Source of the DNA: Flavobacteriales bacterium
Lineage (GTDB): Bacteria; Bacteroidota; Bacteroidia; Flavobacteriales_F; PHOS-HE28
Length of the DNA: 35,710 bases
Direction: 5' to 3'
Assembly (NCBI GenBank): GCA_016788285.1
Contig: JAEUSW010000247.1
Span: 1-35,710 of the forward strand
Positions 1-35,710 of the stretch are shown piece by piece. The notes beneath the pieces are model-generated. The model ran no database searches. It was not told the DNA's origin and saw only the letters and a program-made list of their open reading frames with translations. A program made the translations under genes and the position numbers. How positions within the stretch are numbered: position 1 is the first letter of the stretch; every line of letters begins with the position of its first letter.

Positions 1-1191
1 GGCCGCATCCGCCCCATCTTCCGGACCCGCGGGGTGATCAACGCAGAGGTGACCGGGCGCCTGACGGAAACGCTGAACGGCGTGCGTGTGATCAAGGGCT
101 TCGGCGCGGAGGAGCAGGAGAACCGCACCTTCGAGAAGGGCGTGCAACGGCTCTTCGAAAACGTGAAGACCAGCCTCACGGCCACGTCCTTCATCAGCAG
201 CATGAGCACCCTGTTGCTGGGACTGGCCAGCGCGGGCATCATGGGCATCGGGGCCTACCAGATGGTGGGCGGCGGGCTCACCAGCGGCGAGTTCGTCCAG
301 TTCACGGTGTTGTTGGGCTTCATGATCGCGCCCATCGTGCAGATGAGCAACATCGGCAGCCAGCTCACCGAGGCCTTCGCCGGCCTCGACCGCACCGAGG
401 AGATCATGAACATGCGACCAGAGGACATCGCCGATGAACGTCCGATCGTGCTGGACGAGGTGAAGGGCGACATCGCCTTCCACAACGTGCACTTCGCCTA
501 CGAAGAGGGCAAGGACGTGCTGCATGGGATCGACTTCACGGCCTCGAAGGGCTCCGTGATCGCGCTCGTGGGCACCAGCGGCAGCGGCAAGAGCACCATC
601 GCCGGCCTGGTGGCCACCTTTCTCAACCCCTCCGCAGGCCAGGTGACCGTGGACGGGCACGACCTGAGCCGGGTGAACCTCGCCAGCTACCGCCGCCACC
701 TGGGCGTGGTGCTGCAGGACGACTTCCTCTTCGAAGGCACCATCCGCGAGAACATCCTCTTCCCCCGCCCCCACGCCACCGAGGAGCAGCTGATGAAGGC
801 CGTGAAAGGCGCCTACGTGAACGAATTCACCGACCGGATGGAACGGGGGCTGGACACCGTGATCGGCGAGCGCGGCGTGAAGCTGAGCGGCGGGCAGCGC
901 CAGCGGGTGGCCATCGCCAGGGCGATGCTGGCCGACCCGCGGATCCTGATCCTCGACGAGGCCACCAGCAACCTCGACACCGAGAGCGAGGCGCTGATCC
1001 AGAAAAGCCTGAACGCGCTGGTGAAGGACCGCACCACCTTCGTGATCGCGCACCGCCTCAGCACCATCCGTCAGGCGACGGAGATCCTGGTGATCGAGCA
1101 GGGACGCATCGCCGAACGCGGCACGCACGCGGAGCTCATCGCGAAGGAAGGCCGCTACTACGAGCTGTACACCTATCAGGCGCGCATCTGA
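1..1191 (+). CDS. ABC exporter, membrane plus ATPase domains, 5' truncated
   Basis: This is the C-terminal part of an ABC exporter half-transporter (MsbA/lipid or multidrug type), an inner-membrane ATP-driven pump. The reading frame is open from base 1, so the true start and first membrane helices lie left of the window; a GTG at 34 is internal. The remaining transmembrane portion (about codons 55-110) precedes a complete nucleotide-binding domain. That domain has a Walker A GTSGSGKST (bases 571-597), a Q-loop around VVLQDD, the signature LSGGQ (883-897), a Walker B ILILDEA and an H-loop AHR. Fusion of the membrane domain to the ATPase is the usual exporter arrangement. The substrate cannot be deduced. 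The gene ends 16 bases inside the convergent Nudix gene, so the two 3' ends overlap. Confidence 0.93.
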   Translation, partial: GRIRPIFRTRGVINAEVTGRLTETLNGVRVIKGFGAEEQENRTFEKGVQRLFENVKTSLTATSFISSMSTLLLGLASAGIMGIGAYQMVGGGLTSGEFVQFTVLLGFMIAPIVQMSNIGSQLTEAFAGLDRTEEIMNMRPEDIADERPIVLDEVKGDIAFHNVHFAYEEGKDVLHGIDFTASKGSVIALVGTSGSGKSTIAGLVATFLNPSAGQVTVDGHDLSRVNLASYRRHLGVVLQDDFLFEGTIRENILFPRPHATEEQLMKAVKGAYVNEFTDRMERGLDTVIGERGVKLSGGQRQRVAIARAMLADPRILILDEATSNLDTESEALIQKSLNALVKDRTTFVIAHRLSTIRQATEILVIEQGRIAERGTHAELIAKEGRYYELYTYQARI

Positions 1192-1589
1192 GCGCGGTGG
1201 TCGGCGAGGATGCGGGCGTGATCGAAGCCCATGGGGACATTCTCCCCCGGCTCAAGCCATCGATGGGCGCGGGCCTCAGCGGTCACGGTCAGCGTGCCAC
1301 CCACCACTTCAGCACGGTAGGCGACGCTGACCACGGACCCGCGTGGGTCGCGACCGGGCTCGGAGTAAATGCCGATGAGGCCGGTGAGCCTCACGTCGAG
1401 CCCGAGCTCTTCGCGCACTTCGCGCATGCAGGCCTGTTCAACCGTTTCGCCGGGGTCGACATAGCCCCCGGGAAGGACCCAGGTGCCAGGAAAGGGCTCG
1501 GTACCACGTTCCATCACCAGCACGCGGCCGGCGGGATCGGTGATCACAGCGTCCACCGTGAGCGCGACGCGATTCGGATGTTGCCCCAT
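1176..1589 (-). CDS. Nudix hydrolase
   Basis: A 137-aa Nudix-superfamily pyrophosphohydrolase, acting on nucleoside diphosphate-X compounds; the exact substrate is not predictable. The Nudix box is complete: a glycine in LPGGY, E in DPGET, then REVREELG, which supply the metal-binding glutamates. The sequence WVLPGGYVDPGE resembles ADP-ribose/NADH-type and MutT-like members. I chose the ATG at 1589 (MGQHPNRVAL) over an in-frame upstream extension to 1658 because the extension is low-complexity and would run into the upstream gene. With this start only two bases separate it from the stop of the SRPBCC gene, implying co-transcription and translational coupling. Its 3' end overlaps the convergent ABC gene by 16 bases. 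Confidence 0.9.
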   Translation of the reverse strand: MGQHPNRVALTVDAVITDPAGRVLVMERGTEPFPGTWVLPGGYVDPGETVEQACMREVREELGLDVRLTGLIGIYSEPGRDPRGSVVSVAYRAEVVGGTLTVTAEARAHRWLEPGENVPMGFDHARILADHRAQMRA

Positions 1590-1591
1590 GC

Positions 1592-2059
1592 TCAGGCGGC
1601 CAGAAGGCCTTGCTGCTCCTCGGCCACCCGCTTGATGCCCACCAGGACCTCGACCCACTCACGCCCGGCTTCACGGGCACGGCGCACATCCTGGGGCAGG
1701 CCCGCGAAATCGCCATGCCAGAGCTCCAGCCTCGTGCGGCCGTCGCGTTCGGGCTCCAGGAGGATGTCCACGGTGGTGTAACTGGCCGGCTCGTCCGGAA
1801 GATCGCTGTCCGTGAGCAGGCAGGTATAGCGCAGGCGGCGTTCGGGCTGGCAGGCCATCACGGTTCCTTTGGCCCGGACCCGCTCCTGACCCTCCACTTT
1901 GTCCACCCAGACCACCGGGGCACCCGGCTTCCAAGTGCTTCTGGCCTGGGAACCTTCCAAATAAAGTTTGGTCAGCTGAGGCTCGGTCAGTACGCGCCAA
2001 ATGGCCCGCGGCGAAGCGTCCACCAGCAAGGTGCGTTGGATGATGGTCTCACGTTCCAT
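1592..2059 (-). CDS. SRPBCC (AHSA1-like) domain protein
   Basis: A 155-aa single-domain protein of the START/AHSA1-like SRPBCC fold (hydrophobic ligand-binding cavity). Typical family sequence is visible: an N-terminal strand IQRTLLVDASPRAIWRVLTE, the T/P/E-rich YLEGSQ turn, a PGAPVVW strand, and the C-terminal long helix REWVEVLVGIKRVAEEQ. Members act as small-molecule binders, co-chaperone-like factors or toxin-antitoxin-independent stress proteins; no specific ligand can be named. The ATG at 2059 (MERETIIQ) starts exactly before the first strand; an upstream in-frame start at 2122 would add 21 residues without family similarity. It is the first gene of a two-gene unit with the Nudix hydrolase. 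Confidence 0.82.
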   Translation of the reverse strand: MERETIIQRTLLVDASPRAIWRVLTEPQLTKLYLEGSQARSTWKPGAPVVWVDKVEGQERVRAKGTVMACQPERRLRYTCLLTDSDLPDEPASYTTVDILLEPERDGRTRLELWHGDFAGLPQDVRRAREAGREWVEVLVGIKRVAEEQQGLLAA

Positions 2060-2436
2060 GATGCTGGAGCAACGCATGATCCGTGCCGATTGTGCGCACC
2101 CGGCGACACGCTGAAGCACCATGCTCGGAAAGCCATCCGGATGAAGCCTTGCACGGAACTGACGATCGGCCGAGGTGGACCCGGGACAGCGGGTTCCGAC
2201 CTCCCGATCCTGGGCGAAACACCCCGATCAGGCCGGCTTCGGCAGGCTTCGGACCCGGGCTGGACCCGCCTGTCGAACGAACGACAGATCGTCATGACTT
2301 CACTACAAAACCTGCCAGATCACCGGTTCGTGGACAATAAGGTACCGATCAACCCGGCGGATACACCGTTCATCCGGGTGGAGACCCGATCCCGGCACGA
2401 TTCTTCGTACCCTCGCAGCCACTGAACTCCGAGGCC
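2060..2436. other. non-coding intergenic stretch, 377 bp
   Basis: No convincing gene was found between the divergent SRPBCC gene and the 51-aa gene. The stretch holds a tandem GGCTTCGG repeat near 2235-2252 and a perfect 6-bp hairpin with arms CTGTCG (2270-2275) and CGACAG (2282-2287) around an AACGAA loop. It should carry promoters for both flanking genes, but no clear TAnnTTTG element was seen. Confidence 0.5.
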
Positions 2437-2592
2437 ATGCCCCGCAAGAAGACCCTGATCCTGACCCAGCCCGTCCCCGACGGGAAGACCATCAAAGTGC
2501 GCCTCGACGGTAGGACCATCGTGCACCTCAAGAGCATGAAGACCTTTGAGTTCTGGCGAAAGAAGTACCCGAAAGCCGAGGTGATCGGCTGA
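2437..2592 (+). CDS. small conserved-looking protein, 51 aa
   Basis: A 51-residue open frame starting MPRKKTLILTQPVPDGKT and ending KYPKAEVIG. It is basic (many Lys/Arg), reads like a small two-strand domain with a hydrophobic strand (TIKVRLDGRTIVHL) followed by an amphipathic helix (MKTFEFWRKKYPKA), and has no signal peptide. Evidence for coding is its codon use like that of neighbours, its ATG-to-stop length filling the gap, and its position four bases upstream of the msrB start, which suggests co-transcription. I do not recognise the family and assign no function. Confidence 0.6.
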   Translation: MPRKKTLILTQPVPDGKTIKVRLDGRTIVHLKSMKTFEFWRKKYPKAEVIG

Positions 2593-2596
2593 GGCC

Positions 2597-3148
2597 ATGT
2601 TCCCCATGCTGCGCTGGTCCGGTCCATTGGCCGCGGTCTCGTTGACGTGGATGGCCTGTGAGCAGGCGCCCTCGACCGCGCCGGCGGCGCCTTCGATGAT
2701 GCGGACGAATCCCTATTACAGCGAGACGGACACGTCGCGGTTGGACCTTCCGGACAGCGTGTGGCGCGCGGTGCTTGAGCCCGAGGTGTACCACATCGCC
2801 CGCGAGAAGGGCACCGAGCGGGCGTTCACGGGGTCTTACTGGGACCATGAAGGCCATGGGCGCTACCGCTGCGCCGCATGCGGGAACGCCTTGTTCCTGG
2901 CGGACAGCAAGTTCGCCAGCGGGTGCGGGTGGCCCAGCTTCTTCGAACCGGAACGGGCGGGCGGCGTGCACTTCGTGGAGGATCGGAGCCACGGCATGGT
3001 CAGGACCGAGGTCCTCTGCGGTCGGTGCGGCGGTCATTTGGGCCATGTGTTCGACGACGGACCTCCGCCCACCGGAAAGCGGTTCTGCATGAATTCGGCC
3101 GTCCTGCGGTTCGAACCGTGGACGGCGGCCCCCGCGCCGGGCCCGTGA
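2597..3148 (+). CDS. msrB: peptide-methionine (R)-S-oxide reductase MsrB, probably exported
   Basis: Reduces the R-epimer of methionine sulfoxide in oxidised proteins. The 183-aa product has an N-terminal hydrophobic leader ending in a Cys (C21, context TWMAC), so it may be a lipoprotein, although the lipobox is poor and simple secretion is possible. The MsrB domain starts near residue 50. Zinc-binding pairs are C92/C95 (CAAC) and C141/C144 (CGRC); the GWPSF substrate motif is at 111-115; the catalytic Cys is C164 in RFCMNS. C110 in SGCGWPS matches the position of the recycling Cys of many family members. The leader implies repair of periplasmic or surface proteins. It follows the 51-aa gene by four bases. 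Confidence 0.93.
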   Translation: MFPMLRWSGPLAAVSLTWMACEQAPSTAPAAPSMMRTNPYYSETDTSRLDLPDSVWRAVLEPEVYHIAREKGTERAFTGSYWDHEGHGRYRCAACGNALFLADSKFASGCGWPSFFEPERAGGVHFVEDRSHGMVRTEVLCGRCGGHLGHVFDDGPPPTGKRFCMNSAVLRFEPWTAAPAPGP

Positions 3149-3150
3149 TG

Positions 3151-3165
3151 CCTTGGATCCCAAGG
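3151..3165 (+). other. short hairpin after msrB
   Basis: CCTTGG and CCAAGG form a perfect 6-bp stem around ATC, two bases after the msrB stop. It has no T-run, so it could be an mRNA 3'-end stabiliser or part of a factor-dependent terminator; function is unproven. Confidence 0.3.
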
Positions 3166-3215
3166 GAGGGGTCGACGGACAGGGCGGTGATGAGCGGTTG
3201 GACGTTCCGAACCCT

Positions 3216-3223
3216 TAAACTTG
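3216..3223 (+). promoter_or_regulatory. candidate -7 element TAAACTTG for the PA-domain gene
   Basis: TAAACTTG matches the Bacteroidota -7 consensus TAnnTTTG at seven of eight positions. A TTG at 3198-3200 lies 15 bases upstream, shorter than usual spacing. The start codon follows 73 bases downstream. Confidence 0.3.
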
Positions 3224-3296
3224 TCCTTCCGTCGCGGCCAGGAGCCTACTCCTGAGCGGTGATGGACGAACCCTCAACCATCCATCCCCTACGACC

Positions 3297-5024
3297 ATGA
3301 AGAAAACCCTACTCGCATTGCTGCTCGGATCGGCCGGCCTTGGCGCTCAGGGCCAGGTGATCCTCAACGTGCTGGAGCCCGCGAACATCGCCGGCAGCTA
3401 CAGCTTCACCTGGGCCGATCCCGGTGGAGGCTGGGGCAGCCCCGACCTGAACGACCCGTTGAACGCGGTGACCGATACGCTGGCGCTGGCCACGGACGGC
3501 ACGGCGGCCGACAGCCTGTGCTGCAACCCGTTGACGAACGGCCCGGACGTGGCCGGCAAGATCGCCGTGATCTACCGCGGTGATTGCGAATTCGGAGCGA
3601 AAGCCCTGAATGCCCAGAACGCGGGCGCAGTGGCCGTGTTCATCATCAACCGCGTGGCCGGTGCGCCCGTGGCGATGGGGGCCGGCGCGCAGGGCGCGAA
3701 CGTCACCATCCCCGTGGCCATGATCACCCTGGAGGACGGCATCGAGGTCGAGGATGAGCTCGAGGCCGGCACCCCGGTGGTCGCCTTCCTGGGCTCCATC
3801 AACAATTTCTTCCAGTACAACCTCAGCGCCTACCGTCCCGATGTGCTGGTGGCGCCGGCCAGCGGCCAGCCCGCACTGGTGTCCCAGAACGCCAGCGAGT
3901 TCAGTGTGGAACTGGGCGTGTGGATCCACAACTACGGCACGGCCGACCAGCCCGATGCGAGCCTGAACGCGAAAGTGGAACAGAATGGCACCGTGCTCTA
4001 CGACCAGACCTCGACCGGAACGGCCATCGCCTCCGGCGACAGCTTGTTCGTGACCCTGCCGCCATTCTCGCAGGCAAGCTACACGGACGCTTTGTACACG
4101 GTGACCTACAGCATCTCCTCCGGGTCCTTCCCGGATGAGTTCATGGCGGACAACTCGTTCACCTTCACCTTTCGTGTGGACTCGGTGCTGAGCTATGCGC
4201 CGATCGACCCTTTGACAGGGAAGCCCACGCCCAATGCCCACTACCGTCCTGGGGATGACCTCGACGGCTTCCAATCCTGCATCCACTTCCAGAACGCCAA
4301 TGCCAGCCGGATGGCGGCAACGGGCATCTACACCAGCGCGACCACCGCCACGGGGACCACGCTCGATGGCGAGTTCATCGGTGTGCGTGCGTACGAGTGG
4401 GCGGACAGCTTCACGGGACTGAGCGACCCGAACTTCCCGGCGCAGACCGCCTACACCTTGGTGGAAGAGGCCACGGGCGAGTACTACTACCAGTCCGACC
4501 TTCAAGGCGAGGTCGTTTTCGTGCCCTTCCAGGACCCGCTGGTGTTGCTGGACAACACCCGCTACCTCTTCTGCGTGTACACGCTCACCGATGCGATGTT
4601 CGTAGGCTACGACGCCTCGCTGGACTACGATGAGCACACCACCCTGTACGACCAGCCGGTGTCGCTGATCGAGGATGGAGGTACCTGGTTCAACGTGGGT
4701 TTCGGCACGGATGTCACCAGCGCCATCGGTGTGGAGATGATCCCGGCCGGGAACATCGGGATCAACGAACTGAACAGCGTCGACGTGACGCCCTACCCCA
4801 ACCCGACCACGGACATGATCCGCGTGCCGCTTGCGGGCCTCACCGGGGCGGCCGACCTGCGCATCGTGGACCAGACCGGCAAGCTGGTGGCCGATCGCCG
4901 CGTCAACATCGCCAACGAGGTCCTCGTGCTGGACGTGACCGGTCTTTCCGGGGGCACCTACCAGTTCGCGCTCAACTTCCAGGATGGTGGCCGGACCACC
5001 TTCCGGGTGGTGGTGACCAAGTGA
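3297..5024 (+). CDS. secreted PA-domain protein with T9SS type A sorting domain
   Basis: A 575-aa exported protein. Residues 1-20 form a signal peptide (MKKTLLALLLGSAGLGAQGQ). Residues about 60-160 are a PA (protease-associated) domain: GKIAVIYRGDCEFGAKALNA and GAVAVFIIN are typical, along with the DSLCCNPL segment containing adjacent cysteines. The middle (about 165-490) is beta-rich with no recognised catalytic motif. The last 85 residues, from VTPYPNPTTDMI to FRVVVTK, are a type A C-terminal sorting domain, which directs export through the type IX system and anchoring at the surface. PA domains usually accompany peptidases, but no peptidase motif is visible, so the role is likely binding or structural. 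A strong terminator follows, so it is probably transcribed alone. Confidence 0.88.
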   Translation: MKKTLLALLLGSAGLGAQGQVILNVLEPANIAGSYSFTWADPGGGWGSPDLNDPLNAVTDTLALATDGTAADSLCCNPLTNGPDVAGKIAVIYRGDCEFGAKALNAQNAGAVAVFIINRVAGAPVAMGAGAQGANVTIPVAMITLEDGIEVEDELEAGTPVVAFLGSINNFFQYNLSAYRPDVLVAPASGQPALVSQNASEFSVELGVWIHNYGTADQPDASLNAKVEQNGTVLYDQTSTGTAIASGDSLFVTLPPFSQASYTDALYTVTYSISSGSFPDEFMADNSFTFTFRVDSVLSYAPIDPLTGKPTPNAHYRPGDDLDGFQSCIHFQNANASRMAATGIYTSATTATGTTLDGEFIGVRAYEWADSFTGLSDPNFPAQTAYTLVEEATGEYYYQSDLQGEVVFVPFQDPLVLLDNTRYLFCVYTLTDAMFVGYDASLDYDEHTTLYDQPVSLIEDGGTWFNVGFGTDVTSAIGVEMIPAGNIGINELNSVDVTPYPNPTTDMIRVPLAGLTGAADLRIVDQTGKLVADRRVNIANEVLVLDVTGLSGGTYQFALNFQDGGRTTFRVVVTK

Positions 5025-5043
5025 TCGGGACCCGATCGTCAAG

Positions 5044-5075
5044 GAAGCGCGGGCCGGGCCCGCGCTTCTTTTTTT
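5044..5075 (+). terminator. intrinsic terminator
   Basis: GAAGCGCGGGC (5044-5054) pairs perfectly with GCCCGCGCTTC (5058-5068) around a CGG loop, followed by seven Ts. This 11-bp GC-rich stem and T-run lie 19 bases after the stop of the PA-domain gene: a textbook Rho-independent terminator. Confidence 0.93.
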
Positions 5076-5142
5076 CGCCCCCTCCGGCGGACCGCAGGGA
5101 ACCTTTCGGTCCCACGCTCGTCTATCGCCCAGCAACCCGTCC

Positions 5143-5967
5143 ATGACCCACCGCCTCCTGGCCCCACTCCTCGTTCTGGGGGCAGTGCTCGTACTGGTGC
5201 CGACCCTGTGCGCGACCGACATGCGGCTCACGCTCCGTGACAAGGGGCCCAGTCTCCTCGTTGCCGACCTGGAACTGAACGGGATCAAGCGTGGCCGGAG
5301 GCTCAGGTCCAGCGGGACGAGCCCCCTGGCGCACGACAGCCACTACTTCTTCGGGCCTTCGGCGATCCCCCTGGAAGGCGGGCAGGGCTATTACCAGAAC
5401 GTGAGCATCCTGATGCATTCGGCCTATTTCGCGCCGGTGACCGGGTTGCAGATCGGTGCAGGCCTACAGGTGGGTTCGCTCATCACCAGCATCGCCACGC
5501 GGTCCGGAGGGCCCATCGTGCACCTGCGGGTGGGGGGAAGCGGGCGCATCGCGCAAGGGGCCATGCACCTGGGCGGCTTCGCCATGGGCGCCCGCGTGAC
5601 GGCCTCCCCTCCCTTCAACGACCGGGAACCGTTGTCGCTCACGGTCGGTATCGCCGCCATGCAGGCCACCTTCGGCGGCGACCTGTTGAACGTGACCTTG
5701 ACCGGTGGCTGGGGCTATGAGAACGGCGAGATCACCGATTCCCCGGTGATCGGGCTCAGCGGGCTTTGGCACATCACCGACCTCATCTGCTTCGTCACCG
5801 AGAACTGGCAGTTCCCCTTCGGCCGGTCGGACTACCGGGTGTTCAGCTACGGTGCGCGGTTCACCCACCGGAAAATGGCCTTCGACGCCGGATTCGCCGT
5901 GAACAAGGACTTCGCCGAGTTCTTCGTCCTGGGCGTGCCCCTGGTGGGCTTCGCCCTGCGCTTCTAG
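5143..5967 (+). CDS. putative outer-membrane beta-barrel protein, unknown function
   Basis: A 274-aa protein with a clear signal peptide (MTHRLLAPLLVLGAVLVLVPTLCA) and alternating polar/hydrophobic strands rich in Gly and aromatic residues through the rest, for example GLQIGAGLQVGSL and LTVGIAAMQATF. It ends in a C-terminal Phe (VGFALRF), a feature of outer-membrane barrels recognised by BamA. No family motif was recognised, so the barrel call is inference from composition. The leader is flanked by the preceding terminator, so it starts its own transcript; yajQ begins 44 bases downstream. Confidence 0.72.
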   Translation: MTHRLLAPLLVLGAVLVLVPTLCATDMRLTLRDKGPSLLVADLELNGIKRGRRLRSSGTSPLAHDSHYFFGPSAIPLEGGQGYYQNVSILMHSAYFAPVTGLQIGAGLQVGSLITSIATRSGGPIVHLRVGGSGRIAQGAMHLGGFAMGARVTASPPFNDREPLSLTVGIAAMQATFGGDLLNVTLTGGWGYENGEITDSPVIGLSGLWHITDLICFVTENWQFPFGRSDYRVFSYGARFTHRKMAFDAGFAVNKDFAEFFVLGVPLVGFALRF

Positions 5968-5984
5968 GCTGCGGACGAGGCGCG

Positions 5985-5992
5985 TAGCTTTC
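5985..5992 (+). promoter_or_regulatory. candidate -7 element TAGCTTTC for yajQ
   Basis: TAGCTTTC matches TAnnTTTG at seven of eight positions and lies 19 bases before the yajQ start. No clear -33 TTG element was seen. Confidence 0.35.
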
Positions 5993-6011
5993 GGCACCCA
6001 ACCGTACGCCC

Positions 6012-6503
6012 ATGCCCAGCTTCGACATCGTGAGCAAGATCGACGTGCAGACCCTGGACAATGCCGTGAACACCGCGAAGCGTGAAGTGGAGACACGTTA
6101 CGACCTCCGCGGCAGCAACAGCAGCATCGAGCTCGACAAGAAAGCGCTCACCATCAAGTTGAGCACGGAGGACACGATGAAGCTGGACGCGATCGAGAAG
6201 ATCGTCCTGGAGCGGAGCACCAAGCAGCGCATCGATGTCAAGGCCTACGACCTGAGCGCGGAACCACAGCCCAGCGGCAAACTGGTGCTGAAGACCATCA
6301 AGGTGCAACAGGGCATCGAACGCGAAAAGGCCAAGCGCATCCTCAAGGCCATCAAGGACAGCGGGTTGAAGGTGCAGCCCCAGATCATGGACGACATGAT
6401 CCGGGTGACCGGCAAGAAGATCGATGACCTGCAGGCCGTGATCGCCTTGTGCAAGTCCACGGACTTCGAGGTGCCGCTCCAGTACGAGAACATGAAATCC
6501 TGA
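6012..6503 (+). CDS. yajQ: YajQ family nucleotide/cyclic di-GMP-binding protein
   Basis: A 163-aa cytoplasmic protein of the YajQ (DUF520) family, full length. The hallmark N-terminus MPSFDIVSKIDVQTLDNAVNTA is present, as are RYDLRGS, IELDKK, and the second half RVTGKKIDDLQAVIAL. YajQ proteins fold as two RNP-like domains; in Xanthomonas the homologue binds cyclic di-GMP and a transcription factor, and other members bind nucleotides or tRNA. Whether the ligand is cyclic di-GMP here is inferred only from the family. Three bases separate it from the thioesterase gene, so the two probably form an operon. Confidence 0.95.
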   Translation: MPSFDIVSKIDVQTLDNAVNTAKREVETRYDLRGSNSSIELDKKALTIKLSTEDTMKLDAIEKIVLERSTKQRIDVKAYDLSAEPQPSGKLVLKTIKVQQGIEREKAKRILKAIKDSGLKVQPQIMDDMIRVTGKKIDDLQAVIALCKSTDFEVPLQYENMKS

Positions 6504-6506
6504 CCC

Positions 6507-7004
6507 ATGCACGCCATCACCCTCCGCTTCCTCGCGGAACCCACGGACGTGAACTATGGCGGCATGGTGCACGGGGGTGCGGTGATGCGGTGGATCGACC
6601 AGGCCGGGTATACCTGCGCGGTGAACTGGAGCGGCCGGTACTGCGTCACGGTCTACGTGGGCGGCATCCGGTTCCATCACCCGATCCGGATCGGACACCT
6701 CGTGGAGGCCGAGGCCCGGCTCATCCACACCGGGACCACCAGCATGCACATCGCGGTGGACATCCATGCACGGGACCCGCGGACCAATGATCGCGTGAAG
6801 ACCACCCATTGCATCATCGTCTTCGTGGCCATGGATGACGATCGGGCCCCGGTGGCCGTTCCCCGGTGGATCCCGGACACGGACGAGGAGAAGGCCCTTA
6901 GCGCCTACGCGGTCCGGTTGATGGGCATGCGGCAGGAGATCGAGGAGGCCATGCGGCCGCACCGATCGGGCGATACAGGACCGGGCGGAGGCTCCACGGC
7001 TTAG
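6507..7004 (+). CDS. acyl-CoA thioesterase, hotdog fold
   Basis: A 165-aa member of the YciA/BACH-like hotdog thioesterases, which hydrolyse acyl-CoA to free acid and CoA. The active-site segment NYGGMVHGGAVMRWIDQAGYTCA has the catalytic Asp (in RWIDQAG) and the MVHGG turn; the second strand region VGGIRFHHPIRIGHLVEAEA is typical. The C-terminal 30 residues (GMRQEIEEAMRPHRSG onward) extend beyond the usual domain end. It overlaps nothing and starts three bases after yajQ. Its biological substrate range is not deducible. Confidence 0.9.
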   Translation: MHAITLRFLAEPTDVNYGGMVHGGAVMRWIDQAGYTCAVNWSGRYCVTVYVGGIRFHHPIRIGHLVEAEARLIHTGTTSMHIAVDIHARDPRTNDRVKTTHCIIVFVAMDDDRAPVAVPRWIPDTDEEKALSAYAVRLMGMRQEIEEAMRPHRSGDTGPGGGSTA

Positions 7005-7036
7005 GGCGGACGGCTTTCCGCGAGTGGACCGCCGGG

Positions 7037-7075
7037 AACGAGGAAGCGCGCCTTACGGGGCGCGCTTCGTTCGTT
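7037..7075 (+). repeat. TTACGG-loop hairpin 1
   Basis: GAAGCGCGCC (7043-7052) and GGCGCGCTTC (7059-7068) pair perfectly over 10 bp around TTACGG (7053-7058). AACGA (7037-7041) and TCGTT (7071-7075) extend the stem beyond a small internal loop. It lies 32 bases after the thioesterase stop and could end its mRNA, but there is no T-run. Confidence 0.75.
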
Positions 7076-7084
7076 CTCCCGATG

Positions 7085-7100
7085 CCGGCTTACGGGCCGG
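7085..7100 (+). repeat. TTACGG-loop hairpin 2
   Basis: CCGGC (7085-7089) and GCCGG (7096-7100) pair around TTACGG (7090-7095). The stem differs in sequence from hairpin 1 while the loop is identical. Confidence 0.65.
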
Positions 7101-7157
7101 GCCGGGGTCTTCAGGCGCCCAGGAGGGCAAGGACCCCGAACATCAGGTATGCGTGTT

Positions 7158-7173
7158 CGGCCTTACGGGGCCG
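7158..7173 (+). repeat. TTACGG-loop hairpin 3
   Basis: CGGCC (7158-7162) and GGCCG (7169-7173) pair around TTACGG (7163-7168). Confidence 0.65.
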
Positions 7174-7182
7174 GTTGTTCAA

Positions 7183-7200
7183 GAGGCCTTACGGGGCCTC
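7183..7200 (+). repeat. TTACGG-loop hairpin 4
   Basis: GAGGCC (7183-7188) and GGCCTC (7195-7200) pair perfectly around TTACGG (7189-7194), ten bases after hairpin 3. Confidence 0.7.
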
Positions 7201-7246
7201 GTGACAGTGGAACGCAATGGGCGTGCCAGAAGTTACGCTGGACCGG

Positions 7247-7290
7247 AAAAAAAACCGAAGGCCCCCGTCCGTGGCAGGAACGAGGGCCTT
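7247..7290 (-). terminator. intrinsic terminator of the 107-aa membrane protein gene
   Basis: On the minus strand AAGGCCC (7290-7284) pairs with GGGCCTT (7264-7258), extended by about five further pairs including wobbles, and is followed after CGG by eight Ts (7254-7247). It sits 20 bases beyond the stop of the minus-strand gene. Confidence 0.85.
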
Positions 7291-7309
7291 GGAAGCGGGC
7301 CTGTCCCCC

Positions 7310-7633
7310 TCAGAAGACCGAACGCCCCTGCAGGAAGAGCACGAAAATGAAGGTCATCATGAAATGATGGACCAACAGCAGGACCGAGGCGAACGCGAGC
7401 ACGGTCTTGCCACTGCGCTTCAGTTCCGGGAACAGTTTCTTGTTGTTCAAGGCGATGATCGGCAGCGGCACGGTGGCCAGCAGAAAGGTCACCGCGAGCG
7501 CCTTGAACACGAACACATTGTCCAGCACTCCGAAGAACAAGTGGGCGTAGTAGAACACGAAGCCCAGGGAGGACAACAGAGCAAGCCGGACGAACATCTT
7601 GGCCTCGTAGACCATTTTGGCTTTTGTTTCCAT
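7310..7633 (-). CDS. small membrane protein, three predicted helices
   Basis: A 107-aa protein with a short basic N-terminus and three strongly hydrophobic segments: about residues 14-34 (FVRLALLSSLGFVFYYAHLF), 41-61 (VFKALAVTFLLATVPLPII) and 79-103 (LAFASVLLLVHHFMMTFIFV). Between helices 2 and 3 is a polar loop NNKKLFPELKRSGKT. No known family was recognised. An 82-base gap and a leader hairpin separate it from the upstream minus-strand operon, and a strong terminator follows, so it may be its own unit. Confidence 0.82.
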   Translation of the reverse strand: METKAKMVYEAKMFVRLALLSSLGFVFYYAHLFFGVLDNVFVFKALAVTFLLATVPLPIIALNNKKLFPELKRSGKTVLAFASVLLLVHHFMMTFIFVLFLQGRSVF

Positions 7634-7639
7634 GGGATA

Positions 7640-7666
7640 GACGCACCGCTCTTACGAGGTTGCGTC
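7640..7666 (-). other. leader hairpin with GTAA tetraloop
   Basis: On the minus strand the segment from GACGCAACC to GGTGCGTC folds to about ten pairs with one bulge and one A-G mismatch, closed by CTC-GTAA-GAG, a GNRA-type tetraloop. It lies six bases before the start codon of the 107-aa gene, so it could affect translation. On the plus strand the loop reads CTTACGAG, similar to the TTACGG hairpins downstream of the same gene. Confidence 0.4.
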
Positions 7667-7679
7667 CCCCAGGGTTCCG

Positions 7680-7691
7680 ACTTATCAACAG
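7680..7691. repeat. 12-mer ACTTATCAACAG, copy 1
   Basis: ACTTATCAACAG lies 25 bases after the stop of the 235-aa membrane protein gene (read on minus as CTGTTGATAAGT). The same 12 bases occur at 21358-21369. It contains TTATCAACA, one mismatch from the DnaA box TTATCCACA. Confidence 0.55.
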
Positions 7692-7715
7692 TGGCGCGGC
7701 TCTCCTGCAGGCAAC

Positions 7716-8423
7716 CTAGCGCCCGATCGTGCGTACCGCGAGCCTGAGCAGGCCTGACGATCCCAGGGCCGCGCCGGCCAAGGCCAGCGGCCACGGATAG
7801 GTTGTGGGAACGAAGCCGGCGAGGAAGGCGTTCACGGCCGCTATGCCCAGCATGGGCTCCCCGTTCGCGGAGAACCACCGCACCGGGTCCAGGATGAAGG
7901 AGGTGAGGAAGAGCGAAGCCGACAGAAGGAACAGCACCCAGGTGTACCGGTCCGGTGCAGCGGGCCGTGAAGAGGTCGCTCCCCGAAGGATGAGCACAGC
8001 GAGCAGGATCAGACCGACCGAGATCAGGATCGGCGCCCATACGGGGCCGACCCATGGCAAAGGAACAAGGAACAGCAGGTCCCACTCTGTGAAGGAGGCC
8101 GGCCAACCGATCAGGATCCACAGGAAGGCGTAGTAGAAGATGTCCCAGACGCCGAAGCAGAAAGCGAACCAGGCGAAGCGCTGCAGGGCCGACCGGGTGA
8201 CCATGGCGCCGGGAGCGAAGAGCATGACCAGGGTCGCCAGTTCACGACCGACCTCCGTGGCCGCGATCGCGGGATCGATCGGACCCGGAGGGAAGGAGAA
8301 CCCGTCCGGGTAGTACAACGCGCGCAGGTACACCACGACCGCGCTTTCCAGCAGCGCCATCGCCACGGTGAACAGGGTCATCCAGGGCAGGACGCGGATC
8401 CAGGTGCGCTCCGTGCTGCTCAT
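7716..8423 (-). CDS. multi-pass membrane protein, unknown function
   Basis: A 235-aa integral membrane protein with about six or seven hydrophobic segments, for example WMTLFTVAMALLESAVVVYL, FAWFAFCFGVWDIFYYAFLW, VWAPILISVGLILLAVLIL and WVLFLLSASLFLTSFIL. A conserved-looking motif FGVWDIFYYAFLW lies mid-protein. I do not recognise the family. The ATG at 8423 overlaps the stop of the upstream EEP gene as ATGA (8420-8423), a classic coupling signal; longer in-frame extensions are shadows of the upstream gene. It is the last gene of the overlapped minus-strand operon. Confidence 0.87.
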   Translation of the reverse strand: MSSTERTWIRVLPWMTLFTVAMALLESAVVVYLRALYYPDGFSFPPGPIDPAIAATEVGRELATLVMLFAPGAMVTRSALQRFAWFAFCFGVWDIFYYAFLWILIGWPASFTEWDLLFLVPLPWVGPVWAPILISVGLILLAVLILRGATSSRPAAPDRYTWVLFLLSASLFLTSFILDPVRWFSANGEPMLGIAAVNAFLAGFVPTTYPWPLALAGAALGSSGLLRLAVRTIGR

Positions 8424-9346
8424 GCGGCGATATCGGCGATGAGGCCGCGGTGATCGGAGCCCGGTATGTGGAAGGTGGAGCTTCGAACGACCGCGGCACC
8501 TGAGCGCGTGAGCACATGGTCGATCGGGATGAGCGAGAGCCCGAGCACGGCGGGGAACGTGGGGCTCCACGGGGCCGTCCCGATCCGAAGGCCGGCGGTG
8601 CCACAGAGCGTCCACATCGCCCGGTCCCAGGGCACCGTGTTGAGGTCGCCCACCACGACCGCTCGGGGACCGCGCGAACGAACGAGCCGAGCCAGGTGAC
8701 CCAATTGGGTGTTCCGAAGGCGATGGTCCGCAGGACCACCCGGGGAGTTGGCGTGCACACTGAACACGTGGAGCGGACCGTGACCACACCTCAGCACGGC
8801 CTCGATCGCCGGGGAGCCGCAAAGCGCATGCTCGACCAGGCGTTCCACCGGCCTGCGGCAGAAGACCGCGATGCCGTAGCACCTTTCGTTCGGTACGACC
8901 TTGAAATGCGGGTAGGCCTCGCGCAGGGACCCCACGAGCACCGCGGCCCAGGTCGGGCTCACCTCCTGGAACGAGAGCACATCGGCGTTGCTGGCCAGGG
9001 CCAGGCGCACCACCTCGTCGTACCGTCGGTTCGGCTGCAACACGTTGAACTGGGCGATGCGCAGGTCGGACGCACCGTCGCCCACCGGTATCTCCCCCCC
9101 CACGGGCGCGTCCACCTGCAACAGCACCATCAAGGCCGAGAGCGCTCCGGCGCCGAAGGTCATCGCCTTTCGCCGCCACAACGACCACGCCGCGAGGACG
9201 GCGAACAGCATCGCCCACTGCAACAGGAAAGCACGGGCCAGCATGGGCAGGAAGGCATCGGGGGCGAACGCGAGCACACAGGCCGCGGCGAGCATGCCGG
9301 TGGCGAGCATCACCTCGCGATGTTGCGTTCTCCAGGGGATCTTCAT
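8420..9346 (-). CDS. membrane-anchored endonuclease/exonuclease/phosphatase (EEP) family protein
   Basis: A 308-aa protein: three N-terminal hydrophobic segments (residues about 15-75) followed by an EEP-fold metal-dependent phosphoesterase domain. Visible catalytic elements, in order, are RIAQFNVLQ (Asn), DVLSFQEV (metal-binding Glu), the His in VFSVHAN, GDLNTVPW (catalytic Asp/Asn) and GSDHRGLI (Asp-His). This family includes DNases, sphingomyelinase-like and inositol phosphatases; substrate cannot be assigned, but the membrane anchor places the domain probably on the outer side of the inner membrane. Both ends overlap neighbours by four bases (ATGA at 9343-9346 and 8420-8423), showing tight coupling. 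Confidence 0.88.
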   Translation of the reverse strand: MKIPWRTQHREVMLATGMLAAACVLAFAPDAFLPMLARAFLLQWAMLFAVLAAWSLWRRKAMTFGAGALSALMVLLQVDAPVGGEIPVGDGASDLRIAQFNVLQPNRRYDEVVRLALASNADVLSFQEVSPTWAAVLVGSLREAYPHFKVVPNERCYGIAVFCRRPVERLVEHALCGSPAIEAVLRCGHGPLHVFSVHANSPGGPADHRLRNTQLGHLARLVRSRGPRAVVVGDLNTVPWDRAMWTLCGTAGLRIGTAPWSPTFPAVLGLSLIPIDHVLTRSGAAVVRSSTFHIPGSDHRGLIADIAA

Positions 9347-9846
9347 GACCGGATGTTGTCGGTTCCTTCGAGCCGCTTGATCAGGTTGAGCACGCGCCAG
9401 AGCGGCAACGCGCCGAGGACACCGAAGGAGGCGTCGACGCAGCGCCAGAAGAACGGGATGCCGCGCACCGGGGCCCATAGGAAGGCCAGCGGGAGCACGA
9501 GCAGGCAGCACCAAAGCCCCCACTCGATCACCCAGCGGTTGCGCACGGGATCGCGCAATGGACCGATGAACGCGAGGCCGATGACCACGTGCGCGAAGGC
9601 GAGCCAGTCGGTACCGTAGAACAGGAAGGCGTACTTCGAGCCCACCTCGGCGATGGCATCGGCACTGCGCTGCGCCCATGCATGCCAAGGCCCGGGCCAG
9701 GTGCGCGTGAGATCGGCCAGCCAGGCGGTGCCCCACTCCAGCGGCACGGCGGTGAGGCCGCTCACCCACAGGGCACCGATGAAGAACAGGATCCAGTTGC
9801 GGACCTCGCGGCGGATGCGGTCATGGTCGGTGGCGTGCATGTTCAT
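9343..9846 (-). CDS. membrane protein, about four helices, unknown function
   Basis: A 167-aa protein with hydrophobic segments WILFFIGALWVSGLTAVPL, LAFAHVVIGLAFIGPL, WGLWCCLLVLPLAFLW and a fourth near residues 138-155. The first periplasmic loop is rich in Trp (WGTAWLADLTRTWPGPWHAW). No family is recognised. The start ATG at 9846 overlaps the radical SAM gene stop (ATGA at 9843-9846); a second ATG at 9840 is possible. It sits between the radical SAM gene and the EEP gene in the operon. Confidence 0.82.
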   Translation of the reverse strand: MNMHATDHDRIRREVRNWILFFIGALWVSGLTAVPLEWGTAWLADLTRTWPGPWHAWAQRSADAIAEVGSKYAFLFYGTDWLAFAHVVIGLAFIGPLRDPVRNRWVIEWGLWCCLLVLPLAFLWAPVRGIPFFWRCVDASFGVLGALPLWRVLNLIKRLEGTDNIRS

Positions 9847-11261
9847 GCGATGGGGTTCAGGGGACGCAGGACCTTCTCCTCCGCAGTGGGCTTGGGTTCA
9901 CGCATGCCCACCCTGGCCAGGATGGCCTCCAGCACGGGCAGCATGTCGTTCAGGTGGCGGGTCTTGATGAGGAAGTTCCACACGGGCTCGAACTTCTTCC
10001 AGCCAGCGGTGTAGGCGAAGTGCTTCAGCATGTGCTTCGCGCTGTCGTGCCGCAGGCTGGCCCGCAGGATGTTCGGCCACGAATAGAACTGGCGGTAGGC
10101 CCACCAGTACCCGGCCTCGAGCTGCTCCGGTGCCAGCCTGGCGGGACGGTACACGACGTGGCGCGTATCGTACCGGTCCCAATCGCGCGTCACCAGGCGG
10201 CCCTGGGCCTCCATGTCGCTGTGCAGGCGGGTGCCCGGATAGGGCGTGAGGATGTGGTAGGTGCTGGTGGTGATCGCGTTGCGCACGCCCCACTCCACGG
10301 TGCGCGCGAACACGTCAGGCCCATCGTCATCGAGCCCGAAGACGAAGCTGCCGTTGATCATCACGCCGTGGTCGTGCAGGCGCTGCACGGCGGCCTCATA
10401 GTCCCGCTGCAGGTTCTGCTTCTTGTTGCTCTGCCGCAGGTTCTCCGGACTGAACGTCTCGAAGCCCACGAACAGGCTGCGCAGCCCCGCATCGGCCGCC
10501 TTGCGTAGGAGGTCGCCGCGCAGTACCGAGTCCACGGTGCCGGCGGCCTGCCACACCCGGTCCATGCCCTTCATGCCCTCGAACAGTTCCGCGGCGAACC
10601 GCGCGTTCCCCAGCAGGTGGTCGTCCAGGAAGTACAGGTGCCGTCCGGGAAGGCGATCGATCTCGGCCAGGGCCGAGTCCACGGCCTGCGTGTAGAAGCC
10701 CCTGCCCCCGCTGAAGAAGGCATCCTTGTAGCAGAAGTCGCAGTGGTGCGGACAGCCGCGCGACACCACGATGGAGTTGGGGACCAGGTAGCGGTCGCGC
10801 TTGATGAGGTCGCGGCGGACGGGCGGGACCCCTTCCAGGGTCCGCACCGCGCTCTCGTAACGCGGCTTCGGCCGGCCCAGCCGGAAGTCCTGCAGGAACG
10901 CGGGGAAGGTGTGCTCCCCGGGGCCCAGGAAGATGCTGTCCGCATGCACGGCGGCCTCCTCCGGCATGGAGGTGACATGCAGCCCGCCCAGGCACACATG
11001 AGCCCCCTTCGCCCGGTAGTGATCGGCGATGGCATAGGCCCGGTAGGCATTGGTGATGTACACCTGGATGACGACCAGTTCCGGCTCATCATCGAGGCGC
11101 AGACGCTCCACGTGCTGGTCCTGCAGGTCCACCTCGTCGTCCGGGTCCAGGTAGGCCGCAAGCGTGGCCAGCCCCAGCGGCGGGAACAGCGAATACTTGA
11201 TGGGCCTCCAGAAGGGGCTCTCCGCTTCGGCCAGGGCCGGCAGGATCATCTTCACCTTCAT
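9843..11261 (-). CDS. B12-binding-domain radical SAM protein
   Basis: A 472-aa enzyme of the cobalamin-binding radical SAM class. Residues about 1-135 are a Rossmann-type B12-binding domain: SLFPPLGLATLAAYL, VVIQVYITNAYRAYAIA, and CLGGLHVTSMPEEAAVHAD, the last being characteristic of the class. The radical SAM core follows with CPHHCDFC (CxxxCxxC for the 4Fe-4S cluster) near residue 170 and later strands YFLDDHLLGN, LFVGFETFSPENL and GSFVFGLDDDGPD. The C-terminal 110 residues include a YWWAYRQFYSWPNIL helix. Family members methylate unreactive carbons or rearrange lipids, nucleotides and natural products; the substrate here is unknown. It is followed by ATGA coupling and is three bases downstream of the DUF4173-type gene. 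Confidence 0.93.
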   Translation of the reverse strand: MKVKMILPALAEAESPFWRPIKYSLFPPLGLATLAAYLDPDDEVDLQDQHVERLRLDDEPELVVIQVYITNAYRAYAIADHYRAKGAHVCLGGLHVTSMPEEAAVHADSIFLGPGEHTFPAFLQDFRLGRPKPRYESAVRTLEGVPPVRRDLIKRDRYLVPNSIVVSRGCPHHCDFCYKDAFFSGGRGFYTQAVDSALAEIDRLPGRHLYFLDDHLLGNARFAAELFEGMKGMDRVWQAAGTVDSVLRGDLLRKAADAGLRSLFVGFETFSPENLRQSNKKQNLQRDYEAAVQRLHDHGVMINGSFVFGLDDDGPDVFARTVEWGVRNAITTSTYHILTPYPGTRLHSDMEAQGRLVTRDWDRYDTRHVVYRPARLAPEQLEAGYWWAYRQFYSWPNILRASLRHDSAKHMLKHFAYTAGWKKFEPVWNFLIKTRHLNDMLPVLEAILARVGMREPKPTAEEKVLRPLNPIA

Positions 11262-11264
11262 GGC

Positions 11265-12950
11265 TCAGTGCGCTTCGGCCTCCACCACCGCGTTCGATGC
11301 GCCCTCGTCGGCCATGGTGGCGAGCGTTTCGGCCGTCCTGGCCGCAACAGCTTCCGATGCGGCATCCGCAGGCGCACGTCGCGCCCGCTCCTCACGGGGC
11401 ACCGCCGTGGCCAGGTGTCGCGCCTCCAAGGCCTCGAACGTTCGCTGGTCGGCCAGGGTCCAGCTGCGCCAATCCTGCTTGAGGTAGCGACGAATGAACC
11501 GTTCCCGCTTTCGATCAAGGTCCGCGCGGAACCCTTGCGGATCGAGGTGCTCCACCCAACGCACACGGTTGCCGCGGTGCTTGGCCATCTGGGCCTCTAC
11601 CTTGGGCAGGTCGGCGTACAACAGGGGCAGCACCTTGTCGCTCATGGCGAGGTAGTTGTCGACGTCGATCTCGCCCTGGTTCCAGTGCGCCAGGTTGAAG
11701 CGCACGATGACACCGTCCCAGTTGACCGTGGAAAGGCCCACGAGCGCGACGAAGGCCGCCCATCCGTTCACGCGCAGGAGGTAGACCAGGGTCCGCTGCC
11801 CGCGGACCTTCAGGTACAGGGTCACGAGGCCCACCAGCATCAAGGCGAGGAACACGATGACGCCGATGCGCTTGTAGGCCAGGCCGTGGAAGTGGATGTA
11901 GTGGTAGTTCCGCAGGAAGACCGAAACGCCGAGGATGAAGTTCTGGGCGATCCAGGCGGTGGCGAGCATGCGCAAGGTGCTCTGCTTCGGGTGGAAGTTG
12001 AGGTTGCCGCGGAAGAGGTGAAGCAGGATGGCCATGCTGAGCAGGATGCTCAGGATGAGCAGCCAGGTGCCCTCATGCACGAACTGCTTCAGGTCGAACC
12101 CTTCCTCCACGGTGAATCCGGCCCACACCCAGGCGATGTCGATGAGGTTCACCACCAGCAGGAGGGCGTTCACCAGCACCAGCAGCATCACGCCCATGCG
12201 ACGTTCGCGGTCGAGCGCGCCCATGGCCAGCGGGGCGAGCCAGTGCGGACGCCTCCTGCGGATGCGCGTCAGTGTCTCGTTCAACGGCCAGGCCGCTCCT
12301 GCGAACAGGTGCGGGGCGGAACGATGGAGCAGCGCGACGCTCACCAGCAGGGCGAAGCCGATGAAGAGCACATGGGGAGTGACCAGCTCACCGAGCAGGT
12401 CGCCCAGGAGGTCGATGAGGCCGTCCATGAAACCCGCCGTGAGCGCCTCGAAGCGCGGGTTCGCGGCACGATAGATGAAGATGTACACCAGCAGCACCGC
12501 CAGGGGGATCAGCGCCAGGCGGGTCCAACGCCAGCCGGTGCGCGTGGCCGGAAGGCGCGTCAGTCCGGTGTTGAGCGCACCGGCCACACCGATGGGCGCG
12601 AAGAGCGCGTTGAACATCGCGGCCACCAACGCCACGGGCAGGTTGCGCTGGGCCGGTTCCAACAGGAGCACGGCGCCCACCGCCAGGCACGCCACGGTGC
12701 CCACCACCGCGATCACACTGCCGTTCACCACCACCATGGTGGCACAGATCATGAGCCCACCGAGCACCCAGCGCGCCGGAACCGAGGCGGAGCGGCGCAA
12801 GGCCAGGGCGCCCCCCATCGCCACCACGGTGAAAAGGGCCAGATCGAGCCCGATGTCCTGCCGCCAGAACAGCCGGTCGAAGACGAAGGCGAGACCGAGC
12901 ACGCTGAGGGCGGTGCGGAGGTCGATGCGCTGGGCAGAGGGAGCGTTCAT
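11265..12950 (-). CDS. DUF4173/DUF4153-type polytopic membrane protein
   Basis: A 561-aa inner-membrane protein with about a dozen hydrophobic helices in residues 10-420, for example LGLAFVFDRLFW, VLLVYIFIYRAAN and LLILSILLSMAILLHLF, then a soluble C-terminal part of about 130 residues rich in charged residues. The paired segments LIDIAWVWAGF and YHYIHFHGLAYKRIGV match what I know of the DUF4173 family, whose role is unknown. The sequence FNLAHWNQGEIDVDNYLAMSDK is a likely conserved extracytoplasmic motif. The start ATG at 12950 overlaps the regulator stop (ATGA at 12947-12950), so the regulator and this protein are translated together. Confidence 0.86.
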   Translation of the reverse strand: MNAPSAQRIDLRTALSVLGLAFVFDRLFWRQDIGLDLALFTVVAMGGALALRRSASVPARWVLGGLMICATMVVVNGSVIAVVGTVACLAVGAVLLLEPAQRNLPVALVAAMFNALFAPIGVAGALNTGLTRLPATRTGWRWTRLALIPLAVLLVYIFIYRAANPRFEALTAGFMDGLIDLLGDLLGELVTPHVLFIGFALLVSVALLHRSAPHLFAGAAWPLNETLTRIRRRRPHWLAPLAMGALDRERRMGVMLLVLVNALLLVVNLIDIAWVWAGFTVEEGFDLKQFVHEGTWLLILSILLSMAILLHLFRGNLNFHPKQSTLRMLATAWIAQNFILGVSVFLRNYHYIHFHGLAYKRIGVIVFLALMLVGLVTLYLKVRGQRTLVYLLRVNGWAAFVALVGLSTVNWDGVIVRFNLAHWNQGEIDVDNYLAMSDKVLPLLYADLPKVEAQMAKHRGNRVRWVEHLDPQGFRADLDRKRERFIRRYLKQDWRSWTLADQRTFEALEARHLATAVPREERARRAPADAASEAVAARTAETLATMADEGASNAVVEAEAH

Positions 12951-13243
12951 TGGCGGAGGTCCTTGTTGAGCAGTTGGTCAATGGCGTCGAGGTGCGCGCG
13001 GAACGCCTTGGCGCCCGCCGGCGTGGCCTTGTAGCTGGTGTTGGGGCGCTTGCCCACGAAGCGCTTCCGCACCTGCACGTACTTCACGGCGTCCAGGGCG
13101 GCCAAATGGCTGGCCAGGTTGCCGTCGGTCACCTGCAGCAGGTCTTTCAGCACCGCATGGTCCACCCAATCGTTCACCACGAGCACCGCCATGATCCCGA
13201 GGCGAACGCGGCTTTCGAACGCTTTATTGAGCCCCGCGATCAT
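12947..13243 (-). CDS. winged-helix transcriptional regulator (HTH_34-like)
   Basis: A 98-aa cytoplasmic DNA-binding protein. The fold is read from a helix ESRVRLGIMAVLVVNDWVDHAVLK, a recognition helix region VTDGNLASHLAALDAVKYV and a beta-wing FVGKRPNTSYKATPAGAKAF, which matches MarR/ArsR-like HTH_34 regulators common in Bacteroidota. The ATG at 13243 overlaps the stop of the upstream membrane-protein gene (ATGA 13240-13243). It is probably dimeric and a good candidate to bind the CAAAGT/ACTTTG palindrome upstream of the operon (inference). No ligand-binding domain is present. Confidence 0.91.
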   Translation of the reverse strand: MIAGLNKAFESRVRLGIMAVLVVNDWVDHAVLKDLLQVTDGNLASHLAALDAVKYVQVRKRFVGKRPNTSYKATPAGAKAFRAHLDAIDQLLNKDLRQ

Positions 13244-13911
13244 GCGGCGTCCTTTCCGGGTGATTCGTAGCGGAGCCACATGAGGCCCCCATAGAGGATG
13301 TGCAGCACCCCGAAGCCCAAGGCCCAGAAGAGGAGCCCGGCCCCCACCCAGACGGTGGAGATCAGACCGAGCACCACCTCGCTGAGCCCGAGCCAGCGGA
13401 TCTCGTCCAAGGTGTACTTGGAGGCATTGAGCAACGCAAGTCCGTAGAACACCAACGTGGCCGGTGCCACCAGGGCCACGTGCCCGTGCCCGAGCATGGC
13501 GAGGCAGAAAAGACCGCCCGCCACCAGGGGCACGGCGAGGTTCCAAGCGAGCCGTTTCGCGGAAGGGTCCCAGAGCCGCTGACCCATCCGGCGGGCCCGT
13601 CTCCAGGTGAACCAGGCCGCTCCGGCGAGGGCCAGCAGCAGCACCAGCAATGCCAGGGGCACCAGGTCCCAGGCGGCGTCCATCACGTCCGGCCCCGCGT
13701 AGGCATCAAGGTCCCCGTCCAAGGAACGCGATCGTGCCGGGGCGGCACCGAGCAGGAGGGCATCGTAGCGCTCTCGCGCGAGCAGTGCGCCCATCAGCGC
13801 CACTACGCCGGCGCACACACCGCTCAGCCCGCTCAGGGACAGGAAACGCGTGCTCCGCTCCATCAGCCCGCGGATGTGGGCCAGGTCCTGGTGATGCTCG
13901 TTCTGGGTCAT
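13240..13911 (-). CDS. membrane protein, first gene of the regulator operon
   Basis: A 223-aa protein with a short cytoplasmic N-terminus (TQNEHHQDLAHIRGLMERSTRFLS), about six helices and two cytoplasmic basic stretches, notably FTWRRARRMGQRLW. The N-terminal region before helix 1, with DLAHIRGLMERSTRF, is the type seen in Bacteroidota membrane proteins encoded next to winged-helix regulators; I infer rather than know that the two act together, for example as a membrane-linked signal. I prefer the ATG at 13911; a TTG at 13917 is also in frame. The operator candidate lies directly upstream, and the gene overlaps the regulator gene by four bases. Confidence 0.83.
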   Translation of the reverse strand: MTQNEHHQDLAHIRGLMERSTRFLSLSGLSGVCAGVVALMGALLARERYDALLLGAAPARSRSLDGDLDAYAGPDVMDAAWDLVPLALLVLLLALAGAAWFTWRRARRMGQRLWDPSAKRLAWNLAVPLVAGGLFCLAMLGHGHVALVAPATLVFYGLALLNASKYTLDEIRWLGLSEVVLGLISTVWVGAGLLFWALGFGVLHILYGGLMWLRYESPGKDAA

Positions 13912-13914
13912 CCT

Positions 13915-13937
13915 CAAAGTACTTTGCAGCTCAAAGT
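13915..13937 (-). promoter_or_regulatory. operator candidate: three CAAAGT/ACTTTG half-sites
   Basis: CAAAGTACTTTG (13915-13926) is a perfect 12-bp palindrome, and ACTTTG (13921-13926) with CAAAGT (13932-13937) forms a second inverted pair five bases apart. The block lies 4-26 bases before the operon start and overlaps the -7 element, so binding there would block transcription. The regulator encoded in the same operon is the likely ligand (inference). Confidence 0.6.
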
Positions 13938-13939
13938 TA
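13932..13939 (-). promoter_or_regulatory. -7 promoter element TAACTTTG
   Basis: On the minus strand TAACTTTG is a perfect match to TAnnTTTG, 20 bases before the ATG at 13911, and overlaps the third half-site of the operator. No clear -33 element was seen. Confidence 0.5.
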
Positions 13940-13983
13940 TGAACGCGGGACGATCCGCCGTGGTATGTAGGCCTGGAAAAAGA

Positions 13984-14685
13984 TCAGTGGACCATCCAGA
14001 GCGCCAGGGCGGCACCGAGGAGCACGGCGGCGAAGCGTTGCAGGTTGAACCGGTGCTCGGGCGTGGTCTCGAAGATGATGGTGGTGCCGATGTGGAGCAG
14101 CATGCCGATGGCCACGGCCAGGGCCCGATGAAGGAACTCCTCCCCCAGGCTTCCACCGCCGAGGTAGCCCACCAGGATGCCTGCGGGAGCGGCCAGGGCG
14201 AAGACCGTGATCATGGCCCAGCTGCGAAGGATGGGCACCTGGGAACGCTGGAGCACGGTGGCCAGCGCGATGGCCATGGGCAGTTTGTGGAGCAGGACAC
14301 CGAGCAGGAAGGGCAGGTCGCCGTGCACGCGGGCATCGGCGAAGGGCATGCCCTCGGTGAAGGAGTGCAGGCACAGGCTCAGCAAGGTGAGCAGTGGGAG
14401 CGCCCGTCCTGGCGAGGTGTGCATGTGACCGTGCTCGATGCCGTGGCTGAAGAACTCGAGCACGACCTGCAGCATGAAACCGCCCAACAGCCAGGGTCCG
14501 ATGCCTTCACCGGCCGCTTCATAGAGCTCGGGCATCATGTGGGTGAGCGCGACGCTCAACAGGAACGAACCGCTGAAGGCGAGCAGCAGCCGAAGGGCGT
14601 TCGCCCCCGGTCTGCTGAACTGCACGATGGCGCCCGCGGCCAGCGGCAGCAGCAGGAAGAGGGCGAGGGTGGCGGAGAGGTTCAT
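13984..14685 (-). CDS. ZIP family metal transporter
   Basis: A 233-aa inner-membrane divalent-cation importer (probably zinc or iron). Eight hydrophobic segments are visible. Helix IV contains HSFTEGMPF and helix V HKLPMAIAL, matching the ZIP metal-binding motifs. The loop before helix IV, HGIEHGHMHTSPG, is His-rich and could sense metal. Family size is usually 230-270, so it is complete. Start ATG at 14685 overlaps the methyltransferase stop (ATGA 14682-14685). Metal specificity cannot be stated. Confidence 0.93.
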   Translation of the reverse strand: MNLSATLALFLLLPLAAGAIVQFSRPGANALRLLLAFSGSFLLSVALTHMMPELYEAAGEGIGPWLLGGFMLQVVLEFFSHGIEHGHMHTSPGRALPLLTLLSLCLHSFTEGMPFADARVHGDLPFLLGVLLHKLPMAIALATVLQRSQVPILRSWAMITVFALAAPAGILVGYLGGGSLGEEFLHRALAVAIGMLLHIGTTIIFETTPEHRFNLQRFAAVLLGAALALWMVH

Positions 14686-15410
14686 GCCGTTGGTCGTTGC
14701 GCCCAGATCACCAACCGCTGGGAGCGGATCGGATCGAACGGCGCAGGCTCGGGGCCGTCGGTGCTGTCCAGCACGTCGAAGCCGGCCTCGCGCACCAGCT
14801 GTACAAGGCGCTCAGGGGCCAGGGCCGACACGCGTTCCTCGAAGTGATGGCGACCGCTGTCGTCCTCGGCCAGGATGCGCTTCACGACCATACCGTCCTC
14901 GGAGGTACGCGCGATGGTGAAGCGGACCCCACCGGCCTGGACGCACTCCATGGGCACCAGCTCCTTCAGCACACGAACGCTGTTCATGAAGTCGAGCACG
15001 AAGCGACCTCCAGGGCGCGCGGCGGCGAACGCCGCCGCCAGGGCTTTCCGGTCATCATCCTCGTCCTCGAAATAGCCCAGGCTGGTGAACAGGCACACCA
15101 CCAGGTCGAACGCCGACGAGGCGAACGGTACGCGGATATCATGCACCGCGAAGCGGGCGGAAGGCACTTCATGGCGCGCCTCCGCGATGCTCTCCGCGGA
15201 AAGGTCGATGCCGGTCACGTTGCATCCGGCCTTGGCGAACCATCGGGCATGCCGGCCCCGACCGCAGGCCAGGTCCAGCACGGTGGTCCCGGGTCCGGCC
15301 TCACACCGTCGCAGGATGGTGCTCACCCAGGCCTCCGCGTCATCCTCATCGCGATGGCCGTAGAGCAGCTTGTAGTAGGGCGTGCCGAACCAAGTGCGGT
15401 ACCAGGCCAT
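14682..15410 (-). CDS. class I SAM-dependent methyltransferase
   Basis: A 242-aa cytoplasmic methyltransferase of the Methyltransf_25/11 type. Motif I is VLDLACGRGRHARWF (residues about 44-58), followed by the acidic strand NVTGIDLSAESIAEA and motif IV FDLVVCLFTSLGYFED. The N-terminus WYRTWFGTPYYKLLYGHRD is shared by many small Bacteroidota proteins of this group. Substrate is unknown. It is the upstream gene of a two-gene unit with the ZIP transporter; the pairing does not itself suggest a shared pathway. Confidence 0.92.
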   Translation of the reverse strand: MAWYRTWFGTPYYKLLYGHRDEDDAEAWVSTILRRCEAGPGTTVLDLACGRGRHARWFAKAGCNVTGIDLSAESIAEARHEVPSARFAVHDIRVPFASSAFDLVVCLFTSLGYFEDEDDDRKALAAAFAAARPGGRFVLDFMNSVRVLKELVPMECVQAGGVRFTIARTSEDGMVVKRILAEDDSGRHHFEERVSALAPERLVQLVREAGFDVLDSTDGPEPAPFDPIRSQRLVIWAQRPTA

Positions 15411-15425
15411 TCGATGATCGGGGCC

Positions 15426-15433
15426 CGAAAGTA
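15426..15433 (-). promoter_or_regulatory. candidate -7 element TACTTTCG for the methyltransferase operon
   Basis: Minus-strand TACTTTCG matches TAnnTTTG at seven of eight positions and lies 15 bases before the ATG at 15410. The same octamer occurs at 21313-21320. Confidence 0.4.
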
Positions 15434-15459
15434 CACCACGCCCGCCCAGCGGCGGGCCC

Positions 15460-15467
15460 TACCTTCG
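15460..15467 (+). promoter_or_regulatory. candidate -7 element TACCTTCG for the lipoprotein gene
   Basis: TACCTTCG matches TAnnTTTG at seven of eight positions and lies four bases before the ATG at 15472, which would give an almost leaderless mRNA. It diverges from the promoter at 15426-15433. Confidence 0.38.
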
Positions 15468-15471
15468 CGGT

Positions 15472-16278
15472 ATGAAGTCCCCGACCGGAGCCGTGCTCGC
15501 CGCCTTGGTGCTGCTGGCGGCATGCAAGAAGGAGGACGACCTGGGCAGCGAGGAGGCCAACACGATGGTCGACCATGCGCATGCCGAGAACCTCATCGCC
15601 CCGCTTTACCCGCTGGCGCAGGCCCTTCGGATCGGCCCCGGCCTTTGGGCGCCCGACAGCGCATCGTTCTGCCTCAGCGTGGACAGCGTGCTGGGCGATA
15701 CGGCCATGTTCCCTGCGAACGGACCGGTGACGCTTCATCTGCGGTTCAGCGAAGGCGGATGCCTGGACGCCGCCGGGCGGGGTCGCACCGGCCCGCTCGT
15801 CCTTCGGTACGACAGCCTGGAAGGCGACGGCCGCGCCCGCCTGAGCGCGTTCCACACCCCCGGCCTGGAATGCGCCGGCTTCAGGATCCGGTTCGGGGCC
15901 TCGGTGAGCCCCCTGAGCGATGGCCGGCACCGGGTCCTGGTGGACAGCAGCGCGATCTGGCGCCAGGGGGCCTGGAGCCGGCGCTATCGTGGACGCCTGG
16001 ACCATGAACTGATCTCCGGCACCATCGATGACGTTCCGGGTGACGATGTGTACTCGGTGACCGTCGAGGTGATCGGCCAGGACCGCTACGGTACCGCCTA
16101 CACGGCCACGACGAGCACCGTCCTGGAGGTCGCCACGGGCTGCAAGTGGGTCAGGGGCGGCGTGCTGACCTTCGTGCAGAGCGATGAGCGCGAACGGACG
16201 CTGGACCATGGCAGTGGTTGCGACGCCCGCGCCGACCTGACCGTGGCGGACACCCGGTTCGGGTTGATAATCCCGTGA
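15472..16278 (+). CDS. lipoprotein, unknown function
   Basis: A 268-aa lipoprotein: the signal MKSPTGAVLAALVLLAAC has a good lipobox (LAAC, C18), followed by an acidic KKEDDLGSEE. The mature part is a beta-rich domain with paired cysteines (for example C227 and C250 in ATGCKWV and GSGCDAR). The C-terminal region VTVEVIGQDRYGTAYTATTSTVLEVATGCKWVRGG resembles a conserved strand pair seen in Bacteroidota lipoproteins, but no family name is certain. Residue ISGTIDDVPGDDVY is notably acidic. It is divergent from the methyltransferase gene. Confidence 0.85.
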   Translation: MKSPTGAVLAALVLLAACKKEDDLGSEEANTMVDHAHAENLIAPLYPLAQALRIGPGLWAPDSASFCLSVDSVLGDTAMFPANGPVTLHLRFSEGGCLDAAGRGRTGPLVLRYDSLEGDGRARLSAFHTPGLECAGFRIRFGASVSPLSDGRHRVLVDSSAIWRQGAWSRRYRGRLDHELISGTIDDVPGDDVYSVTVEVIGQDRYGTAYTATTSTVLEVATGCKWVRGGVLTFVQSDERERTLDHGSGCDARADLTVADTRFGLIIP

Positions 16279-16336
16279 ATAACTCCCCGGCGAGGCGGAC
16301 AAGCACCACGTCCAGCGGGCCTTGTTTTGCGGGAGA

Positions 16337-16373
16337 GCGCGCGCTCCACGCGCGCAGCGCCGGCAAGGGCCGG
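16337..16373 (+). other. two adjacent hairpins in the leader of the SiaC-like gene
   Basis: GCGCGCG (16337-16343) and CGCGCGC (16349-16355) form a 7-bp stem with loop CTCCA. Four bases later CCGGC (16360-16364) and GCCGG (16369-16373) form a second stem with loop AAGG. They sit 40-76 bases before the start codon. They could end the lipoprotein transcript or regulate the next gene; there is no T-run. Confidence 0.4.
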
Positions 16374-16412
16374 TGGATGCTCCTCCGGGATCGAACCAGC
16401 ACGCGAAGCACC

Positions 16413-16805
16413 ATGGAACCGCTGATCTACGAAGGCACGGCCAAGACCCCCTCGATCCACTTCGATGCCGACCAGGGCCGTCTGGAGCTGAAGGGGCGCT
16501 CGATCCCCGAAAACTCCATCGATTACTACAAGCCCTTGATCGCCTGGGTGGATAAGTATGCCCGTGCGCCACGGCCATCCACGGTGGTGCATGTGCAACT
16601 GGAGTACTTCAACACCAGCAGCAGCAAGTGCATCCTGGACCTCTTCAAGAAGCTGGAGGCGATCCGCACCCAGGGCAATGAGCTCGCGGTGCATTGGCAC
16701 TACGAAGAGGATGACGAGGATATGCTGGAGGCCGGCGAGGACTACCAGGCCATCATCAACATCCCCTTCCGGATGATCCTTGTGAAGGACCAGGAGGGCG
16801 CCTAG
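16413..16805 (+). CDS. SiaC/DUF1987 family regulatory phosphoprotein
   Basis: A 130-aa cytoplasmic protein of the DUF1987/SiaC family. In Pseudomonas, SiaC is phosphorylated on a threonine by the kinase SiaB and dephosphorylated by the phosphatase SiaA, and controls a diguanylate cyclase. The conserved motif LEYFNTSSSKCILDLF is present, and its Thr is residue 68, the same number as the known phosphosite. The N-terminus TPSIHFDADQGRLELKGRSIPEN and C-terminus FRMILVKD are typical. The ATG at 16413 gives the family length; in-frame codons upstream are low quality. SiaA and SiaB genes are not in the window. Its TAG stop shares CTAG with the convergent ABC gene. Confidence 0.92.
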   Translation: MEPLIYEGTAKTPSIHFDADQGRLELKGRSIPENSIDYYKPLIAWVDKYARAPRPSTVVHVQLEYFNTSSSKCILDLFKKLEAIRTQGNELAVHWHYEEDDEDMLEAGEDYQAIINIPFRMILVKDQEGA

Positions 16806-19800
16806 GTGCCGCTGGACCGGCTGGATAGCCGCTGCACGATCGAGGGGAAGACCTCCGCCCGGAGCGCGATGGCGAAGGCCAGGGACATCAGCCACAACAC
16901 GATCATGTTGGCCCAGAACGTCGGGATACGGATCCCGCCGAGCCACTTCGCCGGCGCATAGAAGTGCGCTCCGAAGAAGCCCTTGCCTTGCGCCTCGAGG
17001 TAGATGGGATCGCTCTTGCGCACGAGGGCTCCACGATCGACGGCGATGACGTTCACATCGTTCTTGTTGGTGACGAACTCGGCCAGGCTTTCGTTGCGGT
17101 GCGCGTCCAACAGGGCGAAGTAGCGCACACGGGCCTCGGGCCCATCGGTGAGCCTGGCGATGAGCTGTTCCTTGGCCAGTTCGGCCTCCTTGTACATGCG
17201 GCGGTAGTGGACCGTGAGGTCGTTCAGCAGGCCGTCCACGGCATTGAGGGCGGTCTCGTCCACATGCCCCTCCGGCGTCATCCGGAGGTCCGGCACCACC
17301 AGACCGCTGATCCGGCCGGCCTCGGCCTGCAGCTCGTTGCGGAGGAGCTCCAGATCGCGCCCCCGTTGGGTCAGCTTGGCGGGATCGGTCTCCACCCCGC
17401 GCAGGTTCGTCACCCGGTGCTGCAGTTCGCGCACCCACAGGTCCTTCTTCCAATTGGCGGTCTTCATGCGCTGGTCCAGCGCATAGAACCGCCGCTCATA
17501 GGCATTGTCGACGAACTGGGTGACCGCGAGCCCCTCGTAGGCCCAGCGACTGGCCATCACGTTGCCGATCCAGGGGACACCCTGCTGGGACGAGAACCAG
17601 GGATGCAGCTTGTCGAAGCGCACGATGATCCCCGAGAAGAGCAGCTGCGGGATGATCAGCACCGGGATCACGATGTAGATCACCTTGGCACTGTTGAAGC
17701 TGGCGCTGACGTTGAGGCCAAGGACATTGGCGAAACAACTGGTGCTGAACAGGAGCGCCCAGTGCACGAAGGCCATGTCCTGGATCCCGAGCACCCGGTC
17801 GCCCACCACCACGAACAGCAGCGACTGGATCGCGGAGATGAGGAAGAGGATGGCGATCTTGCTCAACAGGTAGCTGTTGCGGTTCAAGGCCAGGAACTTC
17901 TCGCGCTGCAGGATCTTCCGGTCGCGGATGATCTCCTCGGCGGCCACGGTGAGCCCGAGGAACAGGGAGACGATGACGGCGATGAACAGGTACTGCGGGA
18001 TGTTGTCGTTGGCGCGGTAGATGTAGGTGGCGCCCTCCTCGCCCGCACCGTGGTAGCGCAGGAAGAAGGCCATGACGAAGGCGAGCACCGGGGCCTCCAG
18101 CAGGTTGATCAGCACGTACTGACGATTGGCCAGCTTGGCGAGGATGTCCCGCGTGAAGAAGACCTTGAGCTGGACGAGCCAGCCCGGCGCCTTGAACGTG
18201 CTCCGGGGCACGCTGCGTACCTCGGGCACCTGGGCCATGCGCCCCTCCATCTGGGCCTTGAACACCTCGTTCCAGGCCTCCGGGCTGATGCGGCGTTGAT
18301 CGGTCTCCATGCCGTACTCGTCCACCAGCTTGGCCTCCAGGATGTTGAAGATCTGCTCGGGGTTCACGTTGCCACAGGCCCTGCACTGGCCCACCTCGCT
18401 GTTCACCTGGCCGGTGACGCGCTTGAAGTACACCACGGACTCCACGGGATCGCCGTAGTACACCGGGTAGCCTTCCTGATCGATGAGGAGCAACCGGTCG
18501 AACAGCTTGAAGATGTCCGAGCTCGGTTGGTGGATCACCACGAAGACGATGCGTCCGCGGAGCGCGAGCTCCTTGAGCAGGTCCATGATGTTCTCCGAGT
18601 CGCGCGAACTGAGGCCGCTGGTGGGCTCGTCCACGAACAGCACACTGGGCTCGCGGATCAGCTCCAGGGCGATGTTGAGGCGCTTCCGCTGGCCGCCGCT
18701 GATCGTCTTTTCCAAGGGCGAGCCGACCTTCAGGTCCTTCGTATCGTAGAGGCCGAGCTGTTGCAGGAGCTTCAGCACGCGGTCGCCGATCTGTGCATCG
18801 GTGAGGTCGCCGAAGCAGAGCTTGGCGTTGTAGAAGAGGTTCTGGTACACCGAGAGCTCCTCGATGAGCAGGTCGTCCTGGCTCACGTGCCCGATGACAC
18901 CGCGGATGCGCCCGGCCTCGCGGTGCACGTCCACCCCGTTGATGGTGACATGGCCGGTGGTGGGCCTGAGGTTCCCGTTCAGCACATTGAGCAGGGTGCT
19001 CTTCCCACTGCCGCTGCCGCCCATGATGCCGACCAGCTTCCCGCTGGTCTCGGCCAGGTCAAGCTCATGGAGCCCAAGGCGGCCATTGGGGAAGGCGTAG
19101 GTGATCCGCTCGGCCTTGAACACAAGCCCGTCGCGCTGGCGCCCCTTCATGAAGCTGCCCAGGATGTCGCTGTAGTAGATCGGCCGGCCGTGCGGGGGCC
19201 TGATCGACGAGCCATTGCTGAGCACATAGTGGTGGCGGCCGTTCATCGGCTGCCCGTTCAGCAGCACCCGGTCCTGACCGAGGTAGCGCACCATGTACAG
19301 GTTCACGTTGGGCACATGCAGCACCCGGAGCTCCCCTTCCAGATGGGCGTGGAGATGGCGGGCCTGGGCGAGACCGTTCTCCAGGGCGGCATCGGCATAG
19401 AGCAAATGGGGTGAATCGACCCGTTCGCCAGCGGCCTGGGCCACGAACGCCTGGCAGCGCTCGAAGTCCTCCCGACCGATGTTGAAGGTCTCCGCCACGG
19501 TGTTGACGAACTCCTGCTCCTGCTCGGCCACCCCTCCTGCGTGGATGAACTCCAGCAGGTGCATGAGCACGATGAACTTCTGCCGCTGGGTGAGCTCCTC
19601 GTTCACCTGCACGCAGATGCGCAGTACACGCACGGAGTTCACCGAGATGCGCTTGCGTCCGGAGCGGCTCTCCCCACCGGTATGGTGGAACGCGGCCACA
19701 TGGGCATCGAACCGGGCGAGGTGCTCCTCGACCTGTTCGGCGGTGAACTGCTGACGCAGGAACCGGTCCAGCATCAGTCGCCCGGCAGGTCGACCGGTAC

Positions 19801-19870
19801 CGGCGGCCGCATCGGCCCGCGCGATGATCGCGAACAGTTGCAGCAGCGCGTTGAGGATCTTCTCGCTCAT
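16802..19870 (-). CDS. ABCG-type transporter with TerB-like and FHA-like N-terminal domains
   Basis: A 1022-aa half-transporter of the ABCG/White order (ATPase then membrane). Residues about 5-145 look TerB-like (IIARADAAAG, LMLDRFLRQQF), and 185-240 FHA-like (VRYLGQDRVLLNGQPM, YVLSNGSSIRPP). The ATPase has Walker A GGSGSGKST (about 284-292), signature SGGQRKR (near 391), Walker B VLFVDEP and H-loop VIHQPSSD. A CxxC (RACG) pair follows near 496. Five TM helices (about 580-755) are separated from a last TM (near 1000) by roughly 200 extracytoplasmic residues with coiled-coil propensity. N-terminal domain assignments are inferred. I prefer ATG 19870; an in-frame ATG at 19906 sits in a hairpin. 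Substrate is unknown. Confidence 0.92.
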   Translation of the reverse strand: MSEKILNALLQLFAIIARADAAAGTGRPAGRLMLDRFLRQQFTAEQVEEHLARFDAHVAAFHHTGGESRSGRKRISVNSVRVLRICVQVNEELTQRQKFIVLMHLLEFIHAGGVAEQEQEFVNTVAETFNIGREDFERCQAFVAQAAGERVDSPHLLYADAALENGLAQARHLHAHLEGELRVLHVPNVNLYMVRYLGQDRVLLNGQPMNGRHHYVLSNGSSIRPPHGRPIYYSDILGSFMKGRQRDGLVFKAERITYAFPNGRLGLHELDLAETSGKLVGIMGGSGSGKSTLLNVLNGNLRPTTGHVTINGVDVHREAGRIRGVIGHVSQDDLLIEELSVYQNLFYNAKLCFGDLTDAQIGDRVLKLLQQLGLYDTKDLKVGSPLEKTISGGQRKRLNIALELIREPSVLFVDEPTSGLSSRDSENIMDLLKELALRGRIVFVVIHQPSSDIFKLFDRLLLIDQEGYPVYYGDPVESVVYFKRVTGQVNSEVGQCRACGNVNPEQIFNILEAKLVDEYGMETDQRRISPEAWNEVFKAQMEGRMAQVPEVRSVPRSTFKAPGWLVQLKVFFTRDILAKLANRQYVLINLLEAPVLAFVMAFFLRYHGAGEEGATYIYRANDNIPQYLFIAVIVSLFLGLTVAAEEIIRDRKILQREKFLALNRNSYLLSKIAILFLISAIQSLLFVVVGDRVLGIQDMAFVHWALLFSTSCFANVLGLNVSASFNSAKVIYIVIPVLIIPQLLFSGIIVRFDKLHPWFSSQQGVPWIGNVMASRWAYEGLAVTQFVDNAYERRFYALDQRMKTANWKKDLWVRELQHRVTNLRGVETDPAKLTQRGRDLELLRNELQAEAGRISGLVVPDLRMTPEGHVDETALNAVDGLLNDLTVHYRRMYKEAELAKEQLIARLTDGPEARVRYFALLDAHRNESLAEFVTNKNDVNVIAVDRGALVRKSDPIYLEAQGKGFFGAHFYAPAKWLGGIRIPTFWANMIVLWLMSLAFAIALRAEVFPSIVQRLSSRSSGT

Positions 19871-19899
19871 GAGGGGGTCCGCCGGGCAGGCCCGGAAAA

Positions 19900-19929
19900 G
19901 GAACATCCCTCTTTACGGGAGGGATGTCC
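19900..19929. repeat. TTTACGG-loop hairpin, fifth copy of the family
   Basis: GGAACATCCCTC (19900-19911) and GAGGGATGTCC (19919-19929) pair with one bulged A, giving an 11-bp stem around TTTACGG (19912-19918). It lies between two minus-strand genes, 26 bases after the stop of the secreted protein gene and 30 bases before the preferred ABC start. It shares the TTACGG loop with the array at 7037-7200. Confidence 0.6.
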
Positions 19930-19954
19930 GAAGGGTTCCGGGGACCGGGGACGC

Positions 19955-20374
19955 CTACTGCTTGAAGCCGATGAGCATCACGGCACAGCCGGAGCCCAGC
20001 TTGGACGGATCGAGCTGCGCCTCGATGGTGACATCCAGGGTGTTGGCCACCACCAGGTCCCAATACGGGCTGTTCGCGTGCTCCTTGTTCGTGAAGAGAA
20101 GGTTCCGCTCCTGGTCGAAGACACTGAAGACCAGATTCCCGTCGGCCAACCCGCTGCACGCCGCCACACGGTAGGTGGTGCCGCCGAAGAGCGTGAGGGA
20201 GAACTCCGCCAGTTCATCGCCCTGCAGGAGGGCCCGGTAGAACTGGCCATCGGGGATGTAGGACGCCGTGATGTGCTTGGCGCAGAGGTCGGCGATGGTG
20301 TCGCACTGCGCGGTGGCCGTTCCAGTGGCGAAAAGGCCGATCACGGTGGCGGCCGTGGCGATGGTCGTCCTCAT
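19955..20374 (-). CDS. small secreted protein, unknown function
   Basis: A 139-aa protein with a signal peptide (MRTTIATAATVIGLFATGTATAQ). The mature part has four cysteines, including CDTIADLCAKH at the start and later Cys at AACSG and GSGCAV, suggesting disulfide bonds in the periplasm. The core LAEFSLTLFGGTTYRVAACSGLADGNLVFSVFD suggests beta strands. I do not recognise the family. It starts two bases after the stop of the lipoprotein gene, so it is co-expressed with it. Confidence 0.8.
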   Translation of the reverse strand: MRTTIATAATVIGLFATGTATAQCDTIADLCAKHITASYIPDGQFYRALLQGDELAEFSLTLFGGTTYRVAACSGLADGNLVFSVFDQERNLLFTNKEHANSPYWDLVVANTLDVTIEAQLDPSKLGSGCAVMLIGFKQ

Positions 20375-20376
20375 GG

Positions 20377-21279
20377 TCAGATCAGGTACTTGGTGCGCAG
20401 CGTGGACACCTGTTCGGCGATGACCGACAGGTCCTGCGGTGTGATGGTCACCGTGGAGGTGCTGTTGATGAAGGTGGTGCGCGATGCGGCGTCGGTGACC
20501 GGCTTCTCGAAGGTGTAGGTGCTCTTGAGCCCGGCAAAGGCCTGCTTCAGGGTCTTCAGGTCGGCGCACAACGCGGCACATTGCCGGTCCTTGTCGTTGG
20601 CCTCGATCAGCGCGATGAGATCGTCCAAGGCCTTGCGTTGTTCGGCGATGCGGGGCGCCAGTTTGGCCTGGGCATCGCCCGTGGCGTGGGCAAGTGCCAG
20701 GTGCAACGAACCGATCCACCCGCCGGCGAGCACCAGGGAGGCCACATCGCCCCGCTCATTCGTCTTCAGATAGCGATCGGCGGCGCGGAAGGCCTCACCG
20801 CTGAGCCGGAGGAGGCTGTCCTGCGTGTTCACGTTCCGCTTGAACCGGTCCACGAGGCCCTTGTCGAAGGCATTGCCCATCTCCAGGGCGGCGCTCAGTT
20901 TCTCGATGGTCTGCAGGGTGGCCAAGGCGGTCTGTCCGTCCTTGTGGATGGTGGCATAGGCCAGGTCGGAACCGAACATGCCCACGGCCAGCGCACGCCC
21001 CATCCGGCCGGTCAACGCTTCGGCCTTGTTCTTGTCCATGAGCAGGTCGCGCTGGTAGGCCGCGCCGGAGCTGCGGATCAGCAGGGCGGTCTGCACCGGG
21101 GACGGGATGCTGAAGAGCTTGCCGCCCACGTTCACCACCCCACCGCCATCGGAGGGGGTGGTGGCAAGGGTGTCCTTGGCCGCGGCATCGGAGCCTTGAC
21201 CTTCACCACCGCCGCCGCAAGCGGCCAGCAGTATGGTCCCGGCGATGGTCAGGACGAAATGGGGTCGATGGGAACGCAT
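20377..21279 (-). CDS. lipoprotein, helical, unknown function
   Basis: A 300-aa lipoprotein: signal MRSHRPHFVLTIAGTILLAAC with lipobox LAAC (C21) and a Gly-rich linker GGGGEGQGSD. The mature part is mostly alpha-helical, with a coiled appearance in AALEMGNAFDKGLVDRFKRNVNTQDSLLRL and KLAPRIAEQRKALDDLIALIE. The ending TLKQAFAGLKSTYTFEKP has no recognised motif. Cysteines CAALCADLK are near residue 240. No function assigned. It leads the cotranscribed pair. Confidence 0.83.
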   Translation of the reverse strand: MRSHRPHFVLTIAGTILLAACGGGGEGQGSDAAAKDTLATTPSDGGGVVNVGGKLFSIPSPVQTALLIRSSGAAYQRDLLMDKNKAEALTGRMGRALAVGMFGSDLAYATIHKDGQTALATLQTIEKLSAALEMGNAFDKGLVDRFKRNVNTQDSLLRLSGEAFRAADRYLKTNERGDVASLVLAGGWIGSLHLALAHATGDAQAKLAPRIAEQRKALDDLIALIEANDKDRQCAALCADLKTLKQAFAGLKSTYTFEKPVTDAASRTTFINSTSTVTITPQDLSVIAEQVSTLRTKYLI

Positions 21280-21312
21280 GGTCAGTGGCTGTCCGCGGGT
21301 GCGGACCGGGGA

Positions 21313-21320
21313 CGAAAGTA
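21313..21320 (-). promoter_or_regulatory. candidate -7 element TACTTTCG for the helical lipoprotein gene
   Basis: Minus-strand TACTTTCG matches TAnnTTTG at seven of eight positions, 33 bases before the ATG at 21279. A TTG (21347-21345) lies 24 bases further upstream, slightly longer than usual spacing. Confidence 0.38.
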
Positions 21321-21357
21321 GAGGGCTACCCCACCCTCGGCCGCCAAGGGCTCAGGC

Positions 21358-21369
21358 ACTTATCAACAG
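21358..21369. repeat. 12-mer ACTTATCAACAG, copy 2
   Basis: Identical to 7680-7691. It again lies shortly after the stop of a minus-strand gene (lysyl oxidase, stop at 21383) and upstream of the next minus-strand gene. Confidence 0.55.
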
Positions 21370-21382
21370 CGCAGGGTTCGGC

Positions 21383-24091
21383 TCAGCGCTTCACGACACG
21401 TCCGGTCGCGGTCAGCGCTCCCTCCAACCGGTAGAGGTAGCTGCCCGCGGCGAGATCGCGGCCATCCACGCGGAGCTGGCCCGTGGCCGGTGCCTCGATC
21501 CGCCGGACGACACGCCCCTGCAGATCCGTCAGGAGGAGCATGACCCGCTCGCCGGTCCGGGGGGCGTAGGTCATCACGAAGTGATCCTCGAACGGATCGG
21601 GCATCACCGAGAGGCCGGTATCCCCCTCCGAAGCGGCGATGGCGGTGCTGAACACGCAGGCGTCCACCAGGAAGGTGAGCGGCACGGCGTAGTCCTCGTT
21701 CATCACGTCCACCACCTGGTCGATGCAGATCATGTTGGCCGGGTTCACGAAGTGGACGCGGAAGAGCGGGGTGAACCCGTTGTGGCGGTCGAAGAGACTG
21801 TCCACGTACGAGAGACCGATGACATGGGCGGTGGTGCCGTTGAAGGCGGGCACGATGGGGAAGTCCGATGGGTCGGCCAGGTTGTCGACGCCGGTGATGG
21901 TGATGCCGCTGAAGCGGAGCTCGTAGCCCACCAGCTCGCGGTTCGGGTTCCGCACATGCACGTCCAGATACCCCGCACCGAGGTCGAACGCACCGATGGT
22001 GAAGGTCACCGAGTCATAGATGTTCACCATGTCGAGCACCGGGAAGCTGCACCGGGTGTCCATCAGGCTGCTGTCGCCGAGCAGGTGGGCCTGATGGCAG
22101 TGGGCGATCAGGGCCGCGTCGGCCACGGTGAGGGATCCGTCGTCATTGACGTCCGTGCACGGGGCGGCCGTCAGGGAGGCATCGAGGATGCCGGCCACGT
22201 ACCCGGCCGCATCGATGCTATCGTTGTCGGCGTCCACATCCAGGTCGCCGATGAGCCGGGCCCCGGCGCACACCCCTTCACAATCGATCTGTGCACTGCC
22301 GTAGATCTGCCCGAGGCAGTCCACATACGACGGGCAGTTCTGCTGCACGGACACCGCGAGATTGGGGTTGTGCTCGATCAGGATGCAGGCCTGTCCCCAG
22401 TTGTTGTTGATGTCCATCTCGAACCGGCCGAGGGCATCGGGGCTGTTGTCCCAGTTGGTCCGGACCACCAGGGTGTACCGTCCGTCGGGCACATCGGTGA
22501 TGTCGATCCACTGGCAGGAAAGGCCGCTGCTGTAAATGTCGCCGCAGCCCATGCTGATGCCCATGTTGCTGCATCCGTACTGGGCCGAACCGCCACCGCT
22601 GCACTCCAGGTCCATCACGCAGAAGCCGTTCTTGACGCCCTGGGCCATCTGCTGACCGACGCTGTCGTACAGCAGGTACTCCGCGTATCCCTCGTAGTGC
22701 CAGTGGTTGTGGCAGGCACCGTACTCGAACTGGTCCGGGTTGGCACCGGGGTTGCCGATGTAGTAATCGGTGAAGCCGATGTTCTGGATGTGCGTGGTGA
22801 AGCGCACCAGTTCACGCGTGCCGAAACCGGCAAGGCAGCCCTCCTGGATGTAACAATCGTTGGCGTTCACCACCATCGTCTGGGCGAAGATGGAGCTCTG
22901 TAACACGTCGCTCCGGACGGTGAGGTCCGGCCCCAGCGGGCAGTTCGGATCACCCCAGGGGATGCAGCTGCCATCGTCCACCGAGGCGAGCGGGTCGTAG
23001 TTGCAGGAGGCCGGGTCCGTGCAGCCGGCGATGGGACCGGCATACTCCAGCGACCAGTCGATCGACCCGCCGGCACAACTGGTGTCGGTGTCCCCGATCC
23101 GGACATAGTAGGTCAGCCCCGCCTGCAGCAGGGCATTGACCTGCGCCTGGAGGCCGCACCCACCCTGATCGTTGTCGTAGTAGATGGTGCCGATGTTCGT
23201 GTCGTCCCACAGCAGCCCGACGCAGTGGTCATAGACCCAGATCCGGGTGTCGCAGGTGTTCGTCCCGCAGGTGGAGATGGTGTACACGCCGTTGCTGTCC
23301 GGGATGAAGACGTACCAGGTCTCGGAACCTACGGTGCTGTGCGGACCTTGGTCCACCGTGTCAGGCGACAGGCATCCGAATCCGGGCGGGCAGTTCCATT
23401 CCACGCGATCGACGAAGTCGAAGTTGCCCCCCTGCGCGATCAAGGCCCCATCGTAGTACAACCAATAGCCGCCAGGAGCGAAGATGCCGTCACCGTAGGT
23501 GTCGTGCATGGTGAACACCAGGCATTCCGCCGTATCCACGCATACGGCTGCGCCGCTGGACGTGCCGGAGGCGAGCACAGCGCCGTTCCCGTTCCGGAGG
23601 TCCCAGCTCATTTCGTTGGGGTAGGCGTCCGGAACGATGTTGACCTGGACGGCCACCTCACCGGCCGCACAGCTGGGCGGCGGCGGCGGTATGTTGGCGT
23701 TCAGGCTCCACACCACGGTGTCCGCCGCACAGGCGTTCTGGTAGTCCCCCACCCGGATGTACACCTGCTGCCCTCCATTGAGGTTGAGCACCACGGTGCT
23801 CTGAAGGGCGCAGGCGTCATCGTTGTAGCCCAGGGCGTTCAGGTCCTGCTCATTGGTCACGAGCCCGGTGCAATAGGTGTAGGCCCAGAGCTTGGTGTCG
23901 CAATCACTGAGGCCGCACGTGCTCAACGTGAACTGACCGGTGGCCGGCGCCGTGTACACGTACCAGGCATTGTCGAAGGGTGCGATGTGGGTGCCGGGCG
24001 CGACGGGGATGGCGTTCGAGCAGGAACTGCCCGCCTGCGCATGCAGCATCAGGGCAGCGAACGACAGAAGAAGGGTGATGGGTGTGCGCAT
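21383..24091 (-). CDS. secreted lysyl oxidase-like protein with dockerin-type repeats and T9SS sorting domain
   Basis: A 902-aa secreted, Cys-rich protein. After a signal peptide come two related Cys-bearing modules (DTKLWAYTYCTGLV and DTRIWVYDHCVGLLW), a metazoan-like GCTDPASCNYDP repeat (near 355-375), then a lysyl oxidase domain whose copper-binding site is HNHWH (H461, H463, H465). Lysyl oxidases oxidise lysine to aldehydes that crosslink proteins; the cofactor Tyr/Lys were not placed. Next are two dockerin-like Ca-binding loops (DADNDSIDAAG, DVNDDGSLTVADAA), a cohesin-like region, and a type A sorting domain ending TGRVVKR. The chain is secreted to the surface and may crosslink extracellular matrix (inference). 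Confidence 0.86.
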   Translation of the reverse strand: MRTPITLLLSFAALMLHAQAGSSCSNAIPVAPGTHIAPFDNAWYVYTAPATGQFTLSTCGLSDCDTKLWAYTYCTGLVTNEQDLNALGYNDDACALQSTVVLNLNGGQQVYIRVGDYQNACAADTVVWSLNANIPPPPPSCAAGEVAVQVNIVPDAYPNEMSWDLRNGNGAVLASGTSSGAAVCVDTAECLVFTMHDTYGDGIFAPGGYWLYYDGALIAQGGNFDFVDRVEWNCPPGFGCLSPDTVDQGPHSTVGSETWYVFIPDSNGVYTISTCGTNTCDTRIWVYDHCVGLLWDDTNIGTIYYDNDQGGCGLQAQVNALLQAGLTYYVRIGDTDTSCAGGSIDWSLEYAGPIAGCTDPASCNYDPLASVDDGSCIPWGDPNCPLGPDLTVRSDVLQSSIFAQTMVVNANDCYIQEGCLAGFGTRELVRFTTHIQNIGFTDYYIGNPGANPDQFEYGACHNHWHYEGYAEYLLYDSVGQQMAQGVKNGFCVMDLECSGGGSAQYGCSNMGISMGCGDIYSSGLSCQWIDITDVPDGRYTLVVRTNWDNSPDALGRFEMDINNNWGQACILIEHNPNLAVSVQQNCPSYVDCLGQIYGSAQIDCEGVCAGARLIGDLDVDADNDSIDAAGYVAGILDASLTAAPCTDVNDDGSLTVADAALIAHCHQAHLLGDSSLMDTRCSFPVLDMVNIYDSVTFTIGAFDLGAGYLDVHVRNPNRELVGYELRFSGITITGVDNLADPSDFPIVPAFNGTTAHVIGLSYVDSLFDRHNGFTPLFRVHFVNPANMICIDQVVDVMNEDYAVPLTFLVDACVFSTAIAASEGDTGLSVMPDPFEDHFVMTYAPRTGERVMLLLTDLQGRVVRRIEAPATGQLRVDGRDLAAGSYLYRLEGALTATGRVVKR

Positions 24092-24270
24092 CAGGGCCGG
24101 TTGATCGGCCAAAGGTAGGGGATCCCATAACGGTTCCCGGTCCGCTTGTAATGGCGCGGATAGCGCACCCGGCGACGCACCAGGGCGTAGTATTTCCTCC
24201 ACAAAGGGGTGTCCAAGAGCTCCAGCAGGCTTCGATCGGTCGTGAGGAGGCGAATGGTTGGAGTGCTCAT
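24091..24270 (-). CDS. 59-aa basic small protein, coupled to the lysyl oxidase gene
   Basis: A complete reading frame MSTPTIRLLTTDRSLLELLD to GIPYLWPINRP, 59 residues, strongly basic with nine Arg in the middle-to-end region (VRRRVRYPRHYKRTGNRYG) and no signal peptide. Its stop overlaps the start codon of the lysyl oxidase gene as TGATG (24093-24089), a coupling arrangement. It fills an otherwise gene-free 275 bases. I do not recognise the family; a regulatory or nucleic-acid-binding role is possible from charge, but no claim is made. A GGGG-GAAG-CCCC hairpin lies directly upstream of its start. Confidence 0.58.
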   Translation of the reverse strand: MSTPTIRLLTTDRSLLELLDTPLWRKYYALVRRRVRYPRHYKRTGNRYGIPYLWPINRP

Positions 24271-24366
24271 GTTCCGGGGCTTCCCCCGAAAGACACGGCG
24301 TGCACCACCGACCGTTGCTCCACGGCCGTGCCAGCAAAGGACATTGATATACCGGTCCGACGGCGC

Positions 24367-26748
24367 CTACCGCATCAAGGTGATGTGGCCGAAGCCCTCC
24401 TTGACGTCGCCGGCGATCGCCTTCACCCGGTACCGATAGACGTAGACCCCGCTGGGCAGAACGGCGCCGTTCACGGTCCCGTCCCAGGGCTGGCCCACCT
24501 CGTTCGACTCGAACAGGGTGGCGCCCCAACGGTCGTGCACACGGATCCAGAATTCCTTGACGCCCATGCCCATGGCCTGAAAGGTCTCGTTGACCCCGTC
24601 GCCGTTGGGCGTGAAGCTGTTGGGGATGTACAGGTGGAACTCCGGGTCCACGAGGAGGGTGCGAACGGTGCTGTCCCTGCATCCCAAGGTGTCCGCGATC
24701 ACCAGCAGTACTTCGTACAGGCCCGGCTCGGGATAGATCACCTCGGGGTTCTTCACCTGGCTCTCCAAGCCGGCCGCTCCGAAGTCCCACCACCATTGCG
24801 TGGCGCCCAGGGAGAGGTCCATGAAGTAGATGGGGGCGTTATTGACCCAATAGGTGCCGTCCACGGCGAAGGAGGCCATCGGTGCGTTCACGCCGAGGCC
24901 GCTCTGATCGGTGGCCGTGATGCCGCACGCATCCGTGACCGTGAGCGTGTAGATGGTGTTGCTGTTCGGGTGCGCCGCCAGGGTGTCCGCGGTGCCACCG
25001 GGCTCCCAGAGGTAGGTGTAGGGCTCGAGACCGAGCACGGGCCGTGCGCGCAGCACCGCGGTGTCGCCGATGCAGATCACCGTGTCCGGCGCGATGCTCA
25101 CCCGCACGGTGTCGTAGGCCACGGTGACGGTGACCAGGTCGGTGGTGTCCCTGCCGCACAGGTCGGTCACGGTGACGGACCAACTGGCGGTGGTCGCCGG
25201 TGCCACTTGAACGGTCGGTGCCGAGCCCAGCCCGCCGCTCCATGCATAGGAGTAGCCGGGGGTCCCGCCCTGCACCGCCGCGGTGAGCTGCACGGGTGTT
25301 TCCGGACAGAGCACCACCACATCGTTCTGGATCGTCACCACCAGCGGCGGCACGATGGGGACGGTCACGGTCACCTGATCGGTCTGGGTCACCACGCCGC
25401 AATCGTCGGTGACGGTGAGCGTGTAGGTGGTGGTCTGCGTGGGCGCGACCCAGCCGCCGAGCTGGCCGTCGGGCACGCCCTGATCCCAATCGAGGACATA
25501 GTTGCCGAAGCCTCCGGTGACGGTGGCCGAGAGCAAGGTGCTGTCCACGCATTGGATGGTGACATCGTTGCTCAGGACCACATCGATCTCCGGTGCTTCC
25601 TCGATCAGGATCACCATCGACACCGTGTCACCTCCGCAGGCGGTCTCATTGATCACCATCAGCATGATCGACTCCTGGCCTTCGGCGATGGCATCGAGGA
25701 TCGCGCTGAACTGGACGTTGATCGAATCCTGGCCCGGCTGGAAGATCACCTGGTCGGGCACATTGGTGAAGTCCGCGCCCTCCGTGGCCGTGCCGCCGAT
25801 GAGGATGTCCACCGTGTCGGGGTCCACGAGCGGACCGCCGCGCACCAGGAACAGCGATGCCGTGCCGCAGCCCTCGTAGAAGAGGCTGTCGATGCCACCG
25901 GAGACCACCTCGCCCACGATCGCCACCTGGTTGCTCTGGAAGCTGCCGGCCTCCAGGAACACGGCGCTGTCCCACACCTGGTCGTTCGCGTCGCCCACCA
26001 CGAGCTTGATGTGGTACGTCTCTCCGCAGATCACCTCGGCCAACGCCTGCATCACCACGGTGAGCCCGTCGTACTGCACATAGAACGGGTTGCTGTTGTA
26101 CGGTGCGTTCGTGCCATCGCCGTTGACCACGTAGTACTGCGGGTTCACCACATCGTTCACGGTATTGATGGTCACCGGGTCCGAGGTGCCCGGAATGAGG
26201 GCGATGTTGATGGCATTGTTGCTGAACGGCCCGGTGATGCCTGGTCCGCTCAGGAAGAATCCGAACGCGTCGTTGATGCTGTTGACGAACTCGAGGTACT
26301 CCTCCGAGGCGAACACGAAGTTGAACTTCAGTGAATCCCCGGTGGGCACGAAATCGAACTCGAGGACCGCACAATCGTTCACGTCCTGGATGGAGGGCTG
26401 GCTCTGTTGAGCGAGCAGCAGGAGGTCCGGGTCCTGCACGTTGGGCCCTGTGTTGGGCACGGAGGAACTGCCGGAGCCGTTCGGGCCCGTCGCATTGGAA
26501 ATGCCCCCCGTGGCCAGGATCACCCCGGCCGGAATGCCCACGTTGGCGTTGGCACTGTTGAACTCCCCGGCCTGGATGGACACCGTATTGCCCGGAAGCC
26601 CATTGAAGGTGATGTTGCTCGCCGTGACACCGCCGCCCAGCAGCACGTTCTGCACCAGCTGGGCCGGGGTCTGCGTGTTGTTCAGCACCAACTGGGCCTT
26701 CGCCGGGCCCAGCGCCATCAGGATCACCAGCAGGAGGACGCCACGCAT
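24367..26748 (-). CDS. secreted choice-of-anchor-L protein with gliding-motility type C-terminal domain
   Basis: A 793-aa secreted protein. Signal peptide MRGVLLLVILMALGPAKAQ, then a choice-of-anchor-L-type domain (residues about 20-260: NNTQTPAQLVQNVLLGGGV, GVILATGGISNATGPN, FNFVFASEEYLEFVNS). A Calx-beta-like segment (GTATEGADFTNVPDQVIFQPGQ) follows, then Ig-like repeats with VTDDCGVVTQTD and VTDACGI motifs, a PKD-like domain (WWWDFGAAGLESQ) and a C-terminal IPNSFTPNGDGVNETF to GFGHITLMR domain of the gliding-motility-associated T9SS type B class. It is probably a surface adhesin or filament subunit. It ends TAG. The ATG at 26748 fits the signal peptide; longer starts overlap the divergent priA. 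Confidence 0.92.
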   Translation of the reverse strand: MRGVLLLVILMALGPAKAQLVLNNTQTPAQLVQNVLLGGGVTASNITFNGLPGNTVSIQAGEFNSANANVGIPAGVILATGGISNATGPNGSGSSSVPNTGPNVQDPDLLLLAQQSQPSIQDVNDCAVLEFDFVPTGDSLKFNFVFASEEYLEFVNSINDAFGFFLSGPGITGPFSNNAINIALIPGTSDPVTINTVNDVVNPQYYVVNGDGTNAPYNSNPFYVQYDGLTVVMQALAEVICGETYHIKLVVGDANDQVWDSAVFLEAGSFQSNQVAIVGEVVSGGIDSLFYEGCGTASLFLVRGGPLVDPDTVDILIGGTATEGADFTNVPDQVIFQPGQDSINVQFSAILDAIAEGQESIMLMVINETACGGDTVSMVILIEEAPEIDVVLSNDVTIQCVDSTLLSATVTGGFGNYVLDWDQGVPDGQLGGWVAPTQTTTYTLTVTDDCGVVTQTDQVTVTVPIVPPLVVTIQNDVVVLCPETPVQLTAAVQGGTPGYSYAWSGGLGSAPTVQVAPATTASWSVTVTDLCGRDTTDLVTVTVAYDTVRVSIAPDTVICIGDTAVLRARPVLGLEPYTYLWEPGGTADTLAAHPNSNTIYTLTVTDACGITATDQSGLGVNAPMASFAVDGTYWVNNAPIYFMDLSLGATQWWWDFGAAGLESQVKNPEVIYPEPGLYEVLLVIADTLGCRDSTVRTLLVDPEFHLYIPNSFTPNGDGVNETFQAMGMGVKEFWIRVHDRWGATLFESNEVGQPWDGTVNGAVLPSGVYVYRYRVKAIAGDVKEGFGHITLMR

Positions 26749-26812
26749 GAAGCCGCAAGGTACGCCCATCCGCTGTGCCGCGCATCGCTCGGCGACGGCC
26801 CGTCTTCGTGGG

Positions 26813-26820
26813 TAAACTTG
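26813..26820 (+). promoter_or_regulatory. candidate -7 element TAAACTTG for priA
   Basis: TAAACTTG matches TAnnTTTG at seven of eight positions and lies seven bases before the priA ATG, the same octamer as at 3216-3223. This implies an almost leaderless message. Confidence 0.4.
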
Positions 26821-26827
26821 TGCGCCC

Positions 26828-29278
26828 ATGCCGCGTTTCGCCGATGTCATCCTGCCTGCGGCCGTTCCGGGTGTGTTCACGTACGCCTTGACGGATGAGC
26901 TCGGCCCGGTGTTGCCCGGCATGCGCATCGTGGTGCCCTTCGGGGCGGGGCGCAAGCTGTACGGTGGCTTGGTGACGCGGGTGCACGACGTCCGTCCCGA
27001 GGGACGGAACGTTCGTCCGGCGCTGAGCGTGCTCGATGCCACGCCGCTGCTCGAACCGGTGCATCTGCAGCTGTGGCAGCGGTTGGCCGACCACTACCTG
27101 TGCTCCCTGGGCGAGGTGATGCTCGCCGCGCTGCCCGGTCCGATGGTGCTGACCAGCGAAACGCGTGTGACGGCCACGGCGCTCACCGCCGAACATGCGG
27201 CACGCACACCGCGCGCGGCCCTGCTCTTGGATGCCCTCGAGCAGCGACCGGCGATCACCTTGGGCGAGGCGGGGGAACTGCTTCAGGTGAAGGACCCCCT
27301 CCGTGCGATGAAGCAGCTGCTCGACGATGGCGCCGTGGCGCTGGAGGAGGAGCTGCGGTCGCGCCCCGTGGAACGCTTGGTGCGCCACGTGGCGCTGACC
27401 CCGGAAGCCGCTGATGAGGCCTCGTTGCACGCATGGTTCGACCGGCTCGCGCGGGCACCCAGGCAATTGGCGCTGCTCATGAAGGGCATCGAGCTGGGCC
27501 GGTGGCTGGACAACGGGGGCGGACCAGTGGCCGAGACCCGGCTGTTGAAGGCCGCCGGTGCGGAACGGAGGCACGTGGAGGAGCTGGTGCGCAAGGGCCT
27601 GTTCATCGTCACCGAACGGCCGGCCGACCGACCGCCGGCACGCCCGGGCAGCGGCTCCCCCACCCTCTCGCCCGCCCAGGCCCTCTGCCTGGAGGAAATG
27701 GACGCCGCCCTGAAGGACCATCGTTGCTGCCTGCTCCAGGGCGTCACCGGTTCGGGCAAGACCGAGGTGTACGCCCACCTCATCGAGCGCGCCGTGGACC
27801 AGGGCGGCCAGGTGTTGTACCTGCTGCCGGAGATCGCGCTCACCACCCAGCTCATCGTGCGGTTGCGCACACGCTTCGGCGATCGGGTCAGCGTGTTCCA
27901 CAGCAGGCTCACCGCCCGCCAGCGCGCCGACCTGTGGAGCGGCATCCTCCGCGACCCGGATGCGCATCCCATCGTGGTGGGCGCCCGCTCGGCGCTCTTC
28001 CTGCCCTTCCGGCACCTGCGGCTGATCATCGTGGATGAGGAGCACGACCCCTCCTACAAGCAACAGGACCCTTCGCCGCGCTACAATGCCCGCGACATGG
28101 CCGTTGTGCTCGGCGAACTGATGGAGGCGCCCGTGGTGCTCGGATCCGCCACGCCCTCCATGGAGACGCTGTACAACGCCCGGCAGGGCAAGTACGGCCA
28201 TGCCCGGCTGCTCGAACGCTTCGGCGACAGTGTACTACCGAGCGTTGAGCTGATCGACCTGCGCGAGGCCTACAAGCGCAAACGCATGCAGGGGCACTTC
28301 ACCCCGGAGCTGCTCGAAGCCGTGCAACGGACGGTGGAGCGGCGCGACCAGGTGATCCTCTTCCAGAACCGGCGCGGCTACGCTCCCGTGTGGCAATGCG
28401 AGCAGTGTGCGCATGTGCCGAACTGCGCGCATTGTGATGTGAGCCTCACCTACCACAAACGGAGCCACGAACTGCGCTGTCATTACTGCGGGCGCGGCTA
28501 TCCGCCGCCCACGGCCTGCCCCTCCTGTGGCAGCCGCCGGCTGAAGATGATCGGCCTGGGCACCGAGCGCATCGAGGAGGAGCTGGCGGTGGCCCTGCCC
28601 GACGTGCGGGTGGCGCGTCTCGACCAGGACACCGCTCGCGGCAAGCACGCGCTGGAGCGGCTCATGCACGACTTCGCCGAAGGGCGCATCGATGTGCTCG
28701 TCGGCACCCAGATGGTGACCAAGGGGCTGGACATGGAGCGCGTGAACACCGTGGGCATCCTCAGCGCCGACCGGCTGCTGCGGTTCCCCGACTTCCGCGC
28801 CCACGAACGCGCCTTCCAGCTGATGGGCCAGGTGGCCGGCCGCAGCGGCCGGCGTGGCGTACAGGGCCGTGTGCTCATCCAGGCGTTCGACGTCGCCCAT
28901 CCCGTGCTCGGCCACGTGCTCACCCACGACGTCGACGGGTTCTACGCCCGCGAACTGGAGCATCGCCAGGCCCATGGATACCCGCCCTTCTCACGCCTGG
29001 TGCGCTTCACCCTGAAGCATCGCTCCGAGGAGCGCGTGGAACAGGCCGCACGCACCCTGGTCGACCTGTTGCGTCCCGACCTGGGCGATCGGGTGCTGGG
29101 GCCGGAGACCCCGGCCGTGGCGTGGGTGCGCGATCAGCACATCCGCAACGTGCTGGTGAAGCTGGCCCGCGGTATCTACGGCCGCGAGAAGCAGGTGGTA
29201 CGGGCGGCGCTGGACCGCCTGCCGGATGAACTGCCCGAAGGCCGCGTGCGGTTGATCGTGGACGTGGACCCCGGTTGA
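26828..29278 (+). CDS. priA: primosomal protein N' (replication restart helicase PriA)
   Basis: PriA, 816 aa, recognises stalled forks and D-loops, unwinds the lagging strand and loads the replicative helicase. The N-terminal DNA-binding part (MPRFADVILPAAVPGVFTYAL and PFGAGRKLYGGLV) is intact. Walker A GVTGSGKTE starts at residue 305, and the DEEH Walker B (IVDEEHDPSYKQ) at about 402. The zinc-binding insert begins at C524 and has the expected CEQC, CAHC, CHYC and CPSC pairs. Helicase motif V/VI region is GTQMVTKGLDM and AGRSGRRG. Length is close to family norm (around 800). It is divergent from the choice-of-anchor-L gene and convergent with the lipase-like gene, nine bases away. Confidence 0.98.
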   Translation: MPRFADVILPAAVPGVFTYALTDELGPVLPGMRIVVPFGAGRKLYGGLVTRVHDVRPEGRNVRPALSVLDATPLLEPVHLQLWQRLADHYLCSLGEVMLAALPGPMVLTSETRVTATALTAEHAARTPRAALLLDALEQRPAITLGEAGELLQVKDPLRAMKQLLDDGAVALEEELRSRPVERLVRHVALTPEAADEASLHAWFDRLARAPRQLALLMKGIELGRWLDNGGGPVAETRLLKAAGAERRHVEELVRKGLFIVTERPADRPPARPGSGSPTLSPAQALCLEEMDAALKDHRCCLLQGVTGSGKTEVYAHLIERAVDQGGQVLYLLPEIALTTQLIVRLRTRFGDRVSVFHSRLTARQRADLWSGILRDPDAHPIVVGARSALFLPFRHLRLIIVDEEHDPSYKQQDPSPRYNARDMAVVLGELMEAPVVLGSATPSMETLYNARQGKYGHARLLERFGDSVLPSVELIDLREAYKRKRMQGHFTPELLEAVQRTVERRDQVILFQNRRGYAPVWQCEQCAHVPNCAHCDVSLTYHKRSHELRCHYCGRGYPPPTACPSCGSRRLKMIGLGTERIEEELAVALPDVRVARLDQDTARGKHALERLMHDFAEGRIDVLVGTQMVTKGLDMERVNTVGILSADRLLRFPDFRAHERAFQLMGQVAGRSGRRGVQGRVLIQAFDVAHPVLGHVLTHDVDGFYARELEHRQAHGYPPFSRLVRFTLKHRSEERVEQAARTLVDLLRPDLGDRVLGPETPAVAWVRDQHIRNVLVKLARGIYGREKQVVRAALDRLPDELPEGRVRLIVDVDPG

Positions 29279-29290
29279 GCGCCGTGCTCA
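29276..29290. other. hairpin spanning two convergent stop codons
   Basis: TGAGC (29276-29280) and GCTCA (29286-29290) form a 5-bp stem around GCCGT. The first arm contains the priA stop TGA and the second contains the stop of the convergent lipase-like gene. It could act as a bidirectional transcript end, but the stem is short and lacks T-runs. Confidence 0.4.
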
Positions 29291-30697
29291 GGGCATGCGC
29301 AGGAACCGGTGCGCCGAGCTCCGGCGGGCATCGGCCAGCGTAAGCACGTAGAGACCGGTGGACAGGCCGGAAACGTCCAGCGTGCCCGGACCGTCCAGGG
29401 CGCCTGTGGCGACCACCGAACCGCGCTGGTCGCGCACCGTCCACCGCACGGTCCCGCCGAACGGATGCACCAGGTGCAGCGGCCCTGTGGTCGCGGTCGG
29501 CATCACCTGCCAGTCGCGTTCGGCCAGTTCGGGCACATCGTTCCAGGTGCACTCGGCCTGCAGGTCCATCATCCAGGCGCGCACGGCGAGCAACGCGGGG
29601 AACGCACAGGCCCCATGATCCAGCGCACCCATGTCCACGGCGCTCACCTGCTGCGCGCCCGCGAGCTGAAAGGTCTGCAACGCCACCTGCGTGTTGCCTG
29701 CGAACACATGGTCGTCGGCGTTGCAATAGTGCATGCGCACCGGCGCCTGCGGCACCCAGTCGTAGAGGTCGTTGTCCGCGAGCGCCAGCCGGAAGGGATG
29801 CTGGGGGTCGGTGGCGAAGGCCTGAAGCACACTGTCCTGCAGCACCGCGCTGGGCACCGATGGCATCACCGCGTCCACATCACCGCTGCCGTGCGTGCCG
29901 TCGAACAGCGGCGGCAGCAACGTGTCCCACGGCGCCTTGAACACGTCGGATGGCGTGTTGAACAGGCCGGGGTACACCGACCCATAGGCCAGCACCACGT
30001 AGGGCAGGTAGTAGGGTGCGGGATACGGCACCGTGTCCACCATCACCTGGGCCTGCACACCGCTCACGTCGTAGGGGCCCGAGCACGGCGCGCTGGCCGT
30101 CACGGTGAACTCGTTGGCGAACTGCTGCTCGATGGCGCGGTGGGTGGCCATGCACGCGTGACCGCCCTGGCTGTAGCCGGCCAGGAAGAGCTGCCCGTTG
30201 AGCAGCACGCCCTGCGCAGCGCACCACTCCCGGACGGCCCGCAGGAGGTCGATGGAGGCGCTGGCCTCCGTGGCCGCGTGCACGTAAGGATGAAGACCAG
30301 GTGAATCACCCAGCCCCAGGTAATCGGGCAGGGCGCTCACGAAGCCGATGCCGCTGAGGTAGTACCCCACCAAGGCCTCCTGGCTGAGGCGCGAGGGCAC
30401 CGCCTCCTTCTCCAGGATGGTGCCGTGCATGTAGCAGGCGATCGAGTGATAACAGCTGTCGTCGGTGGGCACCATCATGGCGCCCGAGGCCACGATGGGC
30501 TGGCCCTCCGCGTCGGTGGACCAGTACCTCAACCGGTACACCTCGATGCCGTTGATGGCGTTGCCCACGCCGGTATCGATCAGCTCCTGTTGCGTGAAGG
30601 TGAGCAGGAGCGAATCACTGATGAGCACCTGGGCGCGGAGCACCGGCGGCGTAGCGCACAGGACCACGGCCGCGGCAAGCTGGAGGAGGGATCGCAT
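29288..30697 (-). CDS. secreted alpha/beta hydrolase, lipase-like, with T9SS sorting domain
   Basis: A 469-aa secreted serine hydrolase. Signal MRSLLQLAAAVVLCATPPVLRAQ, then an alpha/beta-hydrolase domain with nucleophile elbow AGYSQGGHA (Ser), an oxyanion-region candidate YMHGTIL, and FVSALPDYLGLGDSPGLHP, the latter typical of secretory lipases (LIP-type, PF03583). Candidate acid and His are in NADDHVFAGN and DHGACAFP. The last 75 residues are a type A T9SS sorting domain ending in RSSAHRFLRMP. The substrate (lipid or ester) is inferred from the family. The ATG at 30697 matches the signal peptide; the stop is nine bases from convergent priA. Confidence 0.87.
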   Translation of the reverse strand: MRSLLQLAAAVVLCATPPVLRAQVLISDSLLLTFTQQELIDTGVGNAINGIEVYRLRYWSTDAEGQPIVASGAMMVPTDDSCYHSIACYMHGTILEKEAVPSRLSQEALVGYYLSGIGFVSALPDYLGLGDSPGLHPYVHAATEASASIDLLRAVREWCAAQGVLLNGQLFLAGYSQGGHACMATHRAIEQQFANEFTVTASAPCSGPYDVSGVQAQVMVDTVPYPAPYYLPYVVLAYGSVYPGLFNTPSDVFKAPWDTLLPPLFDGTHGSGDVDAVMPSVPSAVLQDSVLQAFATDPQHPFRLALADNDLYDWVPQAPVRMHYCNADDHVFAGNTQVALQTFQLAGAQQVSAVDMGALDHGACAFPALLAVRAWMMDLQAECTWNDVPELAERDWQVMPTATTGPLHLVHPFGGTVRWTVRDQRGSVVATGALDGPGTLDVSGLSTGLYVLTLADARRSSAHRFLRMP

Positions 30698-30701
30698 GGG
30701 C

Positions 30702-30709
30702 TGAAGATA
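30702..30709 (-). promoter_or_regulatory. candidate -7 element TATCTTCA for the lipase-like gene
   Basis: Minus-strand TATCTTCA matches TAnnTTTG at six of eight positions, four bases before the ATG at 30697. Weak on its own; supported by similar placement at other genes. Confidence 0.25.
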
Positions 30710-30725
30710 GCCCGATGCGCCGGAC

Positions 30726-31325
30726 TCAGTGCTGCACGGTGAACCGGCCGGCGTGCACACGGCCACCGTACGTGGCGCGGTAGTGATGGATGCCGGCGGG
30801 CCAGGCGCGCACATCCAGCTCCGCGCGTTCCCCGCGCACCTGCAGGGGTGCCATCACCGGCCGTCCGGTCCGATCGAACACGTCCAGCACCCCTTGGGCG
30901 GTGCCAGCCTCGCGGAACAGCAGGACCACCTGTTCATCCGCCGGTGACGGGAACGCCAGATGATCACGAAGGGTGAGGCGCTCGAAGCGGACCTGCTGCG
31001 TGGATGAATAGCCTTGCGCGCCCAGCTTCAGGCGGTACGCGAGCGTGCTCAGTTCCTGGGGCCCGTCATCCGTCCAGTCGTAGGCCACCGGCGCGTTCAC
31101 ATCGCCGCACAGCCCGGAGATGCCGCCCACCACCTGCCAGTCGCCACCGTTCACCGCGCGCTCCACCTGGGTGCCATCGCAGGTGGTGCCTGCCACCATG
31201 GTCCACTCGAGCAGCACCTGGTCCTCGCGCACGATGGCCGAGAAGTCCGCGAGGAACGGGTGCTCCTGGGCCTGCGCCGGGGCGACGGAGAGGACGGTGG
31301 CGAGGACGACGACGGCTCGGCGCAT
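30726..31325 (-). CDS. small secreted protein with T9SS sorting domain
   Basis: A 199-aa exported protein. Signal MRRAVVVLATVLSVAPAQAQ; the segment LADFSAIVREDQVLLEWTMVAGTTCDGTQVERAVNGGDWQVVGGI is an Ig/fibronectin-like beta-sandwich common in Bacteroidota secreted proteins, with Cys pair TTCDG and GLCGD. The last 80 residues, from DHLAFPSPADEQVVLLF to HAGRFTVQH, form a type A sorting domain. It is thus mostly a single binding domain plus targeting signal, possibly a small adhesin; no catalytic motif seen. It starts 14 bases after the pseudouridine synthase gene ends, so likely shares the panB transcript. Confidence 0.8.
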   Translation of the reverse strand: MRRAVVVLATVLSVAPAQAQEHPFLADFSAIVREDQVLLEWTMVAGTTCDGTQVERAVNGGDWQVVGGISGLCGDVNAPVAYDWTDDGPQELSTLAYRLKLGAQGYSSTQQVRFERLTLRDHLAFPSPADEQVVLLFREAGTAQGVLDVFDRTGRPVMAPLQVRGERAELDVRAWPAGIHHYRATYGGRVHAGRFTVQH

Positions 31326-31339
31326 CGCTCCCTGAACGA

Positions 31340-31978
31340 TCAGGCCAGGGGAAAAGTGCGCCACGGGGCCCAGGTGAGGGTGTCGGGCAGCGGGGCCTCC
31401 ACCCGCAGGGCTTCGCCGGTGAAGGGGTGATGCATCGCGATCGACCAGGCGTGCAAGGCGATGGACCGGTCGCGCTCTCCGCGCCGGGCGCCGTACTTCA
31501 CATCGCCCTTGATGGGATGCCCGGCGGCGGCGAGCTGCGCGCGGATCTGGTGGAACGCCCCGCCCTGCGGCCGCACCTCCACCAGCGTGTAGCGCTCGCC
31601 GCGCAGCACGGGGCGCAGCACGAGCGACACGCGCACGCCGCCGTCCGCGACCCGGGCCCGATGGGCCTTCGCGTCGTGCAGCATGCTGTGCTCGAGCGTC
31701 AGGTCCCCGTCCACCGTTCCGGTGACCACGGCCAGGTAGGTCTTCTCCACGGCCCGCTCGCGGAAGAGCCTGTTGAGGCCCCGCAGCGCCTCGACGGTGC
31801 GGGCGAAGAGCACCACCCCGCTCACGGGACGGTCGATGCGGTGCGGCAAGCCGATGGCCTCCCCGGGGTGCCATGCCCGCACCGCGCTCAGCAGATCGGG
31901 GGCGCCGGTGGGATCGGCCTGTACGGGCATTCCAGCGGGCTTGTGCACCGCCAGCAGCCATGCATCGGACCAGAGCAC
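31340..31978 (-). CDS. RluA-family pseudouridine synthase
   Basis: A RluA-type enzyme that isomerises uridine to pseudouridine in rRNA or tRNA. The N-terminus VLWSDAWLLAVHKPAGMPVQ and the catalytic segment HRIDRPVSGVVLFARTVEAL (Asp catalytic) are clear, as are EKTYLAVV and the C-terminal FHQIRAQLAAAGHPIKGDVKYGA. No S4 domain is present. The start is uncertain: GTG at 31978 is preferred because GAGG lies 11 bases upstream and it follows panB by 13 bases; GTG at 32023 would overlap panB by 32 bases and add 15 residues. It is short (212 aa) but typical of Bacteroidota versions. Target RNA site is unknown. Confidence 0.9.
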   Translation of the reverse strand: MLWSDAWLLAVHKPAGMPVQADPTGAPDLLSAVRAWHPGEAIGLPHRIDRPVSGVVLFARTVEALRGLNRLFRERAVEKTYLAVVTGTVDGDLTLEHSMLHDAKAHRARVADGGVRVSLVLRPVLRGERYTLVEVRPQGGAFHQIRAQLAAAGHPIKGDVKYGARRGERDRSIALHAWSIAMHHPFTGEALRVEAPLPDTLTWAPWRTFPLA

Positions 31979-31991
31979 GACCGGCCCGGCC

Positions 31992-32807
31992 TCAGTACTG
32001 CTCGTCGGCGCTGGGGAAGTCACGCGAGCGGACGTCGTTCAGGTAGCGCCCCACCGCACCGGTGATGACACCGTGCAGGTCGGCGTAGCGCCGGAGGAAC
32101 CGGGGGTTGAAGGCCTTGTTGATGCCGAGCATGTCGTGGAGCACCAGGACCTGACCGTCCACGCCGCCGCCCGCGCCGATACCGATCACAGGGATGGACA
32201 CGCTGCGGGCCACCTCGGCCGCCAGGGCCGCGGGGATCTTCTCCAGGACGATGGCGAAGCAGCCGGCCTGCTCCAGCAGTTTGGCGTCCTCGCGAAGGCG
32301 CTGGGCCTCGGCCTCCTCCTTGGCGCGCACCACGTAGGTGCCGAACTTGTAGATGCTCTGCGGGGTGAGGCCGAGGTGGCCCATCACCGGGATGCCGGCG
32401 GTGAGGATGCGTTCGATGCTGCCGATGACCTCGCGGCCGCCCTCGAGCTTCACGGCGTGGGCACCGCTCTCCTTCATGATGCGGATGGCACTGTTGAGGG
32501 CGCCCTTGCTGTTGCCCTGGTAGGTGCCGAACGGGAGGTCCACGACGATGAGGGCGCGGTGGCAGCCGCGCACCACGCTGCTCGCGTGGTAGATCATCTG
32601 GTCCAGGGTGATGGGCAGGGTGGTCTCATGCCCGGCCATCACGTTGCTGGCGCTGTCGCCCACGAGGATGACATCGATGCCGGCGGCATCGACCAGACTG
32701 GCCAGGCTGAAGTCATAGGCCGTGAGCATGGCGATGGGCTGGCCCTGGGCCTTCATCTCCTGCAGCACATGGGTGGTCACGCGGCGGGCGTCCTTCGGTT
32801 CGCTCAT
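31992..32807 (-). CDS. panB: 3-methyl-2-oxobutanoate hydroxymethyltransferase
   Basis: PanB, 271 aa, makes ketopantoate from 2-oxoisovalerate and 5,10-methylenetetrahydrofolate, the first committed step to pantothenate and CoA. Characteristic segments are [73 protein letters not shown] and [20 protein letters not shown]. The Asp residues in VGDS and VVDLP bind the catalytic Mg. Length is near that of E. coli PanB (264). It is the first gene of a minus-strand unit with the pseudouridine synthase and, perhaps, the small secreted protein. Confidence 0.98.
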
Positions 32808-32838
32808 GGCCAGGGCCCCACCTGATGGCGGAGGGCGT

Positions 32839-32846
32839 CAAAGCTA
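32839..32846 (-). promoter_or_regulatory. -7 promoter element TAGCTTTG for panB
   Basis: Minus-strand TAGCTTTG is a perfect TAnnTTTG match 31 bases before the panB ATG. It is divergent from the promoter at 32919-32926. No clear -33 element is visible. Confidence 0.5.
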
Positions 32847-32918
32847 GCGCCGGTGCGCCGAAGCATGGGTCGGAGCGTCCGGTCCCCGTTCATCACCGCC
32901 TGGCTGGCGGTCGCCATC

Positions 32919-32926
32919 TATCTTTG
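32919..32926 (+). promoter_or_regulatory. -7 promoter element TATCTTTG for the DUF4249-like gene
   Basis: TATCTTTG is a perfect TAnnTTTG match 16 bases before the ATG at 32943, giving a very short leader. No clear -33 element is visible. Confidence 0.5.
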
Positions 32927-32942
32927 GCGCCCTTCCACGCCC

Positions 32943-33986
32943 ATGGCCCGCCGCACCATCGCCCTCCTGCTTCTGCCCGCCATGTTCGCCGCCTGTAGCA
33001 CCGAACTGGAGGTGAGCGCACCGTACAAGGACATCACCGTGGTGTACGGCGTGCTGTCCACCCGGGCCTCCGACGGGGTGAGCGATGAGACGCGCCACTA
33101 CGTGAAGATCAACAAGGCCTTCCTCGGCGAGGGCGATGCCTTGGTGTACGCGCAGATCCCCGACAGCACCGAGTACGACGACCCGGATTTCCAGGTGGCT
33201 CCGCGCGTGGTGGACCTGGACAACAACACGGAGTACCTGCTCAACGACACGTTGATGCCGCGGGAGCCGGGCGTGTTCAACTCCCCCCTGCACAAGGTCT
33301 ATTCCTTCGACGCCACGCTCGACCCGGAGCACAGCTACGCGGTGCGGATGACGGTGCGGGGCAATGAGGTCAGCGCCCAGACGCCGATCGTGAACCCACC
33401 GGCCTATCAGTCCGGCTTCCTGCAGACCAACAGCAACAGCAAGTTGAACCTGATGCTGGGCAACCAGTACAACACGGTGGACATGGACTTCCGCAGCGGT
33501 CGCGACGCACGCCGCTACGACGTGACCTACCGCGTGCGGTACGCGGAGGACCGGTCCGGCGTGCTCACCGAGGAATCGTACACGGTCTTCCTGGGTTCGG
33601 TGCGCACGAACGGGCTCAACGGTGGCGAGGAGCTGCAGGTGGCCATCAGCGGCGAGGCCTTCTATCAGAACATGGCCAATGTGATGGAGAACGACCCGTC
33701 CATCACGCGGCGGATCTACCGGGGGCTGGACATCCTGTTCGCCGCCGCCAGCGATGAGTTCGCCACCTACCTCACCCTGGCCCAGCCCGTGAGCGGCATC
33801 GTGGAGGAACGTCCCGAGTACACCAACATCACCAATGGCTACGGGCTGTTCGCTGGACGCCACTTCCAAACGGCCGTCGGCGTGAAGCTGGGCGATGCCT
33901 CCCTGGTGCAACTGGTCGAGGGCCCCTACACGGCGCCCTTCAACTTCTGCATCGAGGGCAATGGTCCGCCCTTGGGCTGCGACTGA
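32943..33986 (+). CDS. DUF4249-like lipoprotein
   Basis: A 347-aa lipoprotein. Signal MARRTIALLLLPAMFAAC with lipobox (C18). The mature sequence begins TELEVSAPYKDITVVYGVLSTRASD, matching the DUF4249 pattern, followed by HYVKINKAFLGEGDALVYAQIPDS, LDNNTEYLLND, and a C-terminal beta-rich part; it is an Ig-like domain family usually found next to TonB-dependent receptors, though none is in this window. The start ATG at 32943 fits the lipobox; the in-frame upstream start at 32853 would precede the promoter. It is divergent from panB. Role unknown, probably outer-membrane-associated. Confidence 0.84.
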   Translation: MARRTIALLLLPAMFAACSTELEVSAPYKDITVVYGVLSTRASDGVSDETRHYVKINKAFLGEGDALVYAQIPDSTEYDDPDFQVAPRVVDLDNNTEYLLNDTLMPREPGVFNSPLHKVYSFDATLDPEHSYAVRMTVRGNEVSAQTPIVNPPAYQSGFLQTNSNSKLNLMLGNQYNTVDMDFRSGRDARRYDVTYRVRYAEDRSGVLTEESYTVFLGSVRTNGLNGGEELQVAISGEAFYQNMANVMENDPSITRRIYRGLDILFAAASDEFATYLTLAQPVSGIVEERPEYTNITNGYGLFAGRHFQTAVGVKLGDASLVQLVEGPYTAPFNFCIEGNGPPLGCD

Positions 33987-34040
33987 CGATCTGTCCTTCT
34001 GTCAGGTCCTTTCCGGCCGGTCCCGCAGGCCCGGGCACCA

Positions 34041-34069
34041 CCTTGTCAGCTTTACAAGGCCTAACGGCC
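34041..34069 (+). other. inverted repeats upstream of dnaK
   Basis: CCTTGT (34041-34046) and ACAAGG (34054-34059) form a 6-bp stem with a CAGCTTT loop; GGCC (34058-34061) and GGCC (34066-34069) form a 4-bp stem around TAAC. The DNA is 43-71 bases before the dnaK start. No CIRCE element (TTAGCACTC-like) is present, so HrcA control is not evident. Function is unproven. Confidence 0.35.
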
Positions 34070-34112
34070 ATGGCATGCGCATTGACAAACGGGCCCGAAC
34101 GAACCAACGACC

Positions 34113-35710
34113 ATGAGCAAGATCATCGGCATCGACCTGGGCACCACCAACAGCTGTGTGGCGGTGATGGAGGGCAACGAACCCGTGGTGATCGCCAACA
34201 GCGAGGGCAAGCGCACCACCCCCAGTGTGGTGGCCTTCGTGGAGGGCGGCGAGCGCAAGGTGGGCGACCCGGCCAAGCGCCAGGCGATCACCAACCCGCG
34301 CAACACCATCTTCTCCATCAAGCGCTTCATGGGCAACTCGTACGACGAGAGCTCCAAGGAGGCGTCGCGCGTGCCCTACACCGTGGAACGCGGCCCGAAC
34401 AACACGCCCCGCGTGCAGATCGGCGACCGCCAGTACACCCCGCAGGAGATCAGCGCGATGATCCTGCAGAAGATGAAGAAGACGGCGGAGGACTACCTCG
34501 GCACCACGGTGAGCGAAGCGGTGATCACCGTGCCGGCCTACTTCAACGACGCCCAGCGCCAGGCCACCAAGGAGGCCGGCGAGATCGCGGGCCTCAAGGT
34601 GCGCCGCATCATCAACGAACCGACGGCCGCAGCGCTCGCCTACGGCCTGGACAAGAAGCACAAGGACCAGAAGATCGTGGTGTTCGACTGCGGCGGCGGC
34701 ACGCACGATGTGAGCGTGCTGGAGCTGGGCGACGGCGTGTTCGAGGTGAAGAGCACCGACGGCGACACCCACCTGGGCGGCGACGACTTCGACCAGGTGA
34801 TCATCGACTGGCTGGCCGAGGAGTTCAAGGGCCAGTTCAACATCGACCTGCGCAAGGACCCGATGGCCCTGCAGCGCCTGAAGGAGGCCGCCGAGAAGGC
34901 CAAGATCGAGCTCAGCTCCACCACGAGCAGTGAGATCAACCTGCCCTACATCATGCCGGTGGACGGCATCCCGCAGCACCTGGTGCGCAGCCTCACGCGG
35001 GCCAAGTTCGAGCAGCTCGCCGACAGCCTCATCAAGCGCACCATCGCCCCGTGCGAGAGCGCATTGAAGAACGCCGGCCTCAAGACCAGCGACATCGACG
35101 AGGTGATCCTGGTGGGCGGCAGCACCCGCATCCCCGCCATCCAGGACGCCGTGAAGAAGTTCTTCGGCAAGGAGCCCAGCAAGGGCGTGAACCCCGATGA
35201 GGTGGTGGCCGTGGGCGCCGCCATCCAGGGCGGAGTGCTGGCCGGCGATGTGAAGGACGTGCTGCTGCTGGACGTGACCCCGCTGAGCCTCGGCATCGAG
35301 ACGATGGGCGGCGTGATGACCCGCCTGATCGAATCCAACACGACCATCCCCACCAAGAAGAGCGAGACCTTCAGCACCGCCAGCGACAGCCAGCCCAGCG
35401 TGGAGATCCACGTGCTGCAGGGCGAACGCCCGATGGCCGGTGGCAACCGCACGATCGGTCGCTTCCACCTCGATGGCATCCCGCCCGCTCCGCGCGGCGT
35501 GCCGCAGATCGAGGTCACCTTCGACATCGATGCCAACGGCATCCTGCACGTGAGCGCCAAGGACAAGGCCACGGGCAAGGAGCAGAGCATCCGCATCGAG
35601 GCCAGCAGCGGCCTCAGCAAGGACGAGATCGAGAAGATGAAGAAGGAGGCCGAGGCCAACGCCGACGCCGACAAGGCCGCCCGCGAGCGCGTGGACAAGC
35701 TCAACGCCGC
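34113..35710 (+). CDS. dnaK: chaperone DnaK, 3' end beyond window
   Basis: Hsp70 chaperone, which folds and disaggregates proteins with DnaJ and GrpE. The frame is open from ATG at 34113 to the window end (532 codons of about 630). The ATPase domain has the phosphate-1 loop GIDLGTTNS near the N-terminus, then [12 protein letters not shown], and the phosphate-2 loop [11 protein letters not shown], where His replaces the Phe found in E. coli, a Bacteroidota-typical feature. The adenosine site VGGSTRIP and the linker [12 protein letters not shown] precede a substrate-binding domain with the start of the lid helix ([22 protein letters not shown]). The lid and C-terminus are missing from the window. 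The upstream hairpin region has no CIRCE operator. Confidence 0.98.

Follow-up and report, generated by a model that had tools for sequence, protein, structure and literature searches.

A predicted ECF-controlled small RNA with repeated CCGUAA hairpin loops in an uncultured genus of Flavobacteriales

Results

The window analysed in this study, a stretch of 35,710 nucleotides of Flavobacteriales DNA, carries a thioesterase-like gene on the plus strand (6507-7004) and a gene for a 107-aa protein on the minus strand (7310-7633). Between these two genes lie four inverted repeats with the plus-strand loop TTACGG, namely hairpin 1 (7043-7068, 10 bp stem), hairpin 2 (7085-7100, 5 bp), hairpin 3 (7158-7173, 5 bp) and hairpin 4 (7183-7200, 6 bp). 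A previous sequence-only reading of this DNA had noticed the repeats, and our analysis confirms both that their stems differ and that they are placed between the end of the plus-strand gene and the minus-strand gene; all four fall inside 164 nt as a single element. The hexamer as such shows no enrichment in the window (5 copies against 4.5 expected), and four of the five copies are hairpin loops within these 164 nt, a clustering far beyond chance. Genome-wide, CTTACGGG occurs at 21 sites, four of them at the locus, and seven of the 21 are flanked by a stem of at least 5 bp: the four at the locus and three intergenic hairpins elsewhere, whose stems measure 9-10 bp. Similarly, three of the only four CCTTACGGGG sites in the 3.6 Mb genome are found at the hairpin locus. 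The TTACGG hairpins are thus one locus with a few look-alikes and no dispersed family, so that the genome-wide count of TTACGG loops proposed in the earlier reading is the wrong test for a motif that is not genome-wide here. The fifth copy in the window, given earlier as 19900-19929, is real; it is a separate hairpin at 19903-19927 that looks like a terminator on the minus strand, where the loop CCGTAAA is followed by TTCCTTTTCC 3' of the stop codon of a minus-strand ORF. This hairpin also shares bases with the first ATG of ORF 16802-19906, which may truly begin further downstream.

The 107-aa product of gene 7310-7633 is hydrophobic, probably a membrane protein, and conserved in the genus, where the element adjoins or lies near relatives of this gene; searches with the protein gave no Pfam or NCBIfam match. 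Upstream of the gene, the sequence-only reading had seen a related hairpin, CTTACGAG (7640-7666). This stretch is better read as a conserved promoter of the type used by extracytoplasmic function (ECF) sigma factors, which usually serve envelope stress (7640-7663, minus strand; GCAAC, 15 bp, CGTC), and nearly every relative in which the preceding sequence can be read has these boxes before the gene. Because the ATG follows about 8 bp past the -10 box, the mRNA may be leaderless. Further upstream of the same gene, at about 7670-7700 in the window and also in many relatives (loci L033, L035, L039, L041 and L045), there are TTGTGGATAA-type sequences that resemble DnaA boxes.

The suggestion that the hairpins would be conserved in related genomes is borne out within narrow limits. 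When 98 relatives were searched at the DNA level, the element turned up only within the same genus, and a covariance model of the element core (R1) gives one strong match in 40 of 45 genus genomes, the same 45 genomes also serving as the order-level search set. In the window, R1 matches 7035-7151 with 68 bits and model R2 matches the element with 89 bits. Neither the 98-relative DNA search nor R2 over 149 Bacteroidia genomes revealed a full relative outside the genus, and two near-complete genomes (G018 and G025) lack the element at its expected position past the neighbour gene. Scanning named genome contigs gave 28 records. Of these, 27 are Bacteroidota MAGs, mostly under Flavobacteriales titles and with one under the label Chryseobacterium gleum, and the remaining one, a Rhodothermales MAG, is no relative by context. 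The earlier remark that no named family with this loop was known is also supported, since scans against Rfam 15, at the gathering threshold and with E values up to 10, gave nothing that reached the threshold. Several weak model matches were discarded: one on contig C116 falls on the terminator that ends an ECF sigma factor gene, one in G322 is coding sequence, and those in G503 and G507 have no CCGTAA or CTGTAA hairpin nearby. Within the window, R2 also weakly matches a perfect 11-bp hairpin at 5044-5068 (GAAGCGCGGGC/GCCCGCGCTTC, loop CGG), which lies 3' of ORF 3297-5024 and has its outer arm in common with hairpin 1.

Alignment of homologues shows that hairpins 1 and 2 are constant and that hairpin 2 sits inside a larger fold. 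In an alignment of 39 homologues 92.6% of cells pair and 25 of 34 base pairs change on both sides, although it was fitted to the model, and the 13 pairs with both-side change in the seed are the more independent figure. Both-side changes occupy 183 cells as against 64 in shuffles, none of 500 shuffles reaches the observed value, and slid controls remain far below. These results sustain the earlier view of a structured element under selection; its strand and anatomy had been given incompletely, as the RNA is most probably encoded on the minus strand, on which the loop reads CCGUAA.

The strand assignment comes mainly from a promoter that the earlier account did not include. ECF-type boxes, mostly [T/C]GNAAC and CGT[T/A] at 16-17 bp, stand directly upstream of the element on the minus strand in 38 of 38 homologues. 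In the window the -35 box is CGTAAC (7232-7237) and the -10 box CGTT (7211-7214), 17 bp from AAC. GNAAC is present in all 38 homologues, its G being invariant although the search pattern did not demand it; the -10 box is CGT[T/A] in 37 and TGT in one; and the spacing is 17 bp in 32 and 16 bp in six, with no conservation of the spacer sequence. An A lies 6-7 nt past the -10 box in 89% of these homologues, and the transcription start is predicted at about 7208. ECF promoters with a CGT -10 box have also been inferred in Flavobacterium psychrophilum (motif SM6; PMC9723704). The wobble pairs of the 39 homologues point the same way, with 46 G-U pairs on the minus strand against 29 A-C cells, which become G-U when the plus strand is read, or 45 against 20 when two mismatch-prone P3 columns are left out; the count from 17 sequences alone does not separate the strands.

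With the start taken from the promoter and the end from the terminator, the predicted small RNA would span 7208 to 7035 on the minus strand (about 174 nt), and its minus-strand fold has a z-score of -5.3. Its leader, whose length varies among homologues, contains hairpin 4 (7183-7200, 6 bp), which is seen only in the closest relatives, with a variant in G014, and hairpin 3 (7158-7173, 5 bp). A three-way junction (7078-7147) follows, defined by covariation in the 39 homologues: six of seven pairs of P1 (7141-7147 with 7078-7084), all eight pairs of P2 (7132-7138 with 7103-7109) and five of six pairs of P3 (7085-7100, the former hairpin 2) change on both sides. The last hairpin (7043-7068) reads as an intrinsic terminator, a perfect GC-rich 10-bp stem with a U-rich tail (7042-7035); all of its cells are paired over 39 homologues, four of its pairs change on both sides, and its tail is GCCUUUUC in many relatives and the weaker CUCGUUCC in the clade of the window. 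The earlier account had set the four hairpins apart from a duplicated terminator; in the present reading hairpin 1 is the predicted terminator of the RNA, hairpin 2 belongs to the junction, and hairpins 3 and 4 are clade-specific leader hairpins.

The contrast between a fixed loop and variable stems, which first drew attention to this locus, is upheld by the 39 homologues, in which the loop is conserved while the stems change with compensation. The P3 loop is CCCGTAAG in 35 of 39 homologues and CCTGTAAG in two, and the terminator loop is CCCGTAAG in 31 and CCTGTAAG in seven; one genome, G041, keeps the RNA with both loops changed. The leader carries two extra CCGUAA hairpins in the clade of the window and in G014, one in G007, G015 and G022, and hairpins with other loops in other species. 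Since the non-terminator CCGUAA hairpins have only about 4-7 bp, termination alone leaves their loop unexplained. No publication on this loop sequence turned up in a search of the literature. In sampled sequence of about 6.1 Mb, read on both strands and holding about 6,700 hexaloop hairpins with stems of at least 5 bp, CCGTAA/TTACGG is the only hexaloop that occurs on two neighbouring different stems, a figure that describes specificity and is no unbiased rate, as the motif itself led to some of the samples (G550 and the viral contigs) and the own-genome sample is biased to contigs with CTTACGGG.

Hairpins with this loop also occur beyond the genus. R2 weakly matched G550, an AT-rich genome of another Bacteroidia family, at an intergenic array of three CCGUAA hairpins (L255 1485-1585; G550:C7 about 103,130-103,220) on unrelated stems (CAAT/ATTG, TCAAC/GTTGA and AAAACCCAGC/GCTGGGTTTT) with a T-run at its end. 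A 400 kb sample of G550 holds 162 CCGTAA sites, of which four have a stem of at least 4 bp and three of these four are in the array; the loop caps one of 27 terminator-like hairpins there. Samples of G010, G017 and G008 contain no terminator-like hairpins with a CCGUAA loop beyond the small RNA locus. The Rhodothermales genome has tandem CCGUAA hairpins on unrelated stems, in arrays 3' of a protein gene. In viral contigs of T4-like phages, two tandem CCGUAA hairpins stand 12-20 nt after the major capsid gene (L282, L300, L332, L340, L354, L386, L398, L399, L400, L413, L414 and L418), which is truncated by the contig end in some of them. In a set of ten of these phages, both-side changes occur at nine of 15 stem pairs, and neither loop varies. 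In their nearest isolate relative, Flavobacterium phage immuto (61% identity), the post-capsid position is taken by an ordinary TTCG terminator. Within the genome of the window itself, a terminator GAACGCCGGC-CCGTAA-GCCGGCGTTC ends the gene of a 195-aa ECF sigma factor (L062 1492-1517, contig C116 of G000), and four close relatives keep it.

Discussion

The four hairpins at this locus are best read as parts of a previously undescribed small regulatory RNA encoded on the minus strand in an uncultured genus of Flavobacteriales. From the comparison of homologues, it is very probable that a small RNA gene is present, and nearly as probable that this gene is under ECF control; the predicted promoter, junction fold and terminator, together with selection on the CCGUAA loop, are well supported by the same comparison. 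A plus-strand role, in which the element would belong to the 3' UTR of the upstream gene or serve as its bidirectional terminator, with no separate RNA, has some appeal because the element begins shortly 3' of the stop codon of the plus-strand gene in many species, the plus strand also folds (z-score -4.7) and the plus-strand flank of hairpin 1 is T-rich too. However, that gene differs from species to species while the element stays constant, which makes the element unlikely to be its 3' UTR, and the conserved ECF boxes lie on the opposite side and are directed into the element. We set this improbable reading aside on the position of the promoter and on the wobble count from 39 sequences. The units are palindromic and repeated locally, as in REP/BIME-like or other mobile hairpins. 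Such a dispersed repeat, however, would be expected in many copies per genome, and these are not seen: the CCTTACGGGG sites are concentrated at the locus and each genome gives a single strong model match. We reject this explanation as next to impossible.

How the predicted small RNA would act is a matter of proposal. An ECF sigma factor would start a trans-acting RNA of about 175 nt at about 7208, the intrinsic terminator would end it at about 7035, and its CCGUAA hairpins, two to four per RNA, would serve as docking sites for a putative factor. GUAA is a GNRA sequence, and two extra pyrimidines before it could flip out, as in some protein-binding loops. The simplest candidate factor would be an RNA-binding protein recognising C(CYGUAA)G as such a GNRA-like loop with two extra pyrimidines, and the stress-induced RNA would titrate or recruit this factor, presumably in trans under envelope or related stress. 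An ECF-controlled small RNA whose CCGUAA hairpins dock a putative factor is, in our judgement, a likely explanation and the best one overall, whereas the docking function of the loop, taken by itself, is offered tentatively, at slightly less than an even chance. The 95% complete genome gave no match to CsrA (PF02599) or Hfq (PF17209) and no RRM_1 protein was found in it, so that no known partner is at hand. It encodes 17 proteins with sigma-70 region 2, and similar promoter motifs occur upstream of some of their genes, none of them decisive as a sign of autoregulation.

The invariant loops could be explained in other ways. Sigma-E small RNAs such as MicA and RybB pair with target mRNAs, and either the CCGUAA loops or a conserved internal loop of P2, GGCGUUAAAAG, might likewise be mRNA seeds. 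ECF control is typical of such RNAs, the loops are exposed as well as invariant, and Rfp18 of F. psychrophilum is predicted to act through a stem-loop (PMC9723704). This reading is nevertheless rather unlikely: in four relatives UUACGG is rare near start codons, with one occurrence against a median of six for permuted hexamers by crude gene calls, Hfq is lacking among the proteins found, and phages have the same loop in the 3' region of their capsid genes, an unlikely place for a trans seed. Alternatively, CCGUAA may do no more than close hairpins with a very stable cap and be favoured for this in terminators and 3' hairpins of Bacteroidota; its repetition would then have no specific partner, and the RNA would work through its other parts. 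The loop is indeed found on phage terminators and on the three other intergenic hairpins of this genome, including the one 3' of the ECF sigma factor gene. Yet it is uncommon on terminators in the sampled genomes, weak non-terminator hairpins carry it too, and no other hexaloop is reused on neighbouring different stems in the sampled sequence; we consider the stable cap a little less likely still than mRNA pairing. For the docking reading, other Bacteroidota and T4-like phages carry the same loop in RNAs unrelated to this one, and this recurrence suggests recognition by some component of the cell. It is conceivable, though we hold it with less confidence than docking within this RNA, that a putative RNA-binding factor reads CCGUAA hairpins as a recognition module across the phylum Bacteroidota and in its phages. 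If this is true, tandem hairpins would act as platforms for titration or docking, including those of an envelope-stress small RNA and of the T4-like capsid mRNA at its 3' end.

In protein-titrating RNAs such as CsrB, one and the same loop recurs on differing stems, and the number of copies varies. Like CsrB, CsrC and RsmZ, the element appears to be a separate intergenic RNA with a fixed loop motif on different stems whose number varies by species; in contrast to these RNAs, which have GGA loops, it has CCGUAA loops, an ECF promoter and only 2-4 units, and the CsrA partner of CsrB and RsmZ was not found in its genome. It shares with the sigma-E (ECF) small RNAs MicA and RybB a short intergenic gene, an ECF-type promoter and, by prediction, an intrinsic terminator, but differs in its large junction fold, in the lack of a sequence relation in Rfam scans and in the absence of Hfq from the proteins found in the genome. 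The guanidine-II (mini-ykkC) riboswitch has paired hairpins with conserved ACGR loops, which resemble TTACGG on the plus strand. This likeness is superficial, as cmscan reports no such riboswitch even at E 10 and the element lies after genes and not before one. By description only, Rfp18 is comparable as a strongly folded, genus-conserved small RNA of Flavobacteriales (PMC9723704). FopS and GibS of Bacteroides are likewise Bacteroidota small RNAs and are bound by an RNA-binding protein, although they combine a single-stranded 5' seed with a terminator and the protein is the RRM protein RbpB (PMC11697453), a type of protein (RRM_1) that our search of this genome did not find. By sequence comparison, the element is well supported as a new family within a known kind of small RNA, and its unusual module of repeated loops is also found outside that family.

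Only a small number of Bacteroidota small RNAs are understood, and the usual partners were not found in this genome. This study delineates a well-bounded, predicted ECF-controlled small RNA family in uncultured sludge-type Flavobacteriales, together with a specific candidate recognition motif, C-CYGUAA-G, that is common to other Bacteroidota and phages. Should a protein read this loop, it would represent a new regulator at the post-transcriptional level, and phages may make use of it.
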